The notes beneath the pieces are model-generated. The model worked only from the letters and a program-made list of their open reading frames with translations. It made no database searches and was not told the DNA's origin. Below, in pieces: positions 1 through 64,000 of a stretch of 64,000 nucleotides of DNA; positions within the stretch are counted from its first letter, which is position 1; the number at the start of each line of letters is the position of its first letter. The position numbers and the translations under genes are program-made. The stretch comes from Verrucomicrobiota bacterium. GTDB lineage: Bacteria > Verrucomicrobiota > Verrucomicrobiia > Limisphaerales > UBA9464. The stretch covers positions 1 through 64,000 of the forward strand of contig VHCX01000009.1 in the NCBI GenBank assembly GCA_016871615.1. The letters are read 5' to 3'.

Positions 1-273
1 GATCCGCTCTCGGGTCACTTGTTCGTCTTTACCAACTCACGGAAGAACCGCATCAAGATCCTGTTCTGGGACAACACCGGTTGGTGGGTGTGCGCCAAAC
101 GCCTCGAGGCCGGGACGCTGGCCTGGCCGGCATCGCCGAGCCCCTCGATCGAGCTCTCGAGCGAGGAGTTGACCCTGCTTCTCGGTGGTATCGATCTATC
201 AAAAACGCACCGGCGACCGTGGCTCCGGAAGGGCTCGCAAACCGTGCCGGTGAGCGGACTATCCAGACATTGA
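1..273 (+). mobile_element. IS66-family TnpB (IS66 Orf2-like) C-terminal part, truncated by window start
   Basis: Frame 1 reads DPLSGHLFVFTNSRKNRIKILFWDNTGWWVCAKRLEAGTL...LSSEELTLLLGGIDL, the typical IS66 Orf2 (TnpB) signature; open from base 1. Confidence 0.88.
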
Positions 274-370
274 ACTGACCTCGAAAACGGGGCTGTCTTC
301 CGGAGCCGAAAACCTTCATCAAACCCAATAACCACGGGCTTTTTGGCAGCGATATTGCTATGACAATCGC

Positions 371-760
371 GTGGTGATTGCCCCCGATTCAACCCCTGCG
401 AGCCTTGAGCAAGCGCTCGCTCTATTGGGGGAGTCTCGTCGGCAATGGGATGCCGAAAAGCGCCTGCTCGAGCTCCGCATCCAGTCGCTGGAACATCGCC
501 TCTTCGGCACCAAGTCCGAGAAGGTGGCCTTCAAGGACAAGCAACTCGCGCTGATCGACGAGGTTTTCACCCATCCGGAACCGGCTGCCACCGAAGATGT
601 CGTCGTCGTTCCCGACATGGGGAAGCGGGCCGCCAAGAAGCCGGTGCGCAAACCGTTGCCCGAGCACCTCGAGTGCGTTGAGATATCATCGGGTTCCCTG
701 CATTTGGCCTGTAGTTGGACCGCAAAACTGTCAGGAAAAGAGGGTGGTGGAGGGGAGTAG
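371..760 (+). pseudogene. IS66-family transposase (TnpC) N-terminal fragment, truncated
   Basis: LEQALALLGESRRQWDAEKRLLELRIQSLEHRLFGTKSEKVAF resembles the IS66 TnpC N-terminal coiled coil plus FGxxSEK motif; similarity is lost after about 115 aa and the catalytic DDE region is absent. Confidence 0.8.
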
Positions 761-830
761 AGACTTGGTGAGACTTGTTGATTTCCGTGGAAATCTGTGA
801 TTTTCACGTGGTTCACTGAGTGAAATCAGT

Positions 831-1913
831 TCAAGCCCGACCGTCGGCCCGGCGGATCAGTGCGATCCCCACCGCTTGGAACAGGAAGTTGGGGATCCAC
901 AGCAGGTATTGCGGATACAGGTGGGGCTTCGTGTCCAGCGACTGCGCCACGATGATGAAGGAGTAGTACAGCAGCAGGAGGATCAGGGCCATGGCCACGC
1001 CGATGTTGGTCTCGCGCCGATGGGCCCGGATCCCCAGCGGGATGCCGACCAGGGTGAAGCCGAGACAGGCGAACGAGAAGGCCGCCTGACGGTGGATCTG
1101 CACCTCGATCGGCGTCACGTCGACCCCTTCGGCACGACGCTTGATCCGCTCCTCGAGAAGTTGGCGCATGGACATCTCGCTGAGCTTCGGCGGGTCCGAT
1201 CGGGCCAGTCGGAAGTTGGCGATCGGCTCGATGCGCTCCTCGGCCGAGATCCCCTGCCATCCGCCGGCCATCTGCACCAGTCCCTGGAAATTGCGCAGCG
1301 ACAGGGCCGCCGGGAACCGGTTGCTATCCCGCCGCAACTCGGCCTCGGGGGCGAAGAGATCGAGGTAGCAGGTGCCGTTGGTGAAGGCGAAGATGCGCAC
1401 ATCCCGCAACACGTCGCCGTCCACCTTGCGCGCATAGAGCGTGACCGAGCCCAACTCCAGGTAGCGACCCTCGCCCAAGGCCAGCGTCGCCTGGCTCCGC
1501 AGCACCGAATCCTTGAGTTCCTTGAAGGCCACCCGCGACCTCGGGCCCACCTCGCCGATGAACCAGAAGCAGACTCCGCACAGGCCGAGCGACAGGACCA
1601 CCACCGGGACGATGGCCGAGGCGAGGCTGATGCCACCGGCCCGGATCGCCGTCAGTTCCTGGTCGGCGCTCAGACGGCCGAAGGTCAGGAGCGAGGCCGT
1701 GAGCATCCCAATCGGCAGGGCGAACGACAGGACGAATGGCACCAGCAGGACGAGGGCCTTGAGGAGCATGCCGGCCGAGGTCTTCGGGCTGGCCAGCAGG
1801 TCGAGCACGTCCTTGAGCACATTGCCCAACAGCAGCACGAACGCGAAGACCCCGACGGTCACCACGAGGGTGGCCGTCACTTGTCGGAGCAGATGGAGGT
1901 GTAGGGTCTTCAA
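831..1913 (-). CDS. LptF/LptG family (YjgP/YjgQ) permease
   Basis: LHLLRQVTATLVVTVGVFAFVLLLGNVLKDVLDLL...FALPIGMLTASLLTFGRLSADQELTAIRAGGISL; C-terminal TM helices; TTG start inferred at 1913 inside the longer ORF 831..2756. Confidence 0.85.
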   Translation of the reverse strand: MKTLHLHLLRQVTATLVVTVGVFAFVLLLGNVLKDVLDLLASPKTSAGMLLKALVLLVPFVLSFALPIGMLTASLLTFGRLSADQELTAIRAGGISLASAIVPVVVLSLGLCGVCFWFIGEVGPRSRVAFKELKDSVLRSQATLALGEGRYLELGSVTLYARKVDGDVLRDVRIFAFTNGTCYLDLFAPEAELRRDSNRFPAALSLRNFQGLVQMAGGWQGISAEERIEPIANFRLARSDPPKLSEMSMRQLLEERIKRRAEGVDVTPIEVQIHRQAAFSFACLGFTLVGIPLGIRAHRRETNIGVAMALILLLLYYSFIIVAQSLDTKPHLYPQYLLWIPNFLFQAVGIALIRRADGRA

Positions 1914-2060
1914 TCGATTCGCCGGATCGGCACGCCAGACGCCGCCCCGCGACCGGAACCCTGAACCGACCCCGACCCTGGGCGCAACGCGGACCTCCGC
2001 CCGTCCCACACGGCGCCGGACAGGCTGGCCCAAACCCGTGCCCCGGGGCACCTTGCGTCC

Positions 2061-2840
2061 ATGCCCACCGCACTGGCCGTCTTCGCCCATCCCGACGACA
2101 TCGAGTTCCGCGCCGCCGGCACCCTGCTGCTGCTGCGGGACCGCGGCTGGGAGATCCACTATTGCAACCTCTCGAGCGGGGACCTCGGCAGCTCGGTGCT
2201 CCCACGGCGCTCCACGGCCCGCACCCGGGCCCTTGAGGCCAAGGCCGCCAGCCGGAGCCTCGGCGCCACGTGGCATCCGCCGATCGCCAACGACCTCGGC
2301 ATTTGCTATACGGACCTGAACCTCCGCCGGGTCGCCGCACTGATCCGCGAAGTCGAACCCGGGGTTGTGCTGACCCACCCGCCCGTGGATTACATGGAGG
2401 ACCACACGGAGACCTGCCGGATCGTGGTCACCGCCGCCTTCGCCCGCGGGATGCCGAACTACCGCACCCGGCCCGCGCGCCGGCCGACGCTGCAGCCGAT
2501 GACCCTCTACCACAGTCTGCCCCACGGGCTCCGGGACCCCCTGCGGCGCCCCGTCCGGCCCGAGTTCTACGTCGACACCACCTCGGTCCAGGACCGCAAG
2601 CGCGATGCGCTGGCCTGCCACGCCAGCCAGAAGGAGTGGTTGGACGTGTCGCAGGGCATGGAGAGCTACCTGCGATCCCTCGACGAGGGCGATGCGACCG
2701 TGGGCCGGTGGTCGGGGCGATTCCGCCGGGCCGAGGGCTGGACCCGCCACCTGCACCTCGGCTTCGGGTCCGAGGCGGATGATCCCCTGCGGGACGCGTT
2801 GGGGGCGGAACTTTGCCGGGGTGCCCGTCGGCGGGGGTGA
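2061..2840 (+). CDS. PIG-L/LmbE family deacetylase
   Basis: N-terminal AVFAHPDDIEF (AHPDD) and HPPVDYMEDH motifs. Confidence 0.9.
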   Translation: MPTALAVFAHPDDIEFRAAGTLLLLRDRGWEIHYCNLSSGDLGSSVLPRRSTARTRALEAKAASRSLGATWHPPIANDLGICYTDLNLRRVAALIREVEPGVVLTHPPVDYMEDHTETCRIVVTAAFARGMPNYRTRPARRPTLQPMTLYHSLPHGLRDPLRRPVRPEFYVDTTSVQDRKRDALACHASQKEWLDVSQGMESYLRSLDEGDATVGRWSGRFRRAEGWTRHLHLGFGSEADDPLRDALGAELCRGARRRG

Positions 2841-2858
2841 GGCCCCGACCGACCGCCC

Positions 2859-3980
2859 TCAAAGCCGGGGTCCGCTGCCGCGGGCCGCAACCGGCCGTCC
2901 GTAGAGGCGGGCCAACGCCGCGGCGGAAGCCCGGCAGACCCCGCGCTCGGTGATCAGGCCCGTGATGAGCCTGGCCGGCGTCACGTCGAATCCGTCGTTG
3001 CGTGCCGGCGTGCCCTCCGGGGTGAGGCGCACCTCCACCCGACGTCCGTCGGCATCGACGCCCGTGATGTGGGTCACCTCCCGTGGCGAACGCTGCTCGA
3101 TGGGGATCCCGCGGACCCCGTCCCGAAGCGTCCAATCCACCGACCCCCCGACGAAGGCCACGTAGAACGGGACGGCATGCTCCCGGGCCGCGAGGGCCTT
3201 GAGGTAGGTGCCGATCTTGTTGGCCACGTCGCCACGGGCCGTGACCCGGTCCGCCCCGACGATCACCACGTCCACGAGGCCATGCTGCATGAGATGCCCC
3301 GCCGCGTTGTCCGCGACCAGGGTGTGCGGCACGCCGCGCCCGCCGAGTTCCCAGGCGGTGAGCGCCGCGCCCTGGTTGCGGGGCCGTGTCTCACTGACCC
3401 ATACATGGATCGGCAGCCCCTCCTCGTGGGCCCGATAGACCGGCGCGGTGGCCGTGCCCCAGTCCAGGGTGGCGATCCGCCCGGCGTTGCAGTGGGTCAT
3501 GACCCGCAGCGGCTGGCCGGCCGGCCGATCCCGAAGCAGCCTCCGAAGGATCGCAAGACCATGGTCCCCGATCGACCGGTTGATGGCCACGTCCTCGTCC
3601 AGGAGGGCCGCTGCGCGGCTGTAGGCCGCGGCGACCCGGTGCCCCGGCGGCAACGGTCTCAGGTGCTCCCGCATCAGGTCGAGGGCCCACCGGAGGTTCA
3701 CCGCCGTCGGGCGCGTCTCGAGCAGGGTCGCGTGGGCCGCCTCCAGCGCCGCGTCCGACGGGTCGGCCCGGAGGGCCAGGGCGATGCCGAAGGCGGCGGT
3801 GACGCCGATCAGGTTGGAGCCGCGCACCTGCATGGTCCGGATGGCCCGGGCGGCCTGGGCCAGGGTCCGGAGGCGGACCGTCCTGACCTCATGGGGCAGC
3901 AGCGTCTGGTCGAGGATCAGCACGCTCACCCCGTCCGGCGCGAGCCGGAGGGACTTCTGGGAGGCGACCGGGGATCTCAC
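2859..3980 (-). CDS. mtnA: S-methyl-5-thioribose-1-phosphate isomerase
   Basis: IRTMQVRGSNLIGVTAAFGIAL, MTHCNAGRIATLDWGTATAPVYRAHEEG, VWVSETRPRNQGAALTAWEL, VIVGADRVTARGDVANKIGTY. Confidence 0.95.
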   Translation of the reverse strand: MRSPVASQKSLRLAPDGVSVLILDQTLLPHEVRTVRLRTLAQAARAIRTMQVRGSNLIGVTAAFGIALALRADPSDAALEAAHATLLETRPTAVNLRWALDLMREHLRPLPPGHRVAAAYSRAAALLDEDVAINRSIGDHGLAILRRLLRDRPAGQPLRVMTHCNAGRIATLDWGTATAPVYRAHEEGLPIHVWVSETRPRNQGAALTAWELGGRGVPHTLVADNAAGHLMQHGLVDVVIVGADRVTARGDVANKIGTYLKALAAREHAVPFYVAFVGGSVDWTLRDGVRGIPIEQRSPREVTHITGVDADGRRVEVRLTPEGTPARNDGFDVTPARLITGLITERGVCRASAAALARLYGRPVAARGSGPRL

Positions 3981-5179
3981 AGTCCCAACCTCCGTCGGCT
4001 GGCGGCCAGCGCACCGGGGTCATCGACAAAGGCCCGGAGCCGAAGCAAGCGCTCCCCGGCGGCCCGCAGCGTCTCCTCCTTCTTGGCGAAGTGGAACCGG
4101 AGGAACCGGTGCTCGGGCTCCCGGAAGAAGCTCGAGCCTGGCACCCCCGCCACGCCGATCTCCCGGATCATCCACTCGGCCGCCGCCACGTCGGTCGCGA
4201 AGCCCAGGGCCGAGATGTCGACCAGGACGTAGTAGGCCCCCTGCGGCTCGGTGAAGGGCAGGCCCGTCTGGCGGAGGCAGCCGATGAACACGTCGCGCTT
4301 GGCGGTGTAGGTGGCCAGCAGGTCGCCGTAGTAGGCGTCCGGCAACTCGAGCCCCGCCACCGCGGCCTCCTGCAGCGGCGCCGCCGCCCCCACGGTGAGG
4401 AAGTCGTGGACCTTGCGGGCCTGCGCGATCACCTCCGGGGCCGCGTGGACGTAGCCCAGGCGCCATCCGGTGATCGAATAGGTCTTCGAGAGCGAGTTGC
4501 AGGTGATGGTCCGCGCCATGGCCCCGGGCAACGACGCGGCGTACACGTGCCGGTGGGGCTCGAAGACCAGATGCTCGTAGGGCTCGTCGAGGATCACGAA
4601 GGCGTCGTGCTCCTCGGCCAGCGCCAGGATTTCCATCAGCTCGGCCCGCGTGAACACCTTGCCCGTGGGGTTGGAGGGGTTGCAGACGATGATGGCCTTG
4701 GGCTTGCGGGCGAAGGCGGCGGCCAGCTCGGCCGGATCGTACCGGAAGTCCGGGGGACGCAGTGGCACGAAGATGGGCTCGGCGCCGGATAGGATCGCAT
4801 CGGCCGCGTAGTTCTCGTAGAACGGCGAGAAGACGACCACCCGGTCGCCCGGATTGCAGGCCGTCATCATGGCCACCATCATCGCCTCGGTGCTCCCGCA
4901 AGTGACCACCAGATGACGGTCGGGATCGACCTCAAGCCCGGTTTGCCGGGAAATCTTCCGGGCCAGGGCCTCCCGGAACCTCGGCGCCCCCCAGGTCACC
5001 GCGTACTGGTGGAACGGCCCCCGGGTCGCGCGCTCCAAGGCCGCCAGGAGCGCCTCCGGCGGATCGAAGTCGGGGAATCCCTGGGCCAGGTTGAGGGCCC
5101 CATGGCGGGTGGCCAGGCGGCTCATTCCGCGGATCACGGACTCGGTGAACACCTGGAGGCGGGAGGCGGTGGCGGGCAT
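3977..5179 (-). CDS. PLP-dependent aminotransferase class I/II (methionine/kynurenine aminotransferase-like)
   Basis: NLAQGFPDFDPPEALL, FSPFYENYAADAILSGAEP, CNPSNPTGKVFTRAEL, SLSKTYSITGWRLGY; start chosen at MPATASRLQ; 4-bp overlap with mtnA. Confidence 0.9.
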   Translation of the reverse strand: MPATASRLQVFTESVIRGMSRLATRHGALNLAQGFPDFDPPEALLAALERATRGPFHQYAVTWGAPRFREALARKISRQTGLEVDPDRHLVVTCGSTEAMMVAMMTACNPGDRVVVFSPFYENYAADAILSGAEPIFVPLRPPDFRYDPAELAAAFARKPKAIIVCNPSNPTGKVFTRAELMEILALAEEHDAFVILDEPYEHLVFEPHRHVYAASLPGAMARTITCNSLSKTYSITGWRLGYVHAAPEVIAQARKVHDFLTVGAAAPLQEAAVAGLELPDAYYGDLLATYTAKRDVFIGCLRQTGLPFTEPQGAYYVLVDISALGFATDVAAAEWMIREIGVAGVPGSSFFREPEHRFLRFHFAKKEETLRAAGERLLRLRAFVDDPGALAASRRRLGL

Positions 5180-5573
5180 GAGGCTCAGGCTCGAGACTGG
5201 CCAAAGACCCCACCGGGACGCGAGGGGATTCCTGAGGCGGCTCCATGGCGGCGCAGGACCTTCCTTGAAACCGCCTCCACCTGGGTGCACGAACGATGCA
5301 GCGGGATCGGTCGTGCCGGCTGCGTCTTCTTCCGCAATCGCTTCGTGGCTCGCTCATTTCGGGCCTTCCATCGACCCGCGCCTCGCTCTCGCCTCGTCTT
5401 GCCAAAGAATCCGCCGCGCCCCCCCTTTCCTCCCAACTGAATCGGTCCGGCTGAAGCACGCTGGCAGGTGTGAGCAAGTTTCCGGGCAAACGGATTGACG
5501 ACACTACCGCTGGGGGGTTACCTCAATCAAGGCTACCGCCGGTTGATTCTTCGGGACGAATGCTCCAACAACT

Positions 5574-6098
5574 ATGCGCTGTCCCAAATGCGGCGGTCAG
5601 GATGACAAGGTCATCGACTCGAGGTCTTCAAAGGAAGGCGCGACGATCCGGCGTCGTCGCGAGTGCCTCGCCTGCGCGCAGCGCTTCACCACCTATGAGC
5701 AGATCGAGCACGATCCGCTCATGGTCGTGAAACGGGACGGTCGGCGGGAGATGTTCTCGAAGGAGAAACTCCTCTCCAGCCTGCAACGGGCCTGCCAGAA
5801 GCGGCCCGTGTCGGAGGACGACCTCGCCACGGCGCTCGAGCGCATCCAGGGGGCCCTGGCCGAGAGCGTCGATCGCGAGACCACCTCACGGGCCATCGGT
5901 GAGCGGGTGATGCGCGAACTGCGCAAGCTGGACCCGGTGGCCTACGTCCGGTTTGCCAGCATCTACCGCAACTTCGAGGAGGCCACCGACTTCGTCAGCG
6001 AGGTCGAACGCCTCGGATCCCTGCCGATCGACGACCAGCGACAGCTTGAGCTGATCGCCGAAACGGAAGCCGCCGCCAAGGCCAGGCGCAACCCATGA
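5574..6098 (+). CDS. nrdR: Transcriptional repressor NrdR
   Basis: MRCPKCGGQDDKVIDSR...GATIRRRRECLACAQRFTTYE zinc ribbon plus ATP-cone (VKRDGRREMFSKEKLL). Confidence 0.97.
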   Translation: MRCPKCGGQDDKVIDSRSSKEGATIRRRRECLACAQRFTTYEQIEHDPLMVVKRDGRREMFSKEKLLSSLQRACQKRPVSEDDLATALERIQGALAESVDRETTSRAIGERVMRELRKLDPVAYVRFASIYRNFEEATDFVSEVERLGSLPIDDQRQLELIAETEAAAKARRNP

Positions 6099-6742
6099 TC
6101 GCCCTCCGGGACGAATTCCTGCTGGTGGCCCAGGAGGGGGGACAGTTCATCCCCTGCTCCGTCGAGCACCTGACCTTCGAATTGGCAGGCGCGGCGGCCC
6201 AGCAGGTCGATCCGGAGTGGATGCGCCAGGCTGCGGCCGGGGTGCTCCATTACTTCAAGGACGAGTTGGGCAAGAGCCATGTCACGGTGGCCGAGTTCAC
6301 GGCCGCGCTCTCCAAGGTGTTCCAAGGCCTGGGACTGACGGCCGAGGTGCAGTCGATCGAACCGGCGCCCGCCGGGCCCGCCGCCACGAAGCCGCCCCTC
6401 CAGCCCATCGAGGCCCTTGCCACGGGCGAAACTCCGCCCACGCCCACCCACGCCACCCTCCCGGTGGTGTGGCGCGGCGATCTCCGCGCCATCGCGGTCG
6501 ACTCGGTGCAACTCGGCGAACTGGCCTTCCAGCAGGCCCTGCTCACCCAGTTGGCCACGGCGCTCGAGGCCGGGCCTCAGACCGTGGAATTCTCCGGCCT
6601 CCGGGGCTGCGTGAAGATGATCACCGGCCGCAAGATCTGGTGCCCGGAGTGCCGCCGCTGGTCCGACTGGATCGTGGACCTCCTGCGCCTGTGGCTCAGC
6701 GAGAAGGCCGCCGACCGCCAGGTCGCACTGGTGGTCCACTGA
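6095..6742 (+). CDS. Hypothetical protein, overlapping nrdR
   Basis: 215-aa ORF with ATGA-type 4-bp overlap with nrdR; codon-consistent, no family recognised. Confidence 0.7.
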   Translation: MIALRDEFLLVAQEGGQFIPCSVEHLTFELAGAAAQQVDPEWMRQAAAGVLHYFKDELGKSHVTVAEFTAALSKVFQGLGLTAEVQSIEPAPAGPAATKPPLQPIEALATGETPPTPTHATLPVVWRGDLRAIAVDSVQLGELAFQQALLTQLATALEAGPQTVEFSGLRGCVKMITGRKIWCPECRRWSDWIVDLLRLWLSEKAADRQVALVVH

Positions 6743-6918
6743 GCCGGAACCCTACTCCGATCCCTCTTCCGGTTCCTCTTCCGGTCCTGCCCCACCTCCA
6801 TCCGTCCGCCGCAATAACCGCCCCGATGACCGCCCCCGGCTCCGACTCCACCATGCCCGGCTCGACGGACGACCCGTCGTGGGATATCATCCGCTGGAAG
6901 CAACTCCCCCTCGGGCTC

Positions 6919-7665
6919 ATGAACGAATACCGGGTCCAATTCGACGTCTTCGAAGGGCCGCTCGACCTGCTCCTCCACCTCGTCAAGAAGCAGGAGGTCG
7001 ACATCTACCAGGTCAACCTCACCCGCATCGCCTCGGAGTTTGTCGCCTACATCGACCAGATGCGCGACCTCGACCTGGAGGTCGCTGGCGAGTTCCTCGT
7101 GATGGCGGCCACCCTGATCTACATCAAGAGCCGCGAACTCCTGCCCGCCGACCAGAAACCGGACTCCCAGACCGACGAGGCGGACGACAAGGACCCGCGC
7201 TTCGAGTTGATCCGCAGGCTCGTGGAGTACAAGAAGTTCAAGGATGCCGCCTCGGACCTCCAGGTCCTCGAGCATCGCATGGACCAGGTCTACGGACACC
7301 GCTCGGTGACGGTGGTGCCCGAGGGAACGGGCCCGAGGCGCCGAGAGGCCGTGTCGGTCTTCGACCTCATCCAGGCCGTCAGCGTCATCCTCAAGCGCTT
7401 CCACGAGCGGGACGATGTCCGGGAGATCCAGGCCGACCCCTTCACGGTCTCCGAGAAGATGGCCGCCCTCCGGACCCTGCTCCAAGAACGGGGCCGCTTC
7501 CGCTTTGGCGAACTCTTCGCCACCGCCCGGAGCCGCAGCGAGGTTGTCGTGACCTTCCTCGCCCTGCTCGAACTCACCCGCCTGGGCCAACTGCTCGTCA
7601 CCCAGGCGGAGGACTTCAGCGAGATCGACGTCGAGGCCGCCGAAGGGGTCGGTCCTCACTATTGA
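6919..7665 (+). CDS. scpA: Segregation and condensation protein A
   Basis: YRVQFDVFEGPLDLLLHLVKKQEVDIYQVNLTRIASEFVAYI...EFLVMAATLIYIKSRELLP; start could lie further upstream in ORF 6217..7665. Confidence 0.93.
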   Translation: MNEYRVQFDVFEGPLDLLLHLVKKQEVDIYQVNLTRIASEFVAYIDQMRDLDLEVAGEFLVMAATLIYIKSRELLPADQKPDSQTDEADDKDPRFELIRRLVEYKKFKDAASDLQVLEHRMDQVYGHRSVTVVPEGTGPRRREAVSVFDLIQAVSVILKRFHERDDVREIQADPFTVSEKMAALRTLLQERGRFRFGELFATARSRSEVVVTFLALLELTRLGQLLVTQAEDFSEIDVEAAEGVGPHY

Positions 7666-7818
7666 CACAACCTTCCAGCCATCCTGGCCTCTTCCCACCC
7701 CGGAATCCGGCAAAATCGGGGGCTCATCCAGGGACAACGGCTCTTGCTTTCGTCGACAGCGGGACGCATTGTACAGGGCCGATTTCGGGAACACCCGCAT
7801 GAATGCGGCCTCTAAGCC

Positions 7819-9585
7819 ATGAGCGAACCACTGGAGATCAACCTCGACCTCGACAAACTATTCCAGCCTGCCTGGGCCACCTCACCGACGGACCCCAACA
7901 AGTATGCCCGGTACGATGGCACCGAAGGGGAATCCCGGGGGGACCGGCGTTTCGGTCGAGGCGACCGCCCTCCCCGCCGCGACGGCGGGTTCGGCGGGCC
8001 CCGCGGAGGTCCGGGCGGCGATCGTGGACCCCGTCCCGGGGGCTTCGGCGGACCCGGCGGACCACGTTCTGGCGGTGACCGGGGCCCGCGCCCCGGAGGC
8101 GATCGCGGACCGAGGCCCCAGGGTCAGGGTGGCGGCGCACCGGGCATCGCCTGGGATCCCAAGGGCGGCCCCCGGCGCGATGGTCCGGGCCGGGGCCCGC
8201 GTCGTCCGGACTTCCGTCCGGAGCCCCTCATCCCGGTCGAACTCACGATCACGCCCGAACCGGGTGGCGTCAGTTCCCTCGCCCGGCAGATCAAGCTCAG
8301 CGGCCGCGCCTACCCGCTCTTCGAGGTGGCCGGTCTCGTGATGCAGAAGCCCGACCGCTACGCGGTGGGCTTCAAGGTCATCAAGCGCCGCGACGAGGCC
8401 GCCAAGAAGGACGTGCCCGTCCAACCGCTCTTCGTGTGCAGCCTCGACGACACCCTCTGGCTGAGCGAGGCGGCCGCGACCGACCACGCCCTCAAGGCGC
8501 ATTTCGACACCTTCTACCAGACGCAGAAGCTCCCTTGCGACCCTCCCAAGGGCGTCTGGACGCTCGTGGCGCAGTGCGGGATGACCGGCGAACTGCTCGG
8601 ACCCCCGAATTTCCACGGGTACCAGGAAAAGTTGCGCAAGCTGCACGCCGACCGCTTCTCCCGGATGAACTTCGACGCGTACAAGAACCGCGTGAAGATC
8701 GTCAAGGACGAGGCCGTGGTGAAGCAGTGGACCGAGTCGGTCAGCTTCCGCTTCGAGTACACGGCGCTCAACGTGCCGGAGCCCAAGGTGTTCCAGTCCA
8801 TGGACGAGGTCCGGGCCCACTTCATCGAGGTCCACCAGCCGACCATCATCCGGCAGGTCGATTCCTTCGCGCCGAAGGCCGATGTCAAGCTGCCCGGGCC
8901 GCTGCAGACCCTGACGCGCGTCGCGCTCGACAAGGAAAAGCGGTTCCCGATCCGCATCGCCACGGCCCTCAGCGGCACCTTCGCCTCGATGGGTCTCCAG
9001 TTCTTCAAGCGTGACAAGACGGTGGTCCACGTGGCCGTGGCGCGCCCGCATCATCTCGACATCGAGACCAGCGTCGTCTCCGAGACCACCCGGAAGATCA
9101 TCGAGCACATCAACGCCAACGTCGGGACCAACCGCAAACGCTTGGTCGAGACCCTCGCGCCGAGCCCGGCGCCCGCCGAGGCCCCGGCTGAGGGTGGAGC
9201 GGCCCCGGCGCCGACGCCGTTGACGGCCGAGCAGCAGGCCGTGCTCAACGACCTGCACTGGCTCATCCATCAGGGCCATGTCATCGAGTTCGCCAGCGGC
9301 ATGCTCGAGACGGCCAAGAAGCCGGCCCCCCGCCCGGCCCCGGCCCCGAAGCCCGGCCGGAAGGCTGACAAGCCCGCCGGTGACGCGGCCGCGACCCCGG
9401 CGGTCGAGGCTCCTGCGGCGATCCCATCCGACGAATCCATCCCGGCGGCCGAAATGGCGGCGACGCTGGCCCAAGAGGCGCCGGCCGAGGAGTCCTCGAC
9501 GCCCGCCCTGGGCCAACCGGCGGCCGAAACGGCGGCCGAGCCCGCTGCCGAGGCGGCCGCGGAGAATTTGCCGCAGACGGCCTGA
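7819..9585 (+). CDS. Hypothetical protein with RGG/GPR-rich N-terminus, globular core and Ala/Pro-rich C-terminus
   Basis: 588-aa ORF; repeated GDRGPRPGG/GGPRGGPGG N-terminus, non-repetitive core (LTITPEPGGVSSLARQIKLSGRAYPLFEVAGLVMQKPDRY). Confidence 0.8.
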   Translation: MSEPLEINLDLDKLFQPAWATSPTDPNKYARYDGTEGESRGDRRFGRGDRPPRRDGGFGGPRGGPGGDRGPRPGGFGGPGGPRSGGDRGPRPGGDRGPRPQGQGGGAPGIAWDPKGGPRRDGPGRGPRRPDFRPEPLIPVELTITPEPGGVSSLARQIKLSGRAYPLFEVAGLVMQKPDRYAVGFKVIKRRDEAAKKDVPVQPLFVCSLDDTLWLSEAAATDHALKAHFDTFYQTQKLPCDPPKGVWTLVAQCGMTGELLGPPNFHGYQEKLRKLHADRFSRMNFDAYKNRVKIVKDEAVVKQWTESVSFRFEYTALNVPEPKVFQSMDEVRAHFIEVHQPTIIRQVDSFAPKADVKLPGPLQTLTRVALDKEKRFPIRIATALSGTFASMGLQFFKRDKTVVHVAVARPHHLDIETSVVSETTRKIIEHINANVGTNRKRLVETLAPSPAPAEAPAEGGAAPAPTPLTAEQQAVLNDLHWLIHQGHVIEFASGMLETAKKPAPRPAPAPKPGRKADKPAGDAAATPAVEAPAAIPSDESIPAAEMAATLAQEAPAEESSTPALGQPAAETAAEPAAEAAAENLPQTA

Positions 9586-9605
9586 GCCGGGACATCCGAA
9601 CCGGG

Positions 9606-9633
9606 AACGGCACCCCTCCGGGGGTGCCGTTTT
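9606..9633 (+). terminator. Rho-independent terminator
   Basis: AACGGCACCCC-tccg-GGGGTGCCGTT followed by TT; perfect 11-bp stem 16 nt after the stop of the RGG protein gene. Confidence 0.85.
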
Positions 9634-9665
9634 CCTTGGAGCCCCCAACGAAACGGACCATCCGC

Positions 9666-10520
9666 GTGACCCTGCAGGAGGAAATCCAACGCCGGCGCAC
9701 CTTCGCGATCATCTCCCATCCCGACGCCGGCAAGACGACCCTCACCGAAAAACTCCTGCTCTACGGCGGCGCGGTGCAGCTGGCCGGCTCGGTCACCGCC
9801 CGCAAGAACCAGCGCGCCACCACCTCCGACTGGATGGAACTGGAGAAGAAGCGCGGCATTTCCATCAGTTCCACGGTGCTGCAGTTCGAGTATTCCGGCT
9901 ACCGGATCAACCTGCTCGACACTCCCGGCCACAAGGACTTCTCCGAGGACACCTATCGCGTGCTCACCGCCGTCGACGCCGTCATCATGGTCATTGACGC
10001 CGGCAAGGGCGTGGAGTCCCAGACCCGCAAGCTCTTCGAGGTATGCGCCCGACGCGGCGTGCCGATCTTCACCTTCATCAACAAGCTCGACCGGCCGTCC
10101 CGCGACCCGATCCAACTGATGGACGAACTCGAGGCCGTGCTGGGCCTCCGTTCCTGCGCCATGAACTGGCCTCTGGGCAATGGACCTGAATTCCGGGGGA
10201 TCTACGACCGGGCCGAGAAGAAGGTGCACCTGTTCGAACGCGTGGTGGGCGGCATGTATCGGGCCCCGGTCAACGTGACCGGGCTCGACGACCCGATCGT
10301 GGGCGAGAAGCTCGATGAACTCACCTACGCCACGGTGCGCGAGCAGATCGAGATGGTGGAACTGGCCGGGGCCTCCTTCGACCATGGCGAGGTTCTGGCC
10401 GGAAGGCTTACCCCGGTGTTCTTCGGTTCGGGCGTGAACAACTTCGGCGTCCAACTGCTGCTGGACCGCTTCCTGCAATATTCGTCTGCGCCCCGGGGCC
10501 GTGCGGTTGCCACGGAATAG
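9666..10520 (+). pseudogene. prfC: Peptide chain release factor 3, GTPase domain only (truncated prfC)
   Basis: ISHPDAGKTTLTEKLLLYGGAVQLAGSVTARKNQRATTSDWMELEKKRGISISSTVLQF..LLDTPGHKDFSEDTYR; ends after PVFFGSGVNNFGVQLLLDRFLQYSSAPRG, lacking domains II/III; GTG start inferred because ATG 9624 lies in the terminator. Confidence 0.8.
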
Positions 10521-10600
10521 CCGGGAGTCCCGGAGTCCCCCAGTCCCCGGCCCCCAAGCGACCTGGAATCACTCCGGGGCTCGGCACGGGCCGTCCGCGT

Positions 10601-11599
10601 TCAACGCGACGATGCCTTCGATCCCGTGGCCCGGGATGGCTTCAACGGCTTCGGGGACTTCTTCGGGGTCTCGCCAGACGTGGACGCCCGGGCGGGTTTC
10701 GCCCGACCGGCGGCCTTCGGGCCACGGCCCGGGAAGGTCAATTCGGCGATGCCGGATTTGTCGAGTTCACCCAAGCCGGCGGCGACCATCCGCTGGTACT
10801 GGCCCAGGGCGGCTTGGGCGAGCGGAAGCTTCACCCGGGCCTGCTTCGCGAGTTGGACGGCGATGCCGGAATCCTTGGCCGCATGGGCGGCGCTGAAGTA
10901 GCAGGCGTGGTCGCGCTTCTGCATGTCCTCGCCGTCGGTCTCGAGCACCCGCGAGTTGGCCCCGGTCTGAGAAAACACCTCGCGGAGCATCGCCAGGTCG
11001 AGACCCAGGGCGGCCCCGAGGCCCAGGCCCTCGGCCAGACCTGCGGTGTTGATGTTCATCACCATGTTGACCAGCGCCTTGACCTGCGCGGCGGTTCCGG
11101 CCGGACCGATGCGCCGTCGCGAGGCCGAGAGTACGGCCAACACCGGTTCGGCCCGCTCGCAGGCCGCCGCCTCGCCACCGATCATCAGATAAAGGGTTCC
11201 CTGCCGGGCCTGGGTGATGCTCGAGGCCATGCAGGCCTCGACGCTCTGGGCCCCGACGGACTTCGCACGGGCCTCCACCGTGACATGGGTCTGCGGGCTG
11301 ACGGTGGCGCAATTGATGAACAACCGCTGCGCGGCCCCCTTCAGCAGGCTGTCGCCCTTCGTCGCGAACAACGCCTCCATGGCCGCGTCATCGGTGACGA
11401 CCGTGATCACCACGTCGGCCAGGGCCGTCACGGCGGCCAGACGTGCCGGTGCCTCGCACCCCAGCTCGGCGGCCAGCGCCTGGGCCTGCTTGCGACGAAG
11501 GTCATGCACGGCGGTGACCGCGAATCCTGATTCCTTGAGGCGGCGGGCCATGTTGGCCCCCATGCGTCCGACTCCCACACAGGCGATTCTGAGGCTCAT
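10601..11599 (-). CDS. NAD-dependent beta-hydroxyacid dehydrogenase (3-hydroxyisobutyrate/6PGDH-like) with basic C-terminal tail
   Basis: MSLRIACVGVGRMGANMARRLKESGFAVTAVHDL Rossmann motif, IGPAGTAAQVKALVNMVMNINTAGLAEGLGLG. Confidence 0.88.
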   Translation of the reverse strand: MSLRIACVGVGRMGANMARRLKESGFAVTAVHDLRRKQAQALAAELGCEAPARLAAVTALADVVITVVTDDAAMEALFATKGDSLLKGAAQRLFINCATVSPQTHVTVEARAKSVGAQSVEACMASSITQARQGTLYLMIGGEAAACERAEPVLAVLSASRRRIGPAGTAAQVKALVNMVMNINTAGLAEGLGLGAALGLDLAMLREVFSQTGANSRVLETDGEDMQKRDHACYFSAAHAAKDSGIAVQLAKQARVKLPLAQAALGQYQRMVAAGLGELDKSGIAELTFPGRGPKAAGRAKPARASTSGETPKKSPKPLKPSRATGSKASSR

Positions 11600-11646
11600 G
11601 AGGGTCTGATTCCCGGTCTTCGATCCTGGATCTCTGGTCTCGTCCC

Positions 11647-14298
11647 TCAACGCTCGTTCCGCACCCCTGCGGTGACCCCGGAAGCCGTGGCCCGCGGATG
11701 CGACAGGTCGAGGAGGTCGATCAGGACCCGCTCGGCCTCCCGGAGATTCACGTCGGCGGCAACCCCCTCCTCCTCCTCCTCGCCGTCCTCCTGTCCGGCC
11801 TCGCGCTGCCGGCGGCGCTCGGCGGCGGCATCCTTCCCGTTGCCGGCCTTCAGGGCGCGTGCGTCGCGGGCGGTGGCGGCGACGACCGGCTTGGCCGCCT
11901 TGGGCTCCGGAAGCCCGGCCTGGGAGGCGTTCTTGAGCGTGATCTCGTAGGTCAGGGGTTCGGTCTCGTTGCGACCCCGGATCTCCGTCTTGCGCACGGC
12001 AGCGCGGTCCCGGTCGGCGTCCATTTCCTGGCGACGCTTCTTCTCGTTCAGCGACACCGTCCGGTCGGCCAATTGCTTGCGGTAGCGTTCGATGTCCTCA
12101 CCGATGTAGGCGTAGTCCTTGTCCTTGGACACCCGGTCCCCCGACCGCTTCTGAAGTTCGGGAAGAGCCCGGGTGAACCGGTCGGTCTTCTCGAAGCGGA
12201 TCGGCGGGATGGTGTTCCATGGCAGTGCATTGCTCAGGGCGGACTCCCCGATGTCGGCGAAGTTGTTGATGCTCGGAAGCACCACGTCGGGCACCACCCC
12301 CTTGAGCTGGGTCGAGGAACCCGAGGGCCGGTAGAACTTGCTGATGGTGACCTTGACTTGGCCAGGTTTTCCCGCACCGCGATAGAAGGGTTCGAGGCTT
12401 TGGAGGTTCTGGACGGTGCCCTTGCCATGGGTGGAGCTGTCGCCCACCACCACCGCGCGCCCGTAGTCCTGAAGGGCACCGGCGAGGATCTCGGACGCCG
12501 AGGCGCTGAAACGGCTGGTGAGCACCACCAGGGGGCCGTCGTAAAGGACGTTGGCGTCGTCATCCTCGAGGATGCGCTGCTGGCCGAGCGAATTGACCAC
12601 CTGGACCACCGGTCCGGTCTTGATGAAGAGCCCGGTGAGGCTGACGCATTCCTCCAGCGAGCCGCCCCCGTTGCGACGGAGGTCGAGCACCACGCCGTCG
12701 ACCCCCTCGGACATGAGCTTGCGCAACAGCTTCGCGACATCCGCCGTCGGGCTCTTGGTCACGCCGTTGCCGCCGATCGCGCCACTGTAGAAGGCCGGCA
12801 GGTCGATGACGCCGATGCGGTTGGTCTTTCCCGGGCCGCCGGGCATCAGGACCAGCTTGGCCTTGGCCTCCTGCTCCTCGAGCGGGATGGTGTCACGGGT
12901 GATGGTGACGCTCTTCCGGGTGCTCAGGTCCGCACCGCTGGGGATGTAGGTCAGGGTCACCTTGGACCCCTTGGGCCCCCGGATCTGCTCGACCACCTTC
13001 TGCAGCTTCTCGTCGATGACATCCACCGCTGCCTGACGGTCCTGGGCCACGGCCACGATCTTGTCGCCCGCCTTGAGGGACTTGCTCTTCTCGGCAGGGC
13101 TGCCCGGCTTGATCTCGGTGATGGTCGCATAGCCGTCCTCGCTCGTGAGCACGGCCCCGATGCCGACAAAGGACAGCGTCATCGACATGCTGAATGCCTC
13201 CTCCTCGCGCGGCCCGAAGTAGTTGGTGTGAGGGTCATAGGAGTGCGCCAGCGAATCGAGGTACCACTGGAGCACCTCCTTGGACTCAAACTGCTTCAGG
13301 TTGCGCATCACCCGGTTGTAGCGGCGGGTCAGGGTCTTCACGATCTCGTCGTGGCGATCTCCCTGGAGGTTCGCCTCGAAGTAGGTCCGAAGGTCGCCGG
13401 GCCCACGGAACTTGCCGGCCTCGGCCAGCTTGGCCACGACGGGCGATCGGTTGGTGGACAGGTGCGCGTGGAGACGGATCTCGAGGTCGGCCAGGTAAAG
13501 GTCGGCCACCTTCTTGCCTCCGGAAAAGAGCGGCTTGGCGGGCTTCTTCGCCTCGGCCGGCTTGGGTGGATTCGAGGCGGCCGCATTGGTGGCCGCACCC
13601 GGGGCCTCCGCATCAGGCGGCTGGGTCATCAGGATCCACACATTGGTGGCCATGGTGGCGAAGTCCCGGTTGAGCTTCTCGGAGAGGTACTCGAAGCGCA
13701 GGCGGTCCTTCCAGAGACCCTGCAGCTCGGCCTGATCCCTGGGGCGGGCGGCCTCCTTCCGGTTGAGGAGGATCCTCGTGTCGGCATCGAAGGTGAACTT
13801 CTCGGTCTTGAGCAGCGACTGGACGAGGGCGTATTGCTGGTCGATCCGCTGAAGATAGCGGTTGAAGATCTCGTAGGCCGGACGGGTGTCACCCCGGCGG
13901 AGCGTGAGGTCGTCGAGCTGGTGGCGGTAGGCGGCAAACTCCTCGTAGTCGGCCGACGTGAAATACAGGCGCTGCGGGTCGAGCGATTCCAGATACCGCT
14001 CGAAGAAGCGCTCCGACACACGGTCATCGAACTCCTTCCGGAGGAAATGGGTCCTCTCGATCATCCGGGCCGCCAACCGGGCGATCTCGCCGCTGGACTC
14101 CTCCGGGGCGAGGGTCTTGGGATCGGTGAACTTCGAGGGAAGCACCCCGGTGTCCGGAGTGGCGGCATGGAGCGCCGGCGAGGGCGCGGCCAGATCGCCC
14201 GACGATTTGCCCGAACCTTTGGCCGCGGGGGAGTCCTTGGCGAGGCCACCGAACTGCAGGCAGAGGCAGGCCAGAAGCGACAGCACCCTATGTTTCAT
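11647..14298 (-). CDS. Carboxy-terminal processing protease (S41/Prc-like) with PDZ domain
   Basis: Signal peptide MKHRVLSLLACLCLQFGGLA; FVGIGAVLTSEDGYATITEIKPGSPAEKSKSLKAGDKIVAV (PDZ); SASEILAGALQDYGRAVVVGDSSTHGKGTVQ catalytic region. Confidence 0.93.
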   Translation of the reverse strand: MKHRVLSLLACLCLQFGGLAKDSPAAKGSGKSSGDLAAPSPALHAATPDTGVLPSKFTDPKTLAPEESSGEIARLAARMIERTHFLRKEFDDRVSERFFERYLESLDPQRLYFTSADYEEFAAYRHQLDDLTLRRGDTRPAYEIFNRYLQRIDQQYALVQSLLKTEKFTFDADTRILLNRKEAARPRDQAELQGLWKDRLRFEYLSEKLNRDFATMATNVWILMTQPPDAEAPGAATNAAASNPPKPAEAKKPAKPLFSGGKKVADLYLADLEIRLHAHLSTNRSPVVAKLAEAGKFRGPGDLRTYFEANLQGDRHDEIVKTLTRRYNRVMRNLKQFESKEVLQWYLDSLAHSYDPHTNYFGPREEEAFSMSMTLSFVGIGAVLTSEDGYATITEIKPGSPAEKSKSLKAGDKIVAVAQDRQAAVDVIDEKLQKVVEQIRGPKGSKVTLTYIPSGADLSTRKSVTITRDTIPLEEQEAKAKLVLMPGGPGKTNRIGVIDLPAFYSGAIGGNGVTKSPTADVAKLLRKLMSEGVDGVVLDLRRNGGGSLEECVSLTGLFIKTGPVVQVVNSLGQQRILEDDDANVLYDGPLVVLTSRFSASASEILAGALQDYGRAVVVGDSSTHGKGTVQNLQSLEPFYRGAGKPGQVKVTISKFYRPSGSSTQLKGVVPDVVLPSINNFADIGESALSNALPWNTIPPIRFEKTDRFTRALPELQKRSGDRVSKDKDYAYIGEDIERYRKQLADRTVSLNEKKRRQEMDADRDRAAVRKTEIRGRNETEPLTYEITLKNASQAGLPEPKAAKPVVAATARDARALKAGNGKDAAAERRRQREAGQEDGEEEEEGVAADVNLREAERVLIDLLDLSHPRATASGVTAGVRNER

Positions 14299-14396
14299 AA
14301 CGGTTACTATGGTTTGAGACTCGGGGTTTGCCAACCGAAGTTGCGGGTGCGGAGCCGGCGTCGAACGGGGGGTGGGACTCGCGATCCCGGGACGCC

Positions 14397-15617
14397 TCAG
14401 CCGCCCGAGGGCGACCGCGGTTTCCAGACATAGCGGAACATCAGCACCCGCAAGGCCGCCGTCAGGGGGATCGCCAGGATGCCGCCGAGCAGGCCACCGA
14501 GAAGCGTGGTGCCGACCATGACCGCGATGATGATGGTCAATGGATGCAGCCCCACCCGGTCGCCCATGATCTTCGGCGAGATGACCAGGCCCTCGAGCGT
14601 CTGGACCACGGCGAAGACCGCCAGCACCTGGGCCGGCAGGACCCAGTCGCCCGAGCTGGCGAAGCCCACGACCAGTGCGGCGACACAGGTGGTGATGGCC
14701 CCGAGGAACGGGATCATGGTCAGCACGGTGGCCATGAGCCCGATGATGAAGGCGTAAGGCAGCCCGATGAGCAGGAAACCCAGCGTGTAGAGCGCCCCGT
14801 CGCAGATGGCGACCAGGAGCTGGCTGCGGAAGAACACGATCAGGTAGTCGTTGATGGACCGGAGGATGAACACCAGCTCGTCCTTGAACTCCGAGTTGCG
14901 CACCGGCAGGTAGTCGGTCCATTCCCGCTCGATCCCGCGCTTCTCGAGCAGGAAGTAGAACGCGTAGACCGGGACCAGGAACAGGCCCGCGAGCATCCCG
15001 AACCCACCGCTCACCTTGCCCAACTGTTCCAGGAGCCAGGATCCTCCCGCCGGCAGAAGGTTGACCAGCCAGGCCGAGGCGGCCTTCAGCGACACGACCG
15101 CCTGGGGATCGGGCGGCCGGGAATCGCCCACGGTCGGGGTGGGATCCGGGCCCCGGTTGGTCGAGGCACCCGTCGGGGGCAGGGCCGAGCGCAGCTCCAG
15201 CAGCTTGCGGACGAGCACCGGCGGGTTGGTGCTCCAGGACTCGACCTCGTGCTGGAAACGCTGCCGGTATTGGGGCACCCGCTCCGCGAACTGCCGGGTC
15301 TCCCGGAAGACCTGCGGGATGACGCTGGCGAAGACACCACCCATCAGGACCAGCGCCGTCGCGAAGACCAGCGCGATGGCGCGGGCCCGCGGGAGCCCAC
15401 GCCGCTCGATGAGGTCCACCAGCGGATCCAGCAGATAGGCCAGCACCCCCGCCAGCGCCAGCGGCCACAGGACCGGAGAGAGCACCCTGAGCACCTGGCC
15501 GATTCCCCAGATGGCCCCGGCGATCAGGGCCACGAGCACGGCGACGGCCAGGGCCGTCGCGATGCCCCAGAGGAGGCGGACCTGGGTCGGGTGCGGAGGC
15601 GGCAGGGAGGGGTTCAT
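14397..15617 (-). CDS. AI-2E family transporter (PerM-like membrane protein)
   Basis: Multiple TM helices; PALLVGLPY-like PYAFIIGLMATVLTMIPFLGAITTCVAALV and ISPKIMGDRVGLHPLTIIIAVMVGTTLLGGLLGGILAIPLTA. Confidence 0.9.
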   Translation of the reverse strand: MNPSLPPPHPTQVRLLWGIATALAVAVLVALIAGAIWGIGQVLRVLSPVLWPLALAGVLAYLLDPLVDLIERRGLPRARAIALVFATALVLMGGVFASVIPQVFRETRQFAERVPQYRQRFQHEVESWSTNPPVLVRKLLELRSALPPTGASTNRGPDPTPTVGDSRPPDPQAVVSLKAASAWLVNLLPAGGSWLLEQLGKVSGGFGMLAGLFLVPVYAFYFLLEKRGIEREWTDYLPVRNSEFKDELVFILRSINDYLIVFFRSQLLVAICDGALYTLGFLLIGLPYAFIIGLMATVLTMIPFLGAITTCVAALVVGFASSGDWVLPAQVLAVFAVVQTLEGLVISPKIMGDRVGLHPLTIIIAVMVGTTLLGGLLGGILAIPLTAALRVLMFRYVWKPRSPSGG

Positions 15618-15663
15618 CGGGGCGCTGCAGGTCGGGGTGTGGAAGTGACCCGGCGGGTCGGAC

Positions 15664-16473
15664 TCAGGCCATGGCACGGGCCTTGTCGGCGGCGGCGCGA
15701 ACGGCCCCGATCAACGCCGCCCGGACCCCACCCTTCTCGAGCGCGTGGATGGCCTCGATGGTGGTGCCGCCGGGGCTGCACACGGCATCCTTGAGGGCCC
15801 CCGGATGCTGCCCGGTCTCCAGCACCATCTTGGCGGCGCCCAGCAGGGTCTGGGCCGCCAGGCGCTGGGCGACATCGCGGGGCAGTCCGGCGGCGACACC
15901 GCCGTCGGCGAGCGCCTCGATCATCAGGAATCCATAGGCCGGGCCGCTGCCGCTGACGCCGGTCACGGCGTCCAGGAGTTTCTCCTTCACCTCTAGGGCC
16001 AACCCCACGGATCCGAGGAACGACTGGACCTGCCCGGCGTCGGCCTGGGTCGCGCTGGTCCCGACCGAGAAGGCCGAGGCGCTGGCCCCGACGAGGGCCG
16101 GGGTGTTGGGCATCACGCGGACGATCCGGAGGCCTTTCGGCGCGGCCCCTTCCATGCGGGCCAGGGTCACCCCGGCGGCGATGCTGACCACGAGGTGCCT
16201 GGACACCTCCCAGAGGTGCGACAACTCCGAGAGGAGGCCCACAACCTGGTCGGGCTTCACCGCCACCACCACGAGGTCGGAGGCGGTGACGACCTCGGCG
16301 TTGCCACCGGTGACCCGGGCACCGGTGGCCTGGGCGAAGGCCTCGCGGGCGGCCGCGACCGGATCGCTGGCGATGACGTTCCCGGCGGGCACCACCCCGG
16401 CCTGGATCACCCCTCGGGCCAGCGCCGTGGCCATCTTGCCGGCTCCCAGGAAGCCGATCGAAACACGATTCAT
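15664..16473 (-). CDS. proC: Pyrroline-5-carboxylate reductase
   Basis: IGFLGAGKMATALARGVI; VTGVSGSGPAYGFLMIEALADGGVAAGLPRDVA; VCSPGGTTIEAIHALEKGGVRAA. Confidence 0.96.
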   Translation of the reverse strand: MNRVSIGFLGAGKMATALARGVIQAGVVPAGNVIASDPVAAAREAFAQATGARVTGGNAEVVTASDLVVVAVKPDQVVGLLSELSHLWEVSRHLVVSIAAGVTLARMEGAAPKGLRIVRVMPNTPALVGASASAFSVGTSATQADAGQVQSFLGSVGLALEVKEKLLDAVTGVSGSGPAYGFLMIEALADGGVAAGLPRDVAQRLAAQTLLGAAKMVLETGQHPGALKDAVCSPGGTTIEAIHALEKGGVRAALIGAVRAAADKARAMA

Positions 16474-16581
16474 GCGCCCGTGTTCCTACCAGCCACCGCA
16501 CGGGCCGGACATGGGAAAATCGACGGACCGTCTCCAATCGGCACCCGGCCGCCCGGAGGTCACCGGCGACCGCCGCCCTGC

Positions 16582-17400
16582 TCAGCGGGGCTCGCCGCTG
16601 CGGGCCTTGACCCAGTCCCAGTCGGTCGTGGGAGTGGCCGCGAAAATGCCCCCCGCCCCGCCCCGCACGTTCGGACGCACCGTCCCCTCGGGTCCAAGCA
16701 CCTGCCAGCGGTGGCCTTCGGCATGCCCGTCGAGGTAGGTGAAGAAGGCCGAGCCCGAGTGGTAGGAGGCCGGCAGGTTGCCCCACTTCGGGGCCTCCTC
16801 GAGTCGGTTCATGAAGAAGCCGTCGTTGATCGTGTCCGGGTGTTCGTCGAGGAAGGCGAAGAGCGTGGCCGGGGACCCCGCGTCGGAATCCTTGAAGACC
16901 TGGCGATACGACGGATTGAAGCGGTTGGTCAGCTCACCCGGATCGCCCACCAGCGAGTTGAGCGCATAGCTGCGGATGCGCAGGCCGTTGTCGGCCCGGG
17001 ACTGATCCGACGGGCAGCGGAACACCGCCGTGCTGGAGAGATGACGCGACAGCAGCCCGCTGGCCAGGAGCGCCAGGTTGGTGTTGCCGTCGCTGCCCGT
17101 CCAATCCATGACGTTGTTGGCCCAGGAGTTGGTGCGGGCGCGCGTCTCGCCGACCCCGTGGTTGTTCACGTACCGGTCGCGGTGGTCGTCGGAATAGATC
17201 TGGAGGGCCGTCTGCAACTGCTTGGCGTTGTTCAGGCACACCATGCCGGCCGCCTTGGACTTGGCCCGGGCCAGCGCCGGCAACAGCAGGCCGGCGAGGA
17301 TCGCGATGATGGCGATGACCACCAGCAGTTCGATGAGGGTGAAACCGCGGGAACGCATGCCCCGACGCTGGGCCTTGGCGGCCCGCAACGGAAGCCCCAA
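16582..17400 (-). CDS. Prepilin-type N-terminal cleavage/methylation domain protein (PulG-like, H-X9-DG)
   Basis: [34 protein letters not shown]-terminal [16 protein letters not shown]. Confidence 0.92.
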
Positions 17401-17532
17401 GCGCAGGCCCTGTCTCCGCGTTCACGCCCGGGATGCACGACACCCCGCAGGACCGCAAGGATCCATCGCCGACGGAGCTCTCCTGCCCGGCCCGTGGGCC
17501 GGCACCGGCGGACCGGCCGTCCACGGATCGCC

Positions 17533-19380
17533 TCAGCGCCGGGCGGCGGACACCCCGTTGGTTGCCATCGCCGTGGGGCCAGTGAGCCAGCGCGCCGGGT
17601 CCGTGTCGCCGCGGATCCAGTCGACGATGAGGCCGATGTCCCGCTCCGTGAGCCGGCCTTCCTTGAGATAGGAGGGCATCCGGTCGTTCCTCGAGCCGTA
17701 GAAGTCGACGTGGGTCGGATCGCCAACCAGGCGGATCATCCAGTCGCGCGAGGCCCAGCCGGTGAGGGTCGGTGCGGTCGCCTCCTCGTCCGGTTTCCGG
17801 AAGGCATGGCAATCGGTGCAGCCGAAGGTGGTGGCGACGTGGCGACGGCCCGCCTCGACCAGGGTCGTGCGATCGGCGGCTCCCGCCCGGTCGGCCGGCA
17901 GGTCGGCCTCGGCGACCACCGCCGCGATCATCGCCTCGAGCGCCACGGGCTCCGAGGCCTGGAGCTTGGGCAGCTTCTCGCGGACATAGCGCACCATCTT
18001 GCCGGCCCGGAACTTCGTGCCCCCGTAGTAGGCGCTGTTGGTGATGGTGTCGGCCTGGAGCAGGCCCCGGAGCCATGCGGCGGACCCGAATCCCCGGAGG
18101 TCCGGGGCGCTCGGGGGCTCGGCCGACACGATGCCCAGCCCGTCATGCCCGCCATGGCGGTGGCACGATGCGCAGTGCTGGGCGAAGAGCCGGGGGCCGA
18201 CCGTCGCCGGGTCCTGCTTCAGCAGCGACGCCGCACCGTCCCGGGGAATGCCACCGGCGGCCCGGATCAGGGTGACCATCCGGTCGGCCTCGGTACGGGC
18301 CTGGGCCACGGCCGCCTGGAAGCCCGGGTTCGCGGCGTCGCTCCGCAGCGACTGCACCGTCAGCAGGGTGGCCCCGACGAGGATCGCCGCCAGGAAACCG
18401 AGGTTGAACCGGTGTCCGAGACGCCAGTTGCCGAGGAGGGGCATGGCCGAGAGGACGCCCATCACCAGGCCCGGGATGACGATCGCGCCCACGAGTTCGC
18501 CATGATGACCGAACCACTGGGTGAGGAAATCCAGCTTCAGGAACTCGAACAGGAACAGGAAATACCACTCGGGGCGGGCCGCATTGAACGGCTGGGTTGG
18601 GTCGGCCGGGGCATGCAGCTCGGCGCCGTGGTGGCGCTCCGTGAGGTAGACCACCGTCGCCAGCACCGCCAGGCAGGCCACGCCGTCCATCAGGACCTGG
18701 TCGGGCCAAAACCGCGCCTCGGGCTTCCGGTACGGCTGCTTGGCGGTGATGCCATGGCGCCGGAACAACGCCACGTGGGCGGCGATGGCCACGATCATCA
18801 GGCCAGGCAGCACGCCGGCATGCAGCGCGAAGAAGCGCGTGAGGGTGTGGTGGCCATAGTCCGCGCCGCCGACCACCAGCTTCTGCAGCGACGGGCCGAT
18901 GACCGGGACGATGCCCATGAGGCTCGTGGCCACCTTGGTCGCCCCGAAGCCCTTCTGGTCCCAGGGCAGCAGGTATCCGGTCAGGCCCAGCCCCAATGTG
19001 AGCATCAGCAGCACGATGCCGAACCAGTAGTTCACCTCGCGCGGCGCCTTGTACGCCCCGTCGATGATCACCTGGAGCAGGTGGAGCACGAGCAGCACGT
19101 GCATGGCCTGGGCCACGAAATGGTGCAGCCCCCGGAGGAACCATCCGCCGGTCATCTCGTGCTGGATGTAGTACACGCTCTCCCAGGCCGAGTGGGCGCT
19201 GGGGCTGTAGGCCATCCAGAGCACCACCCCGGTGAGGATCTGGACGAAGAAGCAGAAGCTCAGCGTGCTGCCCCACACGTAGCGCCACCGCGCCCCGCCC
19301 GGGATGCGCTCGAAGAGCACCTCGTGCAGGAGGCCCTGCAGGCCGGTCCGCTGTTCGATCCAGTCGATGAGCTTCTTCAT
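17533..19380 (-). CDS. Cytochrome b fused to C-terminal diheme cytochrome c domain (bc complex)
   Basis: Cytochrome b TM core (GGARWRYVWGSTLSFCFFVQILTGVVLWMAYSPS..GYLLPWDQKGFGATKVATS..EWYFLFLFEFLK) followed by CASCH and CTDCH heme motifs. Confidence 0.92.
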   Translation of the reverse strand: MKKLIDWIEQRTGLQGLLHEVLFERIPGGARWRYVWGSTLSFCFFVQILTGVVLWMAYSPSAHSAWESVYYIQHEMTGGWFLRGLHHFVAQAMHVLLVLHLLQVIIDGAYKAPREVNYWFGIVLLMLTLGLGLTGYLLPWDQKGFGATKVATSLMGIVPVIGPSLQKLVVGGADYGHHTLTRFFALHAGVLPGLMIVAIAAHVALFRRHGITAKQPYRKPEARFWPDQVLMDGVACLAVLATVVYLTERHHGAELHAPADPTQPFNAARPEWYFLFLFEFLKLDFLTQWFGHHGELVGAIVIPGLVMGVLSAMPLLGNWRLGHRFNLGFLAAILVGATLLTVQSLRSDAANPGFQAAVAQARTEADRMVTLIRAAGGIPRDGAASLLKQDPATVGPRLFAQHCASCHRHGGHDGLGIVSAEPPSAPDLRGFGSAAWLRGLLQADTITNSAYYGGTKFRAGKMVRYVREKLPKLQASEPVALEAMIAAVVAEADLPADRAGAADRTTLVEAGRRHVATTFGCTDCHAFRKPDEEATAPTLTGWASRDWMIRLVGDPTHVDFYGSRNDRMPSYLKEGRLTERDIGLIVDWIRGDTDPARWLTGPTAMATNGVSAARR

Positions 19381-19922
19381 GTCAGCGCCACCTTCGCCTG
19401 GATGCCTGGGCGGAAATTCTGGAACCGCAGCCACACGGACCCGCCCCGCACCTCGACGGCCAGGGTGTCCATGGGCCTCGGGCTCGGTGAGCGGGGATCG
19501 TTGATGGAGCCATCGACCGCGAAGGTGCTGTCATGGCAGGGGCAGAAGAACGCCCTTCGGTCGACCTGGTAGTCGACGAAGCACCCGGCATGCGGGCACA
19601 CCGAATGGAGCGCGACGACCTCCGCCGGGCCGGTGCGGCGCAGGTACACGACCCCGACCGGCACCGCCGACTCCCGCGTCCAGGCGTCCGAACGCGACGT
19701 GACGACCGAGATCCGGACCGGCGTGCCGTCGGCGGGGATGCTGGCAACCTCGGCCACCTGGATCCAGTCGCCGCCGCCGGCACCCCGCGTCAGCGGATCC
19801 AGCCAGGCGATGAGGCCCGAAACCAGCGGTACGGCCCCACAGCAGGCGCCGACGGTGCACGCGGCGGCTCCGGTGAGGAACTCACGACGATTGCGTGAAG
19901 GGATTCCGGGATCCGACTCCAT
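19377..19922 (-). CDS. Rieske 2Fe-2S protein of bc complex
   Basis: SVCPHAGCFVDYQVDRRAFFCPCHDSTFAVDG Rieske motifs; NRREFLTGAAA Tat-like N-terminus; 4-bp overlap with cytochrome b. Confidence 0.93.
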   Translation of the reverse strand: MESDPGIPSRNRREFLTGAAACTVGACCGAVPLVSGLIAWLDPLTRGAGGGDWIQVAEVASIPADGTPVRISVVTSRSDAWTRESAVPVGVVYLRRTGPAEVVALHSVCPHAGCFVDYQVDRRAFFCPCHDSTFAVDGSINDPRSPSPRPMDTLAVEVRGGSVWLRFQNFRPGIQAKVALT

Positions 19923-20119
19923 GGAGTTGACGAAGCCCCGGCCCTCCCGGGGTTCGGGAGGCCGAAACCGGCGCATCCTCCCCCGGCCTGCGGATTTTTC
20001 CAGCCGGAACGCAGGGTTTTTGAGCTGGCATGGATTGGCGCTTGACTTGCCCGGATGATTCGGGCTTTTAGGCCGGGTTCTTTGACCGGGCCGGCCGATA
20101 ACCGGTCGGCCCATCATCA

Positions 20120-20276
20120 AAACACCTTTGGAAGTGCGGGAACGCCGTGGGAATCGGCGACGGTTGCGCCACTGTATCAGGCTACAACCCCCCTGGTCGG
20201 ACAAGACAGCCACTGGACGCAAGTCTGGGAAGGCGGGGGAGAGGATCGAAGCCTGGAGTCAGGATATCGCGCCAGG
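20120..20276 (+). promoter_or_regulatory. Cobalamin (B12/AdoCbl-type) riboswitch
   Basis: Pattern gggaatcggcgacggttgcgccactgta ... agccactgg(20208)...gggaaggc(20227)...gagtcaggatat(20256), matching conserved cobalamin-riboswitch blocks; boundaries approximate. Confidence 0.88.
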
Positions 20277-20555
20277 GGTGCTCGTCGGGTCCCGGCCCCG
20301 TGCCCGGACCGCTTCGCCGCCAAGCGAAGGATGAGGCCAGCCATGCCGGCTCGTTTTGCCGGCGTGGGAACATTCCAGAATGTCTGACGCCTTCATTCCC
20401 TGTTTCGCCGGTGGATGGATGGCGTCGTTTTCGTTTCAGGCACCCGGTGTTTCACCGGAGGTCCGGGGCGTGCGCGCCCCCGTTTCCGGCCTGGTCTCCA
20501 TTGACCCAACCCGCCCGCCGTGGAACCCGGCGGGCGATTGCCGTGACCAGAGACC

Positions 20556-21467
20556 ATGCCGAAGCCCACCCAACGTCCGTCGCCGATCCAACCGCCATCG
20601 AGCGGGCCCACGCCCGCTTCCCTGAACCCCGGTCCCCTTCGGACCGCCTCCGCCGCCTTGCTGGGCCTGATCCTCGCCACCCCGCACCTGGAGGCGCAGC
20701 ACGCCTCCACGGTCGTCGACTACCGACCCGGCACCGGATTCTCCCCGGGCTACACCAACGCCGCCGCCGCCCTGGGCGCGCCCTCCCGCGTGACCCCGGG
20801 CGACTTCGGGGGGCCGGTGACGCCCTTCGCCCCGCCCTACACCCGCGAGCAACTCGTGAGCATCGGCACCGGCGGCTCGTTGACCCTTCGGTGGGACACC
20901 CCGATCCGCAACGCCGCCGGCAATCCCTTCGGCCTCGACTTCACGGTCTTCGGCAGCACGGGTTTCCTGATGACCAATGAGTTCGACGCCAACTGGAACC
21001 CCATCGGCGCGCCGGCCACCGACGGATCGCTCTTCAATCCCAACCCGGGCACCCAGCGCCTCAGCGTGAGTGCCGACGGCTCCACCTGGTATGTCCTCGA
21101 CCCGGCCCGGGCGCCGAAGGTGGACCACTACCACCCGACCGACGGTTCCGGGGACTTCGGCATCCCGATGAGCCTGTCCCTCCAGCCGGCGGACTTCGCC
21201 GGCAAGACGCTGGACCAGATTCGTGGGTTGTATCGGGGGGCGGCCGGCGGCGCAGCCTTCGACCTCGACTGGGCCCTGGACGCCACCGGCAAGGCGGTGA
21301 CGCTGAGCGAGGCCTCGTTCGTCCGCATCGATGTCCTGACTGGCAAGGCCGACATCGACGCCTTGTCGCTGGTGGCCACCGTTCCGGAACCCGGGACGTG
21401 GGGGTTGATGGCCTCGGCTCTGGTCACCGGATGGCTGGGTCGCCGCATCGCCCGGAGGCACCCGTGA
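20556..21467 (+). CDS. PEP-CTERM sorting domain surface protein
   Basis: Signal-like N-terminus; C-terminal VPEPGTWGLMASALVTGWLGRRIARR PEP-CTERM tripartite motif. Confidence 0.88.
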   Translation: MPKPTQRPSPIQPPSSGPTPASLNPGPLRTASAALLGLILATPHLEAQHASTVVDYRPGTGFSPGYTNAAAALGAPSRVTPGDFGGPVTPFAPPYTREQLVSIGTGGSLTLRWDTPIRNAAGNPFGLDFTVFGSTGFLMTNEFDANWNPIGAPATDGSLFNPNPGTQRLSVSADGSTWYVLDPARAPKVDHYHPTDGSGDFGIPMSLSLQPADFAGKTLDQIRGLYRGAAGGAAFDLDWALDATGKAVTLSEASFVRIDVLTGKADIDALSLVATVPEPGTWGLMASALVTGWLGRRIARRHP

Positions 21468-21853
21468 GCGACCGCAGGATGCCAGGTGCCGATGCCCTTG
21501 GGTTCGGGCCGATCCCGGCGGCAACCCGGCCGACCGTCGACGATTCCGTCTGCCCGTTGTGCGGCGGCGCCAACTCCTGCGCCCGGGCGGACGGGGGCGA
21601 TCCCTCGCCGGGGCGCTGCTGGTGCGAATCGGTCTCCATTCCGGGCGAGGTGCTGGAGGGCATCCCGGCCGCCTCCCGGGGCCGGCATTGCCTGTGCGCC
21701 GAATGCGCCTCAGGGCCTGGGCCCGTCCAGGACAGTCCGGACACCGGGCCGGACACCTACCTCACCGAGGATGGGCGGGTGGTCTTCACCCGTGCCTTCC
21801 ACCTGCGCCGGGGCCACTGTTGCGGCAGCGGTTGCCGACATTGCCCGTTCTAG
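21464..21853 (+). CDS. Cys-rich CWC-type + DUF5522-type fusion protein
   Basis: CPLCGGANSCARA...CWCESVSIP...CLCAEC and C-terminal YLTEDGRVVFTRAFHLRRGHCCGSGCRHCPF; GTG start overlapping upstream stop (GTGA). Confidence 0.85.
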   Translation: MSDRRMPGADALGFGPIPAATRPTVDDSVCPLCGGANSCARADGGDPSPGRCWCESVSIPGEVLEGIPAASRGRHCLCAECASGPGPVQDSPDTGPDTYLTEDGRVVFTRAFHLRRGHCCGSGCRHCPF

Positions 21854-21884
21854 TCGGCCATTCCCAACGAGGCGCCCCCTGTCG

Positions 21885-22895
21885 ATGGTTCCCCTGCTCC
21901 CAGTCCGCATCCGATCGCTCGTCACCGCCACGGCCATGGCGGTGACGGCGGGTGGGGCATCGGCCGGCCCGGTCGGGGCGGCGACCGTCGAGGAGACCTT
22001 CGACACGCCGCCGGAGACCCGGGGATGGACTGTCTGGGGCGACGGAGCCCCCTTCGCCTGGGACCCTGTGGGCCAGCGCCTGGAGGTGGACTGGGATTCC
22101 CGCCGGCCGAACGGGTTCTTCGCCCTACCCCTGCCCTCGCCGCTGACGGCATCCCACGATTTCGGCTTCGCCTTCGACCTGACCCTCGGCTCGCATGCGG
22201 TCGGGGTGCTGCCAGGGCAGCCCGGCACCTTCCAGATCGCGGCCGGGTTGATCCGTCGGGCGGATGTGCTGGCCACGAATTACTCCCGGGGAGCCATCCC
22301 CGGGCCGAGGAACACCGTCGAGTGGACCTGGTTCGGCGAGGCGGGCGCCGTCTCGGCCTCGGTGTCCCCGGTGATCATCCCGTCCGACGGGCGCCTGCCC
22401 TGGGGCTATGCCGACAGCTTCGTCACGCTCGAGCCGGGTCGGCGTCACCGCTTCGAGCTGAGTTACACGGCCACCGATCGCACCGCCCGCCTCCTCATGG
22501 GCGTCGACGGCCAAGCCGGTCCCCTCCTGCAGGACGTGGTCCTCCCCGCCGGCTTCACCCGCTTCGAGGTCGATGCCTTCGCCATCTGCAACTATTCGGG
22601 GGCCGGCCAGCACCCGCAGTACGCCGGGTCGGTGTTGGCCCGGGGCTGGATCGACAACGTGAGGCTCACGCTTCCGGATCCACCGGCGCCGCGTCTTCGG
22701 CCCCTCGAAGGCGGCGGGGCCGCCTTCGAGGGGCTCGCCGGGTGGCGCTACCGGTTGGAGGCCTCGGGCGACCTGGCCCGGTGGGACCCGGTGACGGAGG
22801 TGCGCGCCGGGCAATCCGGCACGCTCGAGCTGAGGGACCTCCGGGACGGATGGTTCCATGTCCAGGCCTACCGGGTCGTCGCCTTCCCGCCATGA
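21885..22895 (+). CDS. Secreted hypothetical protein (beta-sandwich-like)
   Basis: N-terminal signal peptide MVPLLPVRIRSLVTATAMAVTAGGASAG; ATVEETFDTPPETRGWTVWGDG and YRLEASGDLARWDPV typical of secreted Verrucomicrobia proteins. Confidence 0.7.
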   Translation: MVPLLPVRIRSLVTATAMAVTAGGASAGPVGAATVEETFDTPPETRGWTVWGDGAPFAWDPVGQRLEVDWDSRRPNGFFALPLPSPLTASHDFGFAFDLTLGSHAVGVLPGQPGTFQIAAGLIRRADVLATNYSRGAIPGPRNTVEWTWFGEAGAVSASVSPVIIPSDGRLPWGYADSFVTLEPGRRHRFELSYTATDRTARLLMGVDGQAGPLLQDVVLPAGFTRFEVDAFAICNYSGAGQHPQYAGSVLARGWIDNVRLTLPDPPAPRLRPLEGGGAAFEGLAGWRYRLEASGDLARWDPVTEVRAGQSGTLELRDLRDGWFHVQAYRVVAFPP

Positions 22896-23641
22896 ATCCC
22901 GACGGGAATCCACGCCGGGCGCCTCGGGCGGGCGCCTTCACCCTGGCCGAACTGCTGGTGGTCCTCGCCATCCTCTCCCTCTTGGCGGCGTTGATACTGC
23001 CCGCCCTGAGGAGGTCGCGTACCGCCGCCCGGGCCACCGTCTGCATCTCAAACCTGCGGCAGATGGGACTGGCCGCCCAGTTGTACTGGGACGACCACGG
23101 CGGCATCGCCTTCGTCGAGCGCGGGGCCCGGACGAACAACGGATGGAACTACTGGTTCGGCTGGCTGGAGGACGGACCGGAGGGATCGCGACGCTTCGAG
23201 CCAGCCTCCGGGGCGCTGTGGCCCTACCTGAGGCACCGCGGCGTCGAGGTCTGCCCCGCCCTCGACCGGAGCGATCCCGGGTTCAAGGGCAAGGCCCGGG
23301 GTGCGGCCTTCGGCTACGGGTACAACCTGAGGATCGGCACCCGGGGCGTCTCCGGCATCGCCATGGCCGGCGTGCGCGCCCCGGCCGAATGCGCCGTCTT
23401 CGCCGATTGCGCCCAGGTCAATGATTTCCAGGCCCCGGCCTCACCGGACCATCCCCTGTTGGAGGAATTCCATTACTTCGACCTAGAGGGACCGACCGTG
23501 CACTTCCGGCATGGCCTGCGCGCCAAGGCCTGGTTTGTCGATGGCCACGTGGCCGGCCACCCCCCGGCCGAAGGCTCCGAGGATCCGCGGCTTCCATCCG
23601 CCCACGTCGCGCGGCTTCCGGCGTCGTTGATCCTGCCGTGA
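22892..23641 (+). CDS. Prepilin-type N-terminal cleavage/methylation domain protein (PulG-like, H-X9-DG)
   Basis: GAFTLAELLVVLAILSLLAALILPALRRSR; C-terminal HGLRAKAWFVDGHVAG; ATGA overlap with upstream gene. Confidence 0.9.
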   Translation: MNPDGNPRRAPRAGAFTLAELLVVLAILSLLAALILPALRRSRTAARATVCISNLRQMGLAAQLYWDDHGGIAFVERGARTNNGWNYWFGWLEDGPEGSRRFEPASGALWPYLRHRGVEVCPALDRSDPGFKGKARGAAFGYGYNLRIGTRGVSGIAMAGVRAPAECAVFADCAQVNDFQAPASPDHPLLEEFHYFDLEGPTVHFRHGLRAKAWFVDGHVAGHPPAEGSEDPRLPSAHVARLPASLILP

Positions 23642-23653
23642 GCCGGGGCGGCA

Positions 23654-24286
23654 CTACTTGAGGAACACCCGACGGCCGCGACGCTCGCCCTCGGCCCGCA
23701 CCAGGTCGGGATGATCCTTCAGCCACTTGACGACCGCCCCATAGGAGGCGCCCGTGGCCTCGCTGATGGCGACCTGGCTCAACCCCTTCGGCGCCTTCCG
23801 GAGCGCCTCGGGGATGCGGACGTCGAGTTCGGAGTCGCTCAGCCTAGGACGGCGATCCTCCCGGGGGGCATCACCGAGACCCACCTCGATGCCCAGTTCA
23901 CCGCAGAACTGACGGAGCTTGGCGTCGATCGCGGCGATCTTCGTCTCGCAGGTACGTCGCTCGGCGATCCACGCCGCGAGGTCGTTGCCCGAGATGCGGG
24001 CCAGTTTGGCCTCCAGATCGCGTTTCTGCGCTTCGATGATTCTGTTGATGTCGCTCATGGTGTGGCGTTCGAGGGTTCCAAATCCCGGGATCAGGCCGGT
24101 GAGGATGGCGTTGAGTTCGGCCCTGGCCTTGTCCCTCGGTCCAGAGCCGGAGAAATAGGAGAAGAGCAACCGGTGGAGATGATGCTCCCCGAGCGAGGTC
24201 AGCGCATGCCTCCACTGCAGCGTCAGAGCGGAGAATTCGGCGGCGATCTGATCGGTGGTGGGCATTTGCAGGGAATCGGTATTCAT
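23654..24286 (-). CDS. Hypothetical protein with coiled-coil centre and C-terminal HTH-like segment
   Basis: 210-aa ORF; C-terminal GLSQVAISEATGASYGAVVKWLKDHPDLVRAEGERRGRRVFLK. Confidence 0.65.
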   Translation of the reverse strand: MNTDSLQMPTTDQIAAEFSALTLQWRHALTSLGEHHLHRLLFSYFSGSGPRDKARAELNAILTGLIPGFGTLERHTMSDINRIIEAQKRDLEAKLARISGNDLAAWIAERRTCETKIAAIDAKLRQFCGELGIEVGLGDAPREDRRPRLSDSELDVRIPEALRKAPKGLSQVAISEATGASYGAVVKWLKDHPDLVRAEGERRGRRVFLK

Positions 24287-24475
24287 GACCCCGTCCGAAG
24301 CCTCCCGACCACGGGAGGATCCTGACCAAGGATTCTTGATTCTGCGGCTTGGGCGATGGCAATTCAAGCCCTGCGACCGCTTCGCGCATCGCGCGCACGG
24401 CGCCCCCCAGGTCGCGCGCCCTGATCCATGGGGCGATTCCGGCCAGGCCCCCGGGGTCCCGCGCCCCGAAATGGC

Positions 24476-24512
24476 GCACGGGGTGCCTCCGCGGTCCGGA
24501 GACACCCCGTGC
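24476..24512. terminator. Strong hairpin, putative terminator downstream of the DUF5069-like gene
   Basis: GCACGGGGTG-cctccgcggtccggaga-CACCCCGTGC with nested CTCCG/CGGAG stem; no clear U tract. Confidence 0.5.
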
Positions 24513-24554
24513 AGAGATCGATCCGCCGGGATCGGCCGGCGCATCAGGCACCGG

Positions 24555-25001
24555 TCACTTCAGGACGGCCTGGTGGAACTCGTACCAGTCGTCGAGGTCA
24601 TTGAGGCTGATCGCGTCGGGCTTGACGGTGCCGTTGTCGGGGATGCCGTTGGCGGCGAGGATCGGTTGGCGCACCTCGGGCGTGTGGATGTAGCCCGCGA
24701 TGGACACGTTAAGCTGGTGGATGTTGCCCGGAGTCAGGTTCACGCCGGGCTGCTTCTGGATCCATGCCTCGAACTGGGGATAGGTCGGACGCTGCTCCAC
24801 GATGAACGTGCGGACGGCCTCGGTGTCGAGACCCAGGGCGCCGAGCACCATGGAGTCGTACCCCTTTGAGAGGGCCGGATAACCCGGGGCGATCTGTTGG
24901 CGGGCCTCCAGGGAGGCTTTGAGCCAGAGGCGCGGGAGGTGGAGGACACCCAGCGGGCCGGCGACGCCGGAGCTGATGAGGGGAACGTAGGTGGTGCTCA
25001 T
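24555..25001 (-). CDS. DUF5069-family protein
   Basis: GVLHLPRLWLKASLEARQQIAPGYP..GYDSMVLGALGLDTEAVRTFIVEQRPTYPQFEAWIQ. Confidence 0.75.
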   Translation of the reverse strand: MSTTYVPLISSGVAGPLGVLHLPRLWLKASLEARQQIAPGYPALSKGYDSMVLGALGLDTEAVRTFIVEQRPTYPQFEAWIQKQPGVNLTPGNIHQLNVSIAGYIHTPEVRQPILAANGIPDNGTVKPDAISLNDLDDWYEFHQAVLK

Positions 25002-25144
25002 GGATGGAGGTGATGGTCGGGACCAGAACCTAGGAAGGGCCGGGGGATGGGGTCAAATGGCTTTCTTTCCCGACTCCGGCCAACCCGGGCAACCGGGATG
25101 GCACGGGCGTTGCCATCGGGCCACCTGGGGCCGATCCTGCGTCC

Positions 25145-25483
25145 ATGACTCTCTTCGAGCGAATCATCGCCCGCCAGATCCCGGCCAAAATCCTCTTCGA
25201 GGACGAACACGTGCTGGCGTTCCATGACATCCAGCCGCAGGCGCCGGTGCACGTGTTGGTCATCCCCAGGAAGCCGATCCCTCGGATCGGCGAGGCGCTT
25301 CCCGACGACCAGGCGCTGCTCGGCCACCTGCTGCTCAAGGCGGCCGAGGTGGCCCGAACCCTGGGCCTTGAGACCAGCGGATACCGCCTGGTGATCAACC
25401 ACGGCCGCGACGGCGGCGAAAGCGTCCCGCACCTGCATTGCCACCTGCTCGGCAAGCGACCGATGAGCTGGCCACCGGGCTGA
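25145..25483 (+). CDS. HIT-family (HINT-like) nucleotide-binding protein
   Basis: MTLFERIIARQIPAKILFEDEHVLAFHDIQPQAPVHVLVIPRKPI and HLHCHLLG histidine triad. Confidence 0.96.
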   Translation: MTLFERIIARQIPAKILFEDEHVLAFHDIQPQAPVHVLVIPRKPIPRIGEALPDDQALLGHLLLKAAEVARTLGLETSGYRLVINHGRDGGESVPHLHCHLLGKRPMSWPPG

Positions 25484-25591
25484 ACCCTGTCGGATCAGGC
25501 GGGCTTGGAGCATCCCCGCGGTGGGGCGCTTCCACGATGGGTCGGTGGAGCCACGGGTCCTGAGGGAACACGGCCTCCGTCCGCCCTTCAA

Positions 25592-25613
25592 AGCCTGTCT
25601 GATCAGACAGGCT
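25592..25613. repeat. Perfect 22-bp palindrome AGCCTGTCTGATCAGACAGGCT
   Basis: Sequence equals its own reverse complement; lies between convergent HIT and galM genes. Confidence 0.9.
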
Positions 25614-25647
25614 CTCAGCAGGTCCCGAAACTCAGCAGGTCCCGAAG
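25614..25647. repeat. Two 17-bp tandem copies of CTCAGCAGGTCCCGAA(A/G) covering the galM stop region
   Basis: Read directly; duplicates the FGTC-stop coding end of galM. Confidence 0.9.
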
Positions 25648-26807
25648 CGGTACTCGGTCCGGCTGTTGAAGACCTGGCCCGGCCGCAGCACGCAGGACGG
25701 GAATCCGGGATGATGGATCGCGTCCGGGAAATTCTGCGTCTCGAGGCAGAACCCGCCATGGGTGGGAATGGGCACACCTCCGGTGCACACCAAGCCCTCG
25801 GGCGCCCGGTTGAAGGTCCACAACTGCACGCCGGGCTGGCTGGTGTGGCACTCCATCGTGCGGCCCTGGCTGCGTTCGACGACGCGCGCGGCCAATCCCA
25901 GCGACTTGCCGCCGTGGCGCAGGACGAAGTTGTGGTCGTAGCCCGGCGGGGTCAGGCCGGTCTTCATCCCGCGCCCGCCGATGGCGGTGGGGCGGGTGAA
26001 ATCGAGGGCCGTGCCGCGGACCGGCAGCAGCTTGCCGGTCGGGATGAGCGTGTCGTCCACCTCGGTGAACTGGTCGGCGGCGATCTCCAGCTCATGCGAG
26101 AGCACGTCGCCCCGCCCGGCGAGGTTGAAGTAGCTGTGGTTGGTGAGGTTGAGGATCGTGGGCGCGTCGGTGGTGGCGCGGTAGTCGATGCGCCAGACGT
26201 CGTCGCGGGTCAGGGTGTAGGTGACGGTGACCGTCAGCGCGCCGGGGTAGCCCTCCTCGCCCGCCGGGCTGGTGTACGAGAGGTCCATCGAGACCGCCTC
26301 GTGCGTGGTGCGGACCTCACCGGCGATCCAGAGCTTCTTGTCGAAGCCCACCAAGCCACCGTGCAGGTGGTTCGGGCCGTTGTTCACCGCGAGCACGTAC
26401 TCTTTGCCGTCCAGCGTGAAGCGCCCCTTGGCGATGCGGTTGGCAAAGCGGCCCGCGATGCAACCGAAGAACGGGTGCCCCTCGAGGTACCGGCCCAGCG
26501 TCTCGAATCCGAGCACCACATTGCCCGGCTTGCCGTGCCGATCCCGGGTGTGCAGCTCGGTGACCAGGAGCCCGTAGTTGGTGAACTTGAGCGTGGTGCC
26601 GTTGGGGTTGCGGAAGATGAAGCGATGGGCTTCGCGGCCATCGGGCAGCGTGCCGAAGACGGAACGTTCGGAGGTCATGGGGGCGTGGGAACCTGGGTGC
26701 TTGTGGCCACCGCCGGTCGACACCGCATCGGATTGGCAACCGGCGGCCAGCAGCGGCAACGCACCGATCATGGGCAGGGCCTCACGGCGGGAGATGGGAT
26801 CGTTCAT
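25632..26807 (-). CDS. galM: Aldose 1-epimerase (galactose mutarotase), lipoprotein-like signal
   Basis: FTNYGLLVTELHTRDRHGKPGNVVLGFETLGRYLEGHPFFGCIAGRFANRIAKGRFTLDGKEY; NHSYFNLAGRGDVLSHELEI. Confidence 0.93.
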   Translation of the reverse strand: MNDPISRREALPMIGALPLLAAGCQSDAVSTGGGHKHPGSHAPMTSERSVFGTLPDGREAHRFIFRNPNGTTLKFTNYGLLVTELHTRDRHGKPGNVVLGFETLGRYLEGHPFFGCIAGRFANRIAKGRFTLDGKEYVLAVNNGPNHLHGGLVGFDKKLWIAGEVRTTHEAVSMDLSYTSPAGEEGYPGALTVTVTYTLTRDDVWRIDYRATTDAPTILNLTNHSYFNLAGRGDVLSHELEIAADQFTEVDDTLIPTGKLLPVRGTALDFTRPTAIGGRGMKTGLTPPGYDHNFVLRHGGKSLGLAARVVERSQGRTMECHTSQPGVQLWTFNRAPEGLVCTGGVPIPTHGGFCLETQNFPDAIHHPGFPSCVLRPGQVFNSRTEYRFGTC

Positions 26808-27022
26808 GGTGGGAAGATGGATCGATGATCCTCGAAGGCCTGCGGAAGGCAATCTGCGTTTGAGGTCCTGCGGGTCTCGACGGCGCGGGCCACCACGGAC
26901 CAACGCGAGTCGTCACACGACGCACCGACACGAAGGCCGGAGCCGCCCATCCAGGGCATGCTCCGGTCGATGCCGGGGGTGGACCCCGTGGATCGGGGTT
27001 CAACCGGGGCGCACCCCGGGTT

Positions 27023-28342
27023 TCAGCGGATGAACTCGTTGAAGATGGCCTCGAGCAGTTCCTGCCGGCCCGACTCGAGCCCGGAGACGTTGCCCAGGGC
27101 CAGCGCGTGCTTCTCGCAGTCGGCGAAGGAGGCCTTGCCGGCCTCGATCCGGGCACCGATGCCGGAGTCCCACGTGCGGTAGCGGTTCTTCACGAAGCCG
27201 TCGATGCGGCCGTCCTTGCGGATGGCGGCGGCGATCTTCAGGCCGCGGGCGAAGGTGTCCATGCCCGCGATGTGGGCGATGAACAGGTCGTCGGGCTGAA
27301 AGCTCTCGCGGCGCACCTTGGCGTCGAAGTTCACGCCACCGGTGGTGAAGCCGCCGTACTTCAGCACGGTGAGCATGGTCTTGGTGGTGAGGTACAGGTC
27401 GGTCGGGAACTGGTCGGTGTCCCAGCCGAGGAAGTAGTCGCCCATGTTGGCGTCGATCGAGCCCAGAGCACCGGCGGCACCGGCCACCTCGAGCTCGTGC
27501 TCCATCGTCTTGCCGGCAAGCCAGGCGTGGTTGACCTCGATGTTGAGCTTGAAGTGCTCGAGCAGGTCGTACTCGCGCAGGAAGTTCAGGCAGGAGGCCG
27601 CATCGCTGTCGTACTGGTGGCGGGTCGGCTCCTTGGGCTTGGGCTCGATGTAGAAGGGGTTCTTGAAGCCGATCTTCTTCTTGTAGTCGACGGCCATGTG
27701 CAGGAACCGGCCCAGGTGGTCGAGCTCGCGCTTCATGTCGGTGTTGAGCAGCGTGGCGTAGCCCTCGCGGCCGCCCCAGAACACATAGCCCTGGCCGCCC
27801 AGCTCGTGGGTCCATTCCATGGCCTTCTTGACCTGAGCTGCGGCGAAGCAGAACGCGTCGGCGTTGCAGCTGGTGGCCGCACCGTGCATGTAGCGCGGGT
27901 GGACGAAGTTCTGGGCCGTGCCCCAGAGCAGGCCGATGCCGGTGTCCTTCTGGAGCTTCTTGAGCTCCTGGCCCACCGCGTCGAACTGGGTGTTGGCCTC
28001 CTTGAGGTTCTTGCCGTGGGAACCGAGGTCGCGGTCATGCCAGGCGTAGTAGGAGACACCCAGCTTGGTGGCGAACTCGAAGAACGCACGGGCGCGGGTG
28101 ATGGCATCCTTGGTGGAGCATTCGCCGGTGTTCCAGGAGCGCTCGGCCGTGCCCCAGCCGAACATGTCGCCGCCGGTTCCCCGCATGGTGTGCCAGTACA
28201 CGGCCGCGAAGCGCATGTGGTCGCGCATCGTCCTGCCTTCGACGACCTCGTCCGCGTTGAAGTGCTTGAAGGCCAGGGGATTCCTGGAATCCGGACCTTC
28301 GTAGGCGATCCGGCCGATCTTCGGGAAGAACTGCTTGCTCAT
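27023..28342 (-). CDS. xylA: Xylose isomerase
   Basis: [85 protein letters not shown]. Confidence 0.98.
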
Positions 28343-28460
28343 GTTGGTTCGCTGAATGGACCCGGCAGGCTACGCACGGCCCCGGGGCCATGGAAAGCCG
28401 ATAAGGATCCGCACTGGCGGTGCGGTGTGCCGGGCACGGCGGGCGGAGACGGCGGTGCCA

Positions 28461-30326
28461 TCAGGGGCGCGCGGGATCGAGCAGCAGGTGCCGCACGCGC
28501 TCGGCGCACAGCGGATGGTTGTGGCCGCTGTGGCCGCACGGGATCACCGTCTCGGGGACGCCCTCAAGATGGCTGCTCCGGTAGGGCACGACCCCATCGC
28601 TCGACGCCTCGGGTGTCCCGCACCCCTCGAGACATCCGATGATGCTGGCCACCCGCACGCGCGGATCCATCGGCAGCTCCTGGAGCAGGCGGGCCGTGTC
28701 GCCGTCCGGCTGGAGGGAATCGATGCTGCTGCCCGGCATCAACCGGCCCCGCAGGGTCAGGGCATCCGGGTTGAGGGTGACCAGGCCTGCGGTCGTCTCG
28801 AGCGCGGTGATCGGCAGACGCGCGACGTACCGCGCGAAGCGGCCCGGCCAGTCGGTCGCCAGCGGGCTGCCACCATGCGGGACGCAGATGAAGACCACCT
28901 GCCCCACTCGGGGATTCGGCTCGAAGAAGAACATGTCGCGGACCAGCCGCCGTTGGGATTCCTCCAGCCGCAGGGCCTCCACCGGCCGGGTGAAGTAGCG
29001 CCGGTAGAGACCTTCGCCTCCCCGGACGATCTGCAACCGGGACAGCAGCCCTCCCATGCTGTGACCGACGAGGATCATGCGGTGGAGGTTGGTGTGCACC
29101 CCGTCGGGATCCATCCGCCGCTGCCAGTCGGCCAGGCTTTGGCGCAGCCGTGTCGAGGACCATTGGACCGGGGTGCTGCTCGGATACTGGAACACCAGGA
29201 ACTGGTACCGCCGGCGGATCTCCGGATCGGCCAGGAGCGCGGCGTGGAGGAACCGCCAGGTGTTGGGCTCGCTCAACAGGCCATGCACCAGCACCACCGG
29301 GATCCGGTCGGTGTCCGGGGTCTCCAAGGCGTGCAGACCGGTGTCCTCGGAGAAGCGATCCCCCTGGAGGAAGCGCCTCAGGCCGAGGCTGAGGAGGTTC
29401 TGGCGGTCGAGTTCACGGGTGCGGACGGCGAAGGGGGTGGCGAAATCGCCGGCCAGCGGCTGGGAACGTCCGGCGATCTCGAGGAACTCGGTGCGCCTCC
29501 GGTCGTGCAGGCGGAAGGCGACGGTCCGCATCGGCGCCGGCGGGCCGAAGTCGACCGTCAGGGTCAGGGGAACCCAGGTGCCCGGCGGTGGGCCGAGGCC
29601 TCCAGACGCCGCGGCAAGGCCCGGACGGGTCGGGGCGGTCCCGACCTTTCCGACGCAGGCCGCCCCCCACCCGGGCACCGGACCGATCGCCGGGCCATCG
29701 CGGATCCGGAACCGGTCGACCGGCACCACCCTCTGCCACGGGGTCGGATCTTCGCCGGAGGCCGGAAGGGGTTGCCGATCCCACTGATACCGGCGGGTCG
29801 GCCCCGGGACGAAGGCGGGCGCCTCCGGGCGGGAATCCCAGAGGGCGCTGCCATGGCGATCCAGGAGCCTCGACAGCGCGAAGTCCTGCGCCCGCCGGGC
29901 GAAGTGGCGATCCTCCTCCTCCTCCTCGCCGCCCGCGCCGGGATCCAACCCTAGGTCGGCCGCATGTTCGGCCGCACACAGGTAGAACCCGTCGACGTCG
30001 CCCGCCCGGTCCCCGCGCCGTTGCGCCTCCATGCCGGCGGCCAGCGCCAGTTCCACCAGTGCGCGCCGCCCCGCCGGTCCGGTCAGGGCCGGCTCCAGAT
30101 CCCGCAGGGCCGCCGCGGGCCGGGCGCGCCAGAGGCTGCCCCAACCCCGCGCATCGAGGAGCGCCTGGCTGGCGCGGCTGAATTCACCGGGGCCCCAACC
30201 GGGCGTGGGCCCGGGTCGAAGCGGCTGGACCGGGACGGCCGAGAAGGGGCTCGCGCACCCGGCCACCCACCAGAGCAGGACCACACACCAGGCGGTGTGG
30301 CGTCGGGAGGCGGTCGTGGGAGGCAT
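28461..30326 (-). CDS. Alpha/beta hydrolase (lipase/esterase-like), putative lipoprotein
   Basis: N-terminal WWVAGCASPF lipobox; VVLVHGLLSEPNTW and ILVGHSMGGLLSRLQI nucleophile elbow. Confidence 0.85.
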   Translation of the reverse strand: MPPTTASRRHTAWCVVLLWWVAGCASPFSAVPVQPLRPGPTPGWGPGEFSRASQALLDARGWGSLWRARPAAALRDLEPALTGPAGRRALVELALAAGMEAQRRGDRAGDVDGFYLCAAEHAADLGLDPGAGGEEEEEDRHFARRAQDFALSRLLDRHGSALWDSRPEAPAFVPGPTRRYQWDRQPLPASGEDPTPWQRVVPVDRFRIRDGPAIGPVPGWGAACVGKVGTAPTRPGLAAASGGLGPPPGTWVPLTLTVDFGPPAPMRTVAFRLHDRRRTEFLEIAGRSQPLAGDFATPFAVRTRELDRQNLLSLGLRRFLQGDRFSEDTGLHALETPDTDRIPVVLVHGLLSEPNTWRFLHAALLADPEIRRRYQFLVFQYPSSTPVQWSSTRLRQSLADWQRRMDPDGVHTNLHRMILVGHSMGGLLSRLQIVRGGEGLYRRYFTRPVEALRLEESQRRLVRDMFFFEPNPRVGQVVFICVPHGGSPLATDWPGRFARYVARLPITALETTAGLVTLNPDALTLRGRLMPGSSIDSLQPDGDTARLLQELPMDPRVRVASIIGCLEGCGTPEASSDGVVPYRSSHLEGVPETVIPCGHSGHNHPLCAERVRHLLLDPARP

Positions 30327-30336
30327 CGGTCCTTGT

Positions 30337-31491
30337 CTAGCCGGTCCGGTTGCCCGGGTTCAAGGCGGTCGAGGCGGGCCCGGGGCGCGCCGGCTCCGCG
30401 GGACGATCCCGCCAGTCGAAGACCAGCTGCCGTCCGCGGGTCTCGACCAGGCCGCCGACCCCGGATCCCAGCAGGCGCAGGGGGCGATCCACCAGCCGGT
30501 GCCGCGCCAGGAGCCAGCAGGCCAGCCGGTACAGGTCGCGGGCCTCGGAGACGGGCTCGTCGAAGGAGTACTGTCGGGTGAGGGTCGAGAAATCCCCGTA
30601 GCGCACCTTCACCTGCACCGTCTGCGCGGCCAGTCCATGCCGTTGCAACTTGGCGGCGACCTCGGCCGCCTGCTCCTTCAGGATGGCCCGGAGGGTCGGC
30701 CTGTCGGCGGTGTCGGCCGGGAGGGTGGTCTCGCTGCCGATGCTCTTGACCGTGTCGTCCTGGGAAAGCGGACGCTCGTCGATCCCGAAGGCGAAGGCGC
30801 GCAGGACGGGACCCCAGGATCCGACCAGGGCCTTGAGGTCACCGGGATGGTCCTGGAGGTCGCCCACCGTGCGGATCCCGGCCCGGAGCAGCACCTCCTC
30901 GGTCACCCGGCCGACCCCGTGCAGGGTGCGGGCGGGAAGCGGGCGGAGGAAGGCCGCACGGTCGCGGTCCGGGATCAGGATCAGGCCGTCTGGTTTGCCC
31001 CAGTCGCTGGCCACCTTGGCCATCAGCTTGTTCGAGGCGATGCCGATGCTGGCGGTGAGCCGGCGCGCGGCACGGATCCGGGCCTTCAGCGCGCGCGCCC
31101 AGCCGACGGTGGCGACCAGGGCCTCCTCGGAGTCGGTCGCCAGCCGCAGGCCGGAGGCGTCCAGGTAAGCCTCGTCCACCGAGACCTGCTCGATCTCGAC
31201 GCCGCTGGCGGCCACCAGCCCGAAGATGGCCCGGGACTCGTCCCGGTAGCGGTCCATGCGGGGCGACAGGAAGATTCCCTGCGGACAAAGCCGGCCCGCG
31301 GTCCGGCTGGGCATGGCCGACCGCACCCCGAACCGCCGCGCCTCGTAGCTGGCGGCACAGACCACGCCCCGGGAGGCGGGCGACCCACCGACGATCACCG
31401 GCAGGCCCTGCAGCTCGGGACGATCGCGCTGCTCGACCGCCGCGAAGAACGCGTCCATGTCCAGATGGAGGATGACCCGTGGCGTCTCCAT
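30337..31491 (-). CDS. dinB: DNA polymerase IV (Y-family)
   Basis: VILHLDMDAFFAAVEQRDRPELQGLPVIVGGSPASRGVVCAASYEARRFGVRSAMPS; SVDEAYLD; GIASNKLMAKVASDWGKPDGL. Confidence 0.97.
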   Translation of the reverse strand: METPRVILHLDMDAFFAAVEQRDRPELQGLPVIVGGSPASRGVVCAASYEARRFGVRSAMPSRTAGRLCPQGIFLSPRMDRYRDESRAIFGLVAASGVEIEQVSVDEAYLDASGLRLATDSEEALVATVGWARALKARIRAARRLTASIGIASNKLMAKVASDWGKPDGLILIPDRDRAAFLRPLPARTLHGVGRVTEEVLLRAGIRTVGDLQDHPGDLKALVGSWGPVLRAFAFGIDERPLSQDDTVKSIGSETTLPADTADRPTLRAILKEQAAEVAAKLQRHGLAAQTVQVKVRYGDFSTLTRQYSFDEPVSEARDLYRLACWLLARHRLVDRPLRLLGSGVGGLVETRGRQLVFDWRDRPAEPARPGPASTALNPGNRTG

Positions 31492-31545
31492 GTTCGGGGG
31501 GACCATCCGGGCCGGGCCTGCCCTCCCCGGGGAAGTGGCCGGACC

Positions 31546-32478
31546 TCAGCGCTTCTTGGAGCTGAAGCCCTTGGGCAGGTGCGGCGCCCCGGGATCGGGC
31601 TCAGGCCCGGTCTCGGTCGCCGGCGGCGGGGCCTGGGGGATCTCGGCATCCTCGGGGACGCCGAGGCGGGCCCGCGCCTTCTTGGCGGCACCCGTCTCGG
31701 GGTACTCGCGGAGGATGCGCTCAAGCAGGGCCAGCGCCTTGTCGGGTTGGTTCATCTTGCCCGAGTACAGGTTCGCCAGGTGGATGGCGGTCCAGCCCCA
31801 CTTCTCGCGGCTCAGGCGCTTGGTGAGCACCTCCTCGAGTTCCAGGGTGGCCGCCACGTAGTTGTGGAGGTCCTTCTCGTAGATCTCGGCGATGCGGATC
31901 GCGGCGTACTGCTCCGACGGATTCTTGTCCAGGTACTCGCGCATCTGCCGGATGGCCTCGAGATGGTTGCCGTTGGCCCATTCGGCCTCGGCCGCCTCGT
32001 ACTCGGCGTCGGTCGCGGCCGGGGCGTTTTCCGACAGCACCACGTCGCCGGTCCGCCGGGATAACCAGCGGGACACCTCCCAGCCCAACAGTCCGGCCAA
32101 CCCGAGCAGGGAACCCACGAACCCGGCCAGCCATGGAAAGCCCGAACCCTTCATTGCCGGGGCCTTCCGGGCGGGTCCTGAAGCGGGCGCGTTGCTGGCC
32201 GTTCCCGTGGCGAGGGCGGAACCGTTGGTTGCGGAACGGCCTGCGCCCAGGTTGGTCTCCGACCCGGCGGGGCCTGGCGCGTTGGTCCTCGAGGCGGCCG
32301 GGGTGTTGGTCGACGGCTCGGATCCCGGATCCACGGCGGCCTCGGCCGCGGCCCCAGGCGCCTCGAGCCCGGCCCGCCGGACCTCCGCCCCGGCGTAGCC
32401 CGCGCGGAAACGCTGCAGGCACAGGGAGGCGGAAAGGAACAGCAGCACCGCGGCGAATCCCTTGATCCAGGAGCTCAT
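31546..32478 (-). CDS. Membrane-anchored TPR-like protein
   Basis: N-terminal TM MSSWIKGFAAVLLFLSASLCLQ; second TM; TPR-like NGNHLEAIRQMREYLDKNPSEQYAAIRIAEIYEKDLHNYVAATLELEEVL. Confidence 0.75.
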   Translation of the reverse strand: MSSWIKGFAAVLLFLSASLCLQRFRAGYAGAEVRRAGLEAPGAAAEAAVDPGSEPSTNTPAASRTNAPGPAGSETNLGAGRSATNGSALATGTASNAPASGPARKAPAMKGSGFPWLAGFVGSLLGLAGLLGWEVSRWLSRRTGDVVLSENAPAATDAEYEAAEAEWANGNHLEAIRQMREYLDKNPSEQYAAIRIAEIYEKDLHNYVAATLELEEVLTKRLSREKWGWTAIHLANLYSGKMNQPDKALALLERILREYPETGAAKKARARLGVPEDAEIPQAPPPATETGPEPDPGAPHLPKGFSSKKR

Positions 32479-32617
32479 CGTTGGGGTCGTGGTACCGCCC
32501 CGACGCCGATTCGAAAAGGGGAAAGCGACGCGCCGGCCGGGGTGGTCGGCCTTGGCTTCCCGGCGGCTTGGGCTTGAATCCCGGGCCCGGTTCAAGGCCT
32601 GCTGCGTTCTCCAGACC

Positions 32618-33340
32618 ATGGAATGGTTCGAGACACCCCAGCCCTCCTCCCCGGCCGAGCCCCTCGCCTGGGACGAGGCGTTCCTCGAGCGGGCGGAGGC
32701 CGGCCGCGGCGGACCGGCCCTTTGGTTCTGGGAGGCGACCTCCCCCTGCGTGGTGCTGGGGTATGGGCAGCAGGCGGCGATCGAGGCCGACCTTGACGCC
32801 TGCCACCACCACGGGGTGCCGGTGCTGCGACGGTGCAGCGGCGGAGGGGCCGTGCTGCAAGGCCCCGGGTGCTGGAACTACGGACTGGTGCTCCGCGTCG
32901 CCGAGACCGGACCGCTGTCCACGATCCCCGGGGCCAACGCCTGGATCATGGAACGGAACCGGTCCATCCTCCAGAGCCTGCTGGACCGGCCGGTCACGAT
33001 CGAGGGCCACACCGATCTCGCCGTCGACGGCCGCAAGTGCTCCGGCAACGCCCAACGCCGGCGGCGCCACCACCTGCTCTTCCACGGGACCATCCTCCAC
33101 GGCATCCCGCCGGGGTTGATCTCCCGCTTCCTCCGGTTTCCATCGGCCCAGCCCGACTACCGCCGGGGCCGTCCCCACGCCGAGTTCGTGGGAAATGTCC
33201 CGACGGACCCGGACGCGTTGCGGGATGCCTGGATCCGCGGCTGGGAGGCCATGCCGGCAACCGGACCCTTCCCGGCCGGGGAGACCCTCGCGGCCATGGC
33301 GGAGCGCTATGGCGATCCGGCGTGGCATGCACGGCGTTGA
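32618..33340 (+). CDS. Biotin/lipoate protein ligase A family (LplA/LipM-like)
   Basis: VVLGYGQQAAIEADLDACHHHGVPVLRRCSGGGAVLQGPGCWNYGLVL..KCSGNAQRRRRHHLLFHGTIL. Confidence 0.88.
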   Translation: MEWFETPQPSSPAEPLAWDEAFLERAEAGRGGPALWFWEATSPCVVLGYGQQAAIEADLDACHHHGVPVLRRCSGGGAVLQGPGCWNYGLVLRVAETGPLSTIPGANAWIMERNRSILQSLLDRPVTIEGHTDLAVDGRKCSGNAQRRRRHHLLFHGTILHGIPPGLISRFLRFPSAQPDYRRGRPHAEFVGNVPTDPDALRDAWIRGWEAMPATGPFPAGETLAAMAERYGDPAWHARR

Positions 33341-33363
33341 AATCCTTGGGCCCCTGTTGGGCT

Positions 33364-33564
33364 TCAGCCACCCGCCACGATGCGGACGATCTCCAGCCGG
33401 TCGCCCGGCGCCAGCGGCCGTTCCGGGAACTCCGACGGGGCCACCGCCTCGCCATTGAGCTCCACCACGACGCTGCGCGGGGGGAGGCCGCGCCGGCGGA
33501 GGAACTGCTCGAGCGTGCACGGGAACTCGGCCGGAACGGGCTCCCCATTGGCGATGACCGACAT
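33364..33564 (-). CDS. thiS: Sulfur carrier protein ThiS
   Basis: 66-aa MSVIANGEPVPAEFPCTLEQFLRRRGLPPRSVVVELNGEAVAPSEFPERPLAPGDRLEIVRIVAGG ending GG. Confidence 0.93.
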   Translation of the reverse strand: MSVIANGEPVPAEFPCTLEQFLRRRGLPPRSVVVELNGEAVAPSEFPERPLAPGDRLEIVRIVAGG

Positions 33565-33706
33565 GGGCGCAGCGTGGTGCCGGCAGACGGGATGTAAAGT
33601 CTTCCGGAAAGCCCCCCCGGCCTTCGGCTCCTTCCGCCCCGCGCCCTGCGCCACGGGCCTCCAGATTTCACTTCGGGCTTCCCGGTCCACCCACTAGCGT
33701 TGACGC

Positions 33707-34597
33707 GTGTCGCAGGATCCAATCCTCTCCCTCGACCTGCCCGGAATCCCCAAGGTGAAATCCGGGAAGGTCCGCGAAGTCTTCGATCTCGGGGACTCCC
33801 TGCTCTTCGTGGCCACCGACCGCATCTCGGCCTTCGACTGCGTCATGCCCAACGGCATTCCCCGCAAGGGCGAGGTCCTCACCCAGATCTCCTACTTCTG
33901 GTTCGACCAGACCGAGTCGTGGCTGCCGAACCACCGCCTACTCAAGGCCGACGATCCCCTGCCCGACCGCCTGAAGCCCTTCGCGGCCGTCCTGGACCGC
34001 CGGAGCATGGTCGTCCGCAAGACGAGGCCCCTGCCGATCGAGTGCGTGGTGCGCGGCTACCTGTCGGGCTCCGGCTGGAAGGAATACCGGAAGTCCGGAT
34101 CGGTGTGCGGCATCGCCCTGCCACCGGGACTGCAGGAGTCCTCCGAGCTTCCCGAGCCGATCTTCACGCCCGCCACCAAGGCCGAGTCGGGCCATGACGA
34201 GAACATCCCCTTCGACGAGGCCTGCCGCCTGGCCGGACCGGAGATCGCCCGGCAGGCGCGCGACCTGAGCCTGCGGCTCTACACGTTCGCGCGGGATTAC
34301 GCCCGGACCCGCGGCATCCTCATCGCGGACACCAAGTTCGAGTTCGGGATCGTCGACGGCCGACTGATCCTCATCGACGAGGTGCTCACCCCCGATTCGT
34401 CCCGGTTCTGGCCGGCCGACCAGTACGCGCCCGGACGCGGACAGCCGAGTTTCGACAAGCAGTTCGTGCGCGACCACCTCGAGTCCCTCGACTGGGACAA
34501 GACCCCCCCGGCGCCGGCGCTGCCCCCGGCGATCGTGGCCCGAACCCAGGCGAAGTACCTCGAGGCCTATCGACTGCTCACCGGTTCCCCGCTCTGA
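33707..34597 (+). CDS. purC: Phosphoribosylaminoimidazole-succinocarboxamide synthase (SAICAR synthetase)
   Basis: SGKVREVFDLGDSLLFVATDRISAFDCVMPNGIPRKGEVLTQISYFWF; TKFEFGIVDGRLILIDEVLTPDSSRFWP. Confidence 0.97.
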   Translation: MSQDPILSLDLPGIPKVKSGKVREVFDLGDSLLFVATDRISAFDCVMPNGIPRKGEVLTQISYFWFDQTESWLPNHRLLKADDPLPDRLKPFAAVLDRRSMVVRKTRPLPIECVVRGYLSGSGWKEYRKSGSVCGIALPPGLQESSELPEPIFTPATKAESGHDENIPFDEACRLAGPEIARQARDLSLRLYTFARDYARTRGILIADTKFEFGIVDGRLILIDEVLTPDSSRFWPADQYAPGRGQPSFDKQFVRDHLESLDWDKTPPAPALPPAIVARTQAKYLEAYRLLTGSPL

Positions 34598-34650
34598 ACC
34601 GACAGGCCGCCCCGACACACCCCACCCCCCCCCCCTCCCCTCCCGGACCC

Positions 34651-35148
34651 ATGCTCAAGGCCTCCCACCCGACGGATCCCCTGCGGACCGATGGCCGATT
34701 CGCCATCGTCTGCTCGCGGTACAACGCCGAGTACACCGAACCGATGCTGGCTGCGGCCCGTTCGATCCTCGAGGCGGCCGGGGCCCGCGAGGTCGAGGTG
34801 GTCCGAGTGCCCGGGGCCTTCGAGATCCCGGTCGCCGCGGCGGCCCTGGCCCGGCGCCGGACGCGCAGACCCCGGGCCATCCTCTGCCTGGGCGTGATCT
34901 GGCAGGGGGAGACCACCCACGCCGACCAGATCGGCGGCGCGGTCACCCGGGCGCTGATGTCCATCGGCCTGGACACGGGGATCCCTTGCATCCACGAGGT
35001 GCTCACGGTGACCACCCGGGCGCAGGCGCGGGCACGCTGCCTCGACCCGGAGACCAGCCGCGGGGTCGAGGCAGCCCATGCAGCGCTCGAGATCTCCGAG
35101 GCACTGGCCGGGATCGCCGGCCCTTCCCGGGGTCGGCACACGGCCTGA
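34651..35148 (+). CDS. ribH: 6,7-dimethyl-8-ribityllumazine synthase
   Basis: FAIVCSRYNAEYTEPMLAAARSILEAAGA..VRVPGAFEIPVAAAALA..LGVIWQGETTHADQIGGAVTRALM. Confidence 0.93.
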   Translation: MLKASHPTDPLRTDGRFAIVCSRYNAEYTEPMLAAARSILEAAGAREVEVVRVPGAFEIPVAAAALARRRTRRPRAILCLGVIWQGETTHADQIGGAVTRALMSIGLDTGIPCIHEVLTVTTRAQARARCLDPETSRGVEAAHAALEISEALAGIAGPSRGRHTA

Positions 35149-35162
35149 ATCACCCCACGACC

Positions 35163-35699
35163 ATGGCCGCAATCCGCCCCCATCTGCCGCCGGACCGGCT
35201 GACCCTGGTGCTCGCGCTGGCGGTGCTCGGCTTCGATCAGGCCACCAAGTGGCTGGTCCAGCGGTCGATGGAGTTCGGCGCCGAGCGGACGATCCTCGAG
35301 GGCTTCTTCAAGCTGGTGCACTGGGGCAACACCGGGGCGGCGTGGAGCATCTTCCGCCACCACAACGACTGGCTGGCCGGGTTCTCGGCCCTGGCCATGC
35401 TGGCGCTCTGGCGCTGGCGCCGGCACTTCGAGTACGACCGCCGCCCCGGTCAGGTCGCCCTCGGCCTGCTCTTCGGCGGCATCGTGGGCAACCTGCTCGA
35501 CCGGATCATCCACGAGCACGTGGTCGATTTCCTGCGGTTCTACTGGATCCGCCGCAGCGGCTCAGAGGTGGGTTTCCCCGCGTTCAACGTGGCCGACTCG
35601 GCGATCTGCACGGCGGTGGCCATCCTGATGATCCTCGCCTGGAGCGCGGAGCCACCCTCCACGGCGGGCCGGCCGGTCGGCGGCGGCTCAAAGCCATGA
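35163..35699 (+). CDS. lspA: Lipoprotein signal peptidase (signal peptidase II)
   Basis: FDQATKWLVQRSM, HWGNTGAAWSIF, GGIVGNLLDRIIHEHVVDFLRFYW, FNVADSAICTAVAILMI. Confidence 0.95.
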   Translation: MAAIRPHLPPDRLTLVLALAVLGFDQATKWLVQRSMEFGAERTILEGFFKLVHWGNTGAAWSIFRHHNDWLAGFSALAMLALWRWRRHFEYDRRPGQVALGLLFGGIVGNLLDRIIHEHVVDFLRFYWIRRSGSEVGFPAFNVADSAICTAVAILMILAWSAEPPSTAGRPVGGGSKP

Positions 35700-36637
35700 A
35701 ACCGGTGCTGCTGACCGGACCCACCGCCTCGGGCAAGTCGGCGGTGGCCATCGAGCTGGCCGAGCGGATCGGCGGCGAGATCGTCTCCGTCGATTCGATG
35801 CAGGTCTACCGGGGCCTCGACATCGGCACCGCCAAGCCCTCCCCGGAGGAGCGGCGACGCGTCCCGCACCACCTGGTCGACGTGGTGGGCCTGTCGGAAC
35901 CCTTCGACGCGGCTCGGTTCGTGGCCACGGCCCGGGAGGCGATCGACGACCTGTCGGTCCGGGGGCGCGTGCCCATCCTGTGCGGCGGCACCGGCCTCTA
36001 CATCAACGCCTGGCTCGGCGGACTCGGCTCGGCCCCGCCGCCGGACCCGGCCTTGCGCGCGGAACTCGAGGCGACCGGGACGGATGCCCTGCTGGACGAA
36101 CTGGCGCGCAAGGATCCGGCGACCCTGGACGAGATCGACCTTCAGAACCGCCGCCGGCTGGTCCGGGCCGTCGAGGTGATCCGCCTCACCGGCCGGCCCT
36201 TCTCGCTGCAGCGGGCCCGGTGGCCCGAGCGCGGCGGCACGCTGCTGGCCGGCCGCGCCTTCGGCATCGGGCGGGATCGCTCGGACCTCGTGGAGCGCAT
36301 CCACCGGCGGGTGGACCGGATGTTCGGGGAGGGCCTCGTCGTGGAGACCGCCCGGCGGCTGACCGAGGGGCTGCGGGAGAACCGGACGGCGATGCAGGCG
36401 ATCGGCTATCGTCAGGTCGTGGAGCATCTCGAGGGACGACGCACCCTCCGGGAGACCCGGGAGCTGGTCCAGTCCAAGACCCGCCAGTTCGCCCGACGCC
36501 AGCGCACCTGGATGACGGGCCAGTTGGATCTCGAGTGGCTGGAGGTCCGCCGGGACGAACCTCCGGGGCACACGGCCGACCACATCGCCCGGCGGCTCGC
36601 CGAAGGGTGGCCCCGGAGGGGATGCGCCGGAAGATGA
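35696..36637 (+). CDS. miaA: tRNA dimethylallyltransferase
   Basis: LLTGPTASGKSAVAIELAERIGGEIVSVDSMQVYRGLDIGTAKPSPEERRRVPHHLVDV; CGGTGLYI; ATGA overlap with lspA. Confidence 0.97.
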   Translation: MKPVLLTGPTASGKSAVAIELAERIGGEIVSVDSMQVYRGLDIGTAKPSPEERRRVPHHLVDVVGLSEPFDAARFVATAREAIDDLSVRGRVPILCGGTGLYINAWLGGLGSAPPPDPALRAELEATGTDALLDELARKDPATLDEIDLQNRRRLVRAVEVIRLTGRPFSLQRARWPERGGTLLAGRAFGIGRDRSDLVERIHRRVDRMFGEGLVVETARRLTEGLRENRTAMQAIGYRQVVEHLEGRRTLRETRELVQSKTRQFARRQRTWMTGQLDLEWLEVRRDEPPGHTADHIARRLAEGWPRRGCAGR

Positions 36638-36679
36638 CCCGGAAGCCGCACGGGTCGAACCCCCTGCCCGTCCTGGCGG

Positions 36680-37867
36680 TCAGGGCTCGAGCACCCGGAG
36701 ATCCACGATCTCGCCCGGCAGCACTGGGACGTTCGCAGGCAGGGAGACGAGGATCGGAAGGCCGTTCTCGGGCGCGGAGCGGGTGTCGCCCCCGGGCCCG
36801 GAGGCCGAGGAGGTCCTTGGCAACAACGACGGGAAGATCGGCTCCAACTGCGCGCCGACGCTGAGCACCTCGCCGACGCCCACCTCGCGGTTCCGGGCCC
36901 GGGACCGCACCTCGATCCTCGTCCCGGGACGGGCATCGATCTGCAGCGGCTGGCGGAGGAAGGCGACGACCCTCGAGGGCTTCTCACGGGAGACCGTCAG
37001 GATGGGTTCGCCGGCCTGCACGGTCTCGCCGGTCCAGCGGTGCACGATGCTCACGACCCCGTCGAACGGGGCCACCAGGTCGATCGGCATCAACTGGGCC
37101 TCGATCAGGTCCAGCGCGCGGGATTCCACCTCGATGGCGGCCAGCGTCGAGGAGGACTCCTGCCCCTCCGGCCGTCCGGCCGCCATCTGCTGGAGGCTGG
37201 AGCCGACCTGGTTGACCAGCGCCTCCAGTTCCTGCACGGCGGCCTCCTCGATCGCGGCATCCCTCCGGGAGATGTCGAGATCGTCCTGGCTCAACACCGG
37301 CAGCGCGCCGGAGGCACCCGGGGTCGGGACGCCGGAGCGCAGCTTCTCCAGACGCGCCAACTCGAGCTGCCGATAGGCGCTGCGTGCCTTGGCCGAAAGC
37401 CAGTCGACACGCTTGGACATCCAGTCGAGCCGGAGACCCTCGAGGTTCACCCGGCTGTTCTGCTTCCGGAGTTCGGAATCGTTGCCGGCCCGGATGAGTT
37501 CGATGCGCGCCTTGCTGAGGGAGATCTGGGCCTCGAGGACCCGGGGTTCCACCGTGATGACGCGGGCCAGCACCTGGCCGGCGACCACCCGCTGCAGGGC
37601 GTCGACCTGCACCTGGGCGAGACGACCCGGCCCGACGCTCGAAACCACCCCGCGCACCGACTCGGCCTCGCCCACGAGCGCAGCCGGGCCGACATGGCCC
37701 TGCCAGAGCCACAGGGTGGCTCCGAGCACCACCGCGAAGGCGAGGTAAGGGACCACCTGGATCCGGAATTCCCGGAACCGGGTGCCCGGCGGGGTGGGGA
37801 TCGGTGGCAGTCCGCCACCTGGCCCATGGTTCGGTTGGTTTGGCATGCGACTAGACTTCCGATTCAT
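36680..37867 (-). CDS. HlyD/efflux RND periplasmic adaptor-like protein
   Basis: Single N-terminal TM, VSSVGPGRLAQVQVDALQRVVAGQVLARV biotinyl-lipoyl-like half, coiled coil, DLVAPFDGVVSIVHRWTGETVQAGEPILTVSRE second half. Confidence 0.85.
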   Translation of the reverse strand: MNRKSSRMPNQPNHGPGGGLPPIPTPPGTRFREFRIQVVPYLAFAVVLGATLWLWQGHVGPAALVGEAESVRGVVSSVGPGRLAQVQVDALQRVVAGQVLARVITVEPRVLEAQISLSKARIELIRAGNDSELRKQNSRVNLEGLRLDWMSKRVDWLSAKARSAYRQLELARLEKLRSGVPTPGASGALPVLSQDDLDISRRDAAIEEAAVQELEALVNQVGSSLQQMAAGRPEGQESSSTLAAIEVESRALDLIEAQLMPIDLVAPFDGVVSIVHRWTGETVQAGEPILTVSREKPSRVVAFLRQPLQIDARPGTRIEVRSRARNREVGVGEVLSVGAQLEPIFPSLLPRTSSASGPGGDTRSAPENGLPILVSLPANVPVLPGEIVDLRVLEP

Positions 37868-38543
37868 CCTCCGCCTTGAGGCTCGTCACCCGGGACACCC
37901 CCGGGAAGGCCTTGAGTTCCGAGACCAGTTCCCCGGCCCGGGAGGCATCCCTCAGGAGGATGCGGTAGGAAAGATCGGTTCCATCCGACGCCGCACCGGC
38001 CCTCTGGCTGGCCAGATGGCTGCGTCGCCCGTGCCTCTCGAGCAACCCGGCGAGGCTGGGCAACTCGTCCAGCGGGCGGCCCCAGTGCAGGTTGAGGATG
38101 AGGTCGTAGCGGTGCCGGGCACCGAACGAGGTCCAGTGGAGGTAGAGCATGATCGCGGCGAAGACCAGGCAGCCCAGGATCGCCGTGCTGAACTTGCGCG
38201 TGCCGGCGGCCATGCCCGTGGTGATGCTGGCGAGGATGTAGGCCGTGTCGAGGGTGTCGCGGAGGATGTTCCGGAAGCGGACCACCGCGAACACGGCCAT
38301 CATGCCGAAGACCATCAATAGGTTGTTGAACATCACCGCCATCACCAGCGCGACGATGACGCAGAGGATGACGAGGGAGTTGACGAAGGACCTCGAGTAG
38401 CTCAGGCCCGAATGGCAGATCATGTATACCCAGGCCACGACATGACCGCAGAGGAAGGCGATGAGCAGGCCCAGCACCATGCCGCCCAGGTCGTCGGGCG
38501 CGGTGCCGAAGTCACCCCGGATGAAAAGGTCCGCAACGTTCAT
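37851..38543 (-). CDS. DUF4956 membrane protein
   Basis: VIVALVMAVMFNNLLMVFGMMAVFAVVRFRNILRDTLDTAYILASITTGMAAGTRKFSTAILG matches the DUF4956 core. Confidence 0.88.
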   Translation of the reverse strand: MNVADLFIRGDFGTAPDDLGGMVLGLLIAFLCGHVVAWVYMICHSGLSYSRSFVNSLVILCVIVALVMAVMFNNLLMVFGMMAVFAVVRFRNILRDTLDTAYILASITTGMAAGTRKFSTAILGCLVFAAIMLYLHWTSFGARHRYDLILNLHWGRPLDELPSLAGLLERHGRRSHLASQRAGAASDGTDLSYRILLRDASRAGELVSELKAFPGVSRVTSLKAEDESEV

Positions 38544-39403
38544 GTGGCCAGGAGGCCGGGTTGTCCCAGCCGGTTCGCGAGGCGAGAGAGTCGCGCCTTC
38601 CGACGCTCCACCGCCAGTCCAACCTCGGGAAATCCTGCGCCCGTCGCGGGATCCCTCAGGAAATGGTGTTCACCCTTCACCGCGATGCCATCGGCATACT
38701 TGGAGGCCGATCCCGGCCGCAACCCGAAAACCCGGACCATGTCGGCGAACCAGTCCGGGAAGCGGCCGGTGAACTTCAGCTCGAGGACCACGAGGTTGCC
38801 GAAGACCGGGGTCGGATCGTCCATCTCGGCGGCGAAGCGGGCCGTGAACTCCGGCGAAATGAGCACGTTGCGGTCGAAGGTGACCCGGACCGAGTTGTCG
38901 TTCGGGCTGATCCAGGCCTCGCGGTCGTAGGAGACGTGAGCCACCGGCATGGCCCGCTGGTCGCCGGCCAGCTCGATGAAGCGCTGCACCGCCACCAGTT
39001 GGCGCGCATCCTGGGTGACGAGTTCGGAGGCCTCGGGCAACTGTCCGGCCAGCACCGCCTCGACCGCGGGCCGGCGCACGCCGCACCGCTGCTTGAGGAT
39101 GGCGTCGTTCATCCGGCGCTTGATCTCGAAGAACACCGGCGCCTGGGGGTTCTGGGTGTCGGCGTAGAAGCGCAACCGGAGCTTGTAGCGGTTCTTGTCG
39201 CCGTTGATCGTGCCCCGGTAGATGCGGAGGTCCTCGGAGTCGAGATAGAGGTTGTGGATCGAGTAGGAGAGGTTCGGGCGATGGGCGCCGTACTCGTCGA
39301 TCTCTAGGTACGACGACACGAAGTCCCGCAGGGTCAATGCCAGCGCCTCGGGAATGACATACTTCAATTCCCACCGCTGCATCTGCATGTTGTCGGCTGA
39401 CAT
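38540..39403 (-). CDS. VTC-domain (polyphosphate polymerase-like, TTM fold) protein
   Basis: RWELKYVIPEALA (ExKY), YKLRLRFYAD (RxRxR-like), FFEIKRRMNDAILKQR, VLELKFTGRFPDWF tunnel motifs. Confidence 0.9.
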   Translation of the reverse strand: MSADNMQMQRWELKYVIPEALALTLRDFVSSYLEIDEYGAHRPNLSYSIHNLYLDSEDLRIYRGTINGDKNRYKLRLRFYADTQNPQAPVFFEIKRRMNDAILKQRCGVRRPAVEAVLAGQLPEASELVTQDARQLVAVQRFIELAGDQRAMPVAHVSYDREAWISPNDNSVRVTFDRNVLISPEFTARFAAEMDDPTPVFGNLVVLELKFTGRFPDWFADMVRVFGLRPGSASKYADGIAVKGEHHFLRDPATGAGFPEVGLAVERRKARLSRLANRLGQPGLLAT

Positions 39404-39608
39404 CGTACGGTTCCAGACGCCCCTCTCCGGCTCAGGAATCCGGGCAGGCTAACCGATCGTCACCAGATTGTCACCAAGGCTGACGACCAGACACCAGACC
39501 CTTTGGGGCTGCGCTCCCCCGGGGCTTGCGTCTTGGAACCGTAAAACCACTAGCAAGTGCCGTGCCTGAGGCTTCACTCCTGCCACCTTCGGCATCGTCC
39601 GGCCGGCA

Positions 39609-41996
39609 TCAGTCCTTCCAGGCGTTGAGGACCGGGTCGCCATCGCCCCTCCGGTACTGGAACGGAACGCTGTCGACCACCGCCTCGATGAGGGCCGAGA
39701 AGCGCAGGCCGCGCTGCCGGACACGGGCCTCGATGGCGGCCAAGGCCGGGCGATCGTAGTATTCCAAGCCACGGCCGAGGGCGTAGGTCAGCACCTTTTC
39801 GCTCAGGCACCGGATGAAATCGGCTTGGCGGGCCTCGGAGAGCACCCGGCTGAGTTCCTGATGGTCGCTGAAGCGCTCGCCCGAAACCAGCTCGCCCCGC
39901 GTCTCGACCGGGGCGTCCCCGTCCTGTTCCCGGTAGCGTCCCACGGCGTCGAAGTGCTCGAAGGCGAAGCCGAGCGGATCCATCTTGGCGTGGCAGGAGG
40001 CGCACATCGGGTTGTCGCGATGGGCATCCATGCGCTGCCGGAGCGTGCCGTGGGTCTCCTTGGACTCGAGGGCGGGCACCCCGGGCGGGGGCGGCGGCGG
40101 GGGCGAGGCGAGGATGTTCTCGAGGATCCACTTGCCCCGCTTGACCGGCGAGGTCCGGTTGGGGTTGGAGGTCAGCGTGAGCACGCTGCCATGGGTGAGG
40201 ACCCCGCGCCGGCCCGTGCCCGCGAGCGAGACCTTCTCGAACGAGGAGGCCCCCAGCGGAGCCGGCAGATCCCGGAGGCCATAGTGCCGGGCGAGGCGGT
40301 CATTGGCGAAGGTGTAGTCGGCCGTGAGGAACTCGGTGATCGGCCGGTCCTTCCGGAGGATGTGCTCGAAGAAGGCCTCCGTCTCGGCGCGCAGGGCGGC
40401 CCGGAGCGGCGGGTCGAAGTCCGGGAAGAGCCGGTCGTCGGGGGCGACGATGTCGAGCGTCCGCAGCTGCAGCCATTGGCCGGCGAAATTGTCGACCAGG
40501 GCCCTCGACCGCGGATCGGCCAGCATGCGACGGACCTGGGACCCGAGGTTGCGCCGCAGACGCCCCTTCCTGGCGAGCGTGAAGAGTTCCTCGTCCGGCA
40601 TGGTGCTCCACAGGAAGTACGACAGCCTCGAGGCCAGCGCATGCTCCGACACCCGGTGGATGGCCCCCGGGTCGTCGGGATCGGCCTGCGGCTCGCCCCG
40701 GTAGAGGAACTGCGGGGAGACCAGCACGGCCGTGAGGACCTGCTTCACCGAGCCCTCGAATCCCTCGCCCTCACCCTGCGCCCGCGCGAAGAGGGTCATC
40801 AACCGGTCGATCTCGGCCGTGGTGGCGGGCCGGCGGAACGCCCGATCGGTGAACCGCTGAACGATCTCGCGGGCCACCCGGTTGGTGGTCCCGGGCGAGG
40901 GCTGCCTGAAGAAGATCCGCCGGTGCATCGCGTGCAGCGGAGGCACCTCGTCGGAATACGGACCCTTCACCTCGATGAACTCCACCTGCAGGTTCCGGTC
41001 CTCGATCTTCTTCTCCTTGAAGGTCTTGCCTCGCGCGTTGGTGCGCACCAACTCGGTCTCCCGGTAGAAATCGTTCAGGAACGCCACCGACAGGCGATGG
41101 GTTCCGGCCTCGAGCCGCACCCGGTGCTCGTGGAGCTTGGGATTGCCACGTCCGCGGCGGACCTCGATCTGCTCCAGCTCCCGGCCATCGGCCCTGAGGG
41201 CCATCTGGACCTTCTCGTCGCCGGCCTGGTCCCCGTAGGCCTGGACCCGGAAGAGGTAGTCGCCGCCGACCGGGGCCGGGTAGGCCACCGACATCTCGCC
41301 CCGGGTCGAGAGCGTGGCGAGGGCCCCGCTGCCGGCATGTCCCTCGATGCGCGACGGGGCGAAACGGGTCGTCCTTGGGGGGATCGGTCCGGAGACGATT
41401 CCCCGGTCGAGGATGTCCTCGGCCGCCTGGAGGTACTTCTCGAGGAGCATCGGAGGGGTCGAGAGCACGTCCCCGATGTTGTCGAAGCCGTAACCGACGT
41501 CGTCCTGGGGGAAGTCGGCCGCGGGCTCGAAATCCACCCCCACCAGGTCGCGGACGGTGTGGTTGTACTCGACGCGGTTGAGACGGCGGAGGGTCACCCG
41601 GCCCGGGTCGGGCCGGTCGGGATCGACCGGGAAGAGCGTGCGGTCGATCCATCCGGCCAGGTGGCTGCGCTCCTGGGCCGTCGGCTGGACCTTGCGTTTT
41701 TTGGGAGGCATCTCGCCCGAACGCACGGTCTGGAGCACCCGCTCCCAGGTGCCCCGGTCGCCCAGCACGGCGACGAGGTTGGTGTGCCGGTCGAAGTTCA
41801 CCCCGCCCTTCGATTCAGAATCCCCGTGGCAATCCCAGCAGTGCTCCCGGAGCACGGGCAGCACGCCCTCGCGGAACTGCCGCTCCACGGCCGGACGGTC
41901 CACGGCGAGGTTGGCCCGCGGACGCTGCCGGGCCGCCCCGGCCCAGACGGCCAGCGCCACGGGGATCAGCCACAGGAAATGAAGTTTTCGGATCAT
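39609..41996 (-). CDS. DUF1592/DUF1588/DUF1587-type protein with N-terminal c-type heme motif
   Basis: VLREHCWDCHGDSESKGGVNFDRH; VTLRRLNRVEYNHTVRDLVGVDFEPAADFPQDDVGYGFDNIGDVLS; FRRPATTAEIDRLMTLF; SCHAKMDPLGFAFEHFDAVGRYRE. Confidence 0.93.
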   Translation of the reverse strand: MIRKLHFLWLIPVALAVWAGAARQRPRANLAVDRPAVERQFREGVLPVLREHCWDCHGDSESKGGVNFDRHTNLVAVLGDRGTWERVLQTVRSGEMPPKKRKVQPTAQERSHLAGWIDRTLFPVDPDRPDPGRVTLRRLNRVEYNHTVRDLVGVDFEPAADFPQDDVGYGFDNIGDVLSTPPMLLEKYLQAAEDILDRGIVSGPIPPRTTRFAPSRIEGHAGSGALATLSTRGEMSVAYPAPVGGDYLFRVQAYGDQAGDEKVQMALRADGRELEQIEVRRGRGNPKLHEHRVRLEAGTHRLSVAFLNDFYRETELVRTNARGKTFKEKKIEDRNLQVEFIEVKGPYSDEVPPLHAMHRRIFFRQPSPGTTNRVAREIVQRFTDRAFRRPATTAEIDRLMTLFARAQGEGEGFEGSVKQVLTAVLVSPQFLYRGEPQADPDDPGAIHRVSEHALASRLSYFLWSTMPDEELFTLARKGRLRRNLGSQVRRMLADPRSRALVDNFAGQWLQLRTLDIVAPDDRLFPDFDPPLRAALRAETEAFFEHILRKDRPITEFLTADYTFANDRLARHYGLRDLPAPLGASSFEKVSLAGTGRRGVLTHGSVLTLTSNPNRTSPVKRGKWILENILASPPPPPPPGVPALESKETHGTLRQRMDAHRDNPMCASCHAKMDPLGFAFEHFDAVGRYREQDGDAPVETRGELVSGERFSDHQELSRVLSEARQADFIRCLSEKVLTYALGRGLEYYDRPALAAIEARVRQRGLRFSALIEAVVDSVPFQYRRGDGDPVLNAWKD

Positions 41997-42064
41997 GCGC
42001 TTCCGTGGGACGCCACAAAGGGCGGCGTCCATTCATCGCAACCTCCGCGCAACCTCGCGGGGCG

Positions 42065-43018
42065 TCAACCACCCGGACGAGTGGAACCCGGGCTGCGCCT
42101 CCCGACGGGCCGGGCCGGGCCGGAGGGCCGGAGCCGACGCAAGCCCTCCAGGGCGGCCTCGCCCCCCCCCGATTCGCGCGCCGCCGCATAGTCGGCCAGG
42201 GCCGATTCGGTCTCACCTAGGAGTTCCCGGGCAAGGGCCCGGTCCAGCAACAGGGCGACCTCCGGGCGATCGGCCGGCATGCGTCGATCGATCTCGGCGA
42301 TGGAGGCCCGGAGATCCTCCTCGGCCTCCGCGCGCCGGCCCAGGCCCTTCAGCGCCCGCGCCCGCCGGATCCGCCAGGTGCCCGGCAACCGGGAGGACCG
42401 GATCTCGGCCTCGATCCATCCGAGGGCCTTCGCCCATTGGCCGTCGTCCAGCAGCGCCTCCACGCGCTCGACCGCCAGGATCCCGGCTCCGGTCCTTCGC
42501 CGGCCCTCCTCCAGCCCGGTGATCCGGTCGCGGGCCAGTCCGAGTCGTCGCTGGAGCCCGCTGCGCTCCAGGTAGGCGGGGACCAGCGAGGGATCGCATC
42601 GGAGGGCCTCGTCGCAGTCGGCCAGGGCCTCGCGCCAGGATCGTCGCGCGGCGTGCGCCTCGGAGCGGATCATCAGGAAGGCCGCCCGCTCCGGACCCGC
42701 CAGCCCGGGCCGCCGCAGTGCCTGACGCAACGTCGACATCGCCTCGTCGACGCGGCCGCGGCGAAACTGGACCTGCGCCAGTTCCCGGAGCAGCAACGGA
42801 TCGTCGGGATGCAGGCGGGCCGCCCGGCGCAGGTCCGTCTCGGCCTCGGCCCACCGCCCCAGCGTCCGGTACTCGATGGCCCGCTCCAGCAGCAGGTCGG
42901 CATTCTCGCCCCCCTCGGCCATGCGGCGCGACAGCTCCTCGATCTCGTGCTCCGGCCCCTCGTGGGCGAGGGCTACGAGGACCAGCCAACCGGCGAGGGC
43001 CGCGGCGAGGAGGCGCAT
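42065..43018 (-). CDS. Secreted TPR protein
   Basis: Signal peptide MRLLAAALAGWLVLVALA; repeated TPR units ADLLLERAIEYRTLGRWAEAETDLRRAARLHPDDPLLLRELAQVQFRRGRVDEAMSTLRQAL. Confidence 0.85.
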   Translation of the reverse strand: MRLLAAALAGWLVLVALAHEGPEHEIEELSRRMAEGGENADLLLERAIEYRTLGRWAEAETDLRRAARLHPDDPLLLRELAQVQFRRGRVDEAMSTLRQALRRPGLAGPERAAFLMIRSEAHAARRSWREALADCDEALRCDPSLVPAYLERSGLQRRLGLARDRITGLEEGRRRTGAGILAVERVEALLDDGQWAKALGWIEAEIRSSRLPGTWRIRRARALKGLGRRAEAEEDLRASIAEIDRRMPADRPEVALLLDRALARELLGETESALADYAAARESGGGEAALEGLRRLRPSGPARPVGRRSPGSTRPGG

Positions 43019-45102
43019 CAATCCTCCATCCAGAGGCGTGCGTCCAAGCCGAAGTCGATCGCCCCGTCGGAGTGGGCATGGCACTCGATGGCGAGCACGT
43101 TGACGCCGTCGACCAGGTGTCGGTGGGCCGGTCCGAGCGGCAGGTACACGAACCCGGAATCCTCGCGTGGCTTGACTCCCTGCGCGTTGCGGCCGGAACT
43201 GCGGCCCACGTTGGCGCGGGCCACTTCCTGTCCGTTGACATGCACCACGATCCCGTCGGCATAGTCGACCCAGAGGCCGAGTTCGGTGACCTTGTCGGCC
43301 TGGGGCACGGTGAACTCGCGCCGAACGTAGAGGGAGGGCCGACCCGTCGTCGACGAAGGGTTCGCAGGCTTGAGCCGACCCCGACCCAGATCGAAGGGCG
43401 GCTGTCGGTCCGCCCAGCCGGCGGCGTCGAATCCCGCCCGGGTCCACGCGGTCCCCTGCGGATGACCGGAGGCGAGCTGGCTCCAGGTCGAGCCCTCGGG
43501 GATGAGCACCCGGTAGTCGAGCGGGGGCGGATGGGGAGTCTTGGGTTCCTTGGAGGGGGCCTTGTACTCCGGGGGCTGCCACGGCAGGGCCAACCTGCGG
43601 ACGAGCCCGCCCCCCTCGCGCTTGACCAGGCTGAACCGGTCGCGTTCGAGACCGTCCCGGTTGATCATCCGGCCCACGAGGGTGTCCCCGTTCACATCGA
43701 CGACGAGCGACCCGTGTTCGAGGATCGTCCGACGCATCACCGGCGAGGTGCCCACCCTGCCGAGACCGGCCCCCGAATGACCGGCGACGACCTGGACGGT
43801 GCCCTCGTGGGCCCGGAGGCCGGGACGTTTCTGGTAGGGCCCGTCGCCGGAGGGGTCGCCGTCGCCGTCATCGAGGATGAAGTTCTCGGCCACGGTCGCG
43901 CTGGTGGAGTAGGCCCCGTCCATGAGCATGGAACGCTCGTAGATGTGCGAGTGGCCCGTCAGCACGAGGTCCACCCCGCCGGATTCGAGGATCGGCAGGA
44001 TGTGGTGTCGCATCTCGATGAGGTCGGCCTCCTTGTCGCTGTCGTGGCTGCCCTTGGTGTAGGGCGGGTGATGCCAGAAGGCGACCAGCCAGTCGGCCTT
44101 GGCCTTCTCGAGGTCGGCCTTGAGCCATTTGGCCATTGCGCCGGCGGGCTTCCGGTCGAGGTCGTGGGAATCGAGACAGATGAAGTGGAGGTTCCCATGG
44201 TCGAACGAGTAGTAGGCCTCGGTGCCCGAGGCCAGGCCGCCGGACTCGCCCCGGGTGGGCACGAGGTAGGCGTCGTAATAGGGGCCGATGCCGGTGCTGC
44301 CCTTCGAGGTGTGGCCTTCGTGGTTGCCCATGGCGGGCCAGCAGACCAGATGACGGAGGGTGTCCGCGTAGCTCTCGAAGAACCGGCTCTGGAACTCGAC
44401 GTCCCGGCCGGTCCCGTAGGCCATGTCGCCCACGTGGATCCAGAAGTCGAGCGGCCGGCCGTCCTCACGCACCCAGCGCAGCATGCCTTCGTGCACGGCC
44501 CGTTGGGCCTCGCGCCCGGTGCCGCTGTCCCCCAGCACCCAGAAGCGGTAGGGCCGCACCGTTCCGGCCTTGGGCTGCGCACGGAACCGGTGGTCGGCCG
44601 ATTCCGGGGTCAGGCGCCGGTCGCCGTCGAAGATCGCGTAGTAGCCGACCGCATCCGGCTCGAGGCCGTCGATGCGGGCCTCGTACTGGAAGGTGCCGAC
44701 CGGGGCGCTGTGCAGCTTCGGCAGCGCGAGATTCTCCGGGGTGCGCAGCGCCTGCCACCGTGCCGGCACGGCCTGCCCGGCGGCCCCGAGGCTGGCCCGG
44801 ACGACCAGGTCGTCCTTGCCCACGACCCGGTCGAGACGGTCGGGACGGGTGCCCCATCGGAGCACCGGGCGTATCGGCCCCTCGGTCCGCCACAGCACGT
44901 GGACCCGGTCGGGCCCCGAGGCCTGGACATAGGGCAGTCGTGCCATCGGCGGCTCCGGGTTGGCCGCCCGAAGCCTGGGCCGACCCATCAGGTCCATCAG
45001 GACCCATACGCCCAAAAGCACCAGACTCCGCAGGGAGATGGCGGCTCGTCCTGAACCACGGGCACCCAAGGGCAGGCACCACCGCATCGTGGAGTGTCTC
45101 AT
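43018..45102 (-). CDS. Metallophosphoesterase / purple acid phosphatase-like protein
   Basis: VLGDSGTG, VGDMAYGTGRDVEFQ, PAMGNHEGH, VAFWHHPPYTKGSH, LTGHSHIYERSMLMDG calcineurin-like motifs. Confidence 0.93.
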   Translation of the reverse strand: MRHSTMRWCLPLGARGSGRAAISLRSLVLLGVWVLMDLMGRPRLRAANPEPPMARLPYVQASGPDRVHVLWRTEGPIRPVLRWGTRPDRLDRVVGKDDLVVRASLGAAGQAVPARWQALRTPENLALPKLHSAPVGTFQYEARIDGLEPDAVGYYAIFDGDRRLTPESADHRFRAQPKAGTVRPYRFWVLGDSGTGREAQRAVHEGMLRWVREDGRPLDFWIHVGDMAYGTGRDVEFQSRFFESYADTLRHLVCWPAMGNHEGHTSKGSTGIGPYYDAYLVPTRGESGGLASGTEAYYSFDHGNLHFICLDSHDLDRKPAGAMAKWLKADLEKAKADWLVAFWHHPPYTKGSHDSDKEADLIEMRHHILPILESGGVDLVLTGHSHIYERSMLMDGAYSTSATVAENFILDDGDGDPSGDGPYQKRPGLRAHEGTVQVVAGHSGAGLGRVGTSPVMRRTILEHGSLVVDVNGDTLVGRMINRDGLERDRFSLVKREGGGLVRRLALPWQPPEYKAPSKEPKTPHPPPLDYRVLIPEGSTWSQLASGHPQGTAWTRAGFDAAGWADRQPPFDLGRGRLKPANPSSTTGRPSLYVRREFTVPQADKVTELGLWVDYADGIVVHVNGQEVARANVGRSSGRNAQGVKPREDSGFVYLPLGPAHRHLVDGVNVLAIECHAHSDGAIDFGLDARLWMED

Positions 45103-45965
45103 GATCCTAAGGCCTTCGTGTCGTTGGTCCGGCCGGTGGCCAGGCGCTTCCCGAACGTTTCCAGCCGGGCCTCCCAGGTCGCCCACGTGGGCTGCCAGGC
45201 CTCCCCGGCAAACCGCTCCCGCGCCGCCGGGAGGGCCTGCTGAAGGGCTTCAAATTCGCGCCGCGCCGCCGCGGGCTCCCCGTCCTTCAGCAGGTACCCG
45301 ATCCATTCCAGCCGATTGCCGGGATGGACCGGTTCCAACTCCACGGCCTTGGAAAGATGCTGGCGCGCCTTGGACCGGCTGCCGAGCCCGAGGGGCGGCG
45401 GCGGGCACTCGGCGTACAGCATGCCCAGGGAACGGTCCGCCCCGGCATGGTCGAAGGCCGGGTCCAGCAGCCGCGAGGCCTGCCAGGCCGACTCCATGTC
45501 CCGGACATGACCCAGGGCCCGGAGCGGCTGGGATTGGGCGAGGATGCCAAGGTTCATGGCGAGGTAGTAATGGCACCCCGCCTCGGCCGGGAAGGTCTTG
45601 AGGGCCGTCCGGCAGGCCTCGACGCCTTCCTGGGCGACCGAGATGCGCACGGGCTTGGAGGCCAGCGCCTCGCACCGGTCGAAGCAGGCGCGGGCAAAGG
45701 CCCAGGCGAGATCGGGCCGGCCCGGCGACTGGCGGTGCAGGGCCTTGGCCGCCTCGTAGGCGCGGGTCGCAGCGACGCTCGTGGACATCCCGTATTGGAT
45801 CCTCCGGAGGCCCCGCGTCATGCCCTCGTCATCGCGGGATCCCGCCACCACCTGCGAACCGGTGGCCAGTCCCACGACCAGACCCAGCCCGCAGACCAGC
45901 CCGAGCCCCGTGCGGGGCGCGCGTCCAGGGTGCGACGAGACGAACTTCGTCAGGAAGGCGATCAT
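45099..45965 (-). CDS. TPR-like hypothetical protein
   Basis: N-terminal TM; helical repeats; ATGA overlap with phosphatase gene. Confidence 0.7.
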   Translation of the reverse strand: MIAFLTKFVSSHPGRAPRTGLGLVCGLGLVVGLATGSQVVAGSRDDEGMTRGLRRIQYGMSTSVAATRAYEAAKALHRQSPGRPDLAWAFARACFDRCEALASKPVRISVAQEGVEACRTALKTFPAEAGCHYYLAMNLGILAQSQPLRALGHVRDMESAWQASRLLDPAFDHAGADRSLGMLYAECPPPPLGLGSRSKARQHLSKAVELEPVHPGNRLEWIGYLLKDGEPAAARREFEALQQALPAARERFAGEAWQPTWATWEARLETFGKRLATGRTNDTKALGS

Positions 45966-46091
45966 CGTAGCAAGAGTGCCCGCGCGCATCCTTGCCGGCA
46001 AGTCACGTTCCGGTGCCCGTTCCCGACGAGACGGGCCCATCGGTCCGCACTGCCCGGGCAACCCGGGCATCCGGGGCGAACCGCCGCCGGG

Positions 46092-49000
46092 TCATTCCTC
46101 GACCAGTTGGAAGAAGCCCGAGGCCCGGGTGGGATCCAGCGACAGGGGCACACGGACGTTGCCCGTGGGAGTGATCTCGGGCTGCAACCCACTGTCACGC
46201 CACGACGCCTCCGAACCACCGAGCGAATCCGAGGTGCGGACCCGGAGACGCCGGTCGCGAGCCGAGACCACCTTGCCGGACGAATCCACGGCCTCCAGCT
46301 CCAGGCGCCACTGCGAGCCCGACACGGTCTGGCCCACCACCCGGCCGCCGAGCACCCGTCGCCGCTGGGCGATGCTCAACTGGCGCGCGCTGAAGCGCAC
46401 CTCGGTGACCGGCCGGGCCTCGACGGTGGCGATGAGCGAATCGAGCGGCACGGTGCCGAACCGCAGCTCGGTGGTCCCGGCCTTGGCCTTGACCCGGAAA
46501 CCCGCCTCAAGCCGCACCGAGGTCCCCGCCGGGGCCGCCTCGCCCGCCGGCCTCCAGAGGACCGCACCGACCCGACCCTCGGCCGCATTCCTGCGGTTTT
46601 CGAGGAACGAGGCGTTGCCCGGGGTTCGGAGTCCCACGAATTCGAGGGCCGCCGGGTCGAACTGGAGGTTGAACGAGAAGGCGTTCTCGTTGCCGACGCC
46701 CTCGAGGATCACGGGCACCCAGGCCTCCTCGCCCGCGACCAGGTCGCTCCAGCCATACGCCAGCGAGCGCACCGGTTCCGCGGTGCGGTTCCACGGCAGC
46801 GACTTGGCCACGGCGGAGCCCCGCGATCGGTTCAGAAGGTAGTTTGGCCCGCCCGAGGCCGGATCGGCGGCGGGCTGCAGGGGATCCAACTGGGCCACAT
46901 ACCGGGCCACCTGGACCAGGTCGGCCAGGTTGATGGACCAGTCGCCCGACTCGGAGCGGGGCGCGCAGTCGATGCGCCGCCGGGTGACGAGGTTGGTGTC
47001 CACCGTCCCGGCCGCCAACTGCGCGGCGATCGAGGTGATGTCCAATACATCCACCGATCCGCTGCCGTTGACGTCGCCTTCCACGGAGTCGGCCAGGATT
47101 GCAAGGGCGCCGCCCTCGGCGGCCACCGGGGCCTGGGTGGCATTGGTGTAGGCCACCCGGAACGCGAGGTCTCGGTTGGTCACCTGGAGTTCGGCATCGG
47201 GAACGACCCGGACCGGCACCCAGAGCGGCGGGACCACCGGGACCCCCGAGGTGCCGAGATTGCGGATGATGCCGATGGACTCGGCCGTCTGGGCTTGGAA
47301 CGACAGGCGGGCGATCCGGTTCGTTCCCCGTGGCAGGCCCTGCGTGGGGTCCTTCTGGGCCAGCAGCACCTGGAGTCGGAACCGGTTGCCACCGACCCCT
47401 CCGTTGGCCGGCGGCGCCACCAGCGAGCCGAGGCGTCGGACGCTCAGGGTGGTGGTGGCATTGAGGGCGGGGTCGAGGGTGAGGGTCAGGATCGACTCGT
47501 CGGTCACCAGGTACGGCGAATCACAGGCGAGGGTGAAGGAGACCGCCGACTCGTCGCCGAAGCCGACGAGGAAAAGGGGCAACTCCACGGCGCTGCCCGG
47601 GGAGACCAGGGTCTGGGTCGGCATGCGGAGCACGCGGTCCACCCGCAGGGCGATGGTCCTCGACACCCCGGTGGTGCCACCGATGGCATTGGTGGCCACG
47701 AGGCGGTAGATGCCCGCGTTGGTCGGGACGGCGCCGACCAGCCATCGTGGCGAGTTGGTCGCCTGGACGAGGACCTGGTAACGGGCCGGCACCGCACCCG
47801 AGGCCGGGGAGACCTGCCGCTCCCATCGGAATACCGGGGCCGGGAAACCGGAAACGGTCAGGTAGGCCGAGAGGTCCACCGTGGAGTAGGCGATCGCGGC
47901 GATGGTCAGGTCCACGCCGGGGACCGACCCCGGAACCCAGGATCCACCTCCCTCGACCGGAGCGGGCGGCGAGGCCGGGACACCGAGGTCGGCGGCGGAG
48001 ATTAACGTCACCGGGAAGGCGACGATCTGCTCGGTGCCCGCCAACTCGACGCCACCGGGAACGGTCAACTGGACGGCGCGGACGCGGTAGATGCCGGTCA
48101 TCGAGGGCTGGAGGGCGGACGTTCCCACCGAGAACGACGCGCGGCCGCCGCCGCCGGTGAGGTCGAGATCGAAAAAGCCCCCCGGTGCCCAGACCGCCGG
48201 CAGGGGCGGCACCGTCACGGGGAATGTCGCGCTGGCATCCCGCCAGGATCCCAGGACATCGTCCCAGCGCTGGAGTTGAACCCGTCCGGCCAGCGAACCG
48301 GCGAGCTGGATCTCCAGGGACGCCGCCGTGCCCGACGGAGCGAGGATGTTGGTCCGGGACAGCGCCACGGTGGCCGCCAGCACAGGCGTGAACCCGCCGG
48401 AGACCGCCGTGCCCCGGGAACGGTCCGCAGGCAGGCTCGAGCCGGTCAACGGGTTGGAGACCCGCACCGAGTAGGAGCCGATCTGGACAAAGCTGAAGTT
48501 GGTCAGGGCCAGCGTGCCATTGGTCGCCTTGGCGATCTCCGATCCGTCCTTGAGCCACTGGTAGGTCACCGACGGGCCATGCGCCGAGATCACCGAGAAC
48601 ACCACGTTGGTGGATCCGGCGGCGACCGGCCCGAGCAACGAGGGCACCGTCGGGTTTGGCGACACCGCCGAGGAGACCGCGGGCGTGGTGATCTCCGGGA
48701 AGATCCCGACGGAGACCAGGTTGGTCACGGCCTTGCCCAGGGCGTTGCCGACGACGACGAGGTAGTTGCCCGAGTTGGCGACGGCGAGCTGGCGTAAGGT
48801 CACGACCACCGATTGCCCGAGCACGGACGCCGTGGCGTTGGTCACCGGCGTGTCGATCGCGGACACCGGGTCGCCGGTGCGGGCATCATAGACCGTGACG
48901 GTCGGTTGGGGATCCCCCTCGGCCCGGACCACGAAGGCGAGGCTCAGGGCGGGATCGGCCACGGCGAGAGCCGTCCCGGAGGAGCTCTCGCCCAGGGGCA

Positions 49001-50459
49001 CGGCCAGGGGGGCCGGCATTGCCCGGAACGAGGCGGCATCGATCGAGACCTCGGCCGGGGAGTCGGCGATCCGGACCAGCACCGACCGGAGGTCGCCACC
49101 GAACGCGTTGATCGCCTCCGCGTCCATGCGGAACCATCCGGACTCGGAGGGTCCCACGGTCAACGAGACCTGGGCGTTGGTGGCACCGGGGACAAGCACC
49201 CCGTTGCGTCGCCATCGGTACTGGACCGGAGGCGCGCCGTTCTGCAGACCCACCCGGAAGGTCAGGGTGCGGCCGCGGTCGGTGAAATGGGCCGCGGGAT
49301 CGAAGTCGCGGACGCCTGCGGCCGAGGTCTCCCGGATCAGGACGGCTTCCAGCACGGGGCGCTCCCGGGACACCAGCACCAGGTTGTGCTGTGAGCCGGC
49401 GGCGATGTCCACGACGTTGACCAGGCCGGCGGGAATGGAGGTCTGCCCGGACCCGTTGTGGCCCCAGGCCGTGACCGTCCCATCGTCTTTCAGGGCCAAC
49501 GTGTGGGCCCGGCCGGCGGCGATCTTGACCACCCTCGAGAGCCCGGCCGGGACGCTGGTGCGACCGTCGGCGGCATTTCCCCACGCCACCACCGATCCGT
49601 CGCCGCGCAGGGCGACTAGGTGCGAGGCACCCGCCCTAAGCGAGACGACATTGGTGGCGTTCAGCGGGACGGACACGACACCGGAGGCGTCGGAACCCCA
49701 GGCAACGACCTGGCCGTTGGCCAACAGCGCGGCACTGAAGAACTCGCCGGCCACGACCGCCACGGCGCCCGTCACGCCCGACGGCACCAGGCGCTCGCCG
49801 AAGAGATTGTCACCGCCGAAGGCCGAGACCGTCCCGTCGGCACGCAGGGCCAGGACATGGGTGGAACTGACCGAGACGGCCACGTACCCGCCGAAGGGAT
49901 CGGCATCGGTCGCTGGCAACCCTGCCGAGATCCGGTCGCCGAAGAAGGCCAGATCGCCGGGGAACTGGTCCCTGAATCGGCCCGAAGGGATCGGTGACGG
50001 GGCGTTGGTGGGCCTGCGGATGAGGGCACCGAAGAGGTTCCCGAAGTCGACGCGGTCGGAGACCATCCGCCCTGCGGCATCCCGGAGGGCGACATTCCAG
50101 GAGGTACGATCGGCGTGATCCTCGGACCCGGGGCCGTATTGGACCACGCCGTCGGGTCTACCGGTCAGCAGCGCCGGGCCCCGCAGGAGGAGTCGGCTCC
50201 CCGCATAGTTGGTCCCACCCAGGAGAATGGCGTCGCGGAGCACGATCCCGGAGACGAGATCCCCGGCGACGACCGAGTCGACATCGTTGGCCGTGACGCC
50301 CGGCGGAAGGTCCGGTGGTCGGTTCAGACCTAGGAATCCATCGCCCCAGGCCACCAGCGAGCGGTTGCGGACCTGGCCCTGGAGCGCTGCGGCCGCGAGG
50401 AACGCCCACAGCACGACGGCAGCCGACCACCTTCCCCGACCCGACGGACGCGAAGACAT
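46092..50459 (-). CDS. Very large secreted protein with RCC1-like, Ig-like, dockerin and cohesin-like regions
   Basis: RCC1-like [56 protein letters not shown]; dockerin [24 protein letters not shown] and [19 protein letters not shown]; cohesin-like [33 protein letters not shown]. Confidence 0.85.
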
Positions 50460-50575
50460 ACATTGGATCCCATCGACGGATCCCGCGACGACTTGAATCG
50501 CCACCGCCCACGCGGTCCGCAGGTCCGTGCTCGCCGCCTTTGACAGGCCGCCGCCCGCCCTCGCACGCTGAAGGC

Positions 50576-51358
50576 ATGTCGTTCGCCTTCCGCTTCCTGG
50601 GAACCGGCACCTCCCAGGGGGTGCCCCTCATCGGCAAGGAGTACCCGGAGGCCTACCTGGCCAACCCAAGGAACCATCGGTTGCGCGCGTCGATCTACGT
50701 CGAGACCCCGTCGGCCCGGGTGGTGGTCGACACCACGCCCGATTTCCGCACCCAGATGCTGCGGGAGAAGCTCGGCCACCTGGACGCCGTGATCATCACC
50801 CACGCCCATGCGGACCACATCATGGGCATGGACGATTGCCGCCGCATCTGCGACCTGCGCGGGGGGCCGCTGCCGGTCCACGCCACCGAGGAGACCTTCC
50901 GGTCGCTGCGCCGCGTCTTCGACTACGCCTTCGGCGGACACCCCATCCCCTTCAGCTACTTCCATCCCCTGCCCCGCGTCATCGACGGTCCATTCGAGAT
51001 CGGGGACCTGCGGATCGTGCCGTTCCAGTTGCCCCATGGCCGGATCACCACCACCGGGCTGATCTTCGAGCAGGGGGGCACCCGGCGCCTGGCCTACTAC
51101 TGCGACTGCAAGGAGGTGCCCGCGGCCGCGGTCGAAGCGGCGGGCCGGGTCCAGGTGGCCGTGCTGGATGCGCTCCGCCCGGAACCCCATCCCACGCACA
51201 TGTGCCTCGACGAGGCGCTGACGACGGCCCGTCGGATCGGGGCGGACCAGACCTACCTCACCCACCTGACCCACCACTACGACCACGACCGCGACCAGGC
51301 GGAACTGCCCCCCGGGGTGTCTCTGGCCCATGACGGCCTGAGGATCGTCCTCGACTGA
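50576..51358 (+). CDS. MBL-fold metallohydrolase (PhnP-like)
   Basis: [44 protein letters not shown]. Confidence 0.9.
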
Positions 51359-51388
51359 GCCGGGCCAGGCCGGCCCCGGAACGCGACC

Positions 51389-52072
51389 ATGACCCCGAAG
51401 AGCCCCCGACCCGCCGATGCGAACGACCAGCTCGAGCGCGCCGCCCGCATGACCTGGGCCTACCGCACGGCCTGGTGGCTTTCGAGGCAGGTGGCCCGAT
51501 GGGTCTACCGGACCCGCGTCGAGCACGTGGACCGGATCCCGCCGCTCGGCCCGGCCATCCTCGCGTCCAACCATGCCAGCCTCGCCGATCCCCCGCTCAT
51601 CGGCGGATCGGTGCCGCGCGCGGTGTGTTTCCTGGCTCGGGACACGCTCTTCCAGATCCCCCTGTTGGGCTGGTACATCCGGCGCCTCAATGCGGTGCCC
51701 GTCAACCGGGATGGCGGCGGCGGCGCGGGCCTGAAGGCCATCCTCGACCGCCTGCAGGCCGGGTCGGCGATCCTGCTCTTCCCGGAGGGAACCCGGTCGG
51801 CCGACGGGCGGCTCGGACCCGCCAGGTCGGGCATCGGCCTGACGGTGATCAAGTCCGGCGCCCCGGTCATTCCGATCCGGCTGCACGGGACCTACGAGGC
51901 GTGGGGACGCCACCGCCGGTTGCCAGGGCCGGGACGTTTCCGGGTCGTCGTCGGGGAACCGCTGCAGTTCGAGGCCCTCCGGGCCGAGGCACGGACCTGC
52001 GACAAGGACCGGCTCAAGGCGATCTACCGGGAGGTCGCCGACACCATCATGGCGAGGATCGCCGAACTCTGA
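51389..52072 (+). CDS. plsC: 1-acyl-sn-glycerol-3-phosphate acyltransferase
   Basis: SNHASLADPPLIG (HX4D) and LLFPEGTRSADGRL motifs. Confidence 0.92.
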   Translation: MTPKSPRPADANDQLERAARMTWAYRTAWWLSRQVARWVYRTRVEHVDRIPPLGPAILASNHASLADPPLIGGSVPRAVCFLARDTLFQIPLLGWYIRRLNAVPVNRDGGGGAGLKAILDRLQAGSAILLFPEGTRSADGRLGPARSGIGLTVIKSGAPVIPIRLHGTYEAWGRHRRLPGPGRFRVVVGEPLQFEALRAEARTCDKDRLKAIYREVADTIMARIAEL

Positions 52073-52116
52073 GCCCCCGGGGACCGTCGCCGCCGCGTCG
52101 ACGTGCCGGGTCCCGG

Positions 52117-53208
52117 TCAGCCCTTCACCTGGTCGAGGGCCCAGTTGACCTCGGCATCGGGCACCCGCTGTCCCCAGAACACCTTGCCGATGCACTCGGC
52201 CAGCACGAAGTGGATCTCGCCGGCGCTGACCTTCTTGTCCAGCCGCATCGCCGAGACGAGCCTGTCGCGCCGGTCCTCGGCCAGCTTGATGGAGGTGGGC
52301 AGGCCGACCCGCTCGAAAAGCGCCTTCAGGCGCTGGACATCGGCCGCGGGCAGGCCCGTGCGACGGGCCGAGAGATGCGCCGCGGCCACTTGACCGATGC
52401 TGATGGCCTCACCGTGGAGGAACTTCCCGTAGCCGGAGGAATTCTCGATGGCATGGCCGATGGTGTGCCCGAAGTTCAGCGTCGCCCGCAGCCCCGTCTC
52501 GGTCTCGTCCTGCACGACGATCTCGGCCTTGATCGCGCAGCAACGGGCGATGATCGCCGACAGCGTGGTCGCCGACCGGCCGAGAATCTGGTCCAGCTGC
52601 TTCTCGAGACGCTGGAACAGGGCCGCGTCGTGGATGACGCCGTACTTCACGATCTCGGCGACGCCCGAGCGGAACTCCCGGTCCGGGAGCGTGCCCAGGG
52701 TGTCGAGGTCGCACAGCACCAGCCGGGGCTGGTGGAACGCGCCGACGAGGTTCTTCCCCGCCTTGAGGTTGACACCGACCTTGCCGCCGACCGAGCTGTC
52801 CACCTGGGCCAGCAGCGAGGTGGGCACCTGCACGAAGGCGATGCCCCGGAGGTAGGTGGCCGCGACGAAACCGGCAAGATCGCCAACCACCCCGCCACCG
52901 AGGGCCACGATGAAGCTCTTGCGCTCGATCCGGTGGGTGGCGAGCTGGTCGTAGCACTTATGGACGGTCGCCAGGCTCTTGGCCGACTCGCCGGCCTCGA
53001 CCGTGATCAGGGTCGGGGTGAATCCGGCCACCTTGAGCGACTTGATCGCCGCCTCACCGTAGTGCTTCCCGACGTTTGCGTCGGTGATCACGGCACACCG
53101 CGTCCCGATCTTCAGGCGCCGGCAGCGCTCGCCGAGGGTCGCGACGAGCCGGGTCCCGACTTGGATTTCATAGGAACGGTTCCCCAGCGGAACCTGGACG
53201 GTTGGCAT
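52117..53208 (-). CDS. aroB: 3-dehydroquinate synthase
   Basis: GGGVVGDLAGFVAATYLRGIAFVQVPTSLLAQVDSSVGGKVGVNLKAGKNLVGAFHQP; LNFGHTIGHAIE. Confidence 0.97.
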   Translation of the reverse strand: MPTVQVPLGNRSYEIQVGTRLVATLGERCRRLKIGTRCAVITDANVGKHYGEAAIKSLKVAGFTPTLITVEAGESAKSLATVHKCYDQLATHRIERKSFIVALGGGVVGDLAGFVAATYLRGIAFVQVPTSLLAQVDSSVGGKVGVNLKAGKNLVGAFHQPRLVLCDLDTLGTLPDREFRSGVAEIVKYGVIHDAALFQRLEKQLDQILGRSATTLSAIIARCCAIKAEIVVQDETETGLRATLNFGHTIGHAIENSSGYGKFLHGEAISIGQVAAAHLSARRTGLPAADVQRLKALFERVGLPTSIKLAEDRRDRLVSAMRLDKKVSAGEIHFVLAECIGKVFWGQRVPDAEVNWALDQVKG

Positions 53209-53403
53209 GGCCGGCGAGCATGCACCCGCCGGGACCCGGAAGGCAAGGCGGTCGGCGGATACCCCCTCGGGGGCGGGGGCCCGCGTCCACGCCGACCCGG
53301 CCACGGGGACGGCTGCATGGTCCCGTGGTTTTGGCGCTCCGGGTTATGACGCTCCGGGTTTTGCCTTGGGTCGCACCGGAGGGTGTCGGATGCTCCCGCC
53401 CGG

Positions 53404-55005
53404 ATGTCACGATGGTTGTCCTCGTCCGGTGCCGCAGGCGCCGCCACGCTGCTGAGCCGGATCCTAGGCTTCGTCCGGGAGTCGGCCTACGCCGCGTTCA
53501 TGGGCACCGGGCCGGTGGCCGACGCGTTCTTCCTGGCGTTCCAGATCCCGAACCTCTTCCGCCGGCTGCTCGGCGAGGGGGCCCTGTCGTCGGCCTTCAT
53601 CCCGGTGTTCAAGGAGACCGAGCGCCGGGAGGGGGTAGCCGCCGCCTGGAAGGTCGGGCTCGCCTGCACCTGGGCCGTGCTCCTGGCCTGTTCGGTCGTC
53701 TGCCTTGCGCTGCTGGGAGGGGTGAGCCTGATCGTCGCCTTTTCGAGCGTCGACACCGACACCGAGCTGATGTTCCGGCTGATGCGCTGGATGCTGCCCT
53801 ACCTGCCGCTGGTGTGCGTGGCCGCGGGATTCATCGGCATGCTCAATGCCCGCAACCACTTCTTCCTGCCCGCCCTCGGCGCGACCATGCTCAACGTGAC
53901 CATGCTCGCGGCGGTCTGGTGGCTGGCCCCCCGCTTCGGCGTCGAATTGCGCGATCAGGTGTACGCGTTGGCCGTCGGCGTGGTGGTGGCGGGCATCGCC
54001 CAGGCCGGGTTTCAGGTGCCGTCCCTGCTGTCGGAAGGCTTCCACTTCCGCTGGCTGAGCCCATGGAAGGAACCGGCGGTGCGCGAGGTGGCCCGGCGCA
54101 TGGCCCCATCGGTGCTCGGTGTGGCCGCCTTCCAGGTCAACACGGTCCTCTGCCAGGGCTTCGCCTACGGCCATGGGCGGGAGATCATCTCGTCGTTCAA
54201 CTACGCCGTCCGGCTGATGGAACTCCCCCAGGGCGTGGTCGGCATCTCGCTCGCGACGGTCCTGCTCACCGAACTGAGCTCGCTGGCCGCCGACCGGAAC
54301 TATCCGGAGTTCCGACGCACACTGGCCGAGGGTCTCCGGCAATTGGTCTTCCTGACCCTGCTGCCGCTGGCGATCCTGCTCACCCTCTCGGAACCCATCG
54401 TGCGGCTGCTCTTCGAGCGGGGCGCCTTCGGCCCGGCTTCGACCGGCCAGGTCAGCCTGATGATCCTCTGCCTGAGCCCCAGCCTGTTGGCCTTCTCCCT
54501 CAACAACATCCTCGCCCGCGCCTTCTATGCGCTGGGTGACACCCAAACACCGATGCGGATCAGCCTGGCGGCCATCGTGACCAACCTCGTCGCGGCCTTC
54601 GTCTCGGTCAGCCTGATGCCGCGGACCGGGCTGGCGATCGCCAACTCGGCCAGCTCGATCTTCCAGTGCGTGTTCCTCCTCTACGCCCTGAAGCGCAAGC
54701 AGCCGAAGTTCGACCTCACCGCCTTGGTCGCACCCCTGCGACCGATGGGCCTGGCCGCCCTCGCGGCAGGCGGAACCGCCGCGGTGTCCCTCTGGGCCTG
54801 GGACCGGTGGGTTGGCCACGCCGGCCTGGCCCGGCGCCTCGGGGCCACCTTCGTGCCCATGACCCTGGCCGCGACCTGCTACTTCGGCATGGCGATGCGC
54901 CTGGGCCTCCCCGAAGCCGCCGACGTGCTGGCGGTCCTGACCCGCCGGTTCGGCAAGGCCCGACCGGAGGCGTCGCCACCGGTTCCCCCGCAAACTTCCG
55001 GTTGA
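53404..55005 (+). CDS. murJ: Lipid II flippase / MurJ-family virulence factor MviN
   Basis: AATLLSRILGFVRESAYAAFMGTGPVADAFFLAFQIPNLFRRLLGEGALSSAFIPVF; NNILARAFYALGDTQTPMRISL. Confidence 0.96.
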   Translation: MSRWLSSSGAAGAATLLSRILGFVRESAYAAFMGTGPVADAFFLAFQIPNLFRRLLGEGALSSAFIPVFKETERREGVAAAWKVGLACTWAVLLACSVVCLALLGGVSLIVAFSSVDTDTELMFRLMRWMLPYLPLVCVAAGFIGMLNARNHFFLPALGATMLNVTMLAAVWWLAPRFGVELRDQVYALAVGVVVAGIAQAGFQVPSLLSEGFHFRWLSPWKEPAVREVARRMAPSVLGVAAFQVNTVLCQGFAYGHGREIISSFNYAVRLMELPQGVVGISLATVLLTELSSLAADRNYPEFRRTLAEGLRQLVFLTLLPLAILLTLSEPIVRLLFERGAFGPASTGQVSLMILCLSPSLLAFSLNNILARAFYALGDTQTPMRISLAAIVTNLVAAFVSVSLMPRTGLAIANSASSIFQCVFLLYALKRKQPKFDLTALVAPLRPMGLAALAAGGTAAVSLWAWDRWVGHAGLARRLGATFVPMTLAATCYFGMAMRLGLPEAADVLAVLTRRFGKARPEASPPVPPQTSG

Positions 55006-55137
55006 TCCGCCCCGGGCCCGGGGAGTAGCGTTTTTCCCAGATCCACCGGTGAATCCCCAGCGTCTCCCCGCCCTGGTCCGCGGCCATGAATGCCCGGCTT
55101 GGCGGAGGCGTCGGCCCTGCCGGAACGTTTCCATCCC

Positions 55138-56481
55138 ATGAGCCCAACCATCCCCTCCGCCAGCGCTCCGGTCCTCAATCGGCGCGGCTTCCTCTCCACC
55201 TCCGGCACCGCCCTCGGCGGTGCGATGATCGGCGGCCTCGCCATCGAACGCATGGCCTTCGCGGCCGCAAGCTCCGAGATCAAGATCGCGCTGGTCGGCT
55301 GCGGCGGTCGCGGGTCCGGTGCCGCCAACCAGGCCCTCAACGTCCCGGGCGTGAAGCTCGTGGCCGTGGCCGACGCCTTTCAGGACCGCCTCACCGGCGC
55401 CCTCAACAACCTCAAGTCGTCGCAGGCCGCCAAGGTCGATGTGCCGGCGGGGCGCCAGTTCGTCGGGCTCGACGGCTACAAGAAGGCCATCGCCGTGGCC
55501 GACGTGGTGATCCTCGCCACGCCCCCGGGATTCCGTCCGCAGCATTTCGAGGAGGCCGTGCGGCAGGGCAAGCACGTGTTCATGGAGAAGCCCGTGGCCG
55601 TCGACGGACCCGGCGTCCGCCGTGTGCTCGCCGCCGCCGAGGAGGCCAAGAAGAAGAACCTCAAGGTCGGCGTGGGCCTGCAGCGCCATCACCAGCCGGG
55701 CTACCTCGATACGATGAAGCGTCTGCACGACGGCGCCCTCGGCGACATCTACCTCGTGCGTGCCTACTGGAACGACGGCGGCGTGTGGGTCAACCCCCGC
55801 AAGGACGGCCAGACTGAACTCGAATACCAGCTGCGCAACTGGTACTACTTCAACTGGCTGAGCGGCGACCACATCACCGAGCAGCACATCCACAACCTCG
55901 ACGTGGCCAACTGGGTGAAGAACGCCTACCCGGTGAAGGCCCACGGCATGGGTGGCCGCCAGGTGCGCATCCAGAAGGAGTACGGCGAGATCTTCGACCA
56001 CCACGCCATCGAGTACACCTACGCCGACGGCACCACGCTGCTGAGCCAGTGCCGGCACATCCGCGGCGCCGACAGCAACGTGTCCGAGCAGTGCGTCGGC
56101 TCGAAGGGATCCTGCAACATCAGCGGCCACTCGATCACCCCGTCGGGCGGCGGCAACGCCTGGCGCCACCGCTCCGAGAAGCAGGTCGACCCATACCAGC
56201 AGGAGCATGACGACCTGTTTGCGGCCATCCGCAACAACACCGAGTACAACGAGGCGTTCAACGGGGCCAAGTCGTCGCTCACCTCGATCATGGGCCGCAT
56301 GTCCACCTACACCGGCAAGACCATCACCTGGGAGCAGGCCTTGAATTCGGGCGTGAACCTCGTGCCGAACGACTTCGAGAACCTGCGCTGGGACTCCGAG
56401 TGCAAGTCGCTGGCCGATGCCAACGGCTTCTACCCGGTCGCCGTTCCGGGCGACGCCAAGTGGTTCAAGAGGGTGGTCTGA
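55138..56481 (+). CDS. Gfo/Idh/MocA family oxidoreductase with Tat-like signal
   Basis: NRRGFLSTSGTALGGAMIGG; IALVGCGGRGSGAANQAL; VFMEKPVAVDGPGVR. Confidence 0.94.
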   Translation: MSPTIPSASAPVLNRRGFLSTSGTALGGAMIGGLAIERMAFAAASSEIKIALVGCGGRGSGAANQALNVPGVKLVAVADAFQDRLTGALNNLKSSQAAKVDVPAGRQFVGLDGYKKAIAVADVVILATPPGFRPQHFEEAVRQGKHVFMEKPVAVDGPGVRRVLAAAEEAKKKNLKVGVGLQRHHQPGYLDTMKRLHDGALGDIYLVRAYWNDGGVWVNPRKDGQTELEYQLRNWYYFNWLSGDHITEQHIHNLDVANWVKNAYPVKAHGMGGRQVRIQKEYGEIFDHHAIEYTYADGTTLLSQCRHIRGADSNVSEQCVGSKGSCNISGHSITPSGGGNAWRHRSEKQVDPYQQEHDDLFAAIRNNTEYNEAFNGAKSSLTSIMGRMSTYTGKTITWEQALNSGVNLVPNDFENLRWDSECKSLADANGFYPVAVPGDAKWFKRVV

Positions 56482-56711
56482 TCCTTCAAGCTCCGCCTGG
56501 GCCGGCGATCCTACCTGGATCCGTTCCGGCCCCTCAGGCGACGATCGGCACCCCGGCCAGCGCCGGGGTGCCGATGCGGGCCCTCCGCTCCCCACCAAAT
56601 GGCCCCTCCCAGCCCCTTCCCGCCCCTCGAACTCGACCTCCCGGACGGGCCGCATCTCCGGGCGCCTGCTGACCGATTGACGATGCCGGCGGCGGGCTTA
56701 AGGTTGGGTTG

Positions 56712-57959
56712 ATGAAGCGCCTCCACCTTCGGCCCCACCTCCGGCTCCTCCTTCCCGCCCTGCTGTTCTCCCGCGCCGAGGCGGCGGATTGGCCCCGGTT
56801 CCGCGGACCCGACGGGACGGGCATCTCGCCGGAAACCCGTTGGCTCGGGACCTGGCCCGGAGGCCAGCCGCGACAGGTCTGGAAGGCCGAGGTCGGTGTC
56901 GGGTTCTCCTCGATGACCCTGGCCCAGGGCCGCCTGTTCACCATGGGCCACAACGGGCAGAAGCAGGACGGCATCGACAGCATCGTGGCGATCGACGCCA
57001 CCACCGGCGGGGAACTCTGGCGGCACAGCTACCCGGAGAAGCTGGCCAACCACTACTACGAGGGCGGCACCTCTGGCACCCCGACCGTGGAGGGCGACCG
57101 CGTGTACACCCTGTCGAAGGCGGGGCTGGCCCTCTGCCTCGACGCCGCATCCGGCAAGGTGGTCTGGTCGCGCCACCTCGCCTCGGAACTCGGACTCAAG
57201 GTACCCGAATGGGGATTCGCCGGGGCCCCCCACCTCCATGGCGGCCGGGTGATCTACAACGCGGGCGACGCCGGCCTGGCGCTGGACAAGGCCACCGGCA
57301 AGGAGGCCTGGGCCAGCGGCAAGGGGTCCGCCGGCTATGGCAGCCCGGTGCCCCTGTCGCTCGGCGGCAAACCCGCCCTCGCCCTCTTCGGTCTCCAGCA
57401 TGTGATCGCGGTGGACCCGGCGAGCGGCCGTGAATTCTGGCGCCATCGCTGGAAGACCCGCTATGACGTGAACGCCGCCGACCCGGTGGTGGCCGGCGAC
57501 ATCCTGGTCCTGACCTCGGGCTATGGCACCGGGGCCTGCGGGATCCGTTTCACCGAGTCCGGTGCCACGGAAGTCTGGAAGAACCAGTCGCTGCGCTCCC
57601 ACATGCAGGCACCGATCGCCATCGGCGGCCATGTCTACGGGATCGACGGCGACGGCGGCGACGCCAAGGCACGCCTGAAGTGCCTCGATGCCGCCACCGG
57701 CAAGGTGGCCTGGGAATCCCCCACGGCCGAGACCGGCGTGCTGAGCGCGGCCGACGGCAAGCTTATCTGGGTCACCGGGAAAGGCGAACTGGTGGTCGTG
57801 AAGGCCGATCCGTCCAGCTACCAGGAGGTCGTGCGCGCGCAGGCCGCCCGGGGAAAGATCTGGGCGACCCCGGTGCTGCTCGATGGCCGGCTCTACATCC
57901 GGAACTGGCGCGGTGAGATCGTCTGCCTCGACGTCCGGGGCGGCAGTGGGGCCTCCTGA
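56712..57959 (+). CDS. PQQ-binding-like beta-propeller repeat protein
   Basis: DWPRFRGPDGTGISPET; SIVAIDATTGGELWRHSYPEKLA; CLDAASGKVVWSRHL repeats. Confidence 0.9.
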   Translation: MKRLHLRPHLRLLLPALLFSRAEAADWPRFRGPDGTGISPETRWLGTWPGGQPRQVWKAEVGVGFSSMTLAQGRLFTMGHNGQKQDGIDSIVAIDATTGGELWRHSYPEKLANHYYEGGTSGTPTVEGDRVYTLSKAGLALCLDAASGKVVWSRHLASELGLKVPEWGFAGAPHLHGGRVIYNAGDAGLALDKATGKEAWASGKGSAGYGSPVPLSLGGKPALALFGLQHVIAVDPASGREFWRHRWKTRYDVNAADPVVAGDILVLTSGYGTGACGIRFTESGATEVWKNQSLRSHMQAPIAIGGHVYGIDGDGGDAKARLKCLDAATGKVAWESPTAETGVLSAADGKLIWVTGKGELVVVKADPSSYQEVVRAQAARGKIWATPVLLDGRLYIRNWRGEIVCLDVRGGSGAS

Positions 57960-57968
57960 GCCCGCCTC

Positions 57969-59021
57969 GTGGCGGAACTCCAAGCCGTGGCAACCACGCC
58001 CGGGTTCGTGTACCGGAACGGGGGCCTTCATTTCCCGGGGCTGGGCCTCTGGATGGACCCCTCCAAACCGGTCCGGACCGGCGAGTGGTCGGTGGTCACC
58101 CATGCGCATGCCGACCACACGGCCCGGCATGGGGCCGTACTGCTGACCGAGCCCACGCGTCGGCTGATGCGGGCGCGGGTGCCGGGCCGCCGGATCGAGC
58201 ACGTGCTCGACTACTCCCGGGTCCTCCGCTCCGGGGACCTCGGTGAGCCTTCGGCGCGGGCACCCTTCACGCTGAGTTTCCATCCGGCCGGCCACATCCT
58301 CGGCAGCGCCATGGCGCGGGTGGAGCACGAGGGCGACTCGGTGCTCTACACCGGAGACTTCAAGCTGCGTCCTGGCCTGAGTTCGGAGCGCTGCGAACCG
58401 GTCGCGGCGCGGACACTGGTGATGGAGACCACCTACGGACGGCCCCGATACCGCTTCCCGCCGACCGCGGCGGTCCTCGAGGACATCGTCCGCTTCTGCA
58501 CCACAACCCTCGAACAGGGAGCCACGCCCGTACTGCTGGCCTATTCCCTCGGCAAGACGCAGGAGGTGCTCTCGGCGCTGTGCGATCCCGTGCTGCCCAT
58601 CCAACTCCACCCCAAGGCGGCCGAGATGACCCGCATCTATGCCGACCTCGGCCACCGGTTTCCTGCGTGGACGCCGCTGGATCCGGAGTCGGTGCGCGGG
58701 CATGTGGTGATCACCCCGACCCTGCGCCCGCTCCTGGCCGAGCCCGGGCGGACCGGCCCCCTGCGGATCGCCTCGCTCAGCGGCTGGGCGCTCGATTCCC
58801 GGCGAGCCTCCGATCTTCCAGGAGGCCAGGCCCACCGGAGGTTTCCGCTCAGCGACCATGCGGACTTCGAGGACCTGCTGGAGTTCGTGCGGCAGGTCAA
58901 CCCACAGCGGGTCTTCACCCTGCACGGATTCGCCGCCGACTTCGCCCGGGTGCTTCGCCGTCAGGGCGTCGAGGCCCGCGCCCTCAGCGAGGACGACCGC
59001 CAACTGGATCTCGCCCTGTGA
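57969..59021 (+). CDS. MBL-fold exonuclease (ligase-associated exonuclease / mRNA 3'-processing-like)
   Basis: VVTHAHADHTARHGAVLLTEPTRRLM; HPAGHILGSAMARVEHEGDSVLYTGDFKLRPGL; FPLSDHADFEDLLEFVRQVNPQRVFTLHG. Confidence 0.9.
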   Translation: MAELQAVATTPGFVYRNGGLHFPGLGLWMDPSKPVRTGEWSVVTHAHADHTARHGAVLLTEPTRRLMRARVPGRRIEHVLDYSRVLRSGDLGEPSARAPFTLSFHPAGHILGSAMARVEHEGDSVLYTGDFKLRPGLSSERCEPVAARTLVMETTYGRPRYRFPPTAAVLEDIVRFCTTTLEQGATPVLLAYSLGKTQEVLSALCDPVLPIQLHPKAAEMTRIYADLGHRFPAWTPLDPESVRGHVVITPTLRPLLAEPGRTGPLRIASLSGWALDSRRASDLPGGQAHRRFPLSDHADFEDLLEFVRQVNPQRVFTLHGFAADFARVLRRQGVEARALSEDDRQLDLAL

Positions 59022-59060
59022 TCGGGTGCCCTCTGGATTGGGCCGACCTTCCGCGCCGGC

Positions 59061-59459
59061 TCACGGAGCCTTCGAGGCCTGGGGGATCGTCAACTCGTAC
59101 TCCGGCGACATGGTGCTGTTGATCCGGTTGTCCAGCACCCCGGGATAGAGGAATTCGAACTTGTACCGGTAGCGCAACACCGGGCGGTCGGCCGGCAACG
59201 GCAGGAGCGCCTCGAATCGGTTGACCGCGTTGGGCACAGGTTGCATGGGGTACAAGGCTAACCCGATGACCACCCAGGCCTTCACGTTCTCGGGGGGCAC
59301 CCCGCGGCGATGGGTCTGGAAGGTGGTCTCGAAGAGATGCGTGGACTCCGCGGCGGTCGTTGCCGTCCGGGGGCTCAGATTGGTGTTCCGGGACCCGGTG
59401 CAACCCAGGGACAGGACGGAGGCGAGCATCACCCACAGCGCATGAGACACGTGCTTCAT
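59061..59459 (-). CDS. Hypothetical lipoprotein
   Basis: Signal/lipobox MKHVSHALWVMLASVLSLGCTGS; no recognised domain. Confidence 0.65.
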   Translation of the reverse strand: MKHVSHALWVMLASVLSLGCTGSRNTNLSPRTATTAAESTHLFETTFQTHRRGVPPENVKAWVVIGLALYPMQPVPNAVNRFEALLPLPADRPVLRYRYKFEFLYPGVLDNRINSTMSPEYELTIPQASKAP

Positions 59460-59549
59460 CGGTTCGGTACATCGCACACCCTTGCAAATGTTGGCAAGGG
59501 ACGAGTTGGAAGGAACCGTGCCCGGAGCCGACAGATCCCGGCCCGTCCA

Positions 59550-60284
59550 TCACGGGCCAAGGCCATCGCCGGTCGCCACCGGGACGCCCGCGGATCCTCC
59601 GGTCGGCGACCCGGGGGCGGGTCGGGCTTCCCAGGCCAGGAGGGCCAGCTTGCGTCCGCTCCCCCAGCGATACCCGTGAAGGCGGCCTGACCAGCCCACC
59701 ACCCGGTGGCACGGGATCCATAGGGCCACGGGATTGGCCCCGCACGCGGCGCCCACGGCCCGTGCCGCCTTGGGCATGCCCAACCGGTCGGCCAGGTTGC
59801 CGTAGGTCACGGGATTCCCCCGGGGAATCTCCTTCACGAGCCGCCAGACCCTCACCTGGAAGGGCGTCCCCGGGGGATCGATGACGAGGCCTGCCCGGGA
59901 TTCGGAACACCCCGAAAGCCACGCATCGAGCCATCGCTGGGCCTGTGCCGGATCGGGCTCCCCCGGGCACGTCACGCGAAAGGACGGGTCCAGGTCGGGC
60001 CGGGGGTTGGTGTTCGGACTGGGGCGGGGACTGGAGCTCGGACTGGGGTTTGGCCGATGACTCCGGTCGGCCAACGCTGCGGCAGGCGGGTCCATTCCGG
60101 GCATGGCCAAGGAATTCGAGATCCCGGGAGCCGTCGACCACGTGCCCTCGAAGTCACACCGGAAGATCCGGCTCCCGCACCAGACTAGGCTAACCGGTCC
60201 CCAGGGGGTTGTTGCCTGACCCCACCGGATCGTCGCGGGTGGAGGATTCCCCGCCCTCGAGTCCCCGTCGGGGAGGCGGATCAC
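59550..60284 (-). CDS. Methylated-DNA--[protein]-cysteine S-methyltransferase with low-complexity linker
   Basis: TPFQVRVWRLVKEIPRGNPVTYGNLADRLGMPKAARAVGAACGANPVALWIPCHRVVG (PCHRV active site); start uncertain. Confidence 0.88.
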   Translation of the reverse strand: MIRLPDGDSRAGNPPPATIRWGQATTPWGPVSLVWCGSRIFRCDFEGTWSTAPGISNSLAMPGMDPPAAALADRSHRPNPSPSSSPRPSPNTNPRPDLDPSFRVTCPGEPDPAQAQRWLDAWLSGCSESRAGLVIDPPGTPFQVRVWRLVKEIPRGNPVTYGNLADRLGMPKAARAVGAACGANPVALWIPCHRVVGWSGRLHGYRWGSGRKLALLAWEARPAPGSPTGGSAGVPVATGDGLGP

Positions 60285-60553
60285 TTCGCCTTGGGCAGTT
60301 TCTTGAGGTAGGCGGCCGTGTCCTTCTTGAAATCCTTGAGACAGCTCTTGCAGCAGAGCTTGATGGTCTGCCCCTCATGGACAAACTCATGGGCCTCCAT
60401 GCCGGAGCCTTCGAATTTCTCATCGCTGACGAGGCACTTGTCCAGCGGGTACGGCTTGGCCTTGGCGGCCTTGGCCTTGGGCCTTTCCTCGGCGGAGGCA
60501 GGCAACGAGACGATCGCGAGGCACAACAGGGCAAGAATGGAACGGGTTTTCAT
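60281..60553 (-). CDS. Small secreted YHS/TRASH-like metal-binding protein
   Basis: Signal peptide MKTRSILALLCLAIVSLPASA; DKCLVSDEKFEGSGMEAHEFVHEGQTIKLCCKSCLKDFKKDTAAYLKKL. Confidence 0.75.
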   Translation of the reverse strand: MKTRSILALLCLAIVSLPASAEERPKAKAAKAKPYPLDKCLVSDEKFEGSGMEAHEFVHEGQTIKLCCKSCLKDFKKDTAAYLKKLPKAK

Positions 60554-60716
60554 GGTTTTTGTGCGGTGGGTCCCACCGACCAAGGGTAGTGTCGATCCGA
60601 AAGACCCGGGTGGCAAGGGGATGAATTGCCACCGGATGGAACCGGCCGGCCGGCCGAGCTTCCATGGAAGTGCCATTGGACTCGCCATCAATCGGGGTTA
60701 GAATCGCACTGAGCGA

Positions 60717-61586
60717 ATGATCCGCATGCGACCGACCAGCGCATTCCAGATCGGTCCCCGTCCCAGCCGACGGGGATTTTCGGCGTTCACCCTGCTCGAA
60801 TTGCTCGTGGTCGTGGGCATCATCGCCCTGCTGGCCGCCATGCTCCTGCCCGCCTTGGGCAAGGCCAGGTACCGGGCTTCGCAGGTCAATGAGATGTCCG
60901 GGGCGCGTCAACTGCTCATCGCCTGGGCGCTGTACGCGGAGGACCATGCCGACTCGGTCCTGCCGGGCTACCGGTACGGCCTGGCCGCCACGGACTTCCA
61001 GGGGCGGCAGGTCCAGCACCCGATCAACGCCCGCTACCCCTGGCGCATCGCCCCCTACCTCGGCAAGAGCTTCGACGTGATGTACCTCAACGAGAACCGT
61101 CGAACGCTCGACACCTTCCGGCGGATGGAGGATCCCGACCTCGGCGTCTATGCCGCGTCGGTGTTCCCGTCCCAGGGGATCAATTCGGTCTTCGTCGGAG
61201 GGGATGACCTGGAGCTGCCACCGACCGACCGGGCCTTCGAGCGCTTTGGACGCTTCTGCGTGCTGAAGACGGCCGAGGTGTCCCGGCCGACCGAACTGCT
61301 CGTGTTCACCTCGGCCCGGGGGCCTTTCGAGGGTCGGGTGGTTCCCGGCTTCTACGTGGTGAAGCCGCCCTACCTCAATGCCCGGCGCTGGGCCGTGGAA
61401 TGGAATCCCGACGACGGTCCGGAGGCCTGGGGCCACGTCCACCCGCGCTACAACCTGCGGTCGGTCACCGGCATGGTCGACGGCCATGTCGAGAACCTCG
61501 ATCGCCGGCGCCTGCAGGACATGCGGATCTGGGCCAACCCCGCCGACCGCCCCGACTGGACCCTGCGGGCGTTGCCGAATCCCTGA
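60717..61586 (+). CDS. Prepilin-type N-terminal cleavage/methylation domain protein (PulG-like)
   Basis: FSAFTLLELLVVVGIIALLAAMLLPALGKARYRA; C-terminal SVTGMVDGHVENL. Confidence 0.9.
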   Translation: MIRMRPTSAFQIGPRPSRRGFSAFTLLELLVVVGIIALLAAMLLPALGKARYRASQVNEMSGARQLLIAWALYAEDHADSVLPGYRYGLAATDFQGRQVQHPINARYPWRIAPYLGKSFDVMYLNENRRTLDTFRRMEDPDLGVYAASVFPSQGINSVFVGGDDLELPPTDRAFERFGRFCVLKTAEVSRPTELLVFTSARGPFEGRVVPGFYVVKPPYLNARRWAVEWNPDDGPEAWGHVHPRYNLRSVTGMVDGHVENLDRRRLQDMRIWANPADRPDWTLRALPNP

Positions 61587-61770
61587 ACCCCCCCTGCCTC
61601 CCAAGGCCCGGCACCGGGGCCAGGGCTTGGGCATACCCGGCGCGGACGGCCCCGCCACACCCCCCGTGGACGGTGGATTTCCCGAACACCACTGAGCCAA
61701 CCGCCCTCGAGGATCCCCCGATGTTCGGACGTGATTCCCGTCGGCTGGAAACCGTATCCTCCCTCCAACG

Positions 61771-62577
61771 ATGAGCATCCTGGACACGATCGTCGCCCGC
61801 AAACGTGAGGAAGTCGCCCTCCTGCCCGCGGGCCCCGTGGCGGCCCACCGGCTGCGCGAGGCGATCCAGCGGCGGGGCTCGGGCGTCCGGGACTTCACCG
61901 CGGCCCTTGCAACCCCCCGGCGCGGGGACATCGGATTGATCTCCGAGGTCAAGAAGGCGTCCCCCAGCCTGGGCGTGATCTGCCCCGACTTCGATGCCGT
62001 CCGCATCGCCCGGCAGTACGAGGCCGCCGGTGCAAGCTGCCTGTCGGTGCTCACCGACGGGAGCTTCTTCCAGGGATCGCTCGACGACCTGAAGGCGGTG
62101 CGGTCGGCCGTGTTGCTTCCCCTGCTCCGCAAGGACTTCCTCATCGACGAGCGGCAGATCCTTGAGGCCGTCGAATGGGGTGCCGATGCGATCCTGTTGA
62201 TCGTCGCGATCCTGTCCGACGACCAATTGTCCCATTTCCACGGCCTCGCCGACGCCGCCGGACTGGCGGCGCTCGTGGAGGTGCACGACGAGGACGAACT
62301 CGACCGGGCGCTCCGCTGCGGTGCCCGCCTGGTGGGGGTGAACAACCGGGACCTCAAGACCTTCCGGGTGGATCTGGGGACCACCGAGCGTCTGGCCCGT
62401 CGACTCGCCGCCGCAGCCGACTCGACCCCCCGCCTGCTGGTCGGCGAGAGCGGCATCCACTGGCGCGACGACGTCGTCCGCCTCAAGGCCGCCGGATGCC
62501 GTGCGATCCTCGTCGGCGAGTCCCTCATGAAGAGCGGGGACATCCCCGGCAAGGTGGCCGAATTGACCGGCACCTGA
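61771..62577 (+). CDS. trpC: Indole-3-glycerol phosphate synthase
   Basis: MSILDTIVARKREEVALLP; LISEVKKASPSLGVI; LRKDFLIDERQILEAVEWGADAILLI; LVGVNNRDLKTFRVDLGTTERLA. Confidence 0.97.
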   Translation: MSILDTIVARKREEVALLPAGPVAAHRLREAIQRRGSGVRDFTAALATPRRGDIGLISEVKKASPSLGVICPDFDAVRIARQYEAAGASCLSVLTDGSFFQGSLDDLKAVRSAVLLPLLRKDFLIDERQILEAVEWGADAILLIVAILSDDQLSHFHGLADAAGLAALVEVHDEDELDRALRCGARLVGVNNRDLKTFRVDLGTTERLARRLAAAADSTPRLLVGESGIHWRDDVVRLKAAGCRAILVGESLMKSGDIPGKVAELTGT

Positions 62578-62732
62578 GGTCCCGTTCCTCCAACTCGAGG
62601 ACGGTCATGCACGGCCCCGTCCCCGACCCGACACTCTCAACCGGAGCAGGACGATCCATCGGGGCCGCATGGGTACCAAGGCCTCGAAGCCTGCCAGGAA
62701 ACCCCAGCGGGGTCCTGTTTTGTGACGGACTC

Positions 62733-63626
62733 TCAGGCCAGGAACCGGCGGATGTCCGCCTCGAACGGGGCCGATCGAACGCCCAGGTCGCGCTCCACCG
62801 GGCCCGGATTGCCGATGTTGTCCTCGTCCAGCATCAGCAACTGGTCGCGGCTCAAGGGTGCGGCGCGTCCCAGCAGGCGGGGATACACCGCCTCGAGCAA
62901 GCCGGCCTGCATCCGCGCGATCGCCCCGGGCAGACGCATCCGGATGCGGCGGCGACCCGTGACCCTCAGGATCGTGGCGAGGATCTCGGGCAGGGTCATG
63001 CGGTCGGGACCGCAAAGGTCGTAGGTCTTCCCGATGGCGACTTCCGCGTCGAGGGCCCGGGCGAAGGCCTGGGCCACCGCCCCGACGGACACCGGCTGCA
63101 ACCGGGCGGTCCCGCGGCCGACGACCGGGAGCACCGGAGACCAGCGGCTCATCCGCTCGAAGAGATTCACGAATCCGTCCCCCGGACCCTGGATCACGGA
63201 GGGCCGGAAGATCGTCCACCGCAGGCCCGACCCTCGGACCGCCTCCTCGGCCGCCCACTTGGTGCGGTGGTATCGGGATGCCGCCCCGGGCCGGGTGCCG
63301 AGGGCGCTCATGTGGAGGCACCGGTCCACCCCGGCCGACCGGCAGGCCTCGAGAACCCGCAGGGTCCCCTCGTGATGGACCCGCTCGAAGGTCTGGTCGC
63401 CCACCTCGCCGATGATGCCGACCAGGTGGATCACGGCCTGGCAACCGCGGACGGCCTCGCTCAGCGCCTCCGGAGACACCACGGAACCGGGCACCCAGAC
63501 CACGGGCCCGTCATCCGTGCGCGGCAACCGCCGCGCCAGGGCCCGCACCGCATGCCCTGCCCGGACGACCTCGCCGGTGACGGCCCTGCCCACGAACCCG
63601 CTGGCCCCGGTGATCAAGACGTTCAT
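62733..63626 (-). CDS. NAD(P)-binding SDR (NDUFA9/atypical epimerase-like) protein
   Basis: MNVLITGASGFVGRAVTGEVVRAGHAVRALAR; VIHLVGIIGEVGDQTFERVHHEGTLRVLEACRSAGVDRCLHMSALG. Confidence 0.9.
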   Translation of the reverse strand: MNVLITGASGFVGRAVTGEVVRAGHAVRALARRLPRTDDGPVVWVPGSVVSPEALSEAVRGCQAVIHLVGIIGEVGDQTFERVHHEGTLRVLEACRSAGVDRCLHMSALGTRPGAASRYHRTKWAAEEAVRGSGLRWTIFRPSVIQGPGDGFVNLFERMSRWSPVLPVVGRGTARLQPVSVGAVAQAFARALDAEVAIGKTYDLCGPDRMTLPEILATILRVTGRRRIRMRLPGAIARMQAGLLEAVYPRLLGRAAPLSRDQLLMLDEDNIGNPGPVERDLGVRSAPFEADIRRFLA

Positions 63627-63709
63627 GCACCCCACTCTCGACCGCATCGACCCCGCCGTCCACCCGGGAGGCCTCTCAGGTCACGAGCGTGCCAATTCCG
63701 GCCAACGGT

Positions 63710-64000
63710 TCACCGGCCCGCACGGCGATGGGCCTCGAAGAGCCCATCCCAGGCCCCGGGAAACGGGAGCCGCCACACCGTCGCCCAGAGGATCCCTCGG
63801 ACCTCCGACCGGCTGACCTTGACCCGTCGCGCGGGATCGAGGATCCCGGGCTCACGCAACCGATCCAGCGTGCGCAGCCCGATCAGGATCGGCCAGGCGC
63901 AGGCCAACCGGACGCGCCGCTGGTCCGCGGGGATGCGCCGCACGTACTGCCAACCGGCCTCCAGGTGCGACTCGGCCTGGCGACGCCAGGCATCGTGGAT
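63710..64000 (-). CDS. Squalene/phytoene synthase family protein, C-terminal part, runs off window end
   Basis: Reverse frame reads RRQAESHLEAGWQYVRRIPADQRRVRLACAWPILIGLRTLDRLREPGILDPARRVKVSRSEVRGIL. Confidence 0.78.
   Translation of the reverse strand: MHDAWRRQAESHLEAGWQYVRRIPADQRRVRLACAWPILIGLRTLDRLREPGILDPARRVKVSRSEVRGILWATVWRLPFPGAWDGLFEAHRRAGR

Follow-up and report, generated by a model that had tools for sequence, protein, structure and literature searches.

Among the closest described counterparts of the locus reported here is the yeast VTC complex (Vtc1/Vtc3/Vtc4), in which a VTC/TTM catalytic domain is joined by a small polytopic membrane partner and for which a coupling of synthesis to membrane passage has been proposed. 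The TM1 helices of yeast VTC form a channel whose basic residues have been mutated, and the triple substitution R264A/R266A/E426N inactivates the complex (PMC9911596). In bacteria, genes for CotH, a polyphosphate-polymerase-like protein and DUF4956 have been described as accessory to Gram-positive Pel loci (PMC7112168). Deletion of the DUF4956 gene or of cotH in S. intermedius altered Pel levels and aggregation, and the authors found no CotH/VTC-type/DUF4956 synteny outside Pel loci (PMC12345266).

The locus that we describe, a VTC–DUF4956–adaptor triad, shares with yeast VTC the catalytic domain and its tunnel residues, together with a small polytopic membrane partner. Unlike in yeast, two genes encode the enzyme and the membrane domain, the VTC domain is the only domain that Pfam finds in the enzyme (SPX is absent), the membrane partner is not of the Vtc1 type but belongs to another family, DUF4956, with an ACT-like domain, and the system adds a periplasmic adaptor and TolC. 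The S. intermedius genes SIR_1592-1594 resemble it in their VTC-type, DUF4956 and CotH association; they lie, however, beside pel genes and go without adaptor, TolC or outer membrane, whereas our locus lacks pel genes and has no CotH linked to it. Adaptor architecture, the motif at the adaptor tip and, in relatives, a TolC-family partner within the operon recall the EmrAB-TolC and MacAB-TolC pumps, but the unit has no MFS or ABC transporter, and the inner-membrane partner is apparently DUF4956 with the VTC enzyme. Lastly, the coupling of cytoplasmic polymer synthesis to cross-envelope export that we propose here is a feature of synthase-dependent exopolysaccharide systems such as Pel, which differ in that the triad has a phosphate-polymer enzyme instead of a glycosyltransferase. 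Each part comes from a known family, and the combination of VTC with HlyD/TolC appears to be undescribed; a literature search, with most subscription journals and preprints outside its scope, found no paper on VTC with HlyD and TolC, nor one naming both the VTC domain and DUF4956.

A conserved three-gene unit

The window, that is, the whole stretch of 64,000 nucleotides that was analysed, belongs to a metagenome-derived assembly (G000) of 3.8 Mb in 183 contigs that is 96% complete. A check of its open reading frames gave three minus-strand genes running from 39403 down to 36680 in the order VTC, DUF4956, adaptor, with the following features:

38540..39403, minus strand: VTC-domain (triphosphate tunnel) protein, putative polyphosphate polymerase, first gene of the triad, 287 aa (PF09359)
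37851..38543, minus strand: DUF4956 membrane protein, 230 aa, modelled with four membrane helices and an ACT-like domain at the C-terminus (PF16316)
38271..38279, minus strand: codons for R89-F90-R91 of DUF4956, in a long membrane helix (homologue alignment)
36680..37846, minus strand: periplasmic adaptor of HlyD/EmrA type, 388 aa when read from ATG 37846, the probable start (HlyD_3)
37289..37354, minus strand: tip of the adaptor hairpin, carrying the TolC-docking motif R165-x3-L169 ... S186, numbered from ATG 37846

A first-pass annotation, made from the letters alone, had called these a VTC fold with tunnel motifs, a DUF4956 membrane protein and a periplasmic adaptor, and the profile searches bear out all three names. 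The VTC protein matches PF09359 with E 7.2e-40 and 137 bits (cut-off 23) over profile positions 2-233 of 235, the second protein matches PF16316 marginally, just over the cut-off (E 2.3e-7, 31.1 bits against 30.6), and the third matches Pfam HlyD_3 (E 9.6e-12). NCBIfam names none of the three genes specifically. The same annotation had the genes overlapping in series. The 4-bp overlap of VTC and DUF4956 (ATGA, 38540-38543) is real, but the 17-bp overlap of DUF4956 and adaptor at 37851-37867 is probably an artefact of choosing the longest reading frame (start 37867, 395 aa), because adaptor homologues of the same genus start at the equivalent of ATG 37846, 4 nt past the DUF4956 stop. Across relatives the gaps within the triad have a median of 3 nt, as does the DUF4956-to-adaptor gap taken alone over 74 loci. 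A scan for sigma-70 promoters and terminators found none.

We then compared 96 genomes, all of the same order of Verrucomicrobiota as our genome; 80 have VTC, 79 DUF4956 and 80 the adaptor. The neighbourhood read-out that the first-pass annotation had set as a test did not refute it: among 40 adaptor loci, the full triad stood adjacent and in the same gene order in 32, had a divergently oriented adaptor in one, was reduced to DUF4956 and adaptor with VTC elsewhere in the genome in four, and was missing in three, where the adaptor had neither VTC nor DUF4956 beside it. In a collection of named GTDB genomes, which overlaps in species with the first sample, 69 of the best 80 of 319 DUF4956 loci held the full triad. 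As judged from gene order, the arrangement is far beyond chance, because the ordered triad is kept in dozens of genomes with differing flanks.

The genes that flank the triad are common to the same genus only and change beyond it, and a larger fixed operon in the order was therefore ruled out. In the window, two minus-strand protein genes lie upstream (39609-42032 and 43018-45186), one for a PSD/PSCyt (DUF1592-type) cytochrome protein that also matches CBM60 and one for a protein resembling purple acid phosphatases; their place next to the triad is conserved no further than the genus. Farther off, a minus-strand frame of 1470 aa (46092-50504) carries RCC1 repeats and immunoglobulin-like domains and is apparently a large surface protein. 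On the other side, the plus-strand stretch 32462-36637 holds a row of housekeeping genes (lipoate ligase, purC, ribH, lspA, miaA) convergent toward the triad.

The tunnel enzyme and its putative membrane partner

The VTC family profile matches the yeast Vtc4 structure 3g3q (6e-11). In the profile alignment, Vtc4 K200, R264, R266, E279, K281 and K294 correspond to K14, R76, R78, E93, K95 and K104, and Vtc4 Y359, R361, R373, E426, K428 and K458 to Y159, R161, R173, E208, K210 and K235. All of these are invariant in 100 diverse homologues except Y159 and R173, each present in 99. The ten Vtc4 positions of the polymerase tunnel set, whose completeness the first-pass annotation had made a test of its reading, are all present, nine of them at 100/100 and R173 at 99/100. 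On paper the protein would be catalytically complete, a putative polyphosphate polymerase. PPK1 is found in 84 of the 96 relatives, including our genome, and the VTC enzyme is therefore not the usual enzyme of storage polyphosphate; the idea that it replaces an absent PPK1 was rejected on the same count.

The DUF4956 protein was modelled by AlphaFold2 (pLDDT 80) as four membrane helices followed by an ACT-like domain; a streptococcal relative likewise consists of a membrane part and an ACT-like domain (PMC12345266). A sequence search of the PDB gave no match for it, and its fold matches are weak (best E 1e-3) and mostly ACT-type or ferredoxin-like. They include the C-terminal domain of MgtC (2lqj), a family that has the same succession of a small membrane domain and an ACT-like domain, but Pfam assigns DUF4956 and not MgtC, and the genetic partners are others. 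R89 and R91 are kept in 97/97 DUF4956 homologues and the RFR motif across the wider family. By analogy these two residues may be comparable to the basic residues lining the yeast polyphosphate channel, with model confidence around their helix being low (pLDDT about 65). As a side observation, a search within 7 kb of a DUF4956 match on Sinorhizobium psymA detected neither VTC nor adaptor.

The same two proteins could be read in another way, with the tunnel enzyme as a hydrolase, a nucleotide- or phosphate-handling or a regulatory protein, DUF4956 as an MgtC-like signalling protein, and adaptor and TolC as exporters of, for instance, a polysaccharide. The evidence from the tunnel is divided. E12, at the position of Vtc4 T198, is acidic in 100/100 homologues and so retains, at one position, the acidic patch that is typical of hydrolytic tunnel enzymes, and Vtc4 K455 has no conserved counterpart, both being differences from the yeast enzyme. 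On the other hand, R10, K104 and K210 place basic residues, as polymerases have, at three of the four acidic-patch positions, and K235, present in every homologue, matches Vtc4 K458, the catalytic lysine, whose counterpart is of little importance in a tunnel-fold tripolyphosphatase (PMC4641920). Outside the tunnel, the ACT-like domain with its likeness to MgtC suits a signalling role, and the Gram-positive relatives lie in Pel polysaccharide loci, where two of them modulate Pel (PMC7112168, PMC12345266), but a polysaccharide synthase is not conserved in our unit. We regard this alternative as unlikely, though by no means negligible.

The adaptor and its probable outer-membrane partner

The adaptor model (pLDDT 84) shows one membrane helix, a lipoyl domain, a long hairpin and a beta-barrel. 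Its best PDB matches are EmrA and MacA, with low TM-scores (0.3-0.5) that we attribute to flexible angles between the modelled domains. An I-P-x-P motif, a signature of the adaptor family, precedes the membrane helix. In tripartite pumps an R-L-S motif at the hairpin tip is the docking motif for TolC-like proteins, and here the tip has R in 49, L in 39 and S in 40 of 51 homologues.

Evidence for an outer-membrane partner comes from further afield. Among the triads of our genome's order no linked TolC gene was seen; our genome has 12 OEP domain matches, none linked to the triad, which could serve in trans. In the rest of the phylum the adaptor directly follows DUF4956 in 32 of 45 VTC-DUF4956 loci, as counted from the neighbourhood read-out, which was used in place of a strict adaptor search (E 1e-25) that undercounted distant adaptors. 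In other classes of the phylum, 12 loci form a four-gene operon, VTC-DUF4956-adaptor-TolC, with the OEP match over the Pfam cut-off and the OEP/TolC gene the next to be recognised on the same strand (L266, L276, L281, L287, L289, L290, L292, L293, L294, L295, L296 and L298). Two more (L284 and L297) have an OEP match just under the cut-off, and in L274 and L279 the OEP gene is unconfirmed. The operon is reordered as adaptor-OEP-VTC-DUF4956 in genome G070 (L243, 4858-9211). These linked TolC genes, all at loci outside the window, are the strongest evidence for cross-envelope export, to which they point at the level of gene order.

In the flanks of the order and phylum loci, no MFS, ABC or RND transporter is conserved beside the triad, and DUF4956 is therefore the only inner-membrane candidate of the unit. 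Two loci differ in content. At L249 (1281-6303), VTC-DUF4956 is followed by a different adaptor (HlyD_D23), an ABC ATPase and a MacB permease; these may form a further variant of export or be adjacent by chance. On a Hymenobacter plasmid (L252, 5929-8012), DUF4956 is followed by a TolC-family gene, and VTC and adaptor were not recognised.

A real counter-observation to export is that some adaptors lack the hairpin. Those of L101 (6641-7351) and L102 (6339-7058) retain the membrane helix and the lipoyl and barrel parts in the alignment, the adaptors of genomes G072, G074 and G078 match with the same gap, and the docking tip motif is lost with the hairpin. Such adaptors, found in five genomes, would fit a system in which VTC-DUF4956 releases polyphosphate to the periplasm only and the adaptor serves DUF4956 as a sleeve or regulator, the outer membrane being left uncrossed. 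The lack of a linked TolC gene in the order fits this as well, as do the VTC-DUF4956 loci of the phylum (about one third) that have no adjoining adaptor. Such a system would not account for a TolC-family gene right after the adaptor in 12 loci or for a docking motif retained in most hairpins, and the OEP proteins of our genome could act in trans. We consider release to the periplasm only to be rather improbable.

We therefore return to the reading in which the triad couples cytoplasmic synthesis of polyphosphate or a similar polymer to export across both membranes. The VTC-domain enzyme, at the cytoplasmic face, would use ATP to make polyphosphate or a phosphate polymer closely akin to it; DUF4956 would anchor it at the inner membrane and conduct the growing chain, like the membrane helices of yeast VTC; and the EmrA-like adaptor would bridge the periplasm as a duct leading to an outer-membrane channel of TolC type, which our genome would supply in trans and other classes encode within the operon. 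Of the readings considered, export appears best supported at the level of gene content, and we judge the chances of the coupled model as a whole to be about even. The first-pass annotation had drawn polymer export from the HlyD-type gene; TolC in the operon elsewhere and the docking motif speak for this, whereas polyphosphate as the product, conduction by DUF4956 and export itself are what we infer. The weakest links of the model are the identity of the polymer and the role of CotH (see below). Counted against it are E12 in place of Vtc4 T198, the unconserved K455 position, the hairpin-less adaptors, the lack of a linked TolC gene in the order and, in S. intermedius, a deletion of the VTC-type gene with no reported effect where deletion of DUF4956 or cotH had one (PMC12345266).

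Since relatives add an outer-membrane channel, a dedicated machine for making and exporting a phosphate polymer may exist in bacteria. If the model is true, the machine would be an envelope-spanning bacterial equivalent of yeast VTC that is separate from PPK1, and would offer a direct genetic handle on extracellular polyphosphate. DUF4956 gains a concrete candidate role.

Association with CotH kinases

The strongest association of the locus, absent from the first-pass annotation, is with CotH kinases. Among 289 genomes of the phylum, 54 have both CotH and VTC, 3 VTC only, 21 CotH only and 211 neither (Fisher p 3e-37), and in the order sample nine of the ten genomes without CotH are also without VTC, the tenth having a paralogous pair only (Fisher p 8e-8), both tests ignoring ancestry. 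Mapped on a PPK1 tree, CotH requires a minimum of 7 changes and the triad a minimum of 8; the independent contrasts on well-supported branches agreed in direction in 5/5 cases, which is not significant alone (p 0.0625), as p cannot fall lower because there are only five contrasts. Exceptions occur in both directions, with VTC but no CotH in Bacteroides ihuae and CotH but no VTC in Bacillus subtilis.

CotH also lies beside VTC-DUF4956 at nine loci (L241, L245, L246, L247, L248, L274, L284, L287 and L289) and on a Pseudobutyrivibrio plasmid. At L241 and L245, CotH, VTC and DUF4956 stand together and no Pel locus was recognised, which makes them instances of this synteny outside Pel loci. Five of the loci (L241, 1870-5410; L245, 5018-8682; L246, 2543-6155; L247, 2758-6361; L248, 4302-7868) hold a diverged second VTC-DUF4956 pair that adjoins CotH in variable gene order, without an adaptor, in other genomes of the order.

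The co-occurrence and adjacency of CotH would be expected if adaptor and TolC secreted CotH itself in type-I fashion, with VTC-DUF4956 as a separate function in a shared operon. Most of the CotH proteins beside these loci, however, start with Sec-type signal or anchor sequences, so that CotH is probably independent of the adaptor-TolC route; moreover, no ABC transporter is present in the unit, and CotH-VTC-DUF4956 is kept in Gram-positive bacteria, which have no outer membrane. Secretion of CotH by this route is thus very improbable.

In the coupled synthesis and export model, the polymer product would act beyond the inner membrane, in concert with CotH kinases that are exported. A specific form of this, in which polyphosphate threaded outward through DUF4956, adaptor and TolC is the phosphate donor or substrate of secreted CotH kinases, is a speculative proposal that we hold to be quite improbable; if true, a polyphosphate donor would explain kinase activity outside the cell, where ATP is scarce. 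In either form, the CotH linkage gives a testable proposal on the supply or use of exported CotH-family kinases. Our own genome has 18 CotH-domain matches in its 3.8 Mb, all on contigs other than that of the triad, a striking expansion of secreted-type kinases.
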